Below, in pieces: positions 1-64,000 of a stretch of 64,000 nt of DNA (position 1 is its first letter; each line of letters starts with the position of its first letter). This stretch comes from Methanolobus psychrophilus R15 (GTDB lineage: Archaea > Halobacteriota > Methanosarcinia > Methanosarcinales > Methanosarcinaceae), in assembly GCA_000306725.1 (NCBI GenBank), contig CP003083.1:2778042-2842041 (forward strand), given 5' to 3'. The notes beneath the pieces are model-generated. The model had not been told where the DNA came from. It was given only the letters and a program-made list of their open reading frames with translations, and did not search any database. A program made the translations under genes and the position numbers.

Positions 1-187
1 ATATTTAAATTTTAGGATTCTAAGACCTTTTTACTGTGATGTGGTACTGTAGTATCTCTCCACAAACGGTAATCTTTATCAAGTGAGAGGAAGGTAAATG
101 CCTGCACCTTTGCTGATCCTGCTCAAGTATTGCCTCTATTTTGAAGTTGCCCGTATGTATGCACTTATATTTCACACCTTAAAGTGC

Positions 188-1021
188 CTAGACAAGTTTG
201 CTCTGCACTTTTTCATAGAATCCGTTGACAGAACTGCTGACAAACCTTGCAGGGTTCTTTGCTCTTGTAAGTGTGACAACATCGTTGGCCTTAATACTAT
301 AAGAGTGCTGGCCATCAATGACTATCACTGCTTCCTTTTCAGGGATTATCATCTCAACTTTGATAGTACTTGTAGCCGGGACCACCCAAGGTCTGGCAGA
401 AAGCTTGAAAGGTGCCAGGGGTACTATCAGGGAGGCGTTAACCCTTGGGTCAACTATGGGACCGCCTGCACTCATCGCATAAGCTGTTGATCCGGTGGGA
501 GTCGCAATGACCACTCCGTCAGCCCTGATCTCTTCCATCAGCGACTCGTCCAGCGACACCCTGAAAGTGAGTATCTTTGCAGGTCTTGCAGTGATAAGCA
601 CAACCTCATTGGTTGCAGGAGGGAGTGTTTCCGCGTTGAATGAGACACCCAGGCGGCTGCGTTCTGTGTATGTGAATCCTCTGAGTACATCCTCAATGGC
701 GGTGATGGCCTCTGCGGGCTGTACATCAACAAGGAATCCCAATGTGCCCATATTTATTCCCAGGACAGGTAACGGGTCTTCCATTTTGGAAATGTTGCGC
801 AGTACGGTTCCATCCCCGCCGATGGATATAACAAATTCGGCCCCGGCACTCCTCATGTTCTCAACAGGGACAGCCAGGTTGCTTTTTCCCAGGTGTTCTG
901 CTGTTTTGGGAGACAGCACGATTTCGATCTTTTTCTCAAAGGTCTGCAAAATTGCCCCTGCCATCTCCAGAGCTTCCAGGTTATCATAGCGTGATACAAT
1001 GCCGATCTTTTTAACCTTCAT
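188..1021 (-). CDS. nadK: NAD kinase
   Basis: Phosphorylates NAD+ to NADP+ in the cytoplasm. The 277-residue protein has the family hallmark GGDGT (about residues 68-72, in VISIGGDGTVLR), then GINMGTLGFL and the ATP/NAD-binding stretch TPTGSTAYAMSAGGP. Length is normal for an archaeal NadK. The ATG start overlaps the end of the upstream IMPase-type gene by 11 bases, which implies translational coupling; in some archaea the two activities are fused in one protein. It is the last gene of a minus-strand run (DUF89, CooT-like, GAPDH, IMPase, NadK). No gene is visible between it and the window start. Confidence 0.95.
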   Translation of the reverse strand: MKVKKIGIVSRYDNLEALEMAGAILQTFEKKIEIVLSPKTAEHLGKSNLAVPVENMRSAGAEFVISIGGDGTVLRNISKMEDPLPVLGINMGTLGFLVDVQPAEAITAIEDVLRGFTYTERSRLGVSFNAETLPPATNEVVLITARPAKILTFRVSLDESLMEEIRADGVVIATPTGSTAYAMSAGGPIVDPRVNASLIVPLAPFKLSARPWVVPATSTIKVEMIIPEKEAVIVIDGQHSYSIKANDVVTLTRAKNPARFVSSSVNGFYEKVQSKLV

Positions 1022-1826
1022 GCGAACTTCCTGCCAAAAGCTTCAATATATCTTCATGCGCATGCCCGTTGGATGCAACCATGTGTACTTTGTTTATTAT
1101 ACTGTCCTCAAGAAGCAGAGGAGCACCGGACCCATCAGTGACAACCCCGCCTGCCTCTTCTATGATCAATTTGCCGGCTGCAACGTCAGTCAGGCGCAGT
1201 GATCCCCTTACGTCGATGAATGCATCGAACTTCCCTGCAGCTGTGTAGCATAACTCAAGAGCCACGCTGCCAAGTATTCGTACCCTTCTGACCTTCCTGC
1301 AAAGCATGGTGGTTTCTTTGATGTGGGGCCTGTAACCATAGATACTTACACAGAATTTACTTATGTCCGGCTTATTTGATATTTCTATTCTTCCTGAATT
1401 AAGAAAAGCCCCTTTTCCCCTCTGGGCATGAAATATGTCTCCAGTGGCGAGGTTCTTCACATACCCGAAACATATCTTTTCCTCAAGTGCGTGCTTGAAT
1501 GCGAGAGATATGCTGTAAAATGGGATCCCAAAACATGCATTGTAGGTCCCATCAATGGGGTCAACTATAATTGTGTATTGTGGAGAGTCACCTATTATCT
1601 TTTCACCACATTCCTCGCTGAGGATCCGCATGGATCTTCCTTCCCCTGAGAGTACTTCCAGGATCACTTTTTCCGCGATGTCATCGATGAATTTTGTGGG
1701 AGTACCGTCAGCTCCCATATAAAGAGTATCGCTGGCCCTGAGCGTTCCCGCAATATCCTTTATACGGTCGTGCACAGCATCAGCTATCCGGTTGCTTAGC
1801 TCCAGAAAATAATAAGCATCCTCCAT
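1011..1826 (-). CDS. Inositol-1-monophosphatase / fructose-1,6-bisphosphatase family protein
   Basis: Mg2+-dependent, Li+-sensitive phosphatase of the IMPase superfamily; archaeal members often act on both inositol-1-phosphate and fructose-1,6-bisphosphate. The 271-residue protein shows the metal motif DPIDGTYN (near residues 88-95), the upstream SEECGE, and the C-terminal motif RGSLRLTDVAAGKLIIEEAG, where the Asp of LTD is the third metal ligand. It lies 14 bases after gap and overlaps nadK, so glyceraldehyde phosphate metabolism, sugar phosphate dephosphorylation and NADP synthesis are co-expressed. The IMPase versus FBPase preference cannot be read from sequence. Confidence 0.88.
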   Translation of the reverse strand: MEDAYYFLELSNRIADAVHDRIKDIAGTLRASDTLYMGADGTPTKFIDDIAEKVILEVLSGEGRSMRILSEECGEKIIGDSPQYTIIVDPIDGTYNACFGIPFYSISLAFKHALEEKICFGYVKNLATGDIFHAQRGKGAFLNSGRIEISNKPDISKFCVSIYGYRPHIKETTMLCRKVRRVRILGSVALELCYTAAGKFDAFIDVRGSLRLTDVAAGKLIIEEAGGVVTDGSGAPLLLEDSIINKVHMVASNGHAHEDILKLLAGSSHEG

Positions 1827-1840
1827 AAAGAAAATGGGTA

Positions 1841-2848
1841 TCAGATACCCATTGCTTTGTTGGTCTTAGCTACGGATCTTGCGCCGTCCTTCTCAAGTTC
1901 CGTCATTGCACGGATTGCATCCACATTATCCGGTATAACGATGGATTCCTGATGGATGGCCTGGAAGAAATAGAGTTCTCCTTCGTGCATTGTGATGGAA
2001 TCATCCCATACACAGTTCTCCCACATATCGTTCCTCGGACGTCCGAGGTCCCTGCCAAGCTCTATTATCTCGGCAGTGGAGTTAATGCCTTGCCCAATGA
2101 GCCTTATGCGGGGCTGCTTCTCAAAGATGCTCCTTACATCAGCCGCAGAGCATTCTTTATCGAGCTCGATGTTGAGTGTGTGTACATGCATGAGCGTCGT
2201 AGGAAGTTTTACTGCAGTCGACACTATATTGATGTGAGGCATGATGGTCTTGACATCCGGGCCGTGGTGTGAAGGGAGTTTGATGGGGTTTGGCACTATT
2301 GCGTTGATAGGTCCTTTCTTGATATCTCCGGGGTCGGCTGCTCTTCTCATAAGGGTGACCCTTACTTTGTTGACGCCGAATTGCTGGTCCAGAGGATAGA
2401 TGACCCTGCACAGACCTGTGGTGTTACAGGAGACTACTCTTACGAAGTCCTTACCGAAGGCCTCTTCGTAATTGGCTGTCGCATTGAAAGAAACACCAGC
2501 AAGCTCGTGCTCTTCCCCGCCCTGCCAGATGGCCTTGACGCCAGCCTTCTCGTATAAGCTCTTGTTCTCTTCTCCAACTCCTCCGGGAGTGCAGTCAACC
2601 ACAATATCGGCATTTGCAACCATGTCTTCAATACTGCCGGACACAGGTATTCCTGCCTTTTTCATTGCATCTGCCTTGTCTGCAAGAGTATATACCGGAT
2701 AGCCCTTCTGATGTGCAAGCTGGGTCTCAAAGTTAGGTCTGGTCTTGGAAATACCTATGACTTCCATATCGTCCTGCAGGTTCACAGCATCTGCAACTCT
2801 TTTACCTATGGTACCGTAACCATTTATAGCCACTTTTACTTTCGACAT
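1841..2848 (-). CDS. gap: Glyceraldehyde-3-phosphate dehydrogenase, archaeal type II
   Basis: Phosphorylating GAPDH of the archaeal tetrameric type, working mainly in gluconeogenesis in methanogens. The N-terminal Rossmann motif is VAINGYGTIGKRVADAV and the catalytic Cys lies in VSCNTTGLCR. The protein is 335 residues. The reading frame is open upstream to 2962, but the ATG at 2848 (MSKVKV) matches the family N terminus and is preceded by a GGAAGGGA ribosome site, so I use it. The GAPDH start is 110 bases after the CooT-like gene and its end is 14 bases before the IMPase gene. Confidence 0.95.
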   Translation of the reverse strand: MSKVKVAINGYGTIGKRVADAVNLQDDMEVIGISKTRPNFETQLAHQKGYPVYTLADKADAMKKAGIPVSGSIEDMVANADIVVDCTPGGVGEENKSLYEKAGVKAIWQGGEEHELAGVSFNATANYEEAFGKDFVRVVSCNTTGLCRVIYPLDQQFGVNKVRVTLMRRAADPGDIKKGPINAIVPNPIKLPSHHGPDVKTIMPHINIVSTAVKLPTTLMHVHTLNIELDKECSAADVRSIFEKQPRIRLIGQGINSTAEIIELGRDLGRPRNDMWENCVWDDSITMHEGELYFFQAIHQESIVIPDNVDAIRAMTELEKDGARSVAKTNKAMGI

Positions 2849-2958
2849 CTTTTGTCCCTTCCGTTTAGCATTTGACATATTGATGTTTTGTAATGAGAAA
2901 TCAAAACCCGTATCTGTATATTTAGTCTTCCAGAATACAAACTTTTTGAGTGGGTATA

Positions 2959-3147
2959 TCATTTTCCAATTATTATAGTTTCCCCTTTTGAAAAGTCAAC
3001 CTCTTTTATAGAACCTGCTACGGTTTCCTTTTCACCAAGAATGCTATAAAGTTCTATTGAGCCACCCACAACAACCATCTTTGTAACGGATTCCATAATT
3101 GTCTTGCGCTCCCCATCTTTGAGCAGCAGCACTTTCAGTTCACACAT
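2959..3147 (-). CDS. CooT-like small nickel-binding protein
   Basis: A 62-residue protein beginning Met-Cys-Glu, with an SH3-like pattern of short beta strands (VTKMVVVGG, IELYSILGE, ETIIIGK). This matches the CooT family, in which Cys2 takes part in nickel binding and the protein assists nickel delivery to CO dehydrogenase or other nickel enzymes. The start at 3147 is chosen because a GGGAGGT ribosome site sits just upstream and because Cys2 is the family hallmark; the frame is open to 3225 but that extension is not family-like. It follows the DUF89 gene by 13 bases. A specific target enzyme is not evident. Confidence 0.72.
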   Translation of the reverse strand: MCELKVLLLKDGERKTIMESVTKMVVVGGSIELYSILGEKETVAGSIKEVDFSKGETIIIGK

Positions 3148-3160
3148 TTCCTTACCTCCC

Positions 3161-4036
3161 TTATTCGAATATCCTGGCAACAGAGCATCCCAGCAGGGCA
3201 CCGATGTCCTCTCCCACAGGATCACATTTTACCTTTAGTAAGTATGCAATAGGCCTATAACTCTCTTCTGACATGGTCTCATAGTTGGCCATACCCTTAC
3301 TAATGATAAGGGACGCATTTGCAAGTGCCTCCTTAAGTTCTGCCGGTGCCTCCTCGAGGCAGACACCGATGGCGTTAGAGCCGGTGGTAAGCACACGGTC
3401 CACTTTTTGCGCGAGTTCGAAACGCTCAACGTCCTCCATGGTCGCATCATTCAGGATAGGGGCACCGCGTACAACCAGCGTGATCTTCCCGCCCATCTTC
3501 CTGATCACCTCAAACACCAGCGTGTCGATAAGTATCTCTCCGCAGTTGTCCGCAAGGTAGACCACATTATCCAGTCTGCCAAGCATCTTCCCTGTATCGT
3601 CGATATCCAGGCCGCGCTTGAAATGCTCGGTGAATGTCCTGTCAAAGATGTCTATGGGCACATCCAGTCCCATGACTCCGTAATCAAAATAATTCCCGAT
3701 GACTGCTGCAAGCACTGCGCGTTTGAAGGTGGCCGCATCATCGCAGTCCCCGTTGAACACGTGCGACCTTATAACGGGAAGGAATCTTTCTGCAGTCCTG
3801 CTGCTCAATTCTTTTTTTTCCCTGTAAGGGTCGTTGTCATTGAGTATTTCATAGGCTTTCCTGTGCATGACTGTCGAAAGGGCTGCTGCAGGCATGCCGG
3901 GTTTATATATGCTATTAAGGACTTCTATCCCCCCACGGATGGTCTTATGGGTCAGTTCCTCATCATTTGTGGACATTTCCGCTTCCAGGTGTATCCTTGA
4001 GAGCAGACAGTATGTGCATCGCGGGTGGACTTTCAT
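3161..4036 (-). CDS. DUF89-family metal-dependent phosphatase (ARMT1-like)
   Basis: A 291-residue protein of the DUF89 family, proposed damage-control phosphatases that hydrolyse harmful phosphometabolites with a divalent metal. Recognisable parts are the N-terminal Cys pair (CTYCLLSR), the conserved LADNCGEILIDTLVFE segment with the metal-binding Asp-Asn, and late KVKCDPVGED. It is the first gene of the minus-strand operon that continues with the CooT-like gene and gap. Archaeal members are all uncharacterised or nearly so; a sugar-phosphate role would fit the neighbouring GAPDH and IMPase genes, but that is inference. Confidence 0.82.
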   Translation of the reverse strand: MKVHPRCTYCLLSRIHLEAEMSTNDEELTHKTIRGGIEVLNSIYKPGMPAAALSTVMHRKAYEILNDNDPYREKKELSSRTAERFLPVIRSHVFNGDCDDAATFKRAVLAAVIGNYFDYGVMGLDVPIDIFDRTFTEHFKRGLDIDDTGKMLGRLDNVVYLADNCGEILIDTLVFEVIRKMGGKITLVVRGAPILNDATMEDVERFELAQKVDRVLTTGSNAIGVCLEEAPAELKEALANASLIISKGMANYETMSEESYRPIAYLLKVKCDPVGEDIGALLGCSVARIFE

Positions 4037-4224
4037 TGGATCATCTCTGTTATCACTAGCTTAAGTTGCGTGTTCTAAGTAAATTTAGTACAACCCTGCT
4101 AATATCAGAAATGATAAAAAAGCTTTGTGTGTCTCTTAGAAAGAGAAAGCAAGCTTACATTATTGTAACAGAATGTTTCTGCATGGAGCATGTTTAAATT
4201 CATATAGTGTCTATTACCTGTCTC

Positions 4225-5172
4225 ATGGTGCTGGAAACTGCCGTATTACTTATCTTAAGCCTGCTGCTGATAACCAAAGGAGCTGACTGGTTCGTGGAAT
4301 CAGCAGTCTCGATCTCTGAGAAGAGCGGTATCCCCAAGATCATCGTGGGTGCTACGATCGTAAGTTTTGCCACGACGTCTCCTGAGTTTGCTGTGTCCGT
4401 GACAGCTGCATACATTGGTCATGTGGACCTTTCCGTAGGCAATGCAGTAGGTTCAGCTATATGCAACATCGGTCTTGTTCTGGGTCTTATCGTCGCTATT
4501 AAGGCTATACCTGTCGATAAGCATGGTTTTTTACGCAAGGGCGCCTTTATGCTTTTATCTGGCATATTGCTCATCATGCTCACCCTTGATGGGAAGCTTT
4601 CACCAATTGATGGCTTGCTCCTCCTTACAGTGTTCGTGGGATTCATGTACTACAACTATAAATTGCAGCGTGCGGTGTTTAACGGAGATGAGGACAGGCG
4701 TGAGCGCACCCCTCTGCGGGAAATGAAGAGGGACATCCTTCTTTTCGTTACAGGTTCGCTCATGGTAGTGATAGGCAGCCGCATACTTGTTGATGCCGGT
4801 ATAGCTGTCGCAGAATGGCTTGGAGTACCTCAGATGCTGATAGGCCTGACACTTGTAGCCCTTGGCACTTCTCTTCCGGAACTGATAACTGCCGTCTCAT
4901 CACTCCTGAAAGGACACCAGGATATTTCCATTGGTAATATTCTGGGTGCTAATATAATGGACATCACTTTAATCCTTGGTGTATCTTCCCAGATAAGGAC
5001 ACTGGAGATCCTGCCTCAGTCCATAACATACGATTTCCCGGCAATGCTGTTGATAATGGTGTTTCTGGTAATCTTTGGCATTACGAAGAATAAGCTGGAT
5101 AGGTGGGAAGGCGGCCTGCTTCTGGGTGGGTATTTTGCATACGTTGTCGGCCTTTTCGTATATTTCAGGTGA
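4225..5172 (+). CDS. Na+/Ca2+ antiporter-like CaCA family membrane protein
   Basis: A 315-residue integral membrane protein of the Ca2+:cation antiporter (CaCA, YrbG-like) family. It contains both alpha repeats: GATIVSFATTSPEFAVSV near the N terminus and LTLVALGTSLPELITAVSS in the second half, each followed by a GNxxGxxxxNI segment (GNAVGSAICNIG and GNILGANIMDIT). About ten membrane segments are expected. A GTG at 4207 is also in frame, but TTTAAATT at 4193-4200 lies about 27 bases before the ATG at 4225, which suggests a leaderless transcript starting there. The exported ion is not determinable. Confidence 0.9.
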   Translation: MVLETAVLLILSLLLITKGADWFVESAVSISEKSGIPKIIVGATIVSFATTSPEFAVSVTAAYIGHVDLSVGNAVGSAICNIGLVLGLIVAIKAIPVDKHGFLRKGAFMLLSGILLIMLTLDGKLSPIDGLLLLTVFVGFMYYNYKLQRAVFNGDEDRRERTPLREMKRDILLFVTGSLMVVIGSRILVDAGIAVAEWLGVPQMLIGLTLVALGTSLPELITAVSSLLKGHQDISIGNILGANIMDITLILGVSSQIRTLEILPQSITYDFPAMLLIMVFLVIFGITKNKLDRWEGGLLLGGYFAYVVGLFVYFR

Positions 5173-5232
5173 CTCTGTGAATAAATCGATACCTTTAAAT
5201 CTATCCTGTCACGAGCATTAAGTGTGGTTATT

Positions 5233-5694
5233 ATGCAAACAAAATGGTTATTTGTTCTGGTGATGGTTGTCTTTTCACTGGCAGTGTCCGGCTGCACAGG
5301 CAGCGATGATGAAAGTGCGACATATGAATATGAATCTGAAGAAGATGGTGTAGAATTTGAATCCACCATACCTGCAGATACCGAAGATAGCTGGTGTCCT
5401 GTGGGAAGCTCCTGGACATCATCCAACCCCAGCACCGGTGAAGTTGTCTCTATGGAGATCACAGGGTCTGAGGAAATTGACGGAGTGCAGATGTGCAAAG
5501 CAGAATTCAATTCCAACAACCCTGATGATGAATATGCCAAGATCGACTATATGTGGTCCGAAGATGGCGAGAGTTTCAGCTGGAAATACTATGATACAGA
5601 CGGAAATCTGGTAAGTGAAATGACCATGAAGGACGGGCAGATGAGATTTGTGGCAGAGGACGGTACCGTCACAGAAGTCAATACTAATAACTAG
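5233..5694 (+). CDS. Acidic secreted lipoprotein, unknown function
   Basis: A 153-residue protein with a classic lipoprotein signal: Lys near the N terminus, a hydrophobic core and lipobox LAVSGC, giving a lipid-anchored mature protein outside the membrane. The mature part is very acidic (runs such as EYESEEDG) and contains two Cys, one in SWCPVGSSW, the other in MCKAEF. A GTG at 5224 is in frame, but the ATG at 5233 gives the better signal peptide. I do not recognise a domain; similar short acidic lipoproteins are common in Methanosarcinales. Confidence 0.75.
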   Translation: MQTKWLFVLVMVVFSLAVSGCTGSDDESATYEYESEEDGVEFESTIPADTEDSWCPVGSSWTSSNPSTGEVVSMEITGSEEIDGVQMCKAEFNSNNPDDEYAKIDYMWSEDGESFSWKYYDTDGNLVSEMTMKDGQMRFVAEDGTVTEVNTNN

Positions 5695-6267
5695 AAATCC
5701 TGGTCACTTCAATTTTAGCTCTGAGGGTGATAAAAGTATGCTTTGTTCTTGTTACGCGGATAAAGTGCGCAGCAAGAATAAGGGCATATGTAATTTTTTC
5801 AACTATCTTCCTCTATTTTCACTGACTTCAGCTCTAATGTGAACCAATTGTGAACCAATTATCCCGGAATTCTGCTTTTCGTTGAGAGCTTCAGTCTTTT
5901 GCATCCACTGTATATTCGGGATGCGTTCATCCTGGGACGTTATATCCACGACACCTATCAGAAACAGTGAAACCGGATGCTGCTCGGATAACTAAATATT
6001 GTTTTATTGTTAAGTTGTACTGATTGGCAGGTTGTCTGCAGGGCTGATTTTTGTAGCAAGCAGCATATCGATTGTCGTGTTACTAATCATATCAAAAGTA
6101 TTATATGTTACTATTGTATTAGTAAAAGTACCCACTTTAAGTTACAGAAAGAGTGCATTTGTATTATTGTATAAACTTAATACTGCAATAATTATTCATT
6201 ACACCATTGGAAGTTTTTCGCTACAAGAACAGGTCGGGTTTTCAAGAGTAATGTCAGAGGAATATGT
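5695..6267. other. 573-base intergenic region before the ABC importer
   Basis: No convincing gene. It holds an 11-base tandem repeat (TGTGAACCAAT at 5838-5848 and 5849-5859). It also holds an AT-rich block with an inverted repeat TACTAAT (6081-6087) / ATTAGTA (6118-6124) and a 30-base-spaced direct repeat AAAAGTA (6094-6100 and 6124-6130). The block lies 140-190 bases before the importer and may be its control region. Confidence 0.5.
6081..6130. promoter_or_regulatory. Candidate operator cluster upstream of the nickel/peptide importer
   Basis: TACTAAT (6081-6087) and ATTAGTA (6118-6124) form an inverted repeat with 30 bases between arms, and AAAAGTA occurs twice at a 30-base period (6094, 6124). 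GTTACTA occurs at 6079 and 6107. The block is the most structured part of the leader before the substrate-binding protein gene. A metal-responsive repressor site is possible; no regulator is known to match it. Confidence 0.3.
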
Positions 6268-7881
6268 ATGAAAAAACCATTGAATTTCTTGCTGTTAATT
6301 ATATTGATTTTAGGATTGGTATCAGTCTCCGGATGTGCTGATAAAACTGAAAAGACAGGTGTCTATATGGCATCAGATGAACTGGTCATAGCCATGGGTA
6401 CCCACGGAGGAGAGCCTGAATCAGGCTTTGACCCCATCACCGGCTGGGGCTATAACCATGAACCACTGGTTCAGAGTACCCTTTTTAAAAGGGGCAGTAA
6501 TGCAGTTGTGATAAATGATCTGGCAACAGACCATACTATCAGTGAGGATGGCATGATCTGGACCGTAACTATAAGGGATGACGCAAAATTCCATGATGGT
6601 ATGCCACTAAAAGCCGGGGATGTAGCTTTCACATTCAACAAAGCGGCAGCATCCGCCGGCAGAGTGGACCTGACCATGCTTGAAAAAGCTACAGCTATTG
6701 GTGATAATACAGTTGAGTTCACACTGCGTAACCCCCAGTCTACCTTCATCAATAAGCTCATTGGAGTAGGCATAGTTCCTGAATATGCCTATACTGGGTC
6801 TTATGGTCAAAATCCTATGGGATCCGGCCCATACATATTCAAACAATGGAATAAGGGTCAGCAGGTAATATTTGAAGCAAACCCGGACTATTATGGACAG
6901 GAACCGTACTTTAAAAAGCTGACAATCGTCTTTATGGAAGAAGATACTGCTTTTGCCGCAGCCAAGGCAGGGCGGGTGAACATAGCTGAGATCCCGCATA
7001 CATATGCAAATCAGGTAGTAAATGGAAAGAGGATCGTATCCCTCGAAACTATTGAAGCCTGCGGGATTACCCTGCCAACGGGACCAAACACCGGTGAAAA
7101 GACAGAAGACGGGTACCCTGTCGGGAACAACGTGACTTCTGATATTGCAATACGAAAAGCCCTGAATATTGGAATTGACAGACTGTCCCTTGTAAACGGG
7201 CCTTTGAACGGGCATGGCGCAGTAGAATTTACAGGCGTAGATAAGCTGCCTTGGGGGAACAAGGAAGCTATTTTTGAAGACGGGAACATTACTGAGGCGA
7301 AGAGGATCTTACGTGATGCCGGATGGATAGATACTGACGGTGATGGTATTGTTGAGAGGAATGGAGTAAAAGCCGAATTTACTTTGTTGTATGCGTCCAG
7401 TGCACAGGACAGACAGGTATTAGCGGTTGCTGTGTCCGAGCAGGCCAGAGAACTGGGTATCAAAATTAAGGTAGAAGGCGCGAGCTGGGACAAGATCCAG
7501 AATATGGCAATCTCCACTCCGGTTGTGTTCAAGTATGGTGATATCGATCCGACTGACGTATACTTAAGATACCACAGTGAGAGCTACGATCCTTCTAACT
7601 GGAACAACATGATAAGATACAACAACCCTGTTGTGGATGCTTATCTGCAAAATGCCATGACAAGCCCCGATGAGGAAACAGCCGTTGAATACTGGCAACT
7701 GGCCGCGTGGGACGGAGAGACCGGATACTCTGAAAAAGGCGATGCTCCATGGTTGTGGATGGCATCCATTAACTATCTCTATATAGTGGATGAGAATCTG
7801 GACATCGGAACTCCTGTGATACAGCCTCATGGCGGTAATATCTTCGGGAACATTCTGGAATGGAAACGTACTGAAAACTGA
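6268..7881 (+). CDS. ABC importer substrate-binding lipoprotein, nickel/peptide family
   Basis: A 537-residue family 5 solute-binding protein, lipid-anchored outside the membrane. The signal peptide ends in VSVSGC with Cys23. Family features include the early LVIAMGTHGGEPESGFDP and SGPYIFKQW segments and a mature length near 510 residues. Together with the two permeases and two ATPases downstream it forms a complete importer of the Opp/Dpp/Nik type. Methanogen members of this subtype are usually annotated as nickel (NikA-like) transporters, which would suit the high nickel need for F430 and Ni-Fe enzymes, but the ligand cannot be read directly. An AGAGGA ribosome site precedes the ATG. Confidence 0.85.
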   Translation: MKKPLNFLLLIILILGLVSVSGCADKTEKTGVYMASDELVIAMGTHGGEPESGFDPITGWGYNHEPLVQSTLFKRGSNAVVINDLATDHTISEDGMIWTVTIRDDAKFHDGMPLKAGDVAFTFNKAAASAGRVDLTMLEKATAIGDNTVEFTLRNPQSTFINKLIGVGIVPEYAYTGSYGQNPMGSGPYIFKQWNKGQQVIFEANPDYYGQEPYFKKLTIVFMEEDTAFAAAKAGRVNIAEIPHTYANQVVNGKRIVSLETIEACGITLPTGPNTGEKTEDGYPVGNNVTSDIAIRKALNIGIDRLSLVNGPLNGHGAVEFTGVDKLPWGNKEAIFEDGNITEAKRILRDAGWIDTDGDGIVERNGVKAEFTLLYASSAQDRQVLAVAVSEQARELGIKIKVEGASWDKIQNMAISTPVVFKYGDIDPTDVYLRYHSESYDPSNWNNMIRYNNPVVDAYLQNAMTSPDEETAVEYWQLAAWDGETGYSEKGDAPWLWMASINYLYIVDENLDIGTPVIQPHGGNIFGNILEWKRTEN

Positions 7882-8011
7882 GGCATGAGTGAATGGAACT
7901 GGGGATTGAAAACCCTCAGTTCGCATTTTTCGACTACGATCATTCAACGTGTTTTAGGAAATTGTCTTGAATTTTAATGAATAGGATAAGAGATACTGGA
8001 GGATAACGAAA

Positions 8012-9001
8012 GTGAGACACGAAAAACTAGCTGTTTTCTCATTAAAAAAGATTATTAAATTGATTTTCCTCTTAGTAGTTGTTTCAATTGCCAGTTTCTG
8101 GCTTGTCGAGCAGGCTCCGATAGACCCTGTGAAGATCTACATCGGGGCAATGAGCGTTACACCGGAGCAAAAAGCAATACTGGAAGATTATTGGGGAGTC
8201 AATACACCGGCCCGCGAAAAATACCTTAACTGGGTAGGGAATATCCTTAAGGGGGATCTCGGTGATTCACTGATATACAGGATGCCTGTAAGTGATGTCA
8301 TTAAAGAGCGATTTACTGCTTCTCTGGTCCTTATGGCTTCCGCATGGTTATTGTCAGGGATAATAGGTTTTGTTCTTGGAATAGTTGCCGGAATGAAAAA
8401 CGGGACATGGGTAGACAAGGCAATAAAGACTTACTGTTATATCCTGCTTGCAACTCCTACATTCTGGCTGGCATTGGTCATGCTGCTTGTATTCTCAGTG
8501 TATCTGGGGTGGTTCCCCATAGGTCTGGGTGTACCGATAGCTGTTGCAGCTGAAGATGTGACACTTCTTGATCGCCTGAAGCATTTGATCCTCCCGACTA
8601 TAACCCTGAGTTTACTGGGAGTTGCTGCAATTGCAATGTTCACCCGTGAAAAATTAATAGAGGTTATGTCAAGCGATTATGTATTGTTCGCAAAGGCAAG
8701 GGGCGAGAAAGGATTCGGTCTGGTATTAAGGCATGGGGTCAGGAATGTAGCGCTTCCGGCTATCACACTGCAGTTTTTAGGTTTCAGTGAACTGTTTGGG
8801 GGAGCTGTTCTTGTAGAGCAGGTATTCTCATATCCGGGGCTCGGGCAGGCTGCAGTAGAAGCGGGCATAAGGTCTGATGTTCCACTGCTTCTAGGGATTG
8901 TTCTTATAAGCACTGTGTTTGTCTTTATTGGCAATCTGATCGCTGATATAATATATAGATTCGTGGACCCCCGGATAAAACAACAGGAGATGAGAACATG
9001 A
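8012..9001 (+). CDS. ABC importer permease, NikB/DppB type
   Basis: A 329-residue membrane permease with one N-terminal membrane helix, an external loop typical of DppB/NikB (SFWLVEQAPIDPVKIYIG) and the binding-protein-dependent transport domain. The coupling segment to the ATPase is the EAA-like stretch around FAKARGEKGFGLVLRHGVRNVALP. The start is GTG at 8012 with GGAGG nine bases upstream. There are 130 bases between this gene and the binding protein. It overlaps the next permease gene by four bases (ATGA). Confidence 0.88.
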   Translation: MRHEKLAVFSLKKIIKLIFLLVVVSIASFWLVEQAPIDPVKIYIGAMSVTPEQKAILEDYWGVNTPAREKYLNWVGNILKGDLGDSLIYRMPVSDVIKERFTASLVLMASAWLLSGIIGFVLGIVAGMKNGTWVDKAIKTYCYILLATPTFWLALVMLLVFSVYLGWFPIGLGVPIAVAAEDVTLLDRLKHLILPTITLSLLGVAAIAMFTREKLIEVMSSDYVLFAKARGEKGFGLVLRHGVRNVALPAITLQFLGFSELFGGAVLVEQVFSYPGLGQAAVEAGIRSDVPLLLGIVLISTVFVFIGNLIADIIYRFVDPRIKQQEMRT

Positions 9002-9855
9002 GAACTGCTGTTCCAATAAATAGCAAAGGACTGTTCAGGGGGCTGAACCTAAGGCAAAGGACAATCCTCTTAATAAGCCTCATGTCGCTCTTATTGATGA
9101 CAGTTCTAGCCTCAAGCCTCTATATCGACAGTACCTCACTGTCTACTAACTTCGATTCCAGGAATCTTGCTCCCTCTCTTGAACATCCATTTGGGACTGA
9201 CTGGATGGGAAGGGATATGTTTGCAAGAACTCTCACGGGACTGGGCCTAAGTATCATGGTTGGAGCTTTCGCTTCTTCTATCAGTACTTCAGTGAGCATT
9301 TTCCTGGGTTTGCTCTCCAGTATGGGAAAAACTGCAGATTCCTTTGTGTCCTGGCTGGTAGACCTGTTCCTCTCAATACCTCATCTGCTGTTAATTATCC
9401 TTATTTCTATAGGATTGGGGGGAGGCGCAACAGGAGTTATAATCGGGGTTGGATTAACCCACTGGACAAGCCTGACAAGAGTGGTGAGAGCAGAGATCAA
9501 GCAGATAAAAACCCAGGATTATATCCATATATCCAGTAATTTCGGTAAACCAAACTGGTGGATAGCCAGAAAGCACATTCTGCCTCATTTAATCCCTCAG
9601 TTCTTATTGGGCATGATCCTGGTATTCCCACACGCAATTTTGCATGAGGCTTCTGTCACTTTTCTGGGCTTCGGGCTTTCACCGCACGAGCCGGCAATCG
9701 GTATAATCCTGTCAGAATCGATGAGATACCTTGCAGCAGGATACTGGTGGCTTGCATTCTTCCCGGGCCTATCACTTTTAATTGTAGTCCTGGCAGTCGA
9801 CGTGATAGGTGAGAACCTTGGAAAGCTGATGGATCCCAGAAAAGCACATGAGTGA
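8998..9855 (+). CDS. ABC importer permease, NikC/DppC type
   Basis: A 285-residue permease, partner of the preceding NikB-like protein. It has the DppC-type N terminus with a single helix followed by the HPFGTDWMGRDMFART segment, which is characteristic of the NikC/DppC branch, then the transport domain ending MDPRKAHE. The start overlaps the stop of the previous gene (ATGA), indicating coupled translation. The two permeases should form the membrane heterodimer of the importer. Confidence 0.88.
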   Translation: MRTAVPINSKGLFRGLNLRQRTILLISLMSLLLMTVLASSLYIDSTSLSTNFDSRNLAPSLEHPFGTDWMGRDMFARTLTGLGLSIMVGAFASSISTSVSIFLGLLSSMGKTADSFVSWLVDLFLSIPHLLLIILISIGLGGGATGVIIGVGLTHWTSLTRVVRAEIKQIKTQDYIHISSNFGKPNWWIARKHILPHLIPQFLLGMILVFPHAILHEASVTFLGFGLSPHEPAIGIILSESMRYLAAGYWWLAFFPGLSLLIVVLAVDVIGENLGKLMDPRKAHE

Positions 9856-9910
9856 ACGAAATCTTATCGCGGTCAAGGAGTAAAATGATCAATCAAAGCG
9901 GGTGTGAAGT

Positions 9911-10888
9911 ATGAGTACAAAAATGGTAACGACTAATGAGGATAGGGAGAGAGCTGAAGCTCTTTTGAAAGTAAGGGATCTTTCACTTTCTTTCTTTCAA
10001 TATACTTCCGGGCTTCGCCAGACAGAACTGCGAATAATCTCCAATATGAACCTGGAAGCTTACAGTGGAGAGGTTCTGGCTGTCGTAGGTTCAAGTGGGT
10101 CTGGCAAAAGTCTTCTGGCGCATGCTATCCTGGGAATCTTGCCTTCTAACTCCAGGCTTTCAGGTAGTATGGAGTATAAGGGCCAGAGTCTTACACAAGA
10201 GAAAAAAGAAGAACTCCGAGGTAAGGAAATATCTCTTATACCCCAGTCGACGACCTATCTGGACCCCTTAATGAGAATTTCCGATCAGGTGACGGGAAGC
10301 GTTGAAAAGAAGGATAAGGGATTGATGCGAGAGCGGCAGAGGGATATCTTCCAAAGGTATAATTTGCGGCCAGATGTCGGCAGAATGCTCCCTCATGAAC
10401 TGTCAGGTGGTATGGCCAGAAGGGTCCTGGTCTCAACTGCCCTGATGAGCTCTGCAGAGCTCATAATTGCAGATGAGCCGACTCCCGGACTGGATGAGAG
10501 GAGTCTGGATGAGACTCTGAGATATTTCAAGGACATGGCGAAAAAAGGATGCGCAGTCATACTTATAACCCATGACATAGAGGCCGCATTGAAGATATCT
10601 GACAGGATCGCAATATTCTACGCCGGCACTATCCTGGAGGAAGCCAGGATCGAGGATTTTAGAAACGATGGAGAGGATCTGAGACATCCATATACACGTG
10701 CCCTGTGGAACGCTCTTCCGCAAAACAGGTTCCAGGCAACAAAAGGTCACCAGCCGATGCAGGATGAGCTTAATGGAGGATGTGTGTACTTTGAAAGATG
10801 CTCTATCAGGACCGAGCATTGCTCAGAAGATGTCCCGCAGTTGAAAAGGATAGATGGAGGACTGGTGAGGTGCAATAATGTATCTTAA
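9911..10888 (+). CDS. ABC importer ATPase, NikD/DppD type
   Basis: A 325-residue ATPase with Walker A VGSSGSGKSLL, signature LSGGMARR, Walker B LIIADEPTPGLDE and the switch His in LITHDIEAA. The C terminus has the oligopeptide/dipeptide transporter extension (HPYTRALWNALP, then a Cys-rich CVYFERCSIRTEHCS segment that in relatives can hold an iron-sulfur cluster). It is 55 bases after the permease and overlaps the second ATPase gene by 11 bases. Cytoplasmic face of the importer. Confidence 0.9.
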   Translation: MSTKMVTTNEDRERAEALLKVRDLSLSFFQYTSGLRQTELRIISNMNLEAYSGEVLAVVGSSGSGKSLLAHAILGILPSNSRLSGSMEYKGQSLTQEKKEELRGKEISLIPQSTTYLDPLMRISDQVTGSVEKKDKGLMRERQRDIFQRYNLRPDVGRMLPHELSGGMARRVLVSTALMSSAELIIADEPTPGLDERSLDETLRYFKDMAKKGCAVILITHDIEAALKISDRIAIFYAGTILEEARIEDFRNDGEDLRHPYTRALWNALPQNRFQATKGHQPMQDELNGGCVYFERCSIRTEHCSEDVPQLKRIDGGLVRCNNVS

Positions 10889-11555
10889 AGGTGAGAGTAT
10901 AAGTTTTGGATACAGGAAGGATGACCTGATATTGAATAATGTGGACATATCTTTAGGCAGCGGGGAAGTATTAGGGCTGGTGGGAGACAGCGGAAGCGGC
11001 AAATCCACTCTCTGCAAGATACTTGCCGGGTATGAGAAGAACTATCAGGGAAATGTAAGTATAGATGGGAAGAAAATACACTCAAACGCATATAATCCCG
11101 TCCAGCTTATATTCCAGCACCCGGAAAAGGCTGTGAATCCAAGATGGAAGATGAGAGATATCCTGAATGAGGGCCATGTAGTTTCACAGGACGTTCTAAG
11201 CTCTTTTGGAATAAAGAAGAGCTGGCTTGATAGGTGGCCTAATGAGCTTTCCGGCGGCGAGCTTCAGCGGTTTGCCCTTGCAAGGGCCCTGAGTCCTGAA
11301 ACGAAGTTCCTGATAGCTGACGAGATAACCACAATGGTGGATGCTATCACACAGGTCCAGATATGGGAGAGCATCCTCGATATTGCTGAGAAGCTGAATA
11401 TCGGGATCCTGGTTGTGAGCCATGAAAAGAACCTGCTGAAAAAGGTATGCAATGAGGTTATATATCTATCCCGGATAAATAATGCAGGCCTGTATAACGA
11501 ACTTGCTTTCAGGGACATGCAGAATGCATCGCTTGGTGGAATGGTGCCAGAGTGA
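10878..11555 (+). CDS. ABC importer ATPase, NikE type
   Basis: A 225-residue ATPase with Walker A VGDSGSGKSTL, signature LSGGELQRFALARAL and a slightly unusual Walker B, FLIADEITTMVDA, where Pro of DEPT is replaced by Ile. It lacks the long C-terminal extension of the partner ATPase, as NikE proteins do. It overlaps the previous gene by 11 bases and is the last gene of the importer operon. Confidence 0.88.
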   Translation: MYLKGESISFGYRKDDLILNNVDISLGSGEVLGLVGDSGSGKSTLCKILAGYEKNYQGNVSIDGKKIHSNAYNPVQLIFQHPEKAVNPRWKMRDILNEGHVVSQDVLSSFGIKKSWLDRWPNELSGGELQRFALARALSPETKFLIADEITTMVDAITQVQIWESILDIAEKLNIGILVVSHEKNLLKKVCNEVIYLSRINNAGLYNELAFRDMQNASLGGMVPE

Positions 11556-11665
11556 ACGCAAATCCCGGCGCTCTCTGCGAGTCTTTCAATGTTTTATTTT
11601 TATATATCGCATATTCCGGTTCAAGGGTAATGGCTTAAATATTATAATAACCATCAGTAATAATT

Positions 11666-12223
11666 ATGCAACTTCCTACGCCTGATGAGATAAAACAAAA
11701 AAGGGTAGAACTGAGCCTAACCCAGAGTGACCTCGCAAAACGTGCGGGAGTCAGCCAGCCGCTGATCGCGCGTATAGAATCAGGGGATGTGGACCCGAGA
11801 TTATCCACCCTCAGGAAGATAATCGAGGTATTCGAGGATGCGGAAAAGGAGGATATCCTTGTGGTCAACATCATGAATACCGATGTGATCTCGGTTTCTC
11901 CGGAGGAACATGTAGATGCTGCTGTGCAGATAATGGGCAAGTATCACATTTCCCAGATACCGGTCATATCCAACGGGGTTCCGGTGGGGAGCATCTCCGA
12001 GGAGATGATTGTGAGGTCCCTGGCTGACAAAAAGAAAGCCATGGTCTCGCAGATGATTATCAAGGAGATGATGGGTGATTCTTTCCCAACAGTTTCTCCT
12101 AATGCTGATATTAAGGTAGTATCCCATATACTCGAAAAGAATCCTGCGGTCCTGGTACTAGAAAAAGGCCATGTGGTCGGGGTCGTCACAAAGCATGATG
12201 TGATGCAGATGCTCAACGGATGA
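11666..12223 (+). CDS. HTH-XRE and CBS-pair transcriptional regulator
   Basis: A 185-residue protein with an N-terminal Cro/C1-type helix-turn-helix (about residues 8-58, LTQSDLAKRAGVSQPLIARIESG) and two CBS domains (about 67-120 and 128-184), which usually sense adenosine nucleotides or SAM. This architecture is widespread in methanogens, but targets are mostly unknown. A TATA-like TTAAATAT at about 11636-11643 lies about 26 bases before the ATG and no ribosome site is present, so the transcript is probably leaderless. It sits between the importer and the flavin block and has its own promoter. Confidence 0.88.
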   Translation: MQLPTPDEIKQKRVELSLTQSDLAKRAGVSQPLIARIESGDVDPRLSTLRKIIEVFEDAEKEDILVVNIMNTDVISVSPEEHVDAAVQIMGKYHISQIPVISNGVPVGSISEEMIVRSLADKKKAMVSQMIIKEMMGDSFPTVSPNADIKVVSHILEKNPAVLVLEKGHVVGVVTKHDVMQMLNG

Positions 12224-12420
12224 TCCTGCGGAAAGTATGATCGTATATCCCTAAATGTTATCTCAAAACAGGGCCAGTCAGGATTATATAATAGTCTTAC
12301 GTAATCAGGCAGGTATTGCACTGTCCTTAAAGGGGTCAGGATCCCAATCTATACGTCTTTATCCCGTTTAATCACAGGAAATCTGTCAATCACGCTTTCA
12401 CAAAGTATTAGGAGATTTGC

Positions 12421-14053
<1,633 letters not shown>

Positions 14054-14068
14054 ATTAAGGATACAGCA

Positions 14069-14482
14069 GTGATTGATATGACCATCAGATTAGGATTTGT
14101 AATAGCTGAATTCAACAGGGACCTTACCTACCAGATGGAATTGCTTGGCGAGGAGCATGCAAAGTTCCTCGGGGCTGAGGTAGTGGCAAAGATACTGGTA
14201 CCGGGTGTATATGATATGCCCCTCGCAATCAAAAGATTGTGCGAGAGGAAAGATATCGATGCAGTGGTTACCATGGGAATAGTAATTGAGGGTGCCACGC
14301 AGCACGATGAGATAGTTGTCCAGCAAGCAGCAAGGAAGATAACCGACCTTTCTCTGGAATATAACAAGCCGGTGACTCTGGGTATCGCGGGACCCGGTAT
14401 GACTAGAATGGAAGCCCACGAACGTGTTGATTATGGAAAACGCGCAGTAGAAGCTGCCGTTAAGCTTGTTCAGCGTCTTTGA
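14069..14482 (+). CDS. ribH: 6,7-dimethyl-8-ribityllumazine synthase
   Basis: Condenses the ribitylaminouracil and the butanone phosphate to lumazine, the substrate of the neighbouring riboflavin synthase. The 137-residue protein has the family segments [29 protein letters not shown] and [15 protein letters not shown] (active-site His in QHDE). Two starts are possible: GTG at 14069, eight bases after AAGG, and ATG at 14078; the GTG has the better ribosome site spacing. The paralogy with the upstream riboflavin synthase is visible in the shared VPGVxDxPxAxKxL motif. Confidence 0.92.
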
Positions 14483-14526
14483 AAAACAGATATGCTTAAA
14501 TACTATGTAAACGGGTAAGGGTTTCC

Positions 14527-15669
14527 ATGGCATCATCAAGGTTAAAACGGGTGGAAGAATCTGCAACTATAAAAGTTGCAAACATGGCTACAAAATTAAG
14601 GCAACAGGGAGTGGATGTCGTCAGTTTCAGTCTGGGTGAGCCGGATTTTGATACTCCTAAACATATATGTGATGCTGCATGCCAGGCGATGTACAGGGGT
14701 GAGACCCATTACACCCCCCCTGCCGGTATTCCTGAACTCAGGGAGGCCATCGCCGAAAAGCTCCGGACCGAGAACAAGCTTGACGTAAAAGGATCAGATA
14801 TAATTGTAACTCCGGGTGCGAAGCAGGCTATCTTTGAAGTCATGCTGACAGTCCTCGACGATCATGACGAGGCAATTCTCTTTGACCCTGCATGGGTTTC
14901 CTATGATTCTGCTATTAAGTTCGCAGGTGCGAATACTGTGTGGGTTCCGACCGATGCCAATGACCGTTTCAAGCCTCAGGACTTGGAAGAATATATTACT
15001 GATAAGACCCGGCTGATAGTTGTCAACAGCCCAGGCAATCCCACAGGTGCCGTATATGACAGGCAGACCCTGAAGAATATTGCCGACCTGGCCATTGACC
15101 ACGATCTCCTTGTACTTTCGGATGAAATATATGAGAAGATCATCTATGATAAGGAGCATGTGAGTATTGGCTCAATGGAAGGCATGCATGACCGGACCAT
15201 TACAGTCAACGGTTTCTCCAAAGCTTATGCAATGACAGGGTGGAGGCTGGGATATGTATGTGCCAGGCCTGATATATTTGAGAACATGCTTAAGATACAG
15301 TCGCACTCTATAAGTAACACGACCACTTTTGTGCAGCATGGAGGAGTAGCGGCCCTCAAAGGTCCTCAGGAACCTCTGGCAGAAATGGTTGATAAGTTCA
15401 AGGCCAGGCGCAGCCTCCTGATCGAAGAGCTTTATGGTATGGGGATCAAATGCCAAGTGCCGGACGGAGCTTTCTATGCCTTTGCCGACGTAAGTGAGTT
15501 CGGTGACGGGGATAAAGTGGCTGAGCGCCTTCTCATGGAAGCTCATGTTGCAGTGACCGCAGGTTCCGCTTTTGGGGAAAGTGGAAGGAACTTCATAAGG
15601 CTGTCCTATGCGACTTCACAGGACCGCATAAAAGAAGGGCTTGCAAGGATCGAAGATGCACTGATCTGA
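14527..15669 (+). CDS. Class I aminotransferase, probable aspartate aminotransferase
   Basis: A 380-residue fold-type I PLP enzyme. Key segments are SLGEPDFDTPKH (substrate binding), YTPPAGIPELREAIA, NSPGNPTGAVY, SDEIYEKIIYD and the PLP-Lys in NGFSKAYAMTGWRLGY, with the late Arg in FIRLSYATS. This pattern is that of the AspAT I-gamma / AspC group. Together with the class V aminotransferase upstream it flanks the flavin genes, but it is likely a general amino-acid enzyme. Aspartate versus another amino acid cannot be decided here. Confidence 0.87.
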   Translation: MASSRLKRVEESATIKVANMATKLRQQGVDVVSFSLGEPDFDTPKHICDAACQAMYRGETHYTPPAGIPELREAIAEKLRTENKLDVKGSDIIVTPGAKQAIFEVMLTVLDDHDEAILFDPAWVSYDSAIKFAGANTVWVPTDANDRFKPQDLEEYITDKTRLIVVNSPGNPTGAVYDRQTLKNIADLAIDHDLLVLSDEIYEKIIYDKEHVSIGSMEGMHDRTITVNGFSKAYAMTGWRLGYVCARPDIFENMLKIQSHSISNTTTFVQHGGVAALKGPQEPLAEMVDKFKARRSLLIEELYGMGIKCQVPDGAFYAFADVSEFGDGDKVAERLLMEAHVAVTAGSAFGESGRNFIRLSYATSQDRIKEGLARIEDALI

Positions 15670-15721
15670 TCCTCTTCTATATTTTTCCCGGCCAGTGCGT
15701 CAATATGCGGCTGTGTCATTC

Positions 15722-16150
15722 TCATGATGTTTTCCCGTAACGTTCCAATATCTTTTTTATTATCTTTCCGGTGCTGCATAGCGGGCAGGTCTTTGAATCA
15801 CTGATACGCACGACTTTGGCATTGATCTTGTGTTCACGCAATTCATTTTCAAGCTTCAGGGTGTTGAATGTCTGGTCATATCCAAGTGCGATTATATCGG
15901 GTCTTATCTCCATGACCGGCGTGAACATGTTGCTTTCGCTTCCCAGCACAGCTTTGTCGACTACCTTGAGTGAGCTTACCATCTTCAGTCTCTGGTCCTC
16001 CGGTATGACGGGCTTTGGCTTGTGCCTGATCATGGATTCCCTTGCAACGATCACGTATAGTTCGTCTCCCAGCTCACGTGCTTTACTAAGAAAAAGAATG
16101 TGCCCCGGATGAAGTATATCAAAAGTTCCTGTTGCAAGTACTCTTACCAA
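15722..16150 (-). CDS. ribL: FAD synthetase (FMN adenylyltransferase), RibL
   Basis: Archaeal cytidylyltransferase-fold enzyme that adenylates FMN to FAD. The nucleotidyltransferase signature GTFDILHPGH is at the N terminus, and the C terminus carries the CPLCS Cys pair known from RibL. I choose the TTG at 16150 (Val-Arg-Val-Leu next, 142 residues) because AAAGGTGAT, a good ribosome site, lies about five bases before it. The alternative GTG at 16159 would lie inside that ribosome site. The gene is convergent with the aminotransferase and completes the flavin block started by ribC and ribH. Confidence 0.9.
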   Translation of the reverse strand: MVRVLATGTFDILHPGHILFLSKARELGDELYVIVARESMIRHKPKPVIPEDQRLKMVSSLKVVDKAVLGSESNMFTPVMEIRPDIIALGYDQTFNTLKLENELREHKINAKVVRISDSKTCPLCSTGKIIKKILERYGKTS

Positions 16151-16316
16151 AAAGATCACCTTTCAGATGACCCTATGAGCCGGCCAGTTATAAAAAACAC
16201 TCGCTGATATGTCTGGAGCTTCCGGCAACATTCTTCAATGAAGAGCTTTTCTGATGTCCCCGGCAAGGCTATAAGCTGCAAGCTAAGTTATCTTAAAAAA
16301 GATGACTAAAATGAAG

Positions 16317-16553
16317 TTATTTCTTAATAACTCCCACAATTTTGAAATTCTCCAGGGCATCGGACTCGTGAGGAGATTCCATATCAAGGTCTTCTGTAAG
16401 GTCCATACCTGCCTCGTGAAGTCCCATGTGTTCTCCACTATCCCAGAAATCGCTGTCTGTGACATCGTATACTTTGCCTGAGTAGACTACGTAAGCTTTC
16501 TGACCATTTTTACCGTTATACTTTGCAACTTCTTCAAGTGTAAATTCTTCCAT
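16317..16553 (-). CDS. Cytochrome b5-like heme/steroid-binding domain protein
   Basis: A 78-residue single-domain protein: EEFTLEEVAKYNGKNG, then AYVVYSGKVYDVTDS and a His-containing GEHMGLHEAGMDLT, ending in a second His (SPHESDAL). This is the small cytochrome b5-like fold found as a stand-alone protein in Methanosarcinales. The HPGG loop of true b5 is replaced, so heme binding is plausible through the two His but not certain. It has no membrane segment and stands alone, 56 bases upstream of msrA on the same strand (16554-16609 between them on the map, msrA being transcribed first). Confidence 0.8.
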   Translation of the reverse strand: MEEFTLEEVAKYNGKNGQKAYVVYSGKVYDVTDSDFWDSGEHMGLHEAGMDLTEDLDMESPHESDALENFKIVGVIKK

Positions 16554-16609
16554 ATCCTCACCAGCTACACATTTTCTTTTTACCTTATAGGCTTTTGGGT
16601 ATCCTTAAG

Positions 16610-17194
16610 TCAGATTGGGCATCCTCCGGTCCTCCCTGACTTCTCTATGTATTGCTGGTGATACTCCTCGGCACGATAAAACCTGCCCGCCGGGACTATT
16701 TCGGTTACAATGCCTCTCTGGTACTTCCCAGACTTCTGAAGGTTGATCTTAGATGCAAGAGCTGCATTCTCCTGTCCCTCTGTATGATAGAATATTGCCG
16801 ACCTGTACTGGCTCCCTACATCAGGCCCCTGCCGGTTGGATGTTGTGGGGTCATGCATTGCCCAGAAAAGCTCCAGCAGCTTGTCATAGGATACCAATGA
16901 AGGATCAAAAATGACCTCCACAGCTTCGGCATGGCCAGTTTGACCGCTGCATACATCTTTGTATGCTGGGTCAACAAAATCCCCTCCGGTATAACCGACC
17001 TGCGTATATTTCACGCCTTTTACTTTCCTGAAAGTCGCTTCAACACCCCAGAAACAGCCAGCCGCAAAAGTTGCGACCTCGTTCCCCTCCCCGATTAATT
17101 CTTCTCTCGATTTCATACTATCCCTAACCAAGCCGGTGGGCACTATATCAGGCGAGTCGCATGACATGCCTGCATATGCAAACGCAGCTATCAA
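16610..17194 (-). CDS. msrA: Peptide methionine-S-sulfoxide reductase with a defective-looking export leader
   Basis: Reduces methionine-S-sulfoxide in proteins. The catalytic Cys is in [13 protein letters not shown], with [14 protein letters not shown] and EYHQQY also present; the domain spans about residues 38-194. The only start after the in-frame stop is TTG at 17194, which leaves residues [11 protein letters not shown] as half of a hydrophobic leader. Codons before the TTG continue the hydrophobic stretch (Lys, Ile, Leu, Ile, Ile, Leu) until a TGA, and an ATG with a Pro-Lys start lies just upstream in another frame. A one-base loss in the leader would explain this. The catalytic domain is intact. 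Confidence 0.88.
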
Positions 17195-17305
17195 TAAAAT
17201 AATCAGTATCTTGTATCAATTTTGGGCATTTTTCAAATTGATGCTTAATTACTGCAAGAAGAAAATGTATCAATTATCCTGTATATATCTTTCCCATATT
17301 CTCTT

Positions 17306-18094
17306 TTAAACTCCCATAAGCTCTTTCATTGACGAATAGCAGGCCTGGAATATTTTCTGGTTACCTTTTATCTCAAGCACATCAAAATCGAATATCTGGG
17401 CGAACTCATCCACTTTTTGATGGAAATTCTCAGTATATGTCAGCCCTGTATTGACTTTTGCAACCCTTTTGTAGCCGGTAATCTCGTTCACTTTCCTGAG
17501 CATCTTAATTGTCTTTTCGGGGTTCTTCGGGTCTACCCGCATGATCTCTCTCCAGGAGTGGGCGTACATAGGCGTGAAAAGAAAGGTTCCCTGGCTGCTC
17601 AGCATTTTCAATGTTTTGAGATACTCTTCCCCGCCGCCGAGGGTGGCACCGATGCAGTCATCCACAATCCTCTTATCATCCCGCAATATACGCACCGGGC
17701 ATGTTGTTTCCTGGTACCTGAAGTCTTCTTCTACTTTGTCCAGGACGTTGCCACAAAGTCCATAGAACAGAAGGATGCCATCACAATACTCTGTAATCTG
17801 GCCAATCCTTTCGTATATATCGACCTTAAGGCTCTTGGGGAACTCATGAAGTGCAAGTTCCACCAGACAGACAACGACCGTGAATTTTTCCAGATCCTTT
17901 CTTTGAGAGGTGGGAAGAAGCTGCTCCAGCGGCAGTAGGGCATACCGGAGACCGGATCCATCCATCTTTGCGATCATATCTTGTTCTTCATTGTTCTTCA
18001 CAACAATTATCTCATTGACCGATGGATCATTCTCAAGCAGATGGATGATCTCATCCTGAAGTATCTTGCATGACAGTATTGCCATTACAGGCAT
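17306..18094 (-). CDS. DUF1638 family protein
   Basis: A 262-residue DUF1638 protein with its typical N terminus (MAILSCKILQDEI), FYGLCGN and DDCIGATLGGGEEY segments. In Methanosarcina relatives such genes sit beside methylamine or corrinoid methyltransferase genes, and a role around corrinoid or methyl transfer has been suggested, but the biochemical function is unknown. The conserved Cys residues (SCK, GLCGN, TCPVRI, DDCIG) could bind metal. It is monocistronic here; no methyltransferase is adjacent. Confidence 0.8.
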   Translation of the reverse strand: MPVMAILSCKILQDEIIHLLENDPSVNEIIVVKNNEEQDMIAKMDGSGLRYALLPLEQLLPTSQRKDLEKFTVVVCLVELALHEFPKSLKVDIYERIGQITEYCDGILLFYGLCGNVLDKVEEDFRYQETTCPVRILRDDKRIVDDCIGATLGGGEEYLKTLKMLSSQGTFLFTPMYAHSWREIMRVDPKNPEKTIKMLRKVNEITGYKRVAKVNTGLTYTENFHQKVDEFAQIFDFDVLEIKGNQKIFQACYSSMKELMGV

Positions 18095-18365
18095 AAGCTA
18101 ACACTCTCCTGTTTTTTCTCCGGTCATTTACCTTTATATTATCACGGCTATTCATTTTATCCTTTTTGCGGCTCAGATGTGAAAAAAACAACGGTCGAAT
18201 ATTGGAGATATTCTCTAAAAGAGGAAAAGAAAACCGGGTCCTCTGACTATTCCTACGACAAAAGTCGAAGAATTCTCTGTCCCCAGCTTGCTTTAAAGCA
18301 ATAGCCAGGCACTTACTTTTGATGCTGCTACTAAGGTATTGGGTATTGCACAGGAAAGTCCCATC

Positions 18366-18464
18366 TTATGTAGTCAGTTTCATGCCTGCATACAGCAGGA
18401 TCACCAGATATGTGAAAGCCAGCCCGAAAAGCAGCCACACACCGCCCATAGAAACTCTAGTCAT
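18366..18464 (-). CDS. Predicted 32-residue single-span membrane protein
   Basis: A short frame inside the 700-base gap between DUF1638 and the acetyltransferase gene. It encodes a 32-residue protein with a short polar start (MTRVSMGG), one membrane helix (VWLLFGLAFTYLVILLY) and a polar end (AGMKLTT). A GGTGG ribosome site lies six bases before the ATG, which supports translation. I do not recognise a family; it resembles the many small membrane subunits or regulators that automated calling misses. Proof would need proteomics or conservation. Confidence 0.5.
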   Translation of the reverse strand: MTRVSMGGVWLLFGLAFTYLVILLYAGMKLTT

Positions 18465-18674
18465 ATCATACCACCATTTTCATACTGAAGCGAACACAGA
18501 TAATCCATTCATACCCGGGTTAATTGTTCCTTTAAAGGACTGTTAAAGTTCTTTTTTGCCCTTTCTTCCCTTTTCTTTAAACAGTTCTATTATGGTCTTC
18601 CTTGGGGCAATTCATTAACTGCACTATATGCTGTCCTTTTCTAATATATAACGTTTGTTATACTTGACTATATA

Positions 18675-18692
18675 ATGATGATGATGATGATG
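18675..18692. repeat. (ATG)6 microsatellite
   Basis: Six uninterrupted ATG triplets about 105 bases before the start of the GNAT acetyltransferase gene. Such runs can change length by slippage. Confidence 0.85.
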
Positions 18693-18797
18693 ATTTATCC
18701 TTTTATCCAATACCCATCCAAGCAGCAAAAAACTCAACATTGATGACTGCATCCAGACTGGATATACTTCCTACGGACTTTACGTGCAGGTGTCATT

Positions 18798-19301
18798 ATG
18801 AGTGAGATTACAGATAACCGGCAACTAAAAATAAGGCAGGCCAATGAAGGCGATGTGGCATTGATCATGCGATTTGTACGTGCGATTGCAGAGTTTGAGA
18901 ACCTCAGCGATCATGTAGTTTCAACTGAGGATTCCTTACGAAAACATCTCTTCAGGGAAAGACCGTATGCAGAGGCAGTGATAGCCGAATTGGGAAAAGA
19001 GCCTGCAGGGTTTGCAATGTTCTTCCACAATTTTTCCTCTTTCTTAGGCAGGCCTGGTTTGTACATAGAGGATATCTATGTATATCCTGAATACAGGAGC
19101 AACGGTATTGGCAGGGCACTAATGAAACACTGCGCCCAGGTTGCCCTTGAAAGGGATTGCATCAGGATGGAATGGAGTTCACTGGACTGGAACCCTGCCA
19201 GGAGGTTCTATGAGCATTTGGGAGCGCAGGGTCATGCAGAGTGGATAATGTACCGTCTTGAAGGCAGGAACCTGTCCGAACTTGCAGATGAAAGGGAATA
19301 A
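18798..19301 (+). CDS. GNAT family N-acetyltransferase (SSAT-like)
   Basis: A 167-residue acetyl-CoA-dependent transferase. The order of segments (IRQANEGDVALIMRFVRAIAEFENL, then FFHNFSSFLGRPGLYIEDIYVYPEYRSNGIGRALM, then WNPARRFYEHLGAQ) is the spermidine/spermine or thialysine N-acetyltransferase branch. The acetyl-CoA loop is YRSNGIGRAL. The likely substrate is a polyamine or small amine; this is family inference. The start ATG has only a weak ribosome site, CAGGTG, about eight bases upstream. Confidence 0.85.
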   Translation: MSEITDNRQLKIRQANEGDVALIMRFVRAIAEFENLSDHVVSTEDSLRKHLFRERPYAEAVIAELGKEPAGFAMFFHNFSSFLGRPGLYIEDIYVYPEYRSNGIGRALMKHCAQVALERDCIRMEWSSLDWNPARRFYEHLGAQGHAEWIMYRLEGRNLSELADERE

Positions 19302-19318
19302 GGGCAACCAAAGAAAGA

Positions 19319-19615
19319 TCAAAGGATCTTGCTCAGGAAATACTTTGTTCTTTCATGTTTTGCATGTAAGAATATATCCTCAGTCGTGCCTTCTTCCACA
19401 ATCATACCGTTATCCATGAACAGAACGCGGTCGCCGACCTCTCGGGCAAATCCCATCTCATGAGTTACTACTGTCATGGTCATGCCCATCTGTGCAAGGT
19501 CTTTCATCACTCCAAGGACCTCTCCCACCATCTCAGGATCAAGTGCAGATGTAGGCTCATCAAAAAGCATGACCTTCGGATGCATCAATGAAAATGGAAA
19601 GTAATTAGACAACAC
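19319..19615 (-). pseudogene. 5'-truncated polar amino acid ABC transporter ATPase (GlnQ-like)
   Basis: The frame holds only the C-terminal part of a GlnQ-type ATPase. It begins abruptly at about [18 protein letters not shown] (Walker B) and runs through [16 protein letters not shown] to the normal C terminus. Walker A, the Q-loop and the LSGGQ signature, about the first 150 residues, are missing, and the first ten codons of the frame do not resemble the family. No partner permease or binding protein is nearby, so this is a remnant at the left edge of a decayed region. Confidence 0.88.
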
Positions 19616-19677
19616 ATTTATATTCTCTCACCTTAACTATACGAACTAATTATTCATTAAGTCTGGTCTTACTTTCA

Positions 19678-20460
19678 TTGGGTCGTCAAGACCTAACTAT
19701 CAAAGAATCAACAATCTTTCATTATAAAATAACGTTGTCACTTGGGGGAAAAAAGATAACCGACCATGAGCCTATAAAATCAGATGTTGCCGTAAGTTCT
19801 AATGATGACTCACCGGAACAGAAGGAAAGCAAAGTGAGTACGGAACATCAGGATGCAGTTAAGGAGCTCAATAATTTAGCTGCACTCTACCAATCCCAGG
19901 GCAAATACTCTGATGCTGAGCCTCTCTACCTTCGTTCATTGGAGATGAGAGAGAGCACACTGGGTCCGGATCATCCATCTGTAGCTACAAGTCTAATTGA
20001 TCTGGCCGGACTCTATCAGGTTCAGGGCAAATACTCTGTTGTTGAACCTCTCTACCTTCGTGCATTGGAAATTACAGAGAAAACATTGGGCCTGGAAAAT
20101 CCCTCTTTTGCCACAATTCTCAATAGCTTGGCTGTGATCTACAAAGCCCAGGGTAAATACTCTGATGCTGAGCCTCTCTACCTTCGTTCATTGGAAATCA
20201 GAGAGACAGTACTGGGTCCGGAACATCCGGATGTAGTTGCAAGCCTGCGCAGTTTAGCCGGACTCTACCATAATCAGGGCAAACATCTCAAGGCTAAAGA
20301 GTTGTACATCAAGGCAATCACAATAATTGATAAGAACAAAAGTGAAGGTCATCCCGACTCATTAAAGTGCTTTGAGAACTATGCCCTTTTACTTGAGAAA
20401 ATGGGACGAAAACGTGAGGCAGTCAAAATGCGCAATCGCGTTAAACGAACACGTTTATAA
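19678..20460 (+). CDS. Tetratricopeptide repeat protein, kinesin-light-chain type
   Basis: A 260-residue protein with four or five 42-residue TPR units from about residue 60 on, each built like NNLAALYQSQGKYSDAEPLY followed by LRSLEMRE and LGPDHPSVA. This kinesin light chain type of TPR is common in Methanosarcina proteins and mediates protein-protein contacts. The start is uncertain: TTG at 19678 is the first in-frame start and no good ribosome site is visible, so the gene may have lost its original 5' end. The repeats are near-identical at DNA level, which favours expansion by recombination. Confidence 0.75.
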   Translation: MGRQDLTIKESTIFHYKITLSLGGKKITDHEPIKSDVAVSSNDDSPEQKESKVSTEHQDAVKELNNLAALYQSQGKYSDAEPLYLRSLEMRESTLGPDHPSVATSLIDLAGLYQVQGKYSVVEPLYLRALEITEKTLGLENPSFATILNSLAVIYKAQGKYSDAEPLYLRSLEIRETVLGPEHPDVVASLRSLAGLYHNQGKHLKAKELYIKAITIIDKNKSEGHPDSLKCFENYALLLEKMGRKREAVKMRNRVKRTRL

Positions 20461-20479
20461 AACGCGGACATTTGTTGAA

Positions 20480-20995
20480 ATGAGCCGGAAAATCGTTTAC
20501 ATTGCTACCAGCCTTGACGGTTTTATCGCAAGAAAGAATGGCGATACCGATTGGTTGGAAGAAGACCCTTCTTATGACTACTACAATGAATTCATCAAAA
20601 ATGTCGAGATCATTCTGATGGGTGCCACTACTTATGAAAAGGTGATGTCCTTTGGGATTGACTGGCCTTATCCGGAAAAAATGTCGTATGTGTTCACTCA
20701 TAAGAAATACACAGATGAGAGTAAAATCAAGTTCAAGGATGAGGACATAAGTTCTTTCATGAAAAAGCTCCAGGCTGAGACCACGGGTGACATCTGGATA
20801 ATGGGAGGAAGCAACCTGATTAATCAATTCCTTAGAAAAGGCCTAGTGGACGAGATCGTAATAGGTATCCAGCCAATAATTCTGGGAGAAGGAATCCCTT
20901 TGTTCACTCAACCGGATGAGATCAGACTGGAGCTGACTAAGGTCAGTTCGTATGACAAAGGGATGATTCAGGTTCATTATAATGTGACCGGATAG
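20480..20995 (+). CDS. Dihydrofolate reductase / RibD C-terminal domain family protein
   Basis: A 171-residue protein of the DHFR-like RibD_C superfamily. It begins MSRKIVYIATSLDGFIARKNG and contains GATTYEKVMSFG, IWIMGGSNLINQFLRKGLVDE and PIILGEGIPLF, all typical of the stand-alone YwjB/YyaP-like group, which bind NADPH and reduce pterin- or pyrimidine-like substrates. The start at 20480 is the family-like one; the frame is open upstream but overlaps the TPR gene. The actual substrate is not known. Confidence 0.85.
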   Translation: MSRKIVYIATSLDGFIARKNGDTDWLEEDPSYDYYNEFIKNVEIILMGATTYEKVMSFGIDWPYPEKMSYVFTHKKYTDESKIKFKDEDISSFMKKLQAETTGDIWIMGGSNLINQFLRKGLVDEIVIGIQPIILGEGIPLFTQPDEIRLELTKVSSYDKGMIQVHYNVTG

Positions 20996-21084
20996 GAGCC
21001 CGGATTCACGCCCTTGTCAGGGTGTTGTTGACAACGATGACATTTTAACGTAAGATATCATCGAGTTCCCATATAAGGAAATCT

Positions 21085-21207
21085 TCACTGCCTGATAAGC
21101 TCGGTCTTCCCGACTCTTCTCTTGCCGGTTATTACCAGAAAGGACGGCTTGCTTTTGTCGAGGAGGGACATGAGGGCGAGTTCTTTCTCGCGGTTGTAGA
21201 ATTGCAT
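21085..21207 (-). pseudogene. N-terminal fragment of an archaeal AAA+ ATPase (DUF234-associated type)
   Basis: A 40-codon frame starting with ATG at 21207. It reads MQFYNREKELALMSLLDK and then the Walker A region LVITGKRRVGKTELIRQ before a TGA. This is the exact start of the archaeal ATPase family (PF01637 type), whose proteins are normally over 350 residues. The remainder is absent, so the gene is a relic. Inverted repeats just upstream (21208-21244) probably belonged to its promoter. Confidence 0.8.
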
Positions 21208-21244
21208 AATGATTATTTTTATAATCATTATATTTATAATCGTT
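21208..21244. promoter_or_regulatory. Palindromic operator-like repeats before the ATPase relic
   Basis: AATGATTAT (21208-21216) and ATAATCATT (21221-21229) are a perfect inverted repeat separated by TTTT. A third half-site, ATAATCGTT, follows at 21236-21244. The block abuts the start codon of the ATPase fragment and looks like a protein-binding operator or a terminal repeat. Confidence 0.45.
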
Positions 21245-22849
21245 GTTTAGAGTTGAAGCAAAACTTATAGTCGCAATAATGGTGCATAGTCTGTTTCATT
21301 TCTCAGGAAACCTAAAAAAGTTGAATGATTAAGAAATCACTAATCAATGAGAAAAGATTTCAGATTTGAAAACTCTAAAATAAGAATAATTCACTAAAAT
21401 AAGGTGCAAACTAGTTTTCAGACATTTCTTCTAATTTCTTTCTGTCCTTTTCATTAAAATGTGCCAATTTCCATTCCGAAGACATTATAATCGCTTTCAA
21501 AGTTAGATCGTCAAATTCAGCACCTCTGAAAGATGCTCCTTCTAATTTGGAATTCATCAACTTAACGTTCCTTAACTTGGCCATATTAAACTCTGCATTC
21601 CTCAGGTTCGCACCCTCTAGATTTGTTCCTAGCAGTTTGGCTTCCATCAGTCTTGATCCCATTAAATTAGCTCCTTTCAGGTTTGCTCCCGTCAAATTTG
21701 CATCTATTATTTCAGCATTCATCAGTAGTGCTTCTGTCAACTCAGCTCTTAACAGGTTTGTCCCAATTAAATTTGCTCCCACTAAGTTTGCTTTATTCAA
21801 ATTAATTTTTTTCAGATTTGCATCCATTAGATTTGCTCCCATTAAACTAGCACCTTCCAAGTTTGCTAACATCAAATTTGCTTCCCTCATATCAGCTCCC
21901 ATCAGATTGGCTCCCATTAAATCTGCTCCCTCTAGATTCGCTCTCCTCAAATTTGCCTCCCTCAAATTTGCTTCTTTCAGATTTGCTTCCATTAAATTAG
22001 CTCCTAGTAAATCTGTCTTTTCCATATCAATCCTCTGTAAATTGGCTTGAGGTTTAATCTCAGCCATGGAAGATGATAGTTCTAGCTTAAATTTTTTAGG
22101 AGCAATACTACTAAGGAACAAATAAGTGTTGATATTATTCAAATCAAACAGTTCCTTCCCATTCGATAAAACATGAATTATTTGACTATTTGCACAATAA
22201 TCGTAATATATTTCTCTTAGCTCTTTTTTTGCGAAATTTTGAACAACGTTTGTCCGTTCTTCACCTTCCAATCTAGCAAGAGATTGAACATCAAATAGAA
22301 TATCTGGTTTCCTTTTTATTTCATCTACAAAAGTGGGTGAAGAAAAGCTTAGAACATGCCATTTAATTAAAAGTTCTTCTTTATATCCAGTTTCTCCCTC
22401 AAGAGATTCACCCAGAATTCTCATTAAGTTTAATGAATTCAAAAATCTTATGATTTCCCGCTGATTAGCCTTCAAGCCTTTAACAATGATATCGAAATAT
22501 TGTTCTAGTTCTGCGTCTATTTGTAATTCATGTTTCATGAATTCTTTAATATCGTCTTCTTTTAGTAAAGGTAAGTCGAAATTCAATTGAACCATTTTCT
22601 TAATGTATTCCATACCAGAAAAATCTTTAATAGAATTATATTGAGCATCTATTGCCTTCGAAATCATAGAAATGTCAGTTCCTATAATAAAAAAGCATCC
22701 TTCTATATCTAAAAAAAGATTTATGGACTCTAAGACGCCTGCTATGTTTTTTGGAGGACATCGATCTAAATCATCAATAAAAATTACAAGAACTCCTTCA
22801 TTGTCTTTGTACTTACCATTCGATTTCTCAAGAACAAAAGTATGGAGTA

Positions 22850-22857
22850 TAATTTTC
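22850..22857. repeat. Target site duplication of IS1 copy 1 (left half)
   Basis: TAATTTTC, repeated at 23599-23606 on the other side of the element. Eight bases is within the normal range for the IS1 family. Confidence 0.92.
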
Positions 22858-23598
22858 GGCATTGGTAAGTATATATAGTTATATATTATGATAGCCTACA
22901 CATAAAGCGTGAATTGTCCCAAGTGCAATAGCTTTAATAACAAAAAGAACGGTAAAATCAATGGACTCCAACGCTATCAATGCCATGAATGTAGATACAA
23001 TTATACAGTAGAACTTAAGTCTACTGCCTCTCCTCCCTCCGTTAAAAGACAAGCTTTACAGCTATACCTTGAAGGATTGGGATTTCGTTCAATAGGACGT
23101 TTTTTAGGAGTAAGTCATGTTTCGGTTCAAAATTGGATAAAGACATTCGGACAGGAATTAGAGGATCTAAAAAGCGAAAACGAGATAGAGATCGTTGAAT
23201 TAGACGAAATGCATACTTATATTGGAAACAAAAAAAATATTGTTGGATCTGGATTGCTGTTGATAGAGCTGGGAAAAAATTCATCAACTGCTCTTTTGGT
23301 AGCAGGGGAACCAAAACAGGACAAAAGCTCTGGGAGAAACTAGAGAAGAAAGAGATAGGGAAAGTGATGACCGATAACTGGAAAGCATATGCAGAGTTTC
23401 TTCCAGATGAGGTTCATACACGATCAAAAGCAGAAACCTATACAGTGGAAGGATATAACAGCATATTCAGGCACTTTCTGGCAAGATTACGAAGAAAAAC
23501 AAAATGTTATACTAAGAGTCTTGAAATGCTAAAATACTCTGTTCTTCTTTTGATGAAGTATAGAAATAATGAACTAACTATACTTAATTAACAATGCC
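22858..23598 (+). mobile_element. IS1-family insertion sequence, copy 1
   Basis: A 741-base element bounded by imperfect terminal inverted repeats (GGCATTGGTAAG at the left, GGCATTGTTAAT as read inward from the right). It is flanked by a perfect 8-base target duplication TAATTTTC (22850-22857 and 23599-23606). It carries one transposase gene in two overlapping frames. The same element, in the opposite orientation, is at 58743-59483. The intact target duplication shows a simple and probably recent insertion into the KAP gene. Confidence 0.95.
22909..23591 (+). CDS. IS1-family transposase, expressed by -1 frameshift
   Basis: The first frame (22909-23343, GTG start) encodes a zinc-finger (CPKCNS and CHECRY Cys pairs) and a helix-turn-helix, then ELDEMHTYIG with the first catalytic Asp. 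The true continuation lies in the -1 frame, reading KKYCWIWIAVDRAGKKF, then MTDNWKAY (second Asp) and the EGYNSIFRHFLARLRR region, ending at 23591. The switch fits a run of eight A at 23230-23237, a classic slippery site as in bacterial IS1. The fused protein would be about 227 residues, the normal size. The unshifted product would be a 144-residue DNA-binding protein. Confidence 0.88.
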
Positions 23599-24100
23599 TA
23601 ATTTTCATATAATCCTGAAAAATATCGTAAAATGAAAGTTTGTTTTGATATTCTGTTTTTGTAATCCATTTTTCAAATTCGGGACCGTTTCCAAGAGTTA
23701 AAATCTTGGCTAAATCACTCATTTGTTTCAGTATATCTACTTTTTCAGATCCTACGAGAATTTTTGATTTAAGATTGTCTAAAAACCCCTTTCTTCCCAT
23801 TTCTTGTAAGATTTCACTAACCAATGCAGCAAGCATCGAGTCGCACTCTGAATATTTCCAAGCATCAAACCATACAGTTTTAACTTTTCTTCTCTGGAAA
23901 CTTGGAGTTGAAGAGTCCAGTTTACTTCTTAATGTTCTCATCAATGTAGTTTTTCCACTGCCCCATTTTCCATTAATCGCTATTGTAAAAGGCGTCTTGT
24001 TTTCTTTGTTGAGAATAATTGTTGAAAGAGAATTTGCGTAAATATCAAAATTAAAATGTTTTGCATCTCTTATTGGAGAATCCCTATATACTTTAGACAT

Positions 24101-24428
24101 TTATGAGCACCACAAAATATATTGAAAGAATGTATATTGTGGCATATTAACTTTTTGATTTCAATCCTAGAGAACTTGCCATCAATGTTTTTTAGAGAAC
24201 AGAATCTAACATTTAAATAAAACACAGATGATTGTAACTCTATATGAGACCTAATTTAAAATGAAGTAATTAAAAATGAAATCATTTTAAGTACATAAAA
24301 ATGCACCTGAATTCAAAACAAACAACTACAAAATATTACTTTTGTGCCCAAAAGAAATTGATTTAAAATAGAAATGGGATTGAATCAATAATCCAAAAAT
24401 TAATCGTATGCCTTCTCGGCACACGATT
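24101..24428. other. AT-rich intergenic region, nothing recognised
   Basis: About 330 bases between the 5' end of the disrupted KAP gene and the 3' end of argG. It is AT-rich with no coding signal, hairpin or repeat that I can support. Confidence 0.6.
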
Positions 24429-25610
24429 TCACTTTCCAATTACTTTCTTATACAATCTCGCCTGGAAGCCATGGTACTTCGCATAACCTTCGGCGTCTTT
24501 CTGGTTGATGGTGGCGCTGTCGAAGGATACCATGTCCTCGGAGTAGAGGGCGCAGGGGGAGCTGCGGGCCAGGATCATGACGCTGCCTTTGTAGAGTTTG
24601 ACTGTGACGGTTCCTGTGACACGTTCCTGGGTCTTGTCGATGAAGGCGTTCAGGTCGTGGTAGAGGGGCTCGTCGACAAGGCCGGAGTATGCAAGCTCAG
24701 ACCACTGCTCGTCAACCATTTTCTTAAACTTGAGCTCGGCACGGCTTAAGACCAGCTTTTCCAGGTCCTTGTGGGCTGTGAGCAGCACTGTGGCTGCAGG
24801 GTGCTCGTAGTTCTCACGGGCTTTAAGGCCGAGCACACGGTCCTCGATCATGTCCGTGCGGCCGACACCGTGGGAGCCTGCTATCTTATTGAGCTTTGTG
24901 ATAAGCTCCACGCCGCCCATCTTCTTTCCATCAAGAGAGACGGGGACACCTTTCTCGAAACCGATTACCAGGGTCTGTGCATCCGGTGCATTGGCGGGGG
25001 AAACTGTCCACTGGTAGATCTCCTCCGGCGGGATGAAGGCAGGGTCTTCCAGTTTGCCGCCCTCGATACTGCGGCTCCATATGTTCTCGTCAACACTCCA
25101 TGGCTTTGCGGTCGTGACAGTCACAGGCACGCCGTGCTTCTTTGCATACTCTATTTCCCATTCCCGGGTGAGGTTCATATCCCTCATGGGTGCGACAACA
25201 TCCAGGTCGGTGAGCCTGAAAACAGCCTCGAACCTGAGCTGGTCGTTACCCTTGCCGGTGCAACCGTGTGCCAGTGCAACAGCATTTTCCTTCAGGGCGA
25301 TCTCAACGACCTTCCTGGCAATGAGCGGACGGGCAATAGAAGTTCCCATCACATATCCCTCATAGTCACCGTTGGCCTTGATCAGGGGGAAGATGTAATC
25401 CTGCACGAACTCATCACGCGCATCAATTGTAAAGTGCTTGTTGCTGATCTTCTGCGCTTTCTCCTCAGCCTGCTTCACATCTTCTTCCGGCTGGCCCACG
25501 TTCACAGCTACAGTAATGACCTCATCGTAGCCGTATTCCTCTTTAAGCAGCGGGATACACACGGATGTGTCAAGCCCGCCCGAATAAGCAAGTACTACTT
25601 TCTTTGACAT
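24429..25610 (-). CDS. argG: Argininosuccinate synthase
   Basis: ATP-dependent ligation of citrulline and aspartate in arginine biosynthesis. The 393-residue protein opens with the PP-loop [11 protein letters not shown] and contains [35 protein letters not shown] and [16 protein letters not shown], all diagnostic for ArgG. It is 35 bases downstream of carB on the same strand, so carA-carB-argG form an arginine/pyrimidine operon supplying carbamoyl phosphate and using the citrulline derived from it. Confidence 0.97.
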
Positions 25611-25645
25611 ATTATCTGGTCCTGAAACTGATTAAGAGCTAACCA

Positions 25646-28600
25646 TCATTTAACTATCTCTTTATGGTATTCATTGATTGACTTTACAGTCCCCTCGCCC
25701 AATTTCATCGAAGTTATCGCGGAGGCTGCTGCGAGTGCCGCCTGGATGGTCGTGATGTATGGCACCTTGAAGTCCACAGCCGCACGGCGTATCCTGGAAC
25801 CGTCCTTACGCGCCTGCTTGTTGGTCGGCGTGTTTATAACAAGAGCAACCTCGTCCCTGCGCATCATATCAATGACATTGGGGCTGCCGTCATGAACCTT
25901 TTTGACAATCCCCATCTCTATGCCATGCTGCTCAAGAAACTCGGCAGTGCCTTTAGTACCGACCAGGTCGATCCCTGCAATCTTGAGCTTGCGTGCAACT
26001 TCCAGCAATTGTTCTTCATCCACGTTCCTTATGGACATGAACACCTTGCCCGTAAGAGGCAGTAGGTTATCAGCGCTGAGCTGAGCCTTGAAGAAAGCAC
26101 GCCCGTAATCATAGTCAATGCCCATTACCTCTCCGGTACTCTTCATCTCAGGCCCGAGCACAGGATCGGCACCTGGCAGTTTGTCAAACGGAAGCAGTAC
26201 TTCCTTTACAGCGACATGCCCGATCTTTGGCTCTTTCTCCAGGTTGTACCTCAGATCCTTCAGGCTGTTGCCAATGATTACCTGTGCCGCTATCTTTGCC
26301 AGTGGCAGTCCGACTGCCTTGGATACGAAAGGTATTGTCCTGCTTGAACGCGGATTTGCCTCAAGTACATAGACAATATCGCCCTTTTTGGCCATCTGGA
26401 GGTTTACCAGGCCTTTCACATTCAGTGCAAGTGCTATCTTGCGTGTGTAGTCGCGCACGATCTCCAGCGTTTCCTCGGAAAGAGACTGCGGTGGGATAAC
26501 ACATGCGGAATCACCTGAGTGGACACCTGCTTCTTCGATGTGTTCCATAATGGCACCAATAAGCACGTCTTTGCCATCACACACGGCATCGACATCTATC
26601 TCCACCGCACTTTCAAGGAAATCATCAATGAGTACCGGATGTTCCGGAGACACTTTTACAGCTTCGCGCATGTAGCGCTCCAGGTCATTCGTGTCATAGA
26701 TTATTTCCATGGCCCTGCCACCCAGTACGTAGGAAGGCCTGACAAGCACAGGATAACCGATGCGTGCCGCGATCTCGACTGCCTGGGCCTGCGATTTCGC
26801 ATAACCTGCATCCGGCTGCCTGATACCCAGTTGCTGCATGAGACGGTTGAATTTCTCACGGTCCTCTGCTACGTCTATGTCCGTAGGAGAAGTACCGAGT
26901 ATAACAGTATCGAGGTCCGCACGCCTCTTAAGCTCCTTCTCAAGCGGCATTGCAAGATTGATGGATGTCTGGCCGCCGAACTGCACAAGCACACCGTAGG
27001 GCTTCTCTTTTTCAATTACATTCATCACATCTTCAAGGGTAAGCGGCTCAAAGAACAGCTTGTCGGAAGTATCGTAGTCAGTAGAAACGGTCTCAGGGTT
27101 ATTATTGATGATCTGGGCCTCTATGCCCTGTTCCCTTATCGCCGTCACTGCGTGCACAGTACAATAATCGAACTCTATGCCCTGGCCTATCCTTATGGGT
27201 CCCGAGCCCAGTATAATTATTTTCTTGCGGTCAGTGGGCCGTGACTCACACATAGTCTCATAGCAGGAGTAATAATATGGAGTTGCAGCTGCAAATTCCG
27301 CAGAGCATGTATCCACCATCTTGTAGGTGGTGTTTATTCCTGCTTCCCGTCTCAGGTCGTTGATCTCTTCCCGGGTCCTGCCGGTGTGATTTGCGATCTT
27401 GGAGTCAGTGAAACCCATACGCTTGCTGCGCAGTAGAAGATCTGAGGACAGTTCACCTGACTTTGCGTTCTCATGCAGGGCATTTTCCATGTCCACTATG
27501 TTCTTGATCTTCTTGATGAAGAAAACATCTATTCCTGTCAACTGGGAAACCTCTTCGACAGTGAACCCGTTTCGAAGAGCATAGTAAATAACGAACAGCC
27601 TTTCACTGGTAGGGGTTTGCAGCAGGGTCCTGACCTCACTGCTGCTCCATTCATCGGAACCAAGATCCATCTTGATATCGAGGGAGCGGATAGCTTTCTG
27701 CAGAGACTCTTCTATTGTACGACCGATAGCCATTACCTCGCCGGTGCTCTTCATCGCGGTTGTAAGCGTCTTGTCTGCGTTGACGAACTTATCGAAAGGC
27801 CACCTGGGTATCTTGGTAACAACGTAGTCAATGGTCGGCTCAAAGGAAGCCGGTGTCTGTTTTGTAACGTTGTTAAGTATCTCGTCAAGCTTCATACCAA
27901 GAGCGATCTTTGCTGTTACCCTGGCTATCGGGTAGCCGGTTGCCTTTGAGGCAAGTGCGGATGAGCGGGACACACGGGGATTGACCTCGACTATCCTGTA
28001 GTCGCCATCCTTGAGGGCGAACTGGATATTACAGCCACCTTCAATACCAAAAGTGCGTATGATCTTGATAGCTGCAGTCCTGAGCATCTGGTGCTCCCGA
28101 TCATTGAGGGTCTGTGAGGGTGTTACCACAATGGACTCGCCTGTGTGGACTCCCATGGGATCCAGGTTCTCCATGTTACAAATGACTATGCAGGTGTCAT
28201 TTGCATCACGCATGACCTCATACTCGAACTCTTTCCATCCGAGTACGCTTTCCTCTATAAGCACCTGGTGGATCCGGCTGCGCCTAAGTCCCCTCTCACA
28301 TATCTCAAGGAGTTCCTCCCGGGTATGGGCAATACCGCCGCCTGCGCCTCCAAGGGTATATGCGGGACGGATGATGAGCGGGAGGCCAAGTTCATCAATG
28401 ACCTCTTCAGCTTCCTTCAGTGATGAAACTGCCCTGCTGCGAGGAACCTTTTCTCCTATCCTCTGCATGGTCTGCTTGAACAGCTCACGGTCCTCTGTGT
28501 TCTTTATAGCATCAAGGGATGTACCCAGTAATTTCACCCCATACTTTTCCAGGATGCCGTGCTCTGCAAGTTCACTGGTCAAATTAAGTCCGGTCTGCCC

Positions 28601-28873
28601 ACCGATACCCGCAATGATACCGTCGGGCCTTTCCTTCTCGATTATCTTCTCAATGGACCTGTAGTCAAGAGGCTCGATGTAAACGGCATCAGCCATCTCG
28701 GGATCTGTCATGATGGTTGCCGGGTTAGAGTTCACAAGTACGACCTTGATCCCTTCCTCCCTGAGGGACCTGCATGCCTGGCTGCCAGAGAAGTCAAACT
28801 CTGCCGCCTGGCCTATCGTTATCGGCCCTGAGCCGATTAAAAGTACCTTTTTGATATCTTCACGTTTTGGCAT
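25646..28873 (-). CDS. carB: Carbamoyl-phosphate synthase large subunit
   Basis: A 1075-residue synthetase with two homologous ATP-grasp halves ([17 protein letters not shown] at the start and [16 protein letters not shown] near residue 555). Each half has the ATP-binding [12 protein letters not shown] or [11 protein letters not shown] motif and an EVNPR or EANPR metal-binding motif. The C-terminal MGS-like allosteric domain is present ([17 protein letters not shown]). It uses ammonia from the CarA subunit to make carbamoyl phosphate. It begins three bases after the carA stop, so the two are translationally coupled. Confidence 0.97.
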
Positions 28874-28876
28874 CGT

Positions 28877-29971
28877 TTACTTCCTCCCTGCAAGTTTCAA
28901 AACCTTGTCAAAGAAAGGCTTTTCGGTATCCATCGGACCAGGATGTGCGTCAGGGTGATACTGCACGCTGAACATGTCGAGGTATTTGTGAGTTATTCCC
29001 TCAACGGTCTTGTCGTTAGCGTTAACCTGGGTCACCTGGACATCTGCCTGCTCAAATGAGTTTGGGTCCACCGCAAAACCATGGTTCTGGGATGTGATGT
29101 ACACTATGCCTGTTTCAAAGTCCTTTACCGGCTGGTTCGCACCCCTGTGGCCGAACTTGAGCTTATATGTCTCTCCGCCAAGTGCCAGGGATATTATCTG
29201 GTGCCCCAGACAGATACCAACGATCGGCAGTTCGCCCGCAAGCTCTTTAACGGCTTTTATTCCTCCTGTCGCTGCCTGCGGGTCACCAGGGCCGTTGGAA
29301 AGGAAAAGCATATCCGGCTCATACGAGCTGATCTGCGAAGGTGATGTGCTCGCCGGCACTACAGTGACATCCATGCCACGGGCCAGCAGGCTTTTTTCTA
29401 TGCTCAGTTTCCTTCCGAAATCCATGAGCACTACATTTACCGGGTTGTTGGGATCACGCAAAGGACTTTCTATTTTGAAAGGCTGCGGACAGGTAACTTT
29501 TGATATAAGGTCAAGCTCTGAGATACTTGGCAGTTCCCTGGCAAGCCTTACAGCTTCCTCACCATCATCACTGCCATTTATAAGGGCTGAGCGCATTGTA
29601 CCATATTCACGGCTCTTGATAGTGAGCATACGTGTATCCACGCCTGAGATGCCGGGTTTCCCCGCATCTTCCATTAACTTGAAGATCGTCTTCTTCGAAA
29701 GGTAATGGGACGGCTCCAGGCACTCTTCCCTTATAACAAGGCCCTCTGCTTTGACGCCGTCTGACTCAAAACAGCTCTCGCTGACACCGTAATTGCCAAT
29801 CAGTGGATAAGTGAACATGAGGATCTGACCCTTATATGACGGATCGGTCAGCGCCTCCTCATAACCTGTATATTGAGTGGTGAAAACAAGTTCCCCGGTA
29901 ACGATACCTTCGGCACCGAATCCGGTGCCTTTAATAATTGTCCCATCTTCTAATCCTAATACTGCATTCAT
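28877..29971 (-). CDS. carA: Carbamoyl-phosphate synthase small subunit
   Basis: Glutamine amidotransferase subunit, 364 residues. The N-terminal CarA domain (LEDGTIIKGTGFGAEG, then FTTQYTGYEEALTDPSY) is followed by a class I GATase domain with the catalytic Cys in GICLGHQIISLALGG and His/Glu in FSVQYHPDAHPGP. It passes ammonia to CarB. First gene of the carA-carB-argG run. Confidence 0.97.
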   Translation of the reverse strand: MNAVLGLEDGTIIKGTGFGAEGIVTGELVFTTQYTGYEEALTDPSYKGQILMFTYPLIGNYGVSESCFESDGVKAEGLVIREECLEPSHYLSKKTIFKLMEDAGKPGISGVDTRMLTIKSREYGTMRSALINGSDDGEEAVRLARELPSISELDLISKVTCPQPFKIESPLRDPNNPVNVVLMDFGRKLSIEKSLLARGMDVTVVPASTSPSQISSYEPDMLFLSNGPGDPQAATGGIKAVKELAGELPIVGICLGHQIISLALGGETYKLKFGHRGANQPVKDFETGIVYITSQNHGFAVDPNSFEQADVQVTQVNANDKTVEGITHKYLDMFSVQYHPDAHPGPMDTEKPFFDKVLKLAGRK

Positions 29972-30064
29972 TGTAAGAACCTGCGTCTACATGTAAGGAA
30001 TAGGCTATAAGTATTGCGATGGGATTGCGGGATTGACCGTTACAGATTAAAAAAAGCAAGGGAA

Positions 30065-31144
30065 CTATCTGATCTTCCTTAGGAAAGAATAGACTATGCC
30101 CGATACTATCACAAAAGATATTAATAAGATATATATGATGAATTTTTTAGGTTCTTCTGTTGCAAAGGCTCTGACCGTGTTTATATGGGGACCTATTTCC
30201 GCAACGCTTTCTTCTTCCAGGTATTCTACGGTAGCAGCCTGTTCAGGTTTCTCGACACGTAGCTTTAGCACCCATAGGTTATACTCGCCCCCCTCATTGG
30301 AAATGTAAGCTATACGACTGCCTTCAGGACTCCATGCAGGTGATCTTTCGTTTGACTTCTCCATTGTGAGCTTTTTCATGCCCGTGCCATCTGTGCGCAT
30401 GATCCACAGGTCATAGCTGCCATCCCTGTCGGATGAGAATACTATCATATCGCCCTGGGGGCTGTATGCGGGTTCGATATTATTGAATTCATCATCAGTG
30501 AGGCGTGTTGCTTTAACAGCATCTGGCTCCTGGGTGTATATGTCACCTTCAAGAGAATACAACAGCCTGGTTCCGTCCGGGCTCCAGGAAGGGGAAGCTT
30601 CGTCACCTTTATCATCTGTGACCTGCACACTTTTCCTGCTACTGATATCCATGATCCATATATCATAGTTACCGGAAATTTTGGAAACGTAAGCTATGCT
30701 GCGATCGTCAGGACTCACTGAAGGTTCTTTCGAATCAGACGTCCCGGTCAGTTTCACATTGTTGCTGCCATCAGCATTCATCACATGCAGACTGATATAA
30801 CGCGCTGAGTATGCAGTCCTGCTTTCAGTGGCATAATATATCTTACTGCCATCATGATTGAACACCGGGTCTCCGGACCATGCAAGAGTGTCATATATTT
30901 TTTTTGTACCCGAACCGTCCGCATTCATAACCCATATTCCCTGATTATATGCATAGGTCAACTTCTTGCCATCCGGGCTCCATGATGGATGGTTATACCC
31001 CTTACCATCTGTCAGCCTGATATCTTCGTCTACAATAATGGCTCCTGCTCCGCATGCAAGTGGTAACAACAGCGATAATGCCAGGAATATGAGCAAGATA
31101 TCCAGACAATATCTTGTTTTTGTAAAAGACAAATGCATTTGCAT
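30065..31144 (-). CDS. Membrane-anchored PD40 beta-propeller protein
   Basis: A 359-residue protein with an N-terminal signal/anchor helix (residues about 13-35, LLIFLALSLLLPLACGAGA), six TolB-like PD40 repeats (WSPDGKKLTY, FNHDGSKIYY, SPDDRSIAY, WSPDGTRLLY, YSPQGDMIVF, WSPEGSRIAY) and a C-terminal membrane helix near residue 335 followed by RKIR. This suggests an extracellular beta-propeller held at both ends. Related proteins are frequent in Methanosarcinales, where their function is unknown; TolB-like binding of proteins or envelope polymers is a guess. Confidence 0.85.
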   Translation of the reverse strand: MQMHLSFTKTRYCLDILLIFLALSLLLPLACGAGAIIVDEDIRLTDGKGYNHPSWSPDGKKLTYAYNQGIWVMNADGSGTKKIYDTLAWSGDPVFNHDGSKIYYATESRTAYSARYISLHVMNADGSNNVKLTGTSDSKEPSVSPDDRSIAYVSKISGNYDIWIMDISSRKSVQVTDDKGDEASPSWSPDGTRLLYSLEGDIYTQEPDAVKATRLTDDEFNNIEPAYSPQGDMIVFSSDRDGSYDLWIMRTDGTGMKKLTMEKSNERSPAWSPEGSRIAYISNEGGEYNLWVLKLRVEKPEQAATVEYLEEESVAEIGPHINTVRAFATEEPKKFIIYILLISFVIVSGIVYSFLRKIR

Positions 31145-31153
31145 TAAAATATA

Positions 31154-33055
31154 TTAAGTGGACTTATATATATTAATCTTTTGTTTTAGGGTTTCACTTA
31201 ATATCTTACCATCTACCTTGCCTCTGAACTCGGCCATTACTATGCCCATCAGCGGACCAACCGCAGCGGGTCCTTTTTCCCTGACAAAGTCACTACGGTC
31301 CTCTATCATCTGGTCTATGAACTTCTCGACGATAGTGATATCCATTCCTCCAATTCCAAGCTGTGAAGCCGCATCTCCTGCGCTAAGGCCAGGCTCCATG
31401 GCAATCGCTCTTAATATACTGTCTATGGCCTCTTTAGATATCCCGCCTTCAGCTACCAGGCTGAATACATCCAGGAAATGACAGTCTTCCAGTTTATCTA
31501 CCTCCACACCGTCACGCTTGAGTTCCGGAAGCATCCCTGTGAGCGTTCTCACTACAAGAGTGGCAGTGACAGTAGTATTGCCTTCAAAGCGCTGCATCAG
31601 TTCCTCGAACAGAGGCAGGTGAGATGAATAAACTATCTTCTCGGACAGTTCCCTGTGAAGGTTGTACTCCAACTCAAAACGTTTTGCACGTTCTGTCAGG
31701 AGTTCAGGTATTCCTATTGATCCAAAATAAGCTGGTGATATCTCCACTTGCGGGACATCGGTCTCGGGATACATTCTTGCAGCTCCGGGAAGCGGTCGCA
31801 GGTAGGAACTGTTCCCGTCCGGCAGTGCACGGCGGGTTTCCTCCGGCACTCCTTCAAGTGTTTCCCTTGCCCTGATAATTACGCTTTCCATGGCGCCTCT
31901 TGCGCGCGCTTCAAGATCTGCCACCATCACAACAGCATCATTCTCAGTTGCACCGACAGCGCAGCGCAGCATATTAACCTCTTCGGCTGTTATGCCGTAA
32001 TTTGGAAGCTCATCAGTGTGGAAGATGCCGCCAACACCCGAGGTCTTGGCCCGGTCAGAGAACTCTGTCCCGATGCGCCTTCCGGGCTGCACTTCCCTGC
32101 CAGTGAAGCCGGCAAAGCCCGGCAGCAGTACCGCAAGCACCTTTCCCTTCTTCAGTGCGCTCAGAAGGACCTTGGACTTCGTACCTCTGAAAACATCAGT
32201 GACATCGAAGACAGTGTCGCGTACAGAGGCTCCTCTTGCAAGTAGTTCATCTCTGATTGCAAGCAGGCTGACCTGGCGCTGCACTTCGCGCTCGACGATC
32301 GTCTCTATCATATCCAGCGCCTGCACACCCTTAAGCTCAACACGGGCACCTTTTGCTATGGAAATATTGACGTCCTGGCGTATGGTACCCAGGCCACGCT
32401 TAACTTTTCCTGTGGAGCGCAACAGCATCCCTATCTGCTGTGCAGTTTCCTTTGCATGGGCAGGGGAGATTATATCCGGCTCCGTGCCTATTTCTACCAG
32501 CGGGATGCCAAGGCGGTCAAGTGAGTAAATAATGGAGTCGCCTTTGTCCTCTATCTTCTGGCATGCCTCTTCCTCAAGGCAAAGCACACCGACACCTACC
32601 GGTCCTACGGATGTATCTATAATACCATCCTTTGCCAGGAAGGCTGTCCGCTGGAAACCAGAAGTATTGGAACCATCCACCACTATCTTGCGCATAACAT
32701 GCACCTGATCCACCGGCCTCATACGCAGGAGCTTGGTGATGCAAAGCGCAATGTCAAGAGTCTCCTGGTTTACCCCTGTTGGCGGCTCATCGTCATTCTC
32801 AACTAGGCAGGTGCTGTCATATCCTTTGTATATATATTTGCGTTTCAGCTTGGACTGTTCAAGAGCCGCCCTGTCTGTCTCACCCATCTCACTTTCTGTG
32901 GGGCGTAAATAACGGAAGAATTCATAGGTTGATTCACCGAGGTCCCTTATCAGAGTGGGGCATCTGCAAAATAGCTTCTGTTTTGAATCAAGTTGCTGAT
33001 GGATCTCAAGACCGCATTTCAGACCCAGTCCGGCATAATCGAATTTATCGCTCAT
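31154..33055 (-). CDS. gatE: Glutamyl-tRNA(Gln) amidotransferase subunit E
   Basis: Archaea-specific GatE (633 residues), which with GatD converts Glu-tRNA(Gln) to Gln-tRNA(Gln). It has the GatB-like kinase core ([28 protein letters not shown]-like [26 protein letters not shown]), the inserted AspRS-like GAD domain near the middle, and a C-terminal YqeY-like domain ([12 protein letters not shown]). The start at 33055 ([10 protein letters not shown]) is chosen over the open frame to 33097 because it matches the family. GatD is not in the window. Confidence 0.95.
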
Positions 33056-33532
33056 GAATAATCTCACCAAATAATTTTCGCATAGACGTCGGTTCACTCA
33101 TCAAACAGCCTCAGGATGTATAAAGGTATTGTTCGTCGGCATGACTTCCAAAAATCCGCATATAAAGCCTGAACAAGAATAATCGAAAGGTTTATCATAT
33201 GCAATCATTTACAATCATTTACAATCCATTGGTTATTCTGCTATGTACAAAGGTAGCGATAACTATTGCACTTATAGTATCAATTCCTCACTACATGCAT
33301 CAGTAGGCAGATGCATTTAAAAGGTCGGAGCGTAGTGATATTTAATGTAAATCTCCATAAATCCTGCAAGTTGTTTTGCTCAGTTGGGCCATGGTGTCCT
33401 CATATAATATGTTCTAAAGTGAAGAATTATAAGAATCATTCATGATAGATGCGAAGCGTTTATAAGGGATAATCATGTACAATATCTTGTTGAAAGACTA
33501 ATTATTAATCATTATGGATAGGAGTTTGCAAG
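33056..33532. other. Divergent promoter region between gatE and the hdrCBA operon
   Basis: About 480 bases with no gene. A 10-base tandem repeat, CAATCATTTA, occurs at 33202-33211 and 33212-33221 and partly a third time. A TTTATAAG box at about 33459-33466 is the best candidate promoter for hdrC, about 67 bases upstream of its ATG. The gatE promoter must lie at the left end. Confidence 0.55.
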
Positions 33533-34000
33533 ATGTCATCAAATATCGAACGCTGCTACCAATGTGGTCAATGCACAGCCGCCTGCCCTATGGCTGAGCA
33601 GGAACAGGCCTACAAAATCCGCAGGTTCCTGCAGATGGAAAAGCTTGGCCTCAAAAGTGAGGAGCCAATGGACATTCCATTCATATTTTACTGCACGACC
33701 TGCTACAAGTGTCAGGATAACTGTCCACAGGGCGTAAAGATAGTTGATGGACTGCTCAGTATCAGGGAAGCTGCAGTTCGTGATGGCAATATACTGCCTG
33801 CTCACAGGAAGATCGGGCAGATGCTGATGGATAGCGGTCACGCAGTTCCAGGTAATGAGGATGGAAAAAAGAGGCGTCTGCAACTGGGCCTCGATGAAAT
33901 GCCACCAACAGTTGCAAGTTCCGAAAAACAACTCAACGATATAAAGATACTGTTGAATCTATCCGGTTTTGACCAGATAGTTGCTGAGGAGAAGGCATGA
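33533..34000 (+). CDS. hdrC: CoB-CoM heterodisulfide reductase subunit C
   Basis: A 155-residue iron-sulfur subunit with two [4Fe-4S] motifs: CYQCGQCTAACP near the N terminus and CTTCYKCQDNCP near residue 60. It passes electrons from HdrA to HdrB in the cytoplasmic (HdrABC) system. It overlaps hdrB by four bases. Ribosome site: AGGAG seven bases before the ATG. The order C-B-A followed by mvhD and an F420-type dehydrogenase marks this as a soluble, bifurcating Hdr rather than the membrane HdrDE. Confidence 0.95.
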   Translation: MSSNIERCYQCGQCTAACPMAEQEQAYKIRRFLQMEKLGLKSEEPMDIPFIFYCTTCYKCQDNCPQGVKIVDGLLSIREAAVRDGNILPAHRKIGQMLMDSGHAVPGNEDGKKRRLQLGLDEMPPTVASSEKQLNDIKILLNLSGFDQIVAEEKA

Positions 34001-34914
34001 GAGAACTCTCCCTGTTCCTGGGCTGTGTAGCTCCTAACAGATACCCGGGAATAGAAGTTGCTGCCAAGAAAATATTTTCAACACTGGGTGTCGATCTCGC
34101 TGACCTTGACGGTGCTTCATGCTGTCCCGCGCCTGGAGTATTCCGGTCTCTTGACAAGCTCACTTGGCTTACACTGGCCTCAAGGAACATCACACTATCC
34201 GAAAAAAAGAGCGATGACATCCTTACTATCTGCAATGGCTGTTTCAGCACGCTTAAAGATGCCAACGATATGCTCAAAGAAGATCCTGCTTTGAAAAAAG
34301 ATGTCAACTCAAAGCTTGCAGAGATCGGACATGAATTCAGAGGCACTCAGGATGTAAGGCATGTCGTTGAATATCTCTATCAGGAGATAGGAGTCGACAA
34401 GGTAAGGGAAGCTGTTACAAAGCCTCTGAACCTCAGGGTCGCTGTACATTACGGCTGCCATCTTATTCAACCTTTAAAGGATTCAAAACTCGGGCTCGCT
34501 GGCAAACCTACGTTCTTTGATGAACTTGTAGAAGCAACCGGGGCCACCAGTGTTGATTATGAGGATAAGATGAGCTGTTGCGGTGCCGGCGGAGGAGCCA
34601 GGACTGCAATCCTTGATGCGACCCTGAAAATAGCAAACAAAAAACTTGAGCACATGACTGAGGCAGGTGCCGACTGCATCGTTGACGCATGCCCGTTCTG
34701 CCACCTGCAGTTCGATGTGGGGCAGGCAGAGATCAACCAGAAGTTCGCAAAGAACTACAACCTGCCGGTTTTGCATTATACGCAGCTTCTTGGACTTGCC
34801 ATGGGCTTTTCACCCGAAGAGCTGGGAATAGCAATGAACACTGTGGATACTTCCAGGTTCATCGAAAAGGTAAAGATGGACATCTCCGAGAACGAAGTGT
34901 GCACTATCGTGTGA
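33997..34914 (+). CDS. hdrB: CoB-CoM heterodisulfide reductase subunit B
   Basis: Catalytic subunit (305 residues) that reduces the CoM-S-S-CoB heterodisulfide at two noncubane iron-sulfur clusters. It has both Cys-rich CCG domains: CCPAPGVF with CNGCFSTL in the first half, and GCHLIQP, MSCCGAGGGART and CPFCHLQFD in the second. The start overlaps hdrC (ATGA). It is followed by a 155-base gap to hdrA, so hdrA may have an additional promoter. Confidence 0.95.
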   Translation: MRELSLFLGCVAPNRYPGIEVAAKKIFSTLGVDLADLDGASCCPAPGVFRSLDKLTWLTLASRNITLSEKKSDDILTICNGCFSTLKDANDMLKEDPALKKDVNSKLAEIGHEFRGTQDVRHVVEYLYQEIGVDKVREAVTKPLNLRVAVHYGCHLIQPLKDSKLGLAGKPTFFDELVEATGATSVDYEDKMSCCGAGGGARTAILDATLKIANKKLEHMTEAGADCIVDACPFCHLQFDVGQAEINQKFAKNYNLPVLHYTQLLGLAMGFSPEELGIAMNTVDTSRFIEKVKMDISENEVCTIV

Positions 34915-35069
34915 TCTTGCAGGTACACGGTGCTTTTTGAACTGGTATATTTTTAACTTAACATACTCTTAACTCATAGAGATATCTACAAAAACATAGC
35001 CTTGTGCCGGTAAACATGCTTTACCCGGTTACCCTGGTTATGTTATCGGATCAGCCCGGGAGAAGAAAT

Positions 35070-37055
35070 ATGGTCAAAGAAAGTTCGGTCAAAGAAACTG
35101 AAGCGGCAAATACCCCCAGAATAGGGGTTTTTGTATGCGAGTGCGGTGTGAATATAGGTGGTGTTGTGAACTGCCGGGCTGTGGCGGATTATGCTTCCAC
35201 ATTGCCCAATGTGGCCACCTCCGTGGTCAACAAGTACGCATGTAGTGATGCAGGGCAGTCGGAGATAAAACAGGCTATAAAGGACCATGATCTTAACCGT
35301 GTCCTTGTGGCCTCATGTACGCCCAAGACACATGAACCCATCTTCAAGGCATGTGTAGAGGAAGGCGGCCTGAACCCTTACCTCTTTGAATTCGTCAACA
35401 TAAGGGAACACTGCAGCTGGATCCACATGCAGGATAAGGAGAATGCCACAAAGAAGGCGAGTGAGCTGGTGCGCATGGGCGTTTCCAGGGCGCGACTCCT
35501 GGAGCCACTCCAGTCCACTGAGGTTCCTGTCACGAACAAGGCACTTGTCATCGGAGCAGGCGTTGCAGGTATGCAGGCAGCCCTGGACATTGCTGATATG
35601 GGTTACAAGGTCTATCTGGTCGAAAAGAACCCATCCATCGGCGGCAAGATGGCGCAGCTTGACAAGACCTTCCCCACAAATGATTGCAGTATATGTATAC
35701 TTGGCCCGAAGATGGTGGAAGTGTCAAGGAACAGGAATATCCAGCTTATGACCTATTCCGAAGTGGAGGAAGTGGAAGGCTACGTAGGTAACTTCAGGGC
35801 GAGGATCAGGCACAAGTCCCGTTTTGTCGATGTCACTACCTGCACTGGCTGCGGGTCATGCGTTCCGAAATGTCCGATAGAGGTACCGGACTTTGAATTC
35901 AATGAAGGTATAGGCACCCGCAAAGCCATCTATGTACCGTTCCCCCAGGCAGTACCACTCAGGGCCGTTGTGGACAGATCCGTCTGCATAGACTGTGGTG
36001 CCTGCATCAAAGCCTGTGAGAGCCATTCTATCAATATGGAGCAGGAAGAAACATTCTCCGATCTGGAAGTAGGTGTGATAGTCGTAACCACAGGATACGA
36101 CATATACGACCCGGAGCCAACAAACGACTTCGGATATGGGATATATGATAATGTTATCACCGGGATGGAGCTTGAGCGCCTGCTCAACGCCAGCGGGCCC
36201 ACAATGGGCAAGCTGGTGAGGCCCAGTGACGTCAAGCCTCCAAAGCGCGTAGGCTTTATCCAGTGCGTGGGCAGCAGGGACAAGAAGCGTAACAGGTATT
36301 GTTCCGGATTCTGTTGCATGTATGCATTGAAGGACGCCCAGCTTATAAAAGAAAAATATCCTGATTCTGAAGTATATATTATGTACATGGATATCCGGGC
36401 ACCTTTCAGGAACTATGAAGAGTTCTATGACCGGGCCAGGGACATGGGTATCAAGTTCATCCGCGGAAAGCCCGGAAAGGTGAGCGAGGATACGGATAAC
36501 AGTGTCATTGTCCGCGTCGAGGACACGCTGACGAACAATATCTACAACCTTGAGCTCGACCTGCTCGTGCTTAGTGTGGGAGCCGTGGCAAGCGAAAGTT
36601 CTGAGCGTGTCAGGCAGTTGCTTAAGGTCAGCAGGGCAGCCGACGGATTTATGATGGAAGCACATCCCAAGCTAAAACCCGTTGACACAACACTTGACGG
36701 TATATTCATAGGTGGTGTGACCCAGGGACCTAAGGACATACCTTATTCGGTATCCCAGGGAAGTGCCTGTGCCGCCCGTGCAACGCGATATCTTGCCCAG
36801 GGTAAAGCAACCACCGAAGGCATCACTGTGGAAGTTGATGAGGATATCTGCGTCGGATGCGGAATATGTGTGCCTATGTGTCCCTTCCAGGCGTTGTCGC
36901 TCGCAGATGGAAAATTAGCAATTATCAAAGCACTTTGTAAGGGGTGCGGAACCTGCGCCGTGGCATGCCCCACGGGAGCGCTGCAGCAGAGCCACTTCAA
37001 GAACCAGCAGCTGCTTGCCCAGGTCAGGAGTGTTTTCACATTTGAGGGAGAATAA
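35070..37055 (+). CDS. hdrA: CoB-CoM heterodisulfide reductase subunit A
   Basis: Flavin-bifurcating subunit, 661 residues from the chosen start. FAD-binding region: [20 protein letters not shown]. HdrA-type Cys set: [17 protein letters not shown] and [15 protein letters not shown]. Ferredoxin motifs: [35 protein letters not shown] and [13 protein letters not shown] use ATG 35070, seven bases after GGGAG; in-frame starts back to 35004 lack a ribosome site. Unlike the fused HdrA at 45601-47955, this one ends after the last ferredoxin domain and the MvhD part is a separate, damaged gene two bases downstream. Confidence 0.95.
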
Positions 37056-37057
37056 AA

Positions 37058-37490
37058 ATGGCAGAAACAGAATGGGAACCAAAGATAGTGGCTTTCTGCT
37101 GCAACTGGTGCAGCTACGGAGGCGCGGATACGGCAGGGGTGGGGAGGGTTCCGCCACCACCCCTCTTCCCTGAGGATCATCAGGGTGATGTGTTCAGGAC
37201 GTATTGACCCTATGCATGTTTTCAATGCTTTTCTTGAAGGAGCTGATGCCGTACTTGTGACCGGATGTCACCTTGGAGACTGCCACTATGTTAACGGCAA
37301 CTACAAAGCCCAGGTCAGGTACCAGTTCCTTGAAGAGATGGTCAGGGAACTTGGGCTTGAACCTGAGAGACTCCAGCTCAACTGGATAAGCGCCAGTGAA
37401 GGAGAAAAGTTCGCGAATTTCATAAGGGATGTCACTGCGCAGATAAAACAACTGGGCCCGAGCCCTCTGAAGCCTGAAGGAGTGAACTAG
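37058..37490 (+). pseudogene. mvhD: mvhD-like iron-sulfur subunit with a frameshift
   Basis: MvhD links Hdr to the electron-donating hydrogenase or dehydrogenase via a [2Fe-2S] cluster. The first 30 codons (ATG 37058) read [18 protein letters not shown], then the frame runs on to a stop. The normal continuation ([17 protein letters not shown], then GCHLGDCHY) is in the frame that is one base later and ends at 37490. The break lies in a C-rich stretch at about 37145-37170. A G-rich run GGGGTGG at about 37136 could pair with CCACCCC there, forming a hairpin over the break. This may be a true mutation, a sequencing error or recoding. Confidence 0.85.
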
Positions 37491-38642
37491 ATGGTTGGAA
37501 TTGGAGACAAGCTGCTTGGCTATGCTACTAACCCGGATGTCCGCAACAGGGGCGCATCAGGAGGACTTGTCACTGCCGTACTGGCTGCAGCTCTTGAAAA
37601 GGGAATGGTTGAGGGCGTGGTCGTGCTAAAACGTATAGATGAATATGAAGCGATCCCGGTTATCACAGATGATGTACAGGAGGTACTTGCTTCCGGAGGC
37701 AGTATGCATGCAGTGCCCGTGAACCTAGCTAAGTATGCAGTTGGCAGGAAGATAGCCATGCCCGGCAAACCCTGTGATGTCAGGGGTGTCATCGAACAGG
37801 CCAAACGCAACGGAGTTGAACTTGAGGATACCTATATAGTGGGACTCAACTGCGGAGGAGCTATGCATCCGGTGGTCACCAGGGAGATGCTCACCAGGAT
37901 GTATGAGATAGATCCGGAAGATGTGGTTGGCGAGGAGATTGAGAAGGGCAAGCTCATTTTCAAAACAAAGGATGGAGAAGAGAAGGCCATATCCATTGAT
38001 GAGCTCGAGGAAGCCGGATACGGAAGACGTGAGAACTGCCGTTATTGCACAATTAAGATACCAACGAATGCCGATCTGGCATGTGGTAACTGGGGTGTCA
38101 TCGGGGAGCTGGCTGGAAGTGCCACCTTCTGCGAAGTAATGAACGAGAAGGGCAAGCGCCTTCTTGATAATGCTATTGAGGCCGGGTTTATTGAGGTGCA
38201 GCCTGCGGACGAGAAATCCATAGCTATCCGGGAAAAGGTTAACAAAGCTATGCTTAAGCTCGGAGATGAATGGAAAGGAAGGCTCCTTACTGAGATCCCT
38301 GACCAGGAGCGTCTCACTTACTATATAGAACAGTTCGCAGACTGTATCGATTGTGGCGCCTGCAGGGAGGTCTGCCCTGTATGCACGTGCGGTGAGGAAT
38401 CAAAGTGCACCATGTTCCACAGTCTCGCAGATAATTATAAGATGAGCATGTATCACATGGTACGCCTTCTCCATTTATCTGACAGTTGTATCGGGTGTGG
38501 ACAGTGTTCTGACGTATGTCCCGTGGATATTCCGGTCACAACTATCTTCAGGCGCTTTGCAGACCCTGCCCAGAAGAAGCGCGATTATTCGCCTGGCATG
38601 GATCTCCAGAGACCGCCCTTCCTGGAGTTGATGCTGAAATGA
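37491..38642 (+). CDS. F420-dependent dehydrogenase beta subunit (FdhB/FrhB family)
   Basis: A 383-residue FrhB/FdhB family protein that binds FAD and reacts with coenzyme F420. It shows [57 protein letters not shown] (FrhB Cys motif) and a C-terminal pair of [4Fe-4S] clusters ([24 protein letters not shown]), as in formate dehydrogenase beta subunits. It begins directly after the mvhD stop and overlaps the alpha-like gene by ATGA. It probably feeds electrons from F420H2 (or formate) to the HdrA flavin. Confidence 0.9.
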
Positions 38643-40105
38643 AGGAAACTATCTACCGGACAGTGTGCCCCGGCTGTGGCATTGGATGCGGCCTCTACAT
38701 CAGGGAAAGTGGCGATGGCTCTGTAAGCATCGACTTTTTGAAGAGCAGCCAGGTGAACCTTGGAAAACTCTGCAGATTCGGGATGAAGCTGCCTCATTAC
38801 TATTCCAGGCCTGCTTCCGGCAGAGTGGAAGGCATGGTATCCGGTACTGAAGAAGCTGTCAAGGCAGCGGCTTTAAGGCTTAAAAATGCCGGGAAGATTG
38901 CCATGCTCTCTGCAGGCAACACTACCTGTGAAGAGCATATAGCATTCACAAGGCTCGCAGAGACCCTGGGTACTGTGGTACACACCGGCATTCCGGTCTA
39001 CCCGGAACTTCCTTCAGAGTGTCACCCCCATCTCGAAGGCATGCCATTGGCTGAAATAGAGGATGCGGAGAAGATTGTACTCTTCGTAGACCCCTATGTG
39101 CAATATCCACTGCTTGTCAGGAGACTGCTGGTTGCCAGGCGCAACGGTGCACATATCATATCAGCAGGCGCAAAAGAACTGCATTTTGCGCATGAGAACA
39201 GGAATCTCTCACCGGAACAGTACGCAGAACTGGAACTTGACAGTAACTCAGTCATTATCGCTGATGTGCATCCGCATACAGATTCCTGTCATACGAAGCA
39301 GCTGCTCAATCTTGCACTTGAGACCGGAGCAAGGATACACTTTATAAAACCCTTTGTAAACAGCGAAGGCGCCAACAGGCTTTCAAGGGGCAAGGCCGGA
39401 ATGATGGGTATCTCACATATCATGGATGAGATCGAAAAAGGGAGCATCAGGACCCTCTTCCTGCTTGATAGCGACCCTCTGGAGCTGATGCCGGATTCTG
39501 ATAGGACAGCAAATGCGCTGAATAAACTTGACAATCTCATTGTGATAAGCTCAAGGGACAGCCCGATCACTGAGATAGCACATGTGGTGATAGTCACTGA
39601 ACCCCTATATCGCAAAAGAGGTACCTTCATTAACGCCGAAGGGAAACTCCAGGAGAACAGCGGGCAGGATGTTGCCGGCATAGATGCAATGTCCCTGCTG
39701 AGCAGAGAATTGGGAACAGAAGGATTTGAGTACAGGCAGCTGCACGGGTACCTGCATGAAAGGATGATAGAGACCCTGGCCAATGAGAACAGGAAGCCTG
39801 AGTATGAAATAATGGAATGTGAAACTGCCCCTGTACATCACAATGGCGCCTGCACATTGAAATACCTGTTTAACCCCTTCATGTGGGTCAACCAGCCGGA
39901 TGACAATGATTTCGTGCTCCTTAACATGAATATGGTCAGGAGTCTGAAACTCAAGAAAGGTGGCATGGTCAGGCTGGATTCTGAGAAAGGAAGCATGAAA
40001 ATGCGATATCGTGTGGAAAGTATGCCTGACGGCATGATTTTGACTGCCAGGAAACTGCCAATAGCAACAGGAACGAACACAACAGTCAAAGCGGAGGGAT
40101 GCTGA
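38639..40105 (+). CDS. Compact formate-dehydrogenase-alpha-like molybdopterin protein
   Basis: A 488-residue molybdopterin oxidoreductase-like protein, about 200 residues shorter than usual FdhA. The N-terminal [4Fe-4S] motif is CPGCGIGC plus LGKLC (Cys10, 13, 17, 45). The molybdopterin core follows, and a short C-terminal cofactor-binding domain contains LLNMNMVRSLKLKKGGMVRL. A Cys128-His129 pair (PSECHPH) lies where FdhA has its Mo/W-ligating Cys or Sec followed by His, so catalysis is possible but not assured. Start ATG 38639 overlaps the fdhB-like stop. Formate oxidation, a changed substrate or a purely structural role are all open. Confidence 0.75.
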   Translation: MKETIYRTVCPGCGIGCGLYIRESGDGSVSIDFLKSSQVNLGKLCRFGMKLPHYYSRPASGRVEGMVSGTEEAVKAAALRLKNAGKIAMLSAGNTTCEEHIAFTRLAETLGTVVHTGIPVYPELPSECHPHLEGMPLAEIEDAEKIVLFVDPYVQYPLLVRRLLVARRNGAHIISAGAKELHFAHENRNLSPEQYAELELDSNSVIIADVHPHTDSCHTKQLLNLALETGARIHFIKPFVNSEGANRLSRGKAGMMGISHIMDEIEKGSIRTLFLLDSDPLELMPDSDRTANALNKLDNLIVISSRDSPITEIAHVVIVTEPLYRKRGTFINAEGKLQENSGQDVAGIDAMSLLSRELGTEGFEYRQLHGYLHERMIETLANENRKPEYEIMECETAPVHHNGACTLKYLFNPFMWVNQPDDNDFVLLNMNMVRSLKLKKGGMVRLDSEKGSMKMRYRVESMPDGMILTARKLPIATGTNTTVKAEGC

Positions 40106-40293
40106 TGATCGAACTTGATAAGGAGCAGCAGAAAGCCTTTGTCGATGAGATGATGGAATCTAACGAACTCAAAGGTGCATCCAAGAAAAGGCTAATCGTA
40201 TTTCTGGCCGAGCGCTATAAATGGGACAAACAGAAAGTCCAGCACAGGCTCAAAAGGGCCACGCTGGCCCAGAGATATGCGGAAAGCCACTGA
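40105..40293 (+). CDS. Small basic protein at the end of the hdr operon
   Basis: A 62-residue protein (MIELDKEQQKAFVDEMMESN, then a basic helix-rich C terminus with KKRLIVFLAERYKWDKQKVQHRLKR). It starts on the last base of the fdhA-like stop (TGATG), with GGAGGG six bases upstream, so it is translated with the operon. ATG 40099 is also in frame but overlaps that ribosome site. No domain is recognised. Its position suggests an assembly or stability factor for the Hdr/dehydrogenase complex, which is inference only. Confidence 0.7.
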   Translation: MIELDKEQQKAFVDEMMESNELKGASKKRLIVFLAERYKWDKQKVQHRLKRATLAQRYAESH

Positions 40294-40378
40294 CATTAAG
40301 TTTGATATATATATATGTAATATAATAGGTATTGATATAAAAAAAATTAAATTTATTACGTCATGAAAGAATGAATAA

Positions 40379-40408
40379 CATATATATCAATAAACCTATC
40401 TCTTTTTT
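40379..40408 (+). promoter_or_regulatory. Promoter for a leaderless ergothioneine operon transcript
   Basis: TATATAT at 40381-40387 is centred about 25 bases before the ATG at 40409, the usual TATA to start distance in archaea. There is no ribosome binding site, only a T-rich stretch. Transcription should begin at or next to the A of the start codon. Confidence 0.65.
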
Positions 40409-41671
40409 ATGGGGGAAATTACGACTGAAGATTTATCTATGAATTTAGATAAATATAAGTTAATTGATATAAGGTCCATTGATGCTTATAATGGATGGAA
40501 AGAGGGTGGAGAAGCAAAAAGCGGACACATAAAAGGTGCGAAATCACTACCTTATAAATGGTCACACTATATTGACTGGATAGAGATTGTCAGAAATAAA
40601 AAAATCCTGCCGGAAGATCCTCTAGTTATATACGGGTATGAAAGGCATACAACAGAAGAAGTGGCAAAGCAGTTTGAAAAGGCAGGATACTCTGATGTAA
40701 CTGTTTTCAACTCATTTTTAGAATGGGCGGAAAAGGACCTGCCAATGGAAAATCTTGAAAGGTACAGACAACTGGTTTCAGCCGACTGGCTTAACCGTTT
40801 GATCACAACAAAGGGTGCTCCTGAATATGACAGCGACAGGTTCGTGGTATGTCATGCTCATTACAGGAACCCTTCTGATTATGATGAAGGTCACATTCCG
40901 GGAGCAATATCTGTTGACACGAACACCCTTGAATCCCCGCAAACATGGAATCGTCGCTCGCCCGAAGAACTGAAGGAAGCACTGGAAAGCGCAGGAATAT
41001 CACATGATACGACGGTTATCGTTTACGGAAGGTTCTCCTATCCGAAGAACGAGGATCCTTTTCCGGGAAGCAGCGCAGGTCATCTGGGTGCAATGAGATG
41101 TGCGTTCATCATGCTCTATGCCGGTGTAAAAGATGTACGTATACTTAATGGCGGCCTCCAGTCATGGCTTGATTCGGGGTATGATATAACAAAAGAGCCT
41201 GCTCAAAGTAACAGGGTCTCTTTTGGTATCGATATTCCACAGAAACCGGAGATAGTTGTCGATCTCGAGGAAGCGAAGGAGATACTTTCATCCCCTGACA
41301 AAAACCTGGTGTGTGTCAGAAGCTGGAGGGAATATATCGGAGAGATAAGCGGGTATAATTATATTGAGAAAAAAGGCAGGATCCCGGGAGCAGTGTTCGG
41401 GGATTGTGGCTCAGACGCTTACCATATGGAAAACTACAGGAACCTGGACCATACCATGCGCGAATATGGGGAGGTTGTGGAAAACTGGAAGAAGGTCGGG
41501 ATCACTCCCGAAAAGCGCAATGCGTTCTACTGCGGGACTGGCTGGAGGGGCAGTGAGGCCTTCTTTAACGCGTGGCTTATGGGCTGGGATAGATCCGCAG
41601 TCTATGATGGCGGATGGTTTGAGTGGAGCAACAATGATCTACCTTTTGAGACGGGTGTGCCGGAAGAATGA
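40409..41671 (+). CDS. eanB: Multi-domain rhodanese, probable EanB-type ergothioneine synthase
   Basis: A 420-residue protein with three rhodanese-like domains (about 1-115, 122-268, 280-418). Domains one and two lack a catalytic Cys (VIYGYERH and VIVYGRFS at the active-site loops). Only the third has it, Cys375 in FYCGTGWRGSE. In the anaerobic ergothioneine enzyme EanB of Chlorobium the single active Cys (Cys412, as I recall) sits in the same CGTGWR loop, with a key Tyr 59 residues earlier (Tyr353); here Tyr316 is exactly 59 before Cys375. EanB transfers polysulfide sulfur onto hercynine. The next gene makes hercynine, which supports the call strongly. A general thiosulfate sulfurtransferase is the alternative. 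Confidence 0.82.
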   Translation: MGEITTEDLSMNLDKYKLIDIRSIDAYNGWKEGGEAKSGHIKGAKSLPYKWSHYIDWIEIVRNKKILPEDPLVIYGYERHTTEEVAKQFEKAGYSDVTVFNSFLEWAEKDLPMENLERYRQLVSADWLNRLITTKGAPEYDSDRFVVCHAHYRNPSDYDEGHIPGAISVDTNTLESPQTWNRRSPEELKEALESAGISHDTTVIVYGRFSYPKNEDPFPGSSAGHLGAMRCAFIMLYAGVKDVRILNGGLQSWLDSGYDITKEPAQSNRVSFGIDIPQKPEIVVDLEEAKEILSSPDKNLVCVRSWREYIGEISGYNYIEKKGRIPGAVFGDCGSDAYHMENYRNLDHTMREYGEVVENWKKVGITPEKRNAFYCGTGWRGSEAFFNAWLMGWDRSAVYDGGWFEWSNNDLPFETGVPEE

Positions 41672-42630
41672 TCATAGAAGATTTAATGCCAGAGGTCGGA
41701 GAAACTTCGATCAGAGAAAAACTGGTAGCTTGCCTGAAGTCCAATCCTAAAACCCTTCCCTGTATGTTCTTCTACGATCAGAGTGGGTCGGAACTGTTTG
41801 AGAAGATAACAAAACTTGAGGAATATTATCCTCCGAAGATCGAGATCCCTTTGCTCAGATCAACAGCCAGGAAATTTAACGGGGTGCTTAAGGACTGCGA
41901 TATCGTAGAGCTTGGGAGCGGGGATTGTTCGAAGATCTCCGTGTTCCTTGACGAGGTTCCTGAAGAATCACGTAAGAACATAGTGTATTATCCAGTTGAC
42001 GTTTCCAGAGAGGCTATAGAAAAATCCGGCCTCATCCTCCAGAAGAAATATCCTGAAATGGGACTTCATGGGATCAATGCTGATTTTCTCGAGCATATTG
42101 AAAAGATCCGGGGAAAAAGAAAGAGGCTCTTCTGTTTCTTCGGGAGCACAATAGGTAATCTGACTGAAGCAAAAGCCATGGAGTTTCTGAGAAACCTGGA
42201 CAGTGTCATGAATAAAAAAGACAGGCTTCTTCTTGGAATGGATATGGTAAAAGATATCGATGTAATCGAGAGAGCCTACAATGACAGCCAGGGGATCACT
42301 GCGAAATTCAATAAGAATATACTGAAGGTTACAAATAGTCATCTCGGAACGGATTTCAATCCTGATGATTTCGAGCATGTCGCTTTCTTCAATAAAGCAT
42401 ATTCCCGGATCGAGATGCACCTGAGAGCAAAAAGGGATCTGGAAGTGACAAGTCCTCTGCTGAAAGAGAATATAATCTTCAAAAAAGGCGAGATGATCCA
42501 TACGGAAAACTCTCATAAATATACTGTAGGCCATATCAGGAAAATGGCAGATGCTGCAGGGCTTTTCCTGGCGAACATCTATACCGATGAGAAAAAGTGG
42601 TTCTCTCTTGCTGAAATGGTGAAAAGATGA
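41668..42630 (+). CDS. eanA: L-histidine N-alpha-methyltransferase, EgtD/EanA type (hercynine synthase)
   Basis: A 320-residue SAM-dependent enzyme that trimethylates histidine to hercynine. EgtD-family motifs are complete: FYDQSGSELFEKIT with EEYYP (histidine-binding Tyr), SAM loop VELGSGDCSK, CFFGSTIGNL, LLLGMDMVKD, AYNDSQGITAKFNKN, FFNKAYSRIEMHL and the C-terminal HTENSHKY, whose Glu and Ser match the histidine-binding pair of EgtD. The start overlaps the eanB stop (ATGA), and the end overlaps sufS (ATGA), so the four genes are translationally coupled. No egtB or egtE homologue is present, as expected for an anaerobe. Confidence 0.9.
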   Translation: MIIEDLMPEVGETSIREKLVACLKSNPKTLPCMFFYDQSGSELFEKITKLEEYYPPKIEIPLLRSTARKFNGVLKDCDIVELGSGDCSKISVFLDEVPEESRKNIVYYPVDVSREAIEKSGLILQKKYPEMGLHGINADFLEHIEKIRGKRKRLFCFFGSTIGNLTEAKAMEFLRNLDSVMNKKDRLLLGMDMVKDIDVIERAYNDSQGITAKFNKNILKVTNSHLGTDFNPDDFEHVAFFNKAYSRIEMHLRAKRDLEVTSPLLKENIIFKKGEMIHTENSHKYTVGHIRKMADAAGLFLANIYTDEKKWFSLAEMVKR

Positions 42631-43808
42631 CCGATTTCAAGAAAGATTTCCCGATACTTGAAAAAGAGATATATGGAAAACGGCTGGTTTACCTTGATAA
42701 CGCGGCAACGAGCCAGAAACCAAGCTATGTGATCGAGACTATCTCTGAGTTCTACAGATCGGATAATGGTAATATACACCGGGGAGTACATTACCTGAGT
42801 GAGGTCTCAAGTGAAAAGTATGAGAAAGCAAGGGAAAAGGTCAGTGACTTCATAGGCGCCCGTGACCCGGCTGAAGTGACATTCACTGCCGGAACAACTG
42901 ATTCGATCAACCAGGTTGCATGCTCGCTTGAACCAATCCTGAAGGGAAACGAGGTTCTGATCACTGGTGTTGAGCACCACTCAAATATCGTGCCATGGCA
43001 GCTTGCAGGAGCAAAACTCCGGGCAATCCCGATTGACGAAGATTGTAATTTGCTGACAGATTCCATAGAGATCACGGATAAAACGAAATTGATAGCCATA
43101 TCCCATGTCTCGAATGTCCTTGGTTCCGTCAATCCCATCAAAGAGATAACCGAAATAGCAAAAGACCACGATATCCCTGTGCTTGTAGATGCGGCCCAGT
43201 CGATACAGCATCTGCCAATTGATGTGAAGGATATAGGTTGTGATTTCCTGGCATTCTCAGGCCACAAGATGTATGCAGCAACCGGAGTTGGCGTGCTTTA
43301 CACAAGTGAGCGTTTCAGTGATATCATGCCGGCAAAAGGCGGAGGAGGCATGGTTGACAAAGTAACTCTTGAAAGAACAACATACCTGAACCCCCCTTTA
43401 AGGTACGAGGCAGGCACGCCGCACATCGCGGGTGCAATAAGTGTTGCTGCAGCAATTGATTACATGCAGAATATAGGCATGGATGAGATCAGAAAGCACG
43501 AGCATAATGTATATTCCTACGCAAGGAAAAAACTGCTGGAAACGGATGGTGTGACAGGTTACGGGAACACTGACGAGATGTGCGGTTCCATCTCATTCAA
43601 CCTTGACAATATCCATCAGTACGACACAGGAATGATACTGGATAAAATGGGGATCGCTGTCAGGACCGGACATCACTGCGCTCAGCCATTGATGAGATCC
43701 CTCGGAACCGAAGGCACCGTGCGTGCAAGTTTTGCATTGTACAATACTGAAGAAGATGCCGACATGCTCATTGAAGGCATAGAGAAAGTAAGGATGATGT
43801 ATGCATGA
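42627..43808 (+). CDS. sufS: Cysteine desulfurase, SufS type
   Basis: A 393-residue PLP enzyme that takes sulfur from cysteine as an enzyme persulfide. The sequence shows YLDNAATSQKP, GVEHHSNIVPW, DAAQSIQHLPIDV, the PLP Lys in FSGHKMYAATG and the persulfide Cys in RTGHHCAQPLM, the short-loop form of the SufS/CsdA group. It sits between the histidine methyltransferase and a SufE-like acceptor with ATGA overlaps on both sides. No sufBC genes are nearby, so the likely sulfur customer is the rhodanese EanB, not only Fe-S assembly. Confidence 0.93.
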   Translation: MTDFKKDFPILEKEIYGKRLVYLDNAATSQKPSYVIETISEFYRSDNGNIHRGVHYLSEVSSEKYEKAREKVSDFIGARDPAEVTFTAGTTDSINQVACSLEPILKGNEVLITGVEHHSNIVPWQLAGAKLRAIPIDEDCNLLTDSIEITDKTKLIAISHVSNVLGSVNPIKEITEIAKDHDIPVLVDAAQSIQHLPIDVKDIGCDFLAFSGHKMYAATGVGVLYTSERFSDIMPAKGGGGMVDKVTLERTTYLNPPLRYEAGTPHIAGAISVAAAIDYMQNIGMDEIRKHEHNVYSYARKKLLETDGVTGYGNTDEMCGSISFNLDNIHQYDTGMILDKMGIAVRTGHHCAQPLMRSLGTEGTVRASFALYNTEEDADMLIEGIEKVRMMYA

Positions 43809-44212
43809 GGGATGCTGTCCAGGACGATATCATAAAACAATTCGATGGCCTTGAATGGCTTGACAAGTACGGTCTGCTTATCTCCTTTGCCAAAGAGCTC
43901 GAGCCCATGGATGAAAAGTTCAAGACCGAAGAGAACTCAATCAGCGGGTGCCAGTCCAAGGTCTGGATCAGGACTTATAGGGAGAACGGTAAAATGATTA
44001 TCGATCTCGATAGTGATGCCATGATCACCAGAGGTATCATTTCTCTTTTACTAAAGGTTGTGAACAACCGCTCTCCTCGGGATATTGTAGATCTCGACCT
44101 GTATTTTATCGAAGAGATCGGCTTAAAGTCGAATCTTTCACCTGCAAGGGCGGATGGGCTGGCGTCGATCATCAGGAGGATACGGGAAGTGGCCAAGAGG
44201 GAGGCAAATTGA
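43805..44212 (+). CDS. sufE: SufE-like sulfur acceptor
   Basis: A 135-residue SufE-family protein. The acceptor Cys lies in ISGCQSKVW, near residue 49, the SufE hallmark, and the C-terminal SNLSPARADGLASIIRRI helix matches the family. SufE takes persulfide sulfur from SufS and hands it on. Being the last gene of the eanB-eanA-sufS-sufE operon, it could relay sulfur to Cys375 of the rhodanese. It is convergent with the polyferredoxin gene, 87 bases away. Confidence 0.9.
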   Translation: MRDAVQDDIIKQFDGLEWLDKYGLLISFAKELEPMDEKFKTEENSISGCQSKVWIRTYRENGKMIIDLDSDAMITRGIISLLLKVVNNRSPRDIVDLDLYFIEEIGLKSNLSPARADGLASIIRRIREVAKREAN

Positions 44213-44299
44213 GATAACTCTGGCACCTACTGGTTGTGAAGATGGGAAGCTTGGTGAGTTTGAAAATATTTGATATAGTCTACTTCATAAAAAAGACAT

Positions 44300-45604
44300 T
44301 TATTCATTTTCTCCGCCGGACTCCTTGGCTTTCGCTTCCACACCCTTCCGATATTTAGCATTGCTGAGCAGAGAACCTGCTTTTTCCAGGCGTTTTCTTG
44401 CTGCCTGCAGGTAAGAGGGATCAATGTCCGGCATTTCCACCTCAACATGCTCATGGGGAGGCTCTTTCTCAACTTCAAGGGTCCTTGAGATGTCAGGATA
44501 ATTCCGTTCTCCGGTCTTTATGGAATCGACTGCATCACGCCATTGGCCAGCCCATGGAGAGTCGGGGATGCCGGTATGGGATACTTCAGAGCGAGAGACC
44601 TTCATTACGTCCTTGGGGCAGGCATTGACACAGGCACCACAGTAGATACAGTAGTCCTCTTTTATCGCAATGTTGTTTTTGCCGTCCTCCGGGACATACC
44701 AGAGATGGGAAGGGCAGACATTGAAGCAGCCATGGCAGCCCTGAGGGTCGCACTTACTGATATTGGCATCTATAAGAGAGATCTCACCCTCAAAGGGCTT
44801 CTTAATATCGACGGCCTCATAAGGACACACCACCTGGCACCATGTGCACCTGGTACACTTGTCGTCATCCACTACCAGTCTTCCTTCAATCTTCGGGGCC
44901 TCACCACGCCTTTCTCCCTTTACATGTATTGCTTCCTCGGGGCAGAGGTCCTGGCAAAGTACGCAGTAATCGCATTTGTCCTCATCCACCAGCAAAAGCT
45001 CAAATGGTGAAGGGTCAGTTGGAGTAGGCTCTTTTTCGACGAGAAGGAAAGCATCACAGAACTGAGCGCAAAGGCCACAGAAGTTGCACTTGTCCGTATC
45101 TATCTCTATCTCGCCTTTAACGTCTCCTCCGGACTTATCTTTGAGAGGCGCTATCTCTTCCTTTTTCTTAAAAGTAAACTCAACATCGATGGCATCTTCC
45201 GGACAGGCGGCCTTGCAGATAGCACAGGGAAGACACTTGTCATTCATGCGGACATGTGCATCCAGTTCGGGGAAATTTTCATGTTCCGGAAAATCACCTT
45301 CTGAAGTCATCCTGAATGCGTCAACCGGGCAGAAGCTGGCACACATGGAGCAGAAGGTGCATTTATCCAGGTCCATCATCACCGGGGGCGCATCAAGCCC
45401 GGTAGCTATTTCTTTAATGGGCCCGAGCTCCAGTGCTTTCGTGGGGCAGAGCCTAACACATATGCCGCACCCGATACACCGTTTGTAATCGTAATCAAGG
45501 AGTTTTACGGACTTGTCAGTAATCAATCGATATCTGAAACAGGAGCCATCTATATCCATTTCCCTGGTCACTGCCAACGACTTGTCTCCAGAGGAGTCGC
45601 TCAT
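44300..45604 (-). CDS. Polyferredoxin with eight [4Fe-4S] motifs
   Basis: A 434-residue protein with eight ferredoxin Cys motifs in series, for example CIGCGICVRLCP, CTFCSMCASFCP, CLPCAICKAACP, CNFCGLCAQFC, CDYCVLCQDLCP, CTRCTWCQVVCP, CHGCFNVCP and CIYCGACVNACP, followed by a 100-residue tail with no Cys. The chosen start, ATG 45604, overlaps the hdrA-mvhD stop (ATGA). This resembles the polyferredoxin gene linked to an hdrA gene in Methanosarcina. It should carry electrons between the HdrA fusion protein and another reductase. Confidence 0.9.
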   Translation of the reverse strand: MSDSSGDKSLAVTREMDIDGSCFRYRLITDKSVKLLDYDYKRCIGCGICVRLCPTKALELGPIKEIATGLDAPPVMMDLDKCTFCSMCASFCPVDAFRMTSEGDFPEHENFPELDAHVRMNDKCLPCAICKAACPEDAIDVEFTFKKKEEIAPLKDKSGGDVKGEIEIDTDKCNFCGLCAQFCDAFLLVEKEPTPTDPSPFELLLVDEDKCDYCVLCQDLCPEEAIHVKGERRGEAPKIEGRLVVDDDKCTRCTWCQVVCPYEAVDIKKPFEGEISLIDANISKCDPQGCHGCFNVCPSHLWYVPEDGKNNIAIKEDYCIYCGACVNACPKDVMKVSRSEVSHTGIPDSPWAGQWRDAVDSIKTGERNYPDISRTLEVEKEPPHEHVEVEMPDIDPSYLQAARKRLEKAGSLLSNAKYRKGVEAKAKESGGENE

Positions 45605-47955
45605 TGAGGGCCCTCCTGCAGTTCCGAACCAATAGGACCTATCTTTTCCAGATATTCCACGAAACTTCGGATGGAGCCTGCAAACCTCTCGCCTTCGGCT
45701 GCGGATATCCACTCGACTCTTAGACGGCCTGAATCGATACCGATATCACCGAGCACTTCCTGGAGTGCTTCCATCCTGTGCTTGGCATTGTAGTTCGCAA
45801 ATATGTAATGGCATTCTCCCAGGCGGCACCCAGCAACCAGCACCCCGTCGGCCCCGCGCTCGAAAGCCTCAAGCACGAAGGCAGGGTCCACACGCCCGGC
45901 ACAGGCGACCCTTATAGTTCTGATATTGGTTGGATACTGTATCCTTGATGTACCTGCGAGGTCCGAGCATGTGTAACTGCACCAGTTGCACAGGAATGCT
46001 ATTATGAGAGGGAACTCGGACTTGACCTCTGTAGCCGCCTGTATCTGTGCAATTATCTGCTCATCGGTACTGTTGTGCATGGTTATTGCGTCCGACGGGC
46101 AGGAAGCACTGCATGCGCCACAGCCCATGCAGGATAGCTCCTCCACCACCGCCTTGCGGTCAATCATGCTGATCTTTTTGAACTTGCAAACATCAGCGCA
46201 GATGCCACATCCGATACACACATCGGCGTTCACATGGGCGCTGAGAGGGTCAGCTTCAAGCTCGCCTTTTGAGAGAAGCTGCATTACCTTGGAGGCGGCA
46301 GCACTGCCCTGTGCTATGGAAACCTGTATCTCCTTGGGCCCGGAGGCACAGCCAGCTATGTAAATGCCCTTGACATGGGAATCTACCGGCTTCATTTTGG
46401 GATGGGCTATTGCAAAGAAGCGGTCCGGACGCCTGGAAAGGTTGAACACACGTGATATCCTGTCAGCATCAGGAACATTCTCCAGGCCCGTGGCAAGTAC
46501 AACAAGGTCATACGGCTCTTCATGGATCTCGCCTGCCAAGGTGTCCTCGTATCGCAGATACAGCCTGCCCGTGGCATCCGGCATTATCTCTGCAACCCTG
46601 CCCCGTGTGAAGTCTATGCCCATGGACTGGGTCCTTATATAGTACTCCTCGTACATCTCTCCGGATGCGCGGATGTCAATGTAGTGGATGTTAATATCAA
46701 TATCAGGATAGCGTTCCTTGAGTAACTGGGCGTTCTTCATGCTGGCCATGCAGCAGACCCTTGAACAATATGGATTGCCGACCTTTTCGTCCCTTGAACC
46801 CACACACTGGATGAAGGCTACCTTTTTGGGAACCTGCCCCGTGGACGGCACAACTACCTTTCCTTTGGTGGGGCCTGCAGCATTGAGCAGGCGTTCGAGC
46901 TCCATATTTGTGATCACATCTGGATACAGGCCATACCCATATTCCTGTTTGCGTTTGGCATCGAAGAGGCTGTATCCTGTGGCAAGTACAATGGCTCCTA
47001 CAGTGAACTCAAGAGTTTCCTCCTTCTGTCCGTAATCGATAGCATCCGCAGGGCATGCCTGCTTGCACAGTCCGCAGCCAACGCAGTATTTACTATCTAT
47101 ATAGACTACCTGTGGCACTGCCTGGGGGATAGGCATGTTGATGGCTTTAGTTTTCCCAAGTCCGCAGTCGAAGATGTTGGATATCTCCACAGGACATACG
47201 CGCCCGCATTCATCCACACAGCCTTTGCACTTATTCTCGTCAACATACCTTGGCCTGCGCTTCACGGTCACATTGAAATTGCCCACGGACCCTGTGACCT
47301 CGCTGACCTGCGCCATTGTGATAAGATCGATATTCGGATGGTTCTGCACATCGGTCATCTTGGGCGCCAGCACGCATATGGAACAATCGTTTGTTGGAAA
47401 GACCTCGTTAAGCAGTGCCATCTTACCGCCAATCGTCGGTTCCTTCTCGACCATGATGACATGATAACCTGAATCCGCAAGGGTCAGCGCGGCTTCGATG
47501 CCTGCAACCCCTCCCCCGATAACAAGCACATCCTTTGTGACAGGAACTTTCTTCATCTGCAGCGGGTCAAGCAGTTTCAGTCTGGCGACTCCCATCCTGA
47601 TAAGGTCGAAGGCCTTCTGTGTGGCCATCTGGGGCTCTTCCTGATGCACCCATGAGCACTGCTCCCTGATGTTTGCCATCTCAAGCATGAAAGGGTTCAG
47701 CCCCGCTTTTGCAAGCACCCTCTTGAAGGTAGGCTCGTGCAGATGAGGCGAGCAAGCAGCCACAAGTATGCGGTCAAGCTTGTTCTCTCTTATGTCCTCT
47801 ATTATAGCGTCCTGTCCTGAATCAGAGCACATGAACTGTATGTCCCTGACAACTGCAACATCATCTAAGCCGCCTGCTTTCTCCTGCAGGGAATTAACGT
47901 TAATAGTGTGGGCTATGTTCAGTCCGCAGTGACAGATATATACTCCGATCCGCAT
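45601..47955 (-). CDS. hdrA: HdrA-MvhD fusion protein
   Basis: A 784-residue fusion. The HdrA part carries [48 protein letters not shown], the inserted CKGCVDECGRVCP and three further ferredoxin motifs (CVGCGLCKQACP, CIGCGICADVC, CMGCGACSASCP). The MvhD part (about residues 655-784) carries FLCNWCSYTCSDLAG, CAGRVDPAF and GCRLGECHY. No HdrB or HdrC genes are on this side; the only partner is the polyferredoxin downstream. It could share HdrBC with the other locus or serve a different acceptor. It is convergent with the eanB operon and the hdrCBA operon. Confidence 0.93.
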   Translation of the reverse strand: MRIGVYICHCGLNIAHTINVNSLQEKAGGLDDVAVVRDIQFMCSDSGQDAIIEDIRENKLDRILVAACSPHLHEPTFKRVLAKAGLNPFMLEMANIREQCSWVHQEEPQMATQKAFDLIRMGVARLKLLDPLQMKKVPVTKDVLVIGGGVAGIEAALTLADSGYHVIMVEKEPTIGGKMALLNEVFPTNDCSICVLAPKMTDVQNHPNIDLITMAQVSEVTGSVGNFNVTVKRRPRYVDENKCKGCVDECGRVCPVEISNIFDCGLGKTKAINMPIPQAVPQVVYIDSKYCVGCGLCKQACPADAIDYGQKEETLEFTVGAIVLATGYSLFDAKRKQEYGYGLYPDVITNMELERLLNAAGPTKGKVVVPSTGQVPKKVAFIQCVGSRDEKVGNPYCSRVCCMASMKNAQLLKERYPDIDINIHYIDIRASGEMYEEYYIRTQSMGIDFTRGRVAEIMPDATGRLYLRYEDTLAGEIHEEPYDLVVLATGLENVPDADRISRVFNLSRRPDRFFAIAHPKMKPVDSHVKGIYIAGCASGPKEIQVSIAQGSAAASKVMQLLSKGELEADPLSAHVNADVCIGCGICADVCKFKKISMIDRKAVVEELSCMGCGACSASCPSDAITMHNSTDEQIIAQIQAATEVKSEFPLIIAFLCNWCSYTCSDLAGTSRIQYPTNIRTIRVACAGRVDPAFVLEAFERGADGVLVAGCRLGECHYIFANYNAKHRMEALQEVLGDIGIDSGRLRVEWISAAEGERFAGSIRSFVEYLEKIGPIGSELQEGPQ

Positions 47956-48142
47956 TTTAGGGGCTCCCTTTTGCAGAAATGATGACCTTAGGAGAGATAT
48001 AGTTTTGGATTTTACTTATGTATGAGTTCTTAGTTCATTTAGTCATTCTGTTATTTTTATTGACCAGCCAATATCTGTTTTGTCTGCTCCGGATATCCAA
48101 CCGGAAACTACCCCACTTATATGCAAGTACCTCTAATATTTC

Positions 48143-48158
48143 AGTATCAAAAAGATAT
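48143..48158 (+). promoter_or_regulatory. Duplicated TATC-N5-GATA element, copy before the hcp mini-gene
   Basis: AGTATCAAAAAGATAT is an inverted repeat (TATC/GATA) located about 25 bases before the mini-gene ATG. The same 16 bases stand in the same place upstream of full-length hcp (48463-48478), exactly 320 bases further on, in otherwise diverged promoter DNA. Likely operator. Confidence 0.55.
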
Positions 48159-48180
48159 TGGGATAAAAGGGGTGTAACCA

Positions 48181-48297
48181 ATGTACTGTTACCAGTGTGA
48201 AGAAACAGCTAATGCGCAGGCCTGCATGAAAGTGGGTGTCTGCGGGAAGAAGAGCGAGGTCGCTGAACTGCAGGACGACCTTCAGGTTCTTCTTTAA
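48181..48297 (+). pseudogene. hcp mini-gene: first 32 codons joined to the last six
   Basis: A 38-residue frame that starts MYCYQCEETANAQACMK and keeps the four cluster Cys of Hcp (positions 3, 6, 15, 21). After LQD it jumps to DLQVLL, the C terminus of Hcp, with a normal stop. It lies 206 bases before full-length hcp and shares its promoter layout. Differences from the full gene are largely at third codon positions, which suggests that it was kept as coding DNA after an in-frame deletion of about 520 codons. Either a relic or a small iron-sulfur peptide. Confidence 0.75.
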
Positions 48298-48462
48298 TCC
48301 TTTTTAATTTTGCAGACTATTCAAGTCCGTTATCCTTTATTCTTCCTTTAGGTATCGGTCTGTTATCTTTTGGGTTATCCATTTGCTTTGAGAGTATCTG
48401 CTTGCTTTAGAGGTATCCACTTGGAAACTGTCCCGTATATATGCGATGGTCCCTAATAGCAA

Positions 48463-48478
48463 AGTATCAAAAAGATAT
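48463..48478 (+). promoter_or_regulatory. TATC-N5-GATA element before full-length hcp
   Basis: Identical 16 bases to the copy at 48143. A TATATAT box lies at about 48435-48441, so this element falls at or just after the expected transcription start, where a repressor would act. Hcp is commonly controlled by nitrosative stress regulators; none is identified here. Confidence 0.55.
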
Positions 48479-48503
48479 CAAGTATAGGAAGCGTGTGTCA
48501 AAA

Positions 48504-50189
48504 ATGTTATGTTACCAATGTGAAGAAACTTTGAATGGAAGCGGCTGTACAAAGAACGGTGTCTGTGGAAAGAAAGGCGAGGTTGCGGACCTTCAGGATA
48601 ATCTCATCTATGCCCTGAAAAGCATTGCATTCTACAACTCAAAGGCAAGGGCACACAATCTGAATGAGCCAAAGACAGATGCATTTATGATTGACGGGCT
48701 TTTTGCCACTGTGACAAACACCAACTTCAGTAAGTCCGACTTTGAGAAACTCATCAGCGAGGGTTTTGAGATAAAGGATGGAATAAAGAAGAAACTTGTC
48801 AGCGAGAAAGTACTTGATGAGAGATACGGCTCATCCTTCCCCCGATGGATAAAAGAAAAGCTTCTGGGAACATCTCCAAATGCAGGCCAGGAGCTTCCTT
48901 TCATGGCAAAGGTAACACCGGAAAGCCTGGCCAATGTGAACACAGGTATACTTGCAACAGAGAACGAAGACATCCGCTCCTTGCGGGAATTGCTTACCTA
49001 CGGGCTCAAAGGCATGGCTGCTTATGCCCATCATGCGAATGTTCTGGGATACAGGGACGAAGATGTAATGGCTTTTGTCGAGAAGGCTCTCCTAGCCACG
49101 ATGGATGACAGCATGGGTGTCAATGAACTCGTTCCCCTTGTGCTTGAGTGCGGCTCAAAGGGTGTAGCAACACTTGCCCTGCTTGATAAAGCCAATACTA
49201 CCACTTACGGAAACCCGGAGCCTACAGCAGTCAATATTGGTGTAAGGGGTAATCCTGGCATCCTCATAAGCGGACACGATCTGCGTGACCTCGAGCAGCT
49301 CCTTGAACAGACACAGGGTACAGGCGTGGATGTTTATACTCACGGAGAGATGCTGCCTGCAAATTCCTATCCCGCTTTCAAGGGCTATGAGAACTTTGTA
49401 GGCAACTACGGTGGCTCCTGGTGGAAGCAAAAAGAGGAATTCGAGAAGTTCAACGGTCCGATATTCATGACCACAAACTGTATCGTCCCTCCAAAGGAAT
49501 CTTACATCAACAGGATATACACAACAGGCGTAGTTGGATTTGATGGAGTGGCCCACATCAAGGCTGATAAGGATGGGAACAAGGATTTCTCCGCCATCAT
49601 TGAGCAGGCAAAGAAATGTGAGTCGCCTGAACAGCTTGAAGAAGGGACCATCATGGGAGGTTTCGCACATGTTTCGGCATTGTCAGTTGCTGATAAGATC
49701 GTCGAGGCTGTTAAAGGCGGACAGATAAAGAAGTTTGTCGTCATGGCGGGATGCGACGGCAGGCACAAGGAGAGGGATTACTATACTGACTTCGCAGAAG
49801 CTCTTCCAAAGGATACTGTCATCCTCACAGCAGGATGTGCCAAATACCGCTACAATAAGCTTGACCTGGGAGACATCGGTGGCATTCCGAGAGTCATCGA
49901 TGCTGGCCAGTGCAACGACTCCTATTCACTGGTGGTCATTGCACAGAAGCTTGCAGAGGCTTTCGGGCTTGAGGATATCAACGATCTGCCGGTATCATAC
50001 AACATAGCATGGTACGAGCAGAAAGCAGTACTTGTCCTGCTTGCACTGCTGAGCCTTGGTGTTAAGAACATCATGCTGGGTCCCAAACTGCCGGCATTTG
50101 TCTCGCCTAATGTGCTTAATGTGCTGGTCGAGAATTTCAACATCAGACCAAACTCTACGGTTGAGGAGGATCTCAAGGTCCTTCTTTAA
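48504..50189 (+). CDS. hcp: Hybrid cluster protein (hydroxylamine reductase / NO-related)
   Basis: A 561-residue Hcp. The N-terminal cubane-cluster motif is [19 protein letters not shown]. The hybrid cluster ligands occur along the chain: GAHE-like [44 protein letters not shown] and [11 protein letters not shown]. It reduces hydroxylamine and, in bacteria, deals with nitric oxide. The start ATG 48504 is chosen to match the family; the frame is open to 48441. It has its own promoter and a partial duplicate directly upstream. Confidence 0.95.
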
Positions 50190-50241
50190 ATTTTTAACTA
50201 TTTAGCATCGGAAAGGTAAGCAAAAACAGAGGAAGAAAGAG

Positions 50242-50580
50242 ATGAAGATCACATCTTTTAAGAATGAAGCGGACAAGGAGAACCCCCATGGGGTTTCCGT
50301 GAAGAAACTCTATGATACTGAACATGCACAGGTAATGCACATCGAGCTCAAGCCGGGAGAGAGTCTTAAGAAGCATTCAACACCCGTAGACGCATTTTTT
50401 TATATATTGGAAGGTGAAGGCATCGTAGAGATTGGCGGGGAGCAGGAAAAAGCATCAAAAGACATGATCATTGAAAGCCCTGCAAAGATACCTCACCGGC
50501 TGCTGAACGAAAGTGACAGTACGTTTCGCTTCCTTGTTATAAAAGTACCAAGGCAGACAGAGCAGACAAGGCTGCTTTGA
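50242..50580 (+). CDS. Cupin domain protein
   Basis: A 112-residue single cupin barrel with the two conserved motifs, GESLKKHSTPVDAFFYILEGEG and, later, PAKIPHRLLNES. The metal-binding His/Glu set is incomplete (one His in motif 1, one in motif 2), so metal binding may be weak. It lies 52 bases after hcp and is probably co-transcribed, which might link it to nitrosative or oxidative stress. No substrate can be assigned. Confidence 0.85.
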   Translation: MKITSFKNEADKENPHGVSVKKLYDTEHAQVMHIELKPGESLKKHSTPVDAFFYILEGEGIVEIGGEQEKASKDMIIESPAKIPHRLLNESDSTFRFLVIKVPRQTEQTRLL

Positions 50581-50585
50581 GAGGG

Positions 50586-50604
50586 TACGGCAGAACAAGC
50601 CGTA
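50586..50604 (+). terminator. Hairpin after the hcp-cupin unit
   Basis: TACGGC (50586-50591) and GCCGTA (50599-50604) form a perfect six-base stem with a seven-base loop, five bases after the cupin stop and followed by T-rich DNA. Confidence 0.5.
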
Positions 50605-50703
50605 ACTGTCTTATTTGCAGTTTTATTCACTTTATGGGGAAAATAGATTAATGGAATAAAGGATTATATTTGTCAATAATCAAAGCTGATAACGGAGATA
50701 CTT

Positions 50704-50982
50704 ATGACAAACCTTAAACCCATTATGGACAAGACGCATGCCTGGGCGACCTCCTATGCAAAGCGAAGAGGTTACAAATTAAATCCTGATGATGAGATGG
50801 TTCAGCTTGTGGTGGAAGGTCTTTCAAAGAATAAGGCGGAACTTGGGAAGCAGTATTGTCCGTGTCGTATAGTCAGCGGCAACGTCGAGCAGGACCGCAA
50901 GATCATATGCCCCTGTGTCTATCACCACGATGAGATCAAAGAAAATGGCAGTTGTCACTGTTCACTGTTCTTCAGGCACTAA
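50704..50982 (+). CDS. Ferredoxin:thioredoxin/disulfide reductase catalytic subunit
   Basis: A 92-residue FTR beta-type protein with the complete Cys set: CPCR, CPCVYHHDE and CHCSLFF. These hold a [4Fe-4S] cluster next to a redox-active disulfide and let ferredoxin reduce thioredoxin or other disulfides. Methanosarcinales use such enzymes (FDR) without the alpha subunit found in cyanobacteria. A GGAGA ribosome site lies before the ATG. It precedes the fwdG-B-D genes by 58 bases. Confidence 0.92.
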   Translation: MTNLKPIMDKTHAWATSYAKRRGYKLNPDDEMVQLVVEGLSKNKAELGKQYCPCRIVSGNVEQDRKIICPCVYHHDEIKENGSCHCSLFFRH

Positions 50983-51040
50983 GCTGACTTATCGGCCGTG
51001 CAGTCTTTGAGCAGAAGGATTCTGCGCGCAGGAGAGATAT

Positions 51041-51502
51041 ATGGCAAGTGTAATGGAAATATACCAGTTACTACCAAAAACCAACTGTAAGGAATGTGGT
51101 AAAAGCACGTGCATGGCTTTTGCAGTTGACCTTTTGTCCCGCAAGGTCAAGGTAGGGGACTGCCCTCCTCTTGTAGGAGAGGATAAATACAAGGCCAACT
51201 ACGAGAAGCTTTCAGGGATGTTCACTTCTGTAGACAATGTCACCGAGACCGGGCTGATAGTGCATGCTGACAAGTGTATAGGATGCGGGAATTGCGTTGT
51301 CGCATGCCCTGTTAATGTGGCAGCAGACCCCATGGGTGCAGGCAGCGGAAAAGCTCCGACATGCGACAGGATAATCCTGAAAGTTGAGGATGGCGTCGTC
51401 AAGGCTGTGAATGTCCAGGAGTGCCGTCGCTTCGGGGAGAATAAGATCCTCTGCGTTGCCTGTATCGATACATGCCCGACAAAGGCAATAGAATTTGTAT
51501 GA
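51041..51502 (+). CDS. fwdG: FwdG-like iron-sulfur protein of formylmethanofuran dehydrogenase
   Basis: A 153-residue protein with an N-terminal Fe-S domain as in acetyl-CoA synthase corrinoid proteins (LLPKTNCKECGKSTCMAFA, then GDCPPL) and two ferredoxin motifs in the C-terminal half (CIGCGNCVVACP and CVACIDTCP). It is the first of three genes with fwdB and fwdD and would carry ferredoxin electrons to or from the tungsten/molybdenum centre. The fwdG name is by position and Cys content; the N-terminal domain is not in classical FwdG. Confidence 0.75.
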   Translation: MASVMEIYQLLPKTNCKECGKSTCMAFAVDLLSRKVKVGDCPPLVGEDKYKANYEKLSGMFTSVDNVTETGLIVHADKCIGCGNCVVACPVNVAADPMGAGSGKAPTCDRIILKVEDGVVKAVNVQECRRFGENKILCVACIDTCPTKAIEFV

Positions 51503-51543
51503 TGGGATGAGTAATACTTATTTAGGGATTTCTGCAAAGGGGG

Positions 51544-52797
51544 ATGAAGTTGGACAATAATTATTACGTCTGCACAGGCTGCGCGCTCCTGTGTGATGAT
51601 ATCGGGGTGGAACTTGAAGGCGGAAAACTGAGCAAGGTCAATACTGCGTGCAGGAAAGGGTTTGCATTCATGAAGGGCTGCAGCAATCCGATGGAATGCA
51701 CAGTGAATGGTGAGAGAACAGATCTGGACTCCGCTATCAAAGAGGCTGCAAGTATCCTGAAGAATGCAGAAAGGCCACTCATCTTCGGCCATGCGAACTC
51801 AAGCTCCGGGGCGCAGAAGAAAGCTATCGATATTGCCAGGAAGACTAACGGATTTATCGATGACACATCATCGTTCTGCCAGGGACCTATGGTTGAGGCC
51901 ATCATGGAAGGTAAACTGAAGACATGTACCCTTGATGATGTAAGGCACAAAGCCGATGTGATAATCTACTGGGGTGCAGATCCCGCAAATTCACATCCCA
52001 GGCATATGTCCCGCTATTCATATTTCCCAAGAGGTAAAGAGCGCCAGAGGGGCTGGGAAGAGGACCGCACCGCAATAACCATCGATGTCAGGAAATCCGA
52101 TACTGCAGAGATATGTGGTCAAAATGGCTTTTACCAGATACCTGTCAAAGGAGACGCCGAGTTCATGGATGCTATGGTGAGTGCTCTTTCAGGCAAGATC
52201 CCAAAGACATCCTATGATCTTGACAAGAAAGAGTTGCTTGAGCTTGCGAGCATACTCAAGAAAGCAAAATTCGGGGTTATATTCGCAGGTCTTGGAATGG
52301 TCTATGCACTTGACGACCGTGAGCCTCTGTACAAGCTCATGGATAAGCTCAACTCGGTCTCCAATTTCCATCTTATCCCGATGGCAGGACATTATAACAT
52401 GAGAGGTTTCAATCAGAACCTGTTCGAAGAGACAGGGTACATCAATCGTGTGAAGTTCAGTAGTGGTGAGGTGCTGCACGGACCTGAATACTCGGTTGTC
52501 GAAGTGCTGAAGCAGAAGGCTGTCGATGCTGCACTGGTTATCGGTGCGGACCCACTCTCAAGCCTGCCACGCTCTGTTGTGAGATACCTTGAGGAAATAC
52601 CCCTCATAGTCATTGACCCCTGCCAGACCCTGACATCAGCAAAGGCAAATGTCACAATTCCCTGCGGCCTTGTTGGCGTGGAAACCGGCGGGTCTGCAAT
52701 TCGTATGGACGGAGTCGAGATCGAAGTAAAACAGATAGTTGATACGGACCGCCTGTCAGATGAGGAGATAATGACGCGTATATCGGAGGCATTATAA
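51544..52797 (+). CDS. fwdB: Formylmethanofuran dehydrogenase subunit B
   Basis: Catalytic CO2-reducing subunit, 417 residues. The [4Fe-4S] motif is CTGCALLCDD with TACRKG at the N terminus, and the Mo/W-ligating Cys lies in TSSFCQGPMVEA near residue 118. Further family segments are IYWGADPANSHPRHMSRYS, IDVRKSDTAE and MAGHYNMRGFNQ. Cys rather than selenocysteine is used. It overlaps fwdD by one base (TAATG). The subunits A and C, needed for a full complex, are not in the window. Confidence 0.93.
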   Translation: MKLDNNYYVCTGCALLCDDIGVELEGGKLSKVNTACRKGFAFMKGCSNPMECTVNGERTDLDSAIKEAASILKNAERPLIFGHANSSSGAQKKAIDIARKTNGFIDDTSSFCQGPMVEAIMEGKLKTCTLDDVRHKADVIIYWGADPANSHPRHMSRYSYFPRGKERQRGWEEDRTAITIDVRKSDTAEICGQNGFYQIPVKGDAEFMDAMVSALSGKIPKTSYDLDKKELLELASILKKAKFGVIFAGLGMVYALDDREPLYKLMDKLNSVSNFHLIPMAGHYNMRGFNQNLFEETGYINRVKFSSGEVLHGPEYSVVEVLKQKAVDAALVIGADPLSSLPRSVVRYLEEIPLIVIDPCQTLTSAKANVTIPCGLVGVETGGSAIRMDGVEIEVKQIVDTDRLSDEEIMTRISEAL

Positions 52798-53201
52798 TGG
52801 GATTTGGACAATTCCTTTCAGCCCCGGAGACAAAACTGAGGATAGTGACTTACCGGGACGTTTTCCAGGACTCGGCAAAAGTAGTATCAATCTTTGGGGA
52901 AGATTACGAGAAACTCTCTGCCGTCATCAAGCTTGACCCACAGGATATCTCAAAGCTTGCCATAAAGGAGGGTGACACGCTCATCCTGAAGAACAGCTTT
53001 GGCAAGGTAATAGTAAAAGCCCTCAATTCGGGATATGATCATCCACATACAGGGACCGCCTATATGGTGAACAGCCCCTGGTCCAATGCACTTGTGCCTG
53101 AGGACTCAGGCGTAACAGGAGTGCCTGATTTCAAGGACTTCGAAGTGCTTGCGTCCAGCGCAAAAGGAGAGAAGATTACAGGGATAAAGGAAATAATCTG
53201 A
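52797..53201 (+). CDS. fwdD: Formylmethanofuran dehydrogenase subunit D
   Basis: A 134-residue molybdopterin-dinucleotide-binding subunit, completing the cofactor site with FwdB. It shows the double-psi barrel pattern (VIKLDPQDISKLAIKEGDT, then LKNSFGKVIVKAL) and HPHTGTAYMVNSPWSNAL. Start ATG overlaps the fwdB stop by one base. Last gene of the set. Confidence 0.92.
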   Translation: MGFGQFLSAPETKLRIVTYRDVFQDSAKVVSIFGEDYEKLSAVIKLDPQDISKLAIKEGDTLILKNSFGKVIVKALNSGYDHPHTGTAYMVNSPWSNALVPEDSGVTGVPDFKDFEVLASSAKGEKITGIKEII

Positions 53202-53223
53202 GAGTACGGTATTTCTCCTCCTC

Positions 53224-53430
53224 TCAATTATTGTAAGCATCATATATCTGCCAGAGCCAGATAAGCGGCAGCAATATGAATCCTATCAGGACGAACTGAA
53301 GCAGCCAGCTGATACCAAGGGCCAGCCATATGATTATAGCTTTAAGTACCTGGCCTTTTATTATTTGTCCCAGACCCGGCACGAAAAATGAAAGCAATGC
53401 CGGGACACCGTATGTTCTCTTTTCACTCAT
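53224..53430 (-). CDS. Small two-span membrane protein
   Basis: A 68-residue protein with two membrane helices (VPALLSFFVPGLGQIIKG and LQFVLIGFILLPLIWLW) and a charged start (MSEKRTYG), ending in IYDAYNN. The FVPGLGQ and final YDAYN pattern is like the TM2-domain or DUF5683-type small membrane proteins of archaea. The ATG at 53430 is chosen over the open frame to 53487. It is convergent with fwdD, 22 bases away. Function unknown. Confidence 0.75.
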   Translation of the reverse strand: MSEKRTYGVPALLSFFVPGLGQIIKGQVLKAIIIWLALGISWLLQFVLIGFILLPLIWLWQIYDAYNN

Positions 53431-53567
53431 GATGTTTCCCCTGTTAATATTGGGAAACATGTTATAATAATTGTTCGAGCTCTGCAATCATGTGCTGATG
53501 CGGGAAGTATTTCAGGTGTAATGCAAATACTTTTAAAAAAGAATCCCCAATTCTATGGGGGGAGAAA

Positions 53568-53798
53568 ATGCCTTACGAAAATAGATCTCAACTACCGGAA
53601 ACGGTCAGTGAACACCTGCCGGAGCATGCACAGGATATCTACATGAAAGCTTTCAACAATGCCTGGGAACAGTACAAGGACCCTTCAGAAAGGAGAGGGG
53701 ACGCTTCCCGGGAAGAGACTGCACATAAGATTGCCTGGAGTGCCGTAAAGAACGAATATGAAAAAGACCCTAAAGGGAACTGGGTCCGAAAAGATTGA
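53568..53798 (+). CDS. ChaB family protein
   Basis: A 76-residue ChaB-domain protein with SQLPETVSEHLPEHAQDIYMKAFNNAW and HKIAWSAVKNEYEK, the two helical segments of the family. ChaB was named as a regulator of the cation antiporter ChaA in E. coli, but its biochemical role is unclear. Ribosome site GGGG before the ATG. Stand-alone gene. Confidence 0.88.
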   Translation: MPYENRSQLPETVSEHLPEHAQDIYMKAFNNAWEQYKDPSERRGDASREETAHKIAWSAVKNEYEKDPKGNWVRKD

Positions 53799-53915
53799 TT
53801 CTGCATGCCGTTTCTGGCAAGTCATTTGTATGACTGCAACCATTATAAATATTTGAGTACTGCGTAAATCTGGCAAAAATAGAGGTACTACCGAGTATTT
53901 AAATACTGATGCGTA

Positions 53916-53947
53916 CTACATATGTAGTGTGAAGACTACATATGCAG
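53916..53947 (+). promoter_or_regulatory. Tandem CTACATATGTAG operator sites
   Basis: CTACATATGTAG (53916-53927, a perfect palindrome) is followed 20 bases later, two helical turns, by CTACATATGCAG (53936-53947). A second palindrome, AGTATTTAAATACT, is at 53894-53907 and includes a TATA-like core. The gene start is at 53983. The spacing and symmetry point to cooperative binding of a dimeric regulator, perhaps the ArsR-type protein encoded at 54811. Confidence 0.6.
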
Positions 53948-53982
53948 GTATAATAATTCCTGCAAACAAAGAGGTGTGAAAA

Positions 53983-54477
53983 GTGAAGAAAATAACAGCA
54001 ATACTCCTTGCAGGAATGCTTATTGCAGTTACCGCAGGAGTAGGAGTAGTGGCCGCAGCGAATGGACAGGCAGGCAATCCGGGCCTTTTCGGTTCTATGC
54101 ATCGCTGGGCAAATAATATGATGCAAAATGGCAGTGGGTACGGCGGATGCCCGTTTTTTGGCACCAATACCAACAACGGTACAGGCAATAATACCGCAGT
54201 TGAGCTTGAAGTCTCGACAAGCGAAGAGGCTATAAGAATCGCAGAAGCAGAGACCGGCCAGGACATATCAGAAGAGAACGTCTACCAGATGGGCAGATGG
54301 TGGGTCTTCAGCTATGCTGATGAGGAAGGTGTCATCCAGCAGGGACGTATCGACGCATACAGTGGTGAAGTCATAGAGAACTTCTATACAGGTTCGGCAT
54401 ATCGGGGACAGTATTCCCAGAACGGACGCGGCATGATGCGTGGTGGTGGATATAACGGCGGATGTTATAACACCTAA
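53983..54477 (+). CDS. Secreted PepSY-like domain protein
   Basis: A 164-residue protein with a signal peptide (KKITAILLAGMLIAVTAGVGVVAAA), a Met/Asn/Gly-rich linker, one PepSY-like domain (about residues 75-130, STSEEAIRIAEAETGQDI, then WWVFSYADEEGVIQQGRIDAYSGEVIE) and a Gly/Met-rich tail (GRGMMRGGGYNGG). Met-rich ends may bind metal such as copper. The start is GTG at 53983, with GAGGTG six bases before it. It is preceded by a double operator. Confidence 0.8.
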   Translation: MKKITAILLAGMLIAVTAGVGVVAAANGQAGNPGLFGSMHRWANNMMQNGSGYGGCPFFGTNTNNGTGNNTAVELEVSTSEEAIRIAEAETGQDISEENVYQMGRWWVFSYADEEGVIQQGRIDAYSGEVIENFYTGSAYRGQYSQNGRGMMRGGGYNGGCYNT

Positions 54478-54562
54478 GGAATCAATTGTAGCTTGATAGA
54501 AAACAATAATATGGACCTCTCCCATATATCTTTTTAAAATAATATCTGGCAGGTGAACAGTT

Positions 54563-54778
54563 ATGATGGGTAGTGGCATGTATGGTGCATTTTCCATTTG
54601 GGGCGTACTTTTGAATATATTTGTTATTCTTTTAATAGTGGGAATAGTTGTTTTATTGCTGAACAGGTCCGAATTTGTTAGTTCCGGGAATAACGAACGT
54701 CTGGCAAGGCTTGAGAAGGACGTAGACGAGATCAAGAGAACAGTGCAGGCTATTAAGGAAAAGCTGGATGAGATCTGA
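54563..54778 (+). CDS. Small membrane protein with a coiled-coil tail
   Basis: A 71-residue protein: a Met/Gly-rich start (MMGSGMYGAF), one membrane helix (LLNIFVILLIVGIVVLLL) and a charged C-terminal coiled coil (NERLARLEKDVDEIKRTVQAIKEKLDEI). Ribosome site AGGTG before the ATG. It lies between the PepSY-like gene and the ArsR-type regulator on the same strand, so the three form a likely regulated module. Function unknown. Confidence 0.78.
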   Translation: MMGSGMYGAFSIWGVLLNIFVILLIVGIVVLLLNRSEFVSSGNNERLARLEKDVDEIKRTVQAIKEKLDEI

Positions 54779-54810
54779 CCTTCCTTCAAAGGGTCCGGAA
54801 AAGTGACACG

Positions 54811-55104
54811 ATGACAAAATCACTTCAGCAGATCACAAATATAGGTGAGGCCATATCGCACCCTGTCAGATTGAAGTTACTTTATCTGCTTTCCGAGAGG
54901 GAGAGGTACGTATACGACCTGGCAAAGGATCTCAACCTTTCACGCCAGGTGGTGCAACTGCACCTGAAGAGGCTTGAAACTGCAGGATTTGTTGAGAGTG
55001 ACCTCCGGCTTGAGGACAATGACATGAGGGCAAAGAAATTCTTCAAGCTGAAAGATTTTGACGTTAAGCTATGTATCGATGATCTCACGCAGATATTCGG
55101 ATGA
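54811..55104 (+). CDS. ArsR-type winged-helix regulator
   Basis: A 97-residue DNA-binding protein with an ArsR-type winged helix: SHPVRLKLLYLLSERERYVYDLAKDLNLSRQVVQLHLKRLETAG, then a wing (LRLEDNDMRAKKFFKLKD). No metal-binding CxC motif of classic ArsR is present, though a Cys occurs near the C terminus (LCIDD). It lies 33 bases after the coiled-coil membrane protein. Candidate regulator of the PepSY-like gene, whose operator is 0.9 kb upstream. Confidence 0.88.
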   Translation: MTKSLQQITNIGEAISHPVRLKLLYLLSERERYVYDLAKDLNLSRQVVQLHLKRLETAGFVESDLRLEDNDMRAKKFFKLKDFDVKLCIDDLTQIFG

Positions 55105-55130
55105 ACATCCCGGCTTAAAGGCCTTGATCT

Positions 55131-55730
55131 CTATGGCTTTGACCTTATCAGTCTAAACACATCCTTCATGGCGAGTTTCCTCTCTTCTATTATCCCAAGA
55201 CCCGCTTTTCTGATGTTCTCGACCGTTTCACGGTTGATATTTACTCCTGTAATACTTGCCGTAATTGGATTGAAGAGGTCTTCAACAAAGGCTATAGCTC
55301 TGTTGCTGCTTCTCATGTGCTCGAGATTGATGATCGTGCCTTGAGGCTTGCACACACGCTTCATTTCTGTGAGGGCCGATACAGGGTCAGGGATGGAACA
55401 CAAAACAAATGTCGTGATGACATAGTCAAAGCAGCCGTCAACGAACCCCATATGTTCTGCATCCATTACAAAAAGAGAAATATTCTTTTTGCATGCAGCT
55501 CTCTTTTTTGCGTGAGAGAGCATCTTTGCGCTGATATCAATCCCTACCATTTCACAGTCATCAGGATAGTAGGGGATGTTCTTTCCGGTCCCGACGCCCA
55601 CCTCAAGCACTCTCCCTTCCAGGCCTGAGAAAACTTCTTTCCTCCATTTGCCATATCTCATCATTTCCATGGGCGTTTCCATAAGGTCATACACACGGGA
55701 GAAACGATTATACTTTGAGATGACTGACAT
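55131..55730 (-). CDS. Class I SAM-dependent methyltransferase
   Basis: A 199-residue methyltransferase of the UbiE/PmtA-like group. The SAM motif VLEVGVGTGKNIPYY is followed by GIDISAKML and MDAEHMGF, then FDYVITTFVLCSIPDP and the C-terminal GVNINRETVENIRKAGL, as in phosphatidylethanolamine-type methyltransferases. I prefer ATG 55730 because TTTAAAT at about 55753-55759 would place transcription there (leaderless); a GTG at 55751 is in frame. Substrate not known. Confidence 0.85.
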   Translation of the reverse strand: MSVISKYNRFSRVYDLMETPMEMMRYGKWRKEVFSGLEGRVLEVGVGTGKNIPYYPDDCEMVGIDISAKMLSHAKKRAACKKNISLFVMDAEHMGFVDGCFDYVITTFVLCSIPDPVSALTEMKRVCKPQGTIINLEHMRSSNRAIAFVEDLFNPITASITGVNINRETVENIRKAGLGIIEERKLAMKDVFRLIRSKP

Positions 55731-55873
55731 ATGTTCATCTCTGACCTCCACATTTAAATCTATGCTGTCTGTTTACCGGCTGGTTATTGGCACAATGGCC
55801 GGGTAGCATATTTAGAAAGTGATATAAACTAACAGAGATTTGTTTTGTCTACAGCAATCCAAAGAGGCAAAGC

Positions 55874-56302
55874 ATGGTTACCAAACAGGAAGAGTATTGG
55901 GAAAAGGATAACTTCGTGGTCGTTACGGACGGTACAAAACCGGCAATGAAATGGACCATTGAAGAACTTAATAAGCGAGGTAAGAATGTACACGTCGTTG
56001 ACCTTTCAGGCAAGCCTGTCCAGAATGCACTCACCGATGTATCTCAGGTGCCAAAGGGTGTCGAGAATGCTATTATAGGTATTACAAAGACGGAGCCTGC
56101 AAGAGTTATAGAGAAATTAGCTTCAAAGGGAATAACTAACTTCTGGGTACACTGGAAGACCGACACCTGTGATGTGGAGCATCTCACAGGTGACCCCAAG
56201 CTGAGTATAATCACCGGTCGTTGTCCGATGATGTATCTTGGAAAAGGCGCCAGCATGCACGGCTTCCATAGGTTCGTTGCCCGGTCGATGGGCAAATACT
56301 AG
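55874..56302 (+). CDS. CoA-binding domain protein (YccU-like)
   Basis: A 142-residue Rossmann-like CoA-binding domain protein (DUF/CoA_binding_2). The core reads VVVTDGTKPAMKWTIEELNKRGKNVHVVDLSGK, then GVENAIIGITKTEPARVIEKLASKGITNFWVHWKTDT and ITGRCPMMYLGKG, with a conserved Cys in the last segment. Stand-alone in methanogens; function unknown. Divergent from the methyltransferase. Confidence 0.78.
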   Translation: MVTKQEEYWEKDNFVVVTDGTKPAMKWTIEELNKRGKNVHVVDLSGKPVQNALTDVSQVPKGVENAIIGITKTEPARVIEKLASKGITNFWVHWKTDTCDVEHLTGDPKLSIITGRCPMMYLGKGASMHGFHRFVARSMGKY

Positions 56303-56394
56303 TAATTGCAAGAGCAGGGTCATCCATTCCAGAGCAGAGTTCATGTAGAAAAGTCTTAAAATTAACAAAATGTTCATATTGAGTTGGTGAGTGG

Positions 56395-57501
56395 ATGGTA
56401 AATACTCTTTCCCATTTAGGAATAGGACTGCTTATAGCTTCTTTTGCAGGACTGACAGGCAGGAAACGGGCAATTGTAGCCTTTATGGCAGTATTGCCGG
56501 ACCTGGACTTCTTCCTTGATGGCCTTTTGACTCTTTTCGGAGGTATCATCAGCCATGAGCTGTATAACCAGCTATACTATTTTATGGGGCACAGGGAATT
56601 CATGCATTCGCTGCTGTTCCTCTTTTTCATTACATTTGCCCTGTGGTTCTACTCAAAGGACAGGATTTTCGCACTGGCAGGATTTGCTTCGATCTTCAGC
56701 CATGTCTACCTTGACTATGCAACCAACTGGAAAATGAGGCCATTGTATCCGTTCGTGCAGGAACCATCCATCATGGGGTCTATGGACTCGCTTGACCCTG
56801 TCATAACGCTGATATCATTCGTACCTCTCTACTTCCTGGCTGTTGAGATATTAAAAGACAGGGATTTCCACAAACAATGGATGGAAAGACGGTGGAGCTC
56901 TATTCTGGAAAACAGGGTGAGAATAGAGAAAGGACTGGTTCTTCTGCTGGTTTTCTGGTGTGCCTTAACACCCATATCAAAAGCTGTCCTTGTGGACCAA
57001 ATATCCGAAAAGGAAGGTTACGATATAAGCTACCAGAATACCTATCCTAAGTCTTTCGGGGTTTTCTTATCAGCATACCAATATAACGAGACTCATTACA
57101 AACTGCTTGAAACAAGTTACTGGTCAGGGATAGAAAGGAGCATGTACGTGCCTGCAGTAATAGTGCTGGAGAATTCGGAAGGTGATGACATTGAAACATA
57201 CATGCAATATTCCACTGATATTTACAGTTCCAGCCCATTTCAGGAGATAGATTACCCTGTATACATCATTTCATCGAATGAAGAGCTTGTGACTGTGATG
57301 CTGGTGGATGCAAGGAATCCTTTTGCATTGTACTGGACTTATTTCAGGACAGAATACGTGTTTGAGTTCTCCAGGGACACTGACGAATTTACGGCATATT
57401 CCAGAAGATTCACTGATCAGATGACGGAGGTCAATGGTAACTGGTTTGAAAAGAAGGCTTATGCAATGACCATAAGTCCTTTTTTTGCGCACATGAAATG
57501 A
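56395..57501 (+). CDS. YdjM-type membrane-bound metal-dependent hydrolase
   Basis: A 368-residue protein. The N-terminal YdjM-like membrane domain (residues 1-200) has the metal motif His in SHLGIG, Asp in LPDLDFFLD and His-rich GHREFMHSLLFL, plus SHVYLDYATNW. The C-terminal 170 residues are soluble and probably extracellular, with no recognised motif. Families of this type are distantly related to phospholipase C-like and LexA-regulated hydrolases; the substrate is unknown. GGTGAG ribosome site before the ATG. Confidence 0.85.
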   Translation: MVNTLSHLGIGLLIASFAGLTGRKRAIVAFMAVLPDLDFFLDGLLTLFGGIISHELYNQLYYFMGHREFMHSLLFLFFITFALWFYSKDRIFALAGFASIFSHVYLDYATNWKMRPLYPFVQEPSIMGSMDSLDPVITLISFVPLYFLAVEILKDRDFHKQWMERRWSSILENRVRIEKGLVLLLVFWCALTPISKAVLVDQISEKEGYDISYQNTYPKSFGVFLSAYQYNETHYKLLETSYWSGIERSMYVPAVIVLENSEGDDIETYMQYSTDIYSSSPFQEIDYPVYIISSNEELVTVMLVDARNPFALYWTYFRTEYVFEFSRDTDEFTAYSRRFTDQMTEVNGNWFEKKAYAMTISPFFAHMK

Positions 57502-57594
57502 AATAATATGTACGCATTTTGAAGAATCCGCACAGATTGCTTATATATGTGTTCACTGTAACTAGGTATTATAGTCACATAGAAGGAGATCATT

Positions 57595-57942
57595 TTGAAA
57601 TACACTGATGGTAGTCTGCTGATGGATATAATGGTCCATGAATTCCTTAACAAAGACACATGGGAGTTACATCTCACACTGCATGTGAACGATACACTTG
57701 TAGGCATTTCATCAGCAAAGGCCGGAAGATCCAGTCGTGATTACGAAACAGTTGTTGCTGCAATGCAAAGCCTTAAAAATGACTATTATGTTGCCATCGG
57801 ATCCCCTATGAGATACTCAGAAGGGAAACTGGTCTATTTGCCCGCGGATAAAGGACTTGCTTCAAAACAGAGAAATATTGAGCCTTTGATATACGCAAAC
57901 CGCGTTCAAACAGCAGACCAGATGATGGCTTTATCCCATTAA
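57595..57942 (+). CDS. Conserved-looking hypothetical protein
   Basis: A 115-residue protein starting with TTG at 57595, supported by a strong AGGAGATC ribosome site six bases upstream and a TATA-like TTATATAT at 57540-57547. The composition is that of a globular protein (WELHLTLHVNDTLVGISSAK in the middle, then DYYVAIGSPMRYSEGKLVYLP). I recognise no domain. The stop codon lies inside the left arm of an 18-base inverted repeat. Confidence 0.75.
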   Translation: MKYTDGSLLMDIMVHEFLNKDTWELHLTLHVNDTLVGISSAKAGRSSRDYETVVAAMQSLKNDYYVAIGSPMRYSEGKLVYLPADKGLASKQRNIEPLIYANRVQTADQMMALSH

Positions 57943-58039
57943 TATAAATGTTGGCATACAATACTCCCCTCAGATAAAATGTACAACAATCCTATCAAAC
58001 GATAATAAGTTTGCTTTCACAATGCCAACATTTATATTA
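57940..58039. repeat. 100-base MITE-like element with 18-base inverted ends
   Basis: TAATATAAATGTTGGCAT (57940-57957) is the exact reverse complement of 58022-58039. The 64 bases between carry no gene. The total is 100 bases and it begins exactly at the stop codon of the preceding gene. The layout is that of a miniature transposable element or of a long stem; no target duplication is clear. Confidence 0.6.
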
Positions 58040-58153
58040 TTTCTCCAACTCCTGTTTTCCAGCATCATTTCTACGATGCCTGTTGGATAATCTTTTTAAG
58101 AAAGATATCCATATATTATATATCAACATGCAGCAATAGTAAAGGTGTGGAAA

Positions 58154-58453
58154 ATGCTGGAAAATGATGACCTTGATGATTTGCTTACGGGAGAGACATC
58201 CGAGCGCGAACGTGTTAAAATGGAGCACGAATACATGCATAAGGCTGCTTCTCATCCAATTCGCCGGCAGCTTGTCAGGCAGATAGGGGTGTTCGGTGCG
58301 ACAAAGGAAGAGATTATGGAGGCTGTTGAAATCGATGAGAAAGTGTTCAAGTATCATACGGAATATCTCATCAATGGCGACCTCCTGAGTATACTGGAAG
58401 GTAAATATCTTCTAACTGAAAAAGGACTTGAGGTCCTTTCAAACATTAAGTGA
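58154..58453 (+). CDS. Winged-helix regulator with an N-terminal charged segment
   Basis: A 99-residue protein. A charged N terminus (MLENDDLDDLLTGETSERERVKM) is followed by a winged helix, ASHPIRRQLVRQIGVFGATKEEIMEAV, then VFKYHTEYLINGDLLSILEGKYLLTEKG. This is a small methanogen regulator type. The ATG at 58154 is chosen because AAAGGTG lies six bases upstream; a GTG at 58145 is in frame but sits inside that site. Upstream is the MITE-like element. Confidence 0.82.
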   Translation: MLENDDLDDLLTGETSERERVKMEHEYMHKAASHPIRRQLVRQIGVFGATKEEIMEAVEIDEKVFKYHTEYLINGDLLSILEGKYLLTEKGLEVLSNIK

Positions 58454-58492
58454 GCGTTAGTAACTCTTACTTCTATTTATTTCTACCATACC

Positions 58493-58527
58493 GACGCCGA
58501 CAATACTGACGCCGACAATACTGACGC
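58493..58527. repeat. 15-base tandem repeat
   Basis: GACGCCGACAATACT is repeated twice (58493-58507, 58508-58522), followed by GACGC. It lies just after the winged-helix regulator gene. The remaining gap up to the IS1 copy at 58743 has no clear gene. Confidence 0.8.
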
Positions 58528-58742
58528 ATCAATGATATTTTTAAATCAAGAATAAACGTATGAACATAAGCGCAAGAGGGCGTTGTTCTAGGAAATGCCT
58601 GAACATGGAACCCGAGGTTGCAGAGTATTTGGTTTTGCTGGAATATGTGTCATCTAAGGATTGGTATCTTGTAGGGCTTTGAACCTCAATGATAACGTAT
58701 CAATTCAGACAACTGGCTTTTTAAAAAAACAGATGTTTTTAT

Positions 58743-59483
58743 GGCATTGTTAATTAAGTATAGTTAGTTCATTATTTCTATACTTCATCAAAAGAAGAAC
58801 AGAGTATTTTAGCATTTCAAGACTCTTAGTATAACATTTTGTTTTTCTTCGTAATCTTGCCAGAAAGTGCCTGAATATGCTGTTATATCCTTCCACTGTA
58901 TAGGTTTCTGCTTTTGATCGTGTATGAACCTCATCTGGAAGAAACTCTGCATATGCTTTCCAGTTATCGGTCATCACTTTCCCTATCTCTTTCTTCTCTA
59001 GTTTCTCCCAGAGCTTTTGTCCTGTTTTGGTTCCCCTGCTACCAAAAGAGCAGTTGATGAATTTTTTCCCAGCTCTATCAACAGCAATCCAGATCCAACA
59101 ATATTTTTTTTGTTTCCAATATAAGTATGCATTTCGTCTAATTCAACGATCTCTATCTCGTTTTCGCTTTTTAGATCCTCTAATTCCTGTCCGAATGTCT
59201 TTATCCAATTTTGAACCGAAACATGACTTACTCCTAAAAAACGTCCTATTGAACGAAATCCCAATCCTTCAAGGTATAGCTGTAAAGCTTGTCTTTTAAC
59301 GGAGGGAGGAGAGGCAGTAGACTTAAGTTCTACTGTATAATTGTATCTACATTCATGGCATTGATAGCGTTGGAGTCCATTGATTTTACCGTTCTTTTTG
59401 TTATTAAAGCTATTGCACTTGGGACAATTCACGCTTTATGTGTAGGCTATCATAATATATAACTATATATACTTACCAATGCC
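58743..59483 (-). mobile_element. IS1-family insertion sequence, copy 2
   Basis: Same 741-base element as at 22858-23598 but in the opposite orientation; both encoded frames are identical in protein sequence. The flanking 8-mers, GTTTTTAT on the left and AGGAAAAG on the right, do not match, so this copy lacks a target duplication and one side was probably lost or rearranged after insertion. Confidence 0.95.
58750..59432 (-). CDS. IS1-family transposase, copy 2
   Basis: Identical to the copy at 22909-23591: zinc-finger and helix-turn-helix in the first frame (58998-59432), then the catalytic part in the -1 frame to 58750. The eight-base slippery run is at 59104-59111 on this strand (as T in the given strand). 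Because both copies keep the run and both frames, the frameshift is a functional feature, not damage. Confidence 0.87.
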
Positions 59484-59716
59484 AGGAAAAGTAGTATCTT
59501 GATTGATCAAAGATTGGGGATTGCTGAAGACCATCTGTGTCAACTGGCGGATTCTGAATAGCTGATACATTGACCAGAGAAGTTGCAAACAACGCATTCG
59601 TCATTCTGCAACTCCTGATCTTTTGTAGAGTGCAGTGTTCAAACCACTTAGGTCTGAGTTTCTTATCCAATGTAGTATGTAACCTGTACTGACATCTGCT
59701 GTACCGTACATCCGCC
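59484..59716. other. Remnant DNA between IS1 copy 2 and the IS630 remnant
   Basis: A minus-strand frame (to about 59670) would give a 65-residue peptide with no family resemblance, ending inside the IS1 terminal repeat. I see no reliable gene; the segment is likely debris left between two mobile elements. Confidence 0.5.
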
Positions 59717-60580
59717 TTGGCCGTACAGCAGCAAGAAAGTTGGAATAAAGGCGGCTATGCCGCCTTAATGCCAAATTTTGGCGGAGGTAGGAAATCCAAA
59801 CTTACTGATGAACAAAAAAAGGAATTAAGAGCTTTGTTGGAAAATAAGGATTACTGGACTACAAGAGAAGTCTGGAAGTTAATAAAGGAAAAATATGGCG
59901 TAGAATATTCAGAGAAACAAGTAGGAGTTATACTTCACAGTTTTAACATGTATCACTCAAAGCCATATCCCCTTGACTACAGAAGACCTAAAAACGCTGA
60001 AGAGATCTTAAAAAAACTAACCGAAGCAATTCCAAAACATATTGGTCAAGATGAGCAGTATATCATAGGTTTTCTGGATGAATCTTCACCACAAACAAAA
60101 GCAAACACGCAAAGATTATGGTCATTTAAAAAACCGTTGATAATAAAAAATACGGATTACGTTAAAGCAAATGCATTTGCGTTTTATTCGATCAACGGGA
60201 ACAGTATCATTGATTTTATGAAAAGCTCAAAAACAGAAGATGTGTGTGAATTCCTGGAAAAAATTGTAGAGCAAAACCCAGGGAAAAGAATAATTCTTGT
60301 TCTCGATAATGCAAGATCGCATCATGCAAAGAAAACGATAAGTAAAGCGAGAGATTTAAAAATAACACTTGTGTTCCTACCACCTTATTCACCTGATCTA
60401 AATCCAGTAGAATTTGTCTGGAAAACAATCAAAAGAGAAGTGTCAGTCAAATTTGTCAAATCAAAAGAACATTTGAGGAATATTATCAAAATGGAATTTA
60501 TGAGGATAGAGAGCTCATTATCGTTTGCAAAAAAATGGATAGAAACATTTAATGCACAAATAAAAAGTGTGATTTGTTGA
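59717..60580 (+). pseudogene. IS630-family transposase, 5'-truncated
   Basis: A 287-residue frame with the IS630 helix-turn-helix linker (WNKGGYAALMPNFGGGRKSKL) and the full catalytic domain, DDE residues in FLDESSPQ, VLDNARSHHAKK and PPYSPDLNPVEFVWKTIKRE. The N-terminal 50-60 residues are cut by a TGA at about 59690 and the only start is a TTG without ribosome site, so the gene is probably inactive. Element ends could not be defined. Confidence 0.85.
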
Positions 60581-60928
60581 GTTAGGGACTATAATTGAGG
60601 TGTGTGTATTGGGAGTGGGGTGTTGGGGGAAAATAGGTCACACACCTCTGTAATCATATAATACTTTGTTAACACCATTACCTTATATAAAAGTTAGCGC
60701 TATAAACATTTTGTATAAATCCTTGCAGCCCCGGCTAAATCTCTAAACTCCTTACGGATGTAAAGAAAAATCAGGATTGTAGTAACCTTTATAGGCAGTG
60801 GAGACCTAAAACTTTAAAGAAAGCGCATATTTATCAGCCTAACTATGTTAACATTTCTTAGTTCACTTTAAATATAACAACCTTCATACTTGAATAAGGG
60901 ATATTATAGTTGAGGGAGACGTGCTTTA
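60581..60928. other. Intergenic region with a large stem and the FilR1-type gene promoter
   Basis: About 350 bases without a gene. It contains the inverted repeat at 60597-60648, further AT-rich DNA and, near 60869-60877, an AATATAACA box that could be the promoter of the downstream regulator. Confidence 0.5.
60597..60648. repeat. 10-base inverted repeat with a G-rich loop
   Basis: GAGGTGTGTG (60597-60606) and CACACACCTC (60639-60648) are perfectly complementary. The 32-base loop has runs of three, four and five G. It follows the IS630 remnant by 16 bases, so it may be an IS end or a terminator-like structure with quadruplex potential. Confidence 0.6.
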
Positions 60929-61714
60929 ATGAAGAAGCCACTGCTTGATGTTATATTTGCATCGGATAAGAGAAAAAATGTACTTCTTTTGCTGCAGGAT
61001 GATCCTAAGCAGATGGTTACTCTCCTAAAATCACTTGAAACAACAAGAACGGCTTTACTTCCTCAGATAAGGATATTGGAAGAGCACCATCTTGTGACAC
61101 ATGACAAAGATACCTATGGATTAACAACTGTTGGGAAACTCATAACTGATGAGATGATCTCTCTTATTGATATAACCGATATCCTTGATATCGACATTTC
61201 TTATTGGGGGACACATAAGCTTGATTTCATCCCTTCACATTTATTCAATAGAATAAGCGAGTTGGGTCCATGCAACTTAATTAAGATTGGTTTACACGAG
61301 ATATTCGAGGAGGACAAACAGTTTACTGAAGAAGCTGAAAGGTCAGAATCTGTATTCACGATGAGTTCATTTGTATTTCCTCATTTTGAACAAATATTTT
61401 CCGAGTTAATAGCAAATAAAGTGAATATATCCATAATCATCTCGAAAGAGCTCTCTGAAAAACTCATGCATGACAATCCCGAAAAATTCAAGGTATTCAG
61501 CCAAAATTCAAACATTAACTTGAGTATATATCCAAATCGTTTTGACTTCTTATCTATTTCAATCAATGACTATAGCATAATGTTGAAATTATTGACACAT
61601 CAAGGTGTTTCGGATAATAAACGAGTTATTTGTTCGAGTGAAAGTGCGCTTCAATGGGGAAAAGAGCTCTTTGAGTATTACCTGAAAGACTCAACACCAA
61701 TAACGGAACTTTAA
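60929..61714 (+). CDS. FilR1/DUF1724-type methanogen transcriptional regulator
   Basis: A 261-residue regulator. The N-terminal winged helix (LLDVIFASDKRKNVLLLLQDD, then LLPQIRILEEHHLV) is followed by the FilR1 middle domain (DUF1724, about residues 125-255) with the typical SYWGTHKLDFIPSHLFNRISEL segment and VFTMSSFVFPHFEQIFSELI. These regulators are abundant in Methanosarcinales and in some species link methanogenesis genes and cell shape to carboxylated homoserine lactone or redox signals. The target is unknown. No close operon partner. Confidence 0.88.
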   Translation: MKKPLLDVIFASDKRKNVLLLLQDDPKQMVTLLKSLETTRTALLPQIRILEEHHLVTHDKDTYGLTTVGKLITDEMISLIDITDILDIDISYWGTHKLDFIPSHLFNRISELGPCNLIKIGLHEIFEEDKQFTEEAERSESVFTMSSFVFPHFEQIFSELIANKVNISIIISKELSEKLMHDNPEKFKVFSQNSNINLSIYPNRFDFLSISINDYSIMLKLLTHQGVSDNKRVICSSESALQWGKELFEYYLKDSTPITEL

Positions 61715-61802
61715 TCAAAATATTCCTTGCAGGAAAACATTTTCGATTACGAGAACGTTTTATACTAGAAAACCTCTTATGATTTGTGAAGGATAGAGTG
61801 AG

Positions 61803-61977
61803 GTAGTATAAAAAGACTACTATTTAGAGCATCTCTCCTTGCGAATCCGAGATATTCCCCAATATCTCTCAAACATCTGAAAAGGCTTATTAGGTTGGAT
61901 AGAAGGAGGCGCCTGGAAACCACCACGCTTTAAGGCGCCTCTCTCCTAACGAATCCGAGATGTTCCCCAACATCTCT
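61803..61977 (+). ncRNA. Candidate structured RNA with two covarying hairpins
   Basis: Two copies of a 40-base unit (around 61833-61871 and 61942-61980) share CGAATCCGAGAT and end in a perfect hairpin: GAGATATT-CCCC-AATATCTC (61849-61868) and GAGATGTT-CCCC-AACATCTC (61958-61977). The one stem difference, A-T to G-C, is compensated on both strands. Between them lies a palindromic pair GGAGGCGCCT / AGGCGCCTC, and GTAGT-N8-ACTAC precedes. The orientation is uncertain. No coding frame explains it. Confidence 0.5.
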
Positions 61978-62400
61978 CAACTGATCCACTCTCAGATTGC
62001 GGCTCATTCCCCACGACCCGCAATACCTATTAAATCACTTTTTTATTTAACTCAAACTGCTCTTAAAATAAAACCCAATGATATTTTTGATGGGAATGAT
62101 ATTTTTGATTATGGTCATAAAGTCAGATGCAAGCTGATATTGTAAAAGCATCAAATAATCTAATACATTGTAATTGTTGTTTACTTTAATATTGATATAA
62201 ATAAAACATTCAATTTACTGGTTATTTTTGATATATTTGGCTTAGATGGTAAATATTCTCTAGATTTATCTAAAAACTAGTTTTGCATCGTATACTATAT
62301 AAAGTAGGATTATTGTAACTATACTATATACACTTATGTATTATTATAACATTTTTTTATTTAAGTACTCATATATACTAGTACATAACCACTGAGGTAT

Positions 62401-62416
62401 GGAAGTAAGTACTTCC
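62401..62416 (+). promoter_or_regulatory. Palindrome in the leader of the DUF2795 gene
   Basis: GGAAGTA-AG-TACTTCC is a perfect seven-base inverted repeat 22 bases before the start codon and just after the expected transcription start. It may be an operator or a leader hairpin close to the ribosome site. Confidence 0.5.
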
Positions 62417-62438
62417 AAAAGTGGGTAAGGTGAAATAT

Positions 62439-62627
62439 ATGAAAAGCAATGTTATTGAAGTACAGGAAGCATTAAAGGGCATAGACTATCCGAAAGCGAA
62501 AAAAGAAGTAATTAAGTATGCCAAGGACAACAAAGCTTCCAAGGATGTCATGGCAGACTTGAAAAAGATCTCGGACCGGAAATATGAGACTGCAGCAGAG
62601 CTCAGCAAGGAGTTCTCAGGAAAATAA
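62439..62627 (+). CDS. DUF2795 family protein
   Basis: A 62-residue DUF2795 protein (VIEVQEALKGIDYPKAKKEVIKYAKDNKA, then MADLKKISDRKYETAAELSKEF), a short helical domain of unknown function found in many bacteria and archaea. The chosen start, ATG 62439, is five bases after AAGGTGA; the GTG at 62421 is in frame but overlaps the ribosome site region. Preceded by a palindromic leader element. Confidence 0.85.
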   Translation: MKSNVIEVQEALKGIDYPKAKKEVIKYAKDNKASKDVMADLKKISDRKYETAAELSKEFSGK

Positions 62628-62830
62628 AGTTATATAACATACGTTGGCTTACATATTGTCACTGTGAACTTCAAATAGGGGCCGACAGGATTACAGTCGG
62701 TCTTAAAAACAGTATATGTGAATGATTATTTTTCAGATGAAACTCACATGAAGATGAGGTTTCCTTTGCACTAATTACCAATATTAGGCTCTGTAGAAAT
62801 CCTCGATATTCTAACAAATATCTAAATTTC

Positions 62831-63070
62831 TCATTTTACCTGATATTTCTGTATTTCGTGTTTCGCCAGCATATTGGAACCGAAAGTGTATACAAGAATC
62901 ACAACACCCAGCCAGATGAAATGGCTTCCTATTTCAGGCATACCTAAGTATTTCAAGACAAGACCAATACCGAAGATCAGCAAATTTGCCATGCCTATCT
63001 TTTTATTTCGTTTTACAGTCTGCTCATATATCTGTTTGTGCACTAGATACTCTTTTTTTTCAGTTTTCAC
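62831..63070 (-). CDS. Small two-span membrane protein
   Basis: A 79-residue protein with a charged N-terminal half (EKKEYLVHKQIYEQTVKRNKK) and two membrane helices (MANLLIFGIGLVLKYLGM and HFIWLGVVILVYTFGSNML), ending KHEIQKYQVK. Start GTG at 63070 with GAGGA about nine bases upstream. No family recognised. Confidence 0.7.
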   Translation of the reverse strand: MKTEKKEYLVHKQIYEQTVKRNKKIGMANLLIFGIGLVLKYLGMPEIGSHFIWLGVVILVYTFGSNMLAKHEIQKYQVK

Positions 63071-63266
63071 TTATTCACGTCCTCTGACATGTAGGTTATA
63101 GAGCTAGCAGCTCAAAATCTTTTTGGCAAATAGAATTGCTGCAGTTACATTTTATGCATTGTGGAATATCCACAATTTAGAAGGAACCTCCTTTCTCGTG
63201 TTTCTACCCAACTTTGACAGTCAAAAGTAATAATAGTGTTCTTAGTCTTGATGTATTCGACCAAAA

Positions 63267-64000
63267 ATGCAACAAAAACTAAGAACATACGAGATTATTC
63301 CTAATGAGAATATATGCTTTCCTATCGGAACTATCCTGGCTGTAGAACAACTTTATGATGTACTTGACTTTTCCACTGTTTTTGGCAAACACAAAAAGAA
63401 TGGATTTGACATCAACTACCTGCTGAAAGCTCTTGTAAGCTACAAGCTTACAGATAATTTCAGCATAAGTAAAGCTCATGATTGGATCAACCGTGATGAG
63501 GTACTTGAGATCTTCAATCTTGAAGAATTCAGTGAACGAACACTTTACAGGATTCTTGAAACCCTGGGAAATAATCGTGAAACGATTATTTCCGATATCC
63601 AGGACAGATTGTTTGGCAGATACGATTTCGAACATACTAACATCAACATGGACTGGACAAGTATTGTCCTGCACGGTGATAAATCGCCATTGGGTAAATA
63701 TGGTTATAGTCGTGACCATAGGCCGGATAAGAAACAGATAACTTTAGGCATAGCAGAACTTGCTGATCCTATCAATGTGCCAATTGGCATCACAGTAGAA
63801 CAAGGAAATCTACATGATCAAAAGCACTTCAGGAAAACGTATCAACAGGTTAACAAGAGGTTGAAGCAGGGATCACTTGTTGTTTTCGATAAAGGAGCTC
63901 ATAGTACAGAGAACACTGCCATGATAAGGGCAGATGATATGCAGTATCTGACTGCAAGAAAGCTCAATAAGAGCGATGACAAGATAATTGCAAACTTCGG
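63267..64000 (+). CDS. IS1634-family transposase, cut by the window end
   Basis: An open frame from ATG 63267 to the end of the window (about 244 codons, no stop). It begins MQQKLRTYEIIPNENICFPIG and contains FGKHKKNGFDINYLLKALVSYKLTDN, then NMDWTSIVLHGDKSPLGKYGYSRDHRPDKKQITLGIAE, the first catalytic Asp region of IS1634/IS4-type enzymes, and LVVFDKGAHSTENT with the second. Full enzymes have about 480-560 residues, so half is missing. It belongs to an IS continuing to the right; its left end is near 63225. Confidence 0.85.
   Translation, partial: MQQKLRTYEIIPNENICFPIGTILAVEQLYDVLDFSTVFGKHKKNGFDINYLLKALVSYKLTDNFSISKAHDWINRDEVLEIFNLEEFSERTLYRILETLGNNRETIISDIQDRLFGRYDFEHTNINMDWTSIVLHGDKSPLGKYGYSRDHRPDKKQITLGIAELADPINVPIGITVEQGNLHDQKHFRKTYQQVNKRLKQGSLVVFDKGAHSTENTAMIRADDMQYLTARKLNKSDDKIIANF

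Follow-up and report, generated by a model that had tools for sequence, protein, structure and literature searches.

Ergothioneine is usually regarded as an antioxidant. Among the described systems closest to the locus analysed here, the EanA-EanB pair of Chlorobium limicola (Clim_1148/1149; PDB 6h98, 6ktv) shares both enzymes, the catalytic set and the eanB-eanA linkage. However, C. limicola EanB belongs to the side of the family without a linked SufE, and polysulfide has been described as its sulfur donor, whereas the methanogen operon includes sufS and sufE. Which sulfur source EanB uses physiologically is a matter of dispute: IscS was the first donor that worked, and polysulfide was subsequently shown to be sufficient. 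In vitro, the C. limicola enzyme is active with either IscS or polysulfide; the IscS-dependent activity was later re-read as formation of S8/polysulfide, and the burial of Cys412 at the end of a 13 Å tunnel has been put forward as ruling out a protein donor (PMC9103826).

Homologues of eanA and eanB have been reported by Burn et al. 2017, according to the accessible excerpts of PMC11993508, in Methanohalophilus mahii and Salinibacter ruber and in Methanococcoides vulcani (accessible excerpts of PMC7278568), the locus of which (L085) is among those examined here, and archaea in general are named as carriers of the pathway genes (PMC9516567). The two published methanogen cases represent the same family and the same genes as the present operon; within the accessible excerpts, the EanA/EanB pair is described and SufS and SufE go unmentioned. 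A preliminary description of the locus held that oxygen-free ergothioneine synthesis would be notable in a methanogen, but the genes for it had been published earlier for M. mahii and M. vulcani (PMC11993508, PMC7278568).

Two other kinds of systems resemble the proposed sulfur branch. MES, the metallopterin-dependent ergothioneine synthase of Caldithrix abyssi (PMC9516567), is likewise anaerobic, with a cysteine desulfurase reserved for ergothioneine and a persulfide relay, but sulfurizes via a Mo/W-pterin in a fused protein, in contrast to the rhodanese and separate SufS and SufE of the methanogen operon. Transfer from a desulfurase to a rhodanese-type sulfurtransferase, as proposed here, is known for IscS-YnjE (Escherichia coli), IscS-ThiI and ABA3-STR18 (Arabidopsis) (PMC8931425). 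YnjE is the nearest solved relative of EanB outside EanB itself; however, no SufE-type carrier has been described for IscS-YnjE or ABA3-STR18, and the end acceptors differ. A literature search, the scope of which lay outside the primary EanB papers (Burn 2017, Leisinger 2019, Cheng 2020), found no tie between SufE and EanB. Thus, eanA and eanB were already known in methanogens, and it is the sulfur branch that appears to be new.

A four-gene operon and its predicted products

The window, that is, the entire stretch of 64,000 nucleotides of Methanolobus psychrophilus R15 that was analysed, contains the four genes listed in the table. The host genome, from a member of the Methanosarcinaceae, is a single contig of 3.07 Mb, and in the EanB search its nearest named relatives are Methanolobus. 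All three junctions between the genes are 4-bp ATGA overlaps, and ORF coordinates, overlaps and Pfam/NCBIfam families all agree with the operon delineated in the preliminary description. The promoter is likely to lie within the AT-rich leader; scans for bacterial sigma-70 promoters do not apply to this archaeal leader and are uninformative.

Table. Features of the predicted ergothioneine operon (positions in the window)
Feature	Coordinates	Strand	Predicted product or role	Evidence
AT-rich leader 5' of eanB	40294..40408	+	operon promoter likely inside	sequence
eanB	40409..41671	+	three-domain rhodanese, predicted ergothioneine synthase, 420 aa	PDB 6ktv, 594 bits; 62% identity to C. limicola EanB
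eanA/egtD	41668..42630	+	predicted SAM-dependent histidine N-alpha-methyltransferase, 320 aa	TIGR03438 above cut-off
sufS	42627..43808	+	predicted cysteine desulfurase, 393 aa	TIGR01979 above cut-off; alignment to 5j8q
sufE	43805..44212	+	predicted persulfide carrier, 135 aa	PF02657, 134 bits; alignment to 1mzg

Profile search against Pfam/NCBIfam delineates three rhodanese domains in the first protein, which scores 594 bits to 6ktv vs 284 bits to E. coli YnjE. Its Tyr316, Cys375, Thr377 and Arg380 correspond to Y353, C412, T414 and R417 of C. limicola EanB, and this set of Tyr, Cys, Thr and Arg is invariant in all 81 EanB homologues compared. The solved Y353F and T414A mutants of EanB differ from the operon protein exactly at positions 316 and 377, so the two numberings are offset by 37. 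The alignment, together with these mismatches, confirms the 59-residue Tyr-Cys spacing given in the preliminary description. Comparison of a structure model with EanB, also suggested in that description, gives EanB entries as the best Foldseek matches (E 5e-56, TM 0.77-0.80), followed by YnjE (E 7e-38); the AlphaFold2 model, built on 17 sequences, has a mean pLDDT of 81, with residues 334-351 poorly modelled, and adds little to the sequence comparison. As judged by its sequence, the rhodanese is an EanB rather than a generic rhodanese.

The methyltransferase scores 345 bits to the EgtD equivalog TIGR03438 (cut-off 290.9). The claim that its histidine-binding motifs are intact holds: all tested residues of Mycobacterium smegmatis EgtD (Y39, F47, Y56, T163, N166, Y206, M252, E282 and S284) are retained. 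Given that the cut-off is passed and these residues are kept, histidine is the expected substrate. SufS scores 510 bits to TIGR01979 (cut-off 475.1) and matches solved SufS proteins, among them 5j8q, at 425 bits; alignment to 5j8q reveals both the catalytic Cys motif HHCAQP and the PLP-Lys motif SGHKM. SufE, the sole match to this family in the host genome, exceeds the PF02657 cut-off, and its Cys49, in GCQSKVW, aligns with Cys51 of E. coli SufE (1mzg). The same protein falls below the NCBIfam equivalog cut-offs, with 92 vs 160 for PRK09296 and 87.5 vs 136.4 for CsdE; by these profile scores, it is a member of the family but not an equivalog of the enterobacterial SUF-operon SufE or CsdE.

Co-occurrence and linkage of EanB and SufE

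Among 112 Methanosarcinaceae genomes, EanB is present in 29, representing 4 of the 14 genera, and SufE scores over the cut-off in the same 29 genomes and in one more, G051. Accordingly, SufE is missing in 82 of the 83 EanB-free genomes, the exception being a contig break: in G051, the contig ends inside eanA, with sufS and sufE following, so that EanB is missing because eanB falls off the contig end. In another genome, G018, sufE is reduced to its final 31 codons, beside a tRNA-like end; this remnant is a trace of loss. The complete order eanB-eanA-sufS-sufE is found in 26 of the 28 Methanosarcinaceae relatives, whereas in the other two (G022 and G053) the contig ends within the operon and sufE is located on a different contig, which in G022 begins with it. 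Hence all loci in the family that are not interrupted by a contig end show the four-gene order. The pattern extends to the phylum: in 393 genomes from 136 genera, EanB is encoded in 23, and SufE in all 23 of these; the 370 genomes without EanB include a single one with SufE over the cut-off (G051) and one with the 31-codon remnant. For the co-occurrence across these phylum genomes, Fisher p is ~1e-36, a value that exaggerates the independent support because of the kinship among genomes.

When the genomes of 84,980 named species were scanned, 343 relatives emerged, and the best 80 loci among them were examined. Ten of these 80 loci, from Thermoplasmatota and several bacterial phyla, carry the full four-gene order: Aminicenantes, Phycisphaerae, Thermoplasmatales (an archaeon), three Omnitrophota, Syntrophomonadaceae, two Elusimicrobia and Fibrobacter. 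The genes in these loci do not overlap but are separated by intergenic gaps of 10-133 bp. In a second Thermoplasmata locus, the contig ends inside sufS. Shorter versions are also present among the best 80 of the 343 loci, namely, eanB-sufS-sufE in two, eanB directly followed by sufE in six (Caldithrix, one Gemmatimonadota, two Ignavibacteriales and two others) and eanA-eanB-sufE in one. The survey of the rhodanese-EgtD-SufS-SufE order that the preliminary description called for thus adds 36 loci in which the order is kept, 26 from Methanosarcinaceae and 10 from other groups, indicating that it is not due to chance.

Exactly one SufE was found in 18 of the 20 non-family genomes with a linked locus; the exceptions are Caldithrix, with a second, weak SufE, and the contig-cut Thermoplasmata, with none. 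In Bacteroidota-type genomes, eanB has no sufE nearby, but 8 of 10 of these genomes encode SufE elsewhere, mostly beside a SufS. Generally, EanB-bearing genomes possess SufE, linked or not, although most of the non-family genomes are MAGs, so that absences are soft. The existence of EanB lineages without a linked SufE implies that an adjoining SufE is not obligatory.

Phylogeny of EanB, SufE and SufS

In the tree of 82 EanB sequences, the linked or unlinked state switches once. The linked part includes methanogens, Thermoplasmata and bacterial phyla from Calditrichota to Gemmatimonadota, whereas the unlinked part consists of Bacteroidota and a few Ignavibacteriota together with C. limicola, which is assigned by its position and whose EanB underlies the polysulfide model; the deep supports are modest (SH-aLRT 82-94, obtained with a quick method). 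In the SufE tree, the 32 sequences linked to EanB group together, apart from 37 free SufE, in a single clade with support of 99/93, and a single change of state was recovered in 200 of 200 bootstraps, the free sample being drawn from two phyla, mainly Bacteroidota and Planctomycetota, plus E. coli. The linked SufE from Phycisphaerae groups with the linked clade and not with 29 other SufE from its own phylum, and in a smaller tree, E. coli SufE and CsdE also fall outside the linked clade. The clade is not circular because the linked sample was chosen by EanB and not by similarity between SufE sequences. The SufS tree points in the same direction, weakly (71/79). A mirror-tree comparison of EanB and SufE gave a correlation of r 0.91, or 0.66 without the methanogens, which was not used as proof because any travelling operon would show such a correlation. 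Positions that mark the linked state were identified in both proteins (L128, S222, L226, N299 and N371 in EanB; T75, L99 and Y100 in SufE); these are sequence markers that are not callable as an interface.

Proposed sulfur supply to EanB

With a probability of roughly 0.8, we interpret the locus as an operon for anaerobic ergothioneine synthesis that brings along a sulfur branch, in which sulfur moves from SufS to SufE to EanB, directly or via a very short small-thiol step. Under this scheme, EanA would trimethylate histidine, using SAM, to hercynine, and SufS would mobilize the sulfur of cysteine as a persulfide and deliver it to Cys49 of SufE. SufE would then pass it to Cys375 of EanB, either directly or over the very short small-thiol step. 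Tyr316 would activate C2 of hercynine, and transfer of the persulfide sulfur from Cys375 would yield ergothioneine without oxygen; ergothioneine is the probable product in vivo. The likely partner of SufE is EanB rather than EanA because eanB-sufE pairs occur without eanA or sufS. The preliminary description had proposed a protein persulfide relay through SufS and SufE. The pathway assignment is well supported, and so, by co-occurrence, gene order and the SufE clade well outside this one locus, is the view that these two proteins feed EanB; the relay itself, with direct transfer of sulfur from SufE to EanB, is what we infer, as neither co-occurrence nor synteny demonstrates contact. SufS and SufE could also serve other sulfur acceptors. 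The operon places ergothioneine genes with a probable cysteine-fed supply in strictly anaerobic archaea, which argues for roles beyond oxygen defence. For producing ergothioneine anaerobically, it also offers genes that are better matched to each other.

The main rival reading is that SufS and SufE release sulfane sulfur which, as a small polysulfide or low-molecular persulfide, enters the EanB tunnel, such that the pair would be a local source and not a docking partner. We consider this doubtful, with an appreciable chance of being correct, given that C. limicola EanB accepts polysulfide, that its activity with IscS has been reinterpreted along these lines, and that its Cys412 sits at the far end of the 13 Å tunnel (PMC9103826). 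Yet, a diffusible donor needs no particular SufE lineage, whereas the linked SufE form one clade that spans about a dozen phyla, and some loci retain SufE but not SufS beside EanB. The shared lineage suggests that a protein partner of its own, rather than loose polysulfide alone, feeds EanB, and makes this SufE a defined donor candidate for the disputed question of the sulfur source. By family name, SufS and SufE belong to the classical SUF set, and they might be an Fe-S cluster module that came to reside in the operon by chance and does not serve EanB. This seems highly improbable: Fe-S assembly in the 82 EanB-free Methanosarcinaceae that lack SufE does not need it, the NifS/IscS-type desulfurase of the host adjoins IscU elsewhere in the genome, and the operon order is kept across phyla. 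Indeed, the absence of SufE without EanB and the desulfurase beside IscU led us to reject a role of SufS/SufE in Fe-S assembly. Another desulfurase of the host adjoins FdhD; both are next to presumed clients and presumably perform separate jobs.

Selenocysteine is also a substrate for SufS-type enzymes, which would be compatible with a different 2-thio- or 2-selenohistidine product, such as selenoneine or a thiolated histidine that is methylated to another degree. However, the histidine-binding residues of EgtD and the tested residues of EanB are kept without exception, and attempts to obtain selenoneine with EanB failed (PMC9103826), so we regard such a product as very unlikely. The pathway from cysteine via SufS and SufE to ergothioneine remains our preferred reading. 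Because C. limicola EanB represents the lineage without a linked SufE, the mechanism described for it may not hold for the methanogen enzyme. There might, then, be two kinds of EanB, one in archaea and about ten bacterial phyla that uses the persulfide of a dedicated SufE, and another in Bacteroidota and green sulfur bacteria that draws on the cell's general sulfur pool or on polysulfide. Only this second kind would underlie the polysulfide model, although the first would be the wider by phylum. We would give this division even odds.

The operon EanB contains five cysteines, one of which, C333 (C370 in C. limicola), is conserved in 80 of 81 homologues. A relay via this second cysteine was considered as a candidate only and set aside: C. 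limicola EanB with the other cysteines replaced kept working (PMC9103826). Among the 108 loci, no natural fusion of SufE with EanB was found, and two, L110 and L122, encode EanB-EanA fusions.

Separation and fusion of eanB and eanA

The one-frame EanB-EanA proteins (ergothioneine synthase and histidine methyltransferase) of two Bacteroidales are natural fusions, and in some Bacteroidales, a gene for an NADPH-FMN reductase intervenes between eanB and eanA. In Salinimicrobium (Flavobacteriaceae; loci L114, L116, L123, L127, L139-L141 and L147), EanB is separated from EgtD, which is located at another site in the genomes searched. These bacteria are generally regarded as aerobic, and O2-independent synthesis is not expected of aerobes.

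Features at the window operon and related loci
Locus	Coordinates	Feature	Source
L110	6931-9168	EanB + EanA, single open frame	Bacteroidales
L122	8001-10217	EanB + EanA, single open frame	Bacteroidales
L105	3487-4059	NADPH-FMN reductase between eanB and eanA	Bacteroidales
L119	4723-5610	NADPH-FMN reductase + DUF427 protein between eanB and eanA	Bacteroidales
Window	35004-40293	HdrA-like, FdhB-like, molybdopterin oxidoreductase genes	upstream of operon
Window	44300-47955	polyferredoxin + HdrA-like protein with MvhD/FlpD domain	downstream of operon
L061	6599-7558	eanA with in-frame TAG	G021
L067	6424-8443	FdhD + SufS-like desulfurase	host genome, contig C1, ~1,026,400
L232	293-385	sufE remnant	G018

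TAG-bearing, truncated and distant homologs

The eanA gene of G021, a Methanococcoides-like genome, carries its TAG at residue 127, a site occupied by Lys in the window EanA; this is possibly a pyrrolysine codon, or possibly a fresh lesion. In G018, sufE is reduced to its last 31 codons, which adjoin a tRNA-like end, a scar left by operon loss. Distant PF10017 methyltransferases, mostly scoring 60-97 bits, are present without EanB in G004-G009 and in the Methanosarcina-type genomes G074-G104.

A further candidate desulfurase-client pair

Elsewhere in the host genome, FdhD is directly adjoined by the SufS-like desulfurase, a candidate for another dedicated desulfurase-client pair.
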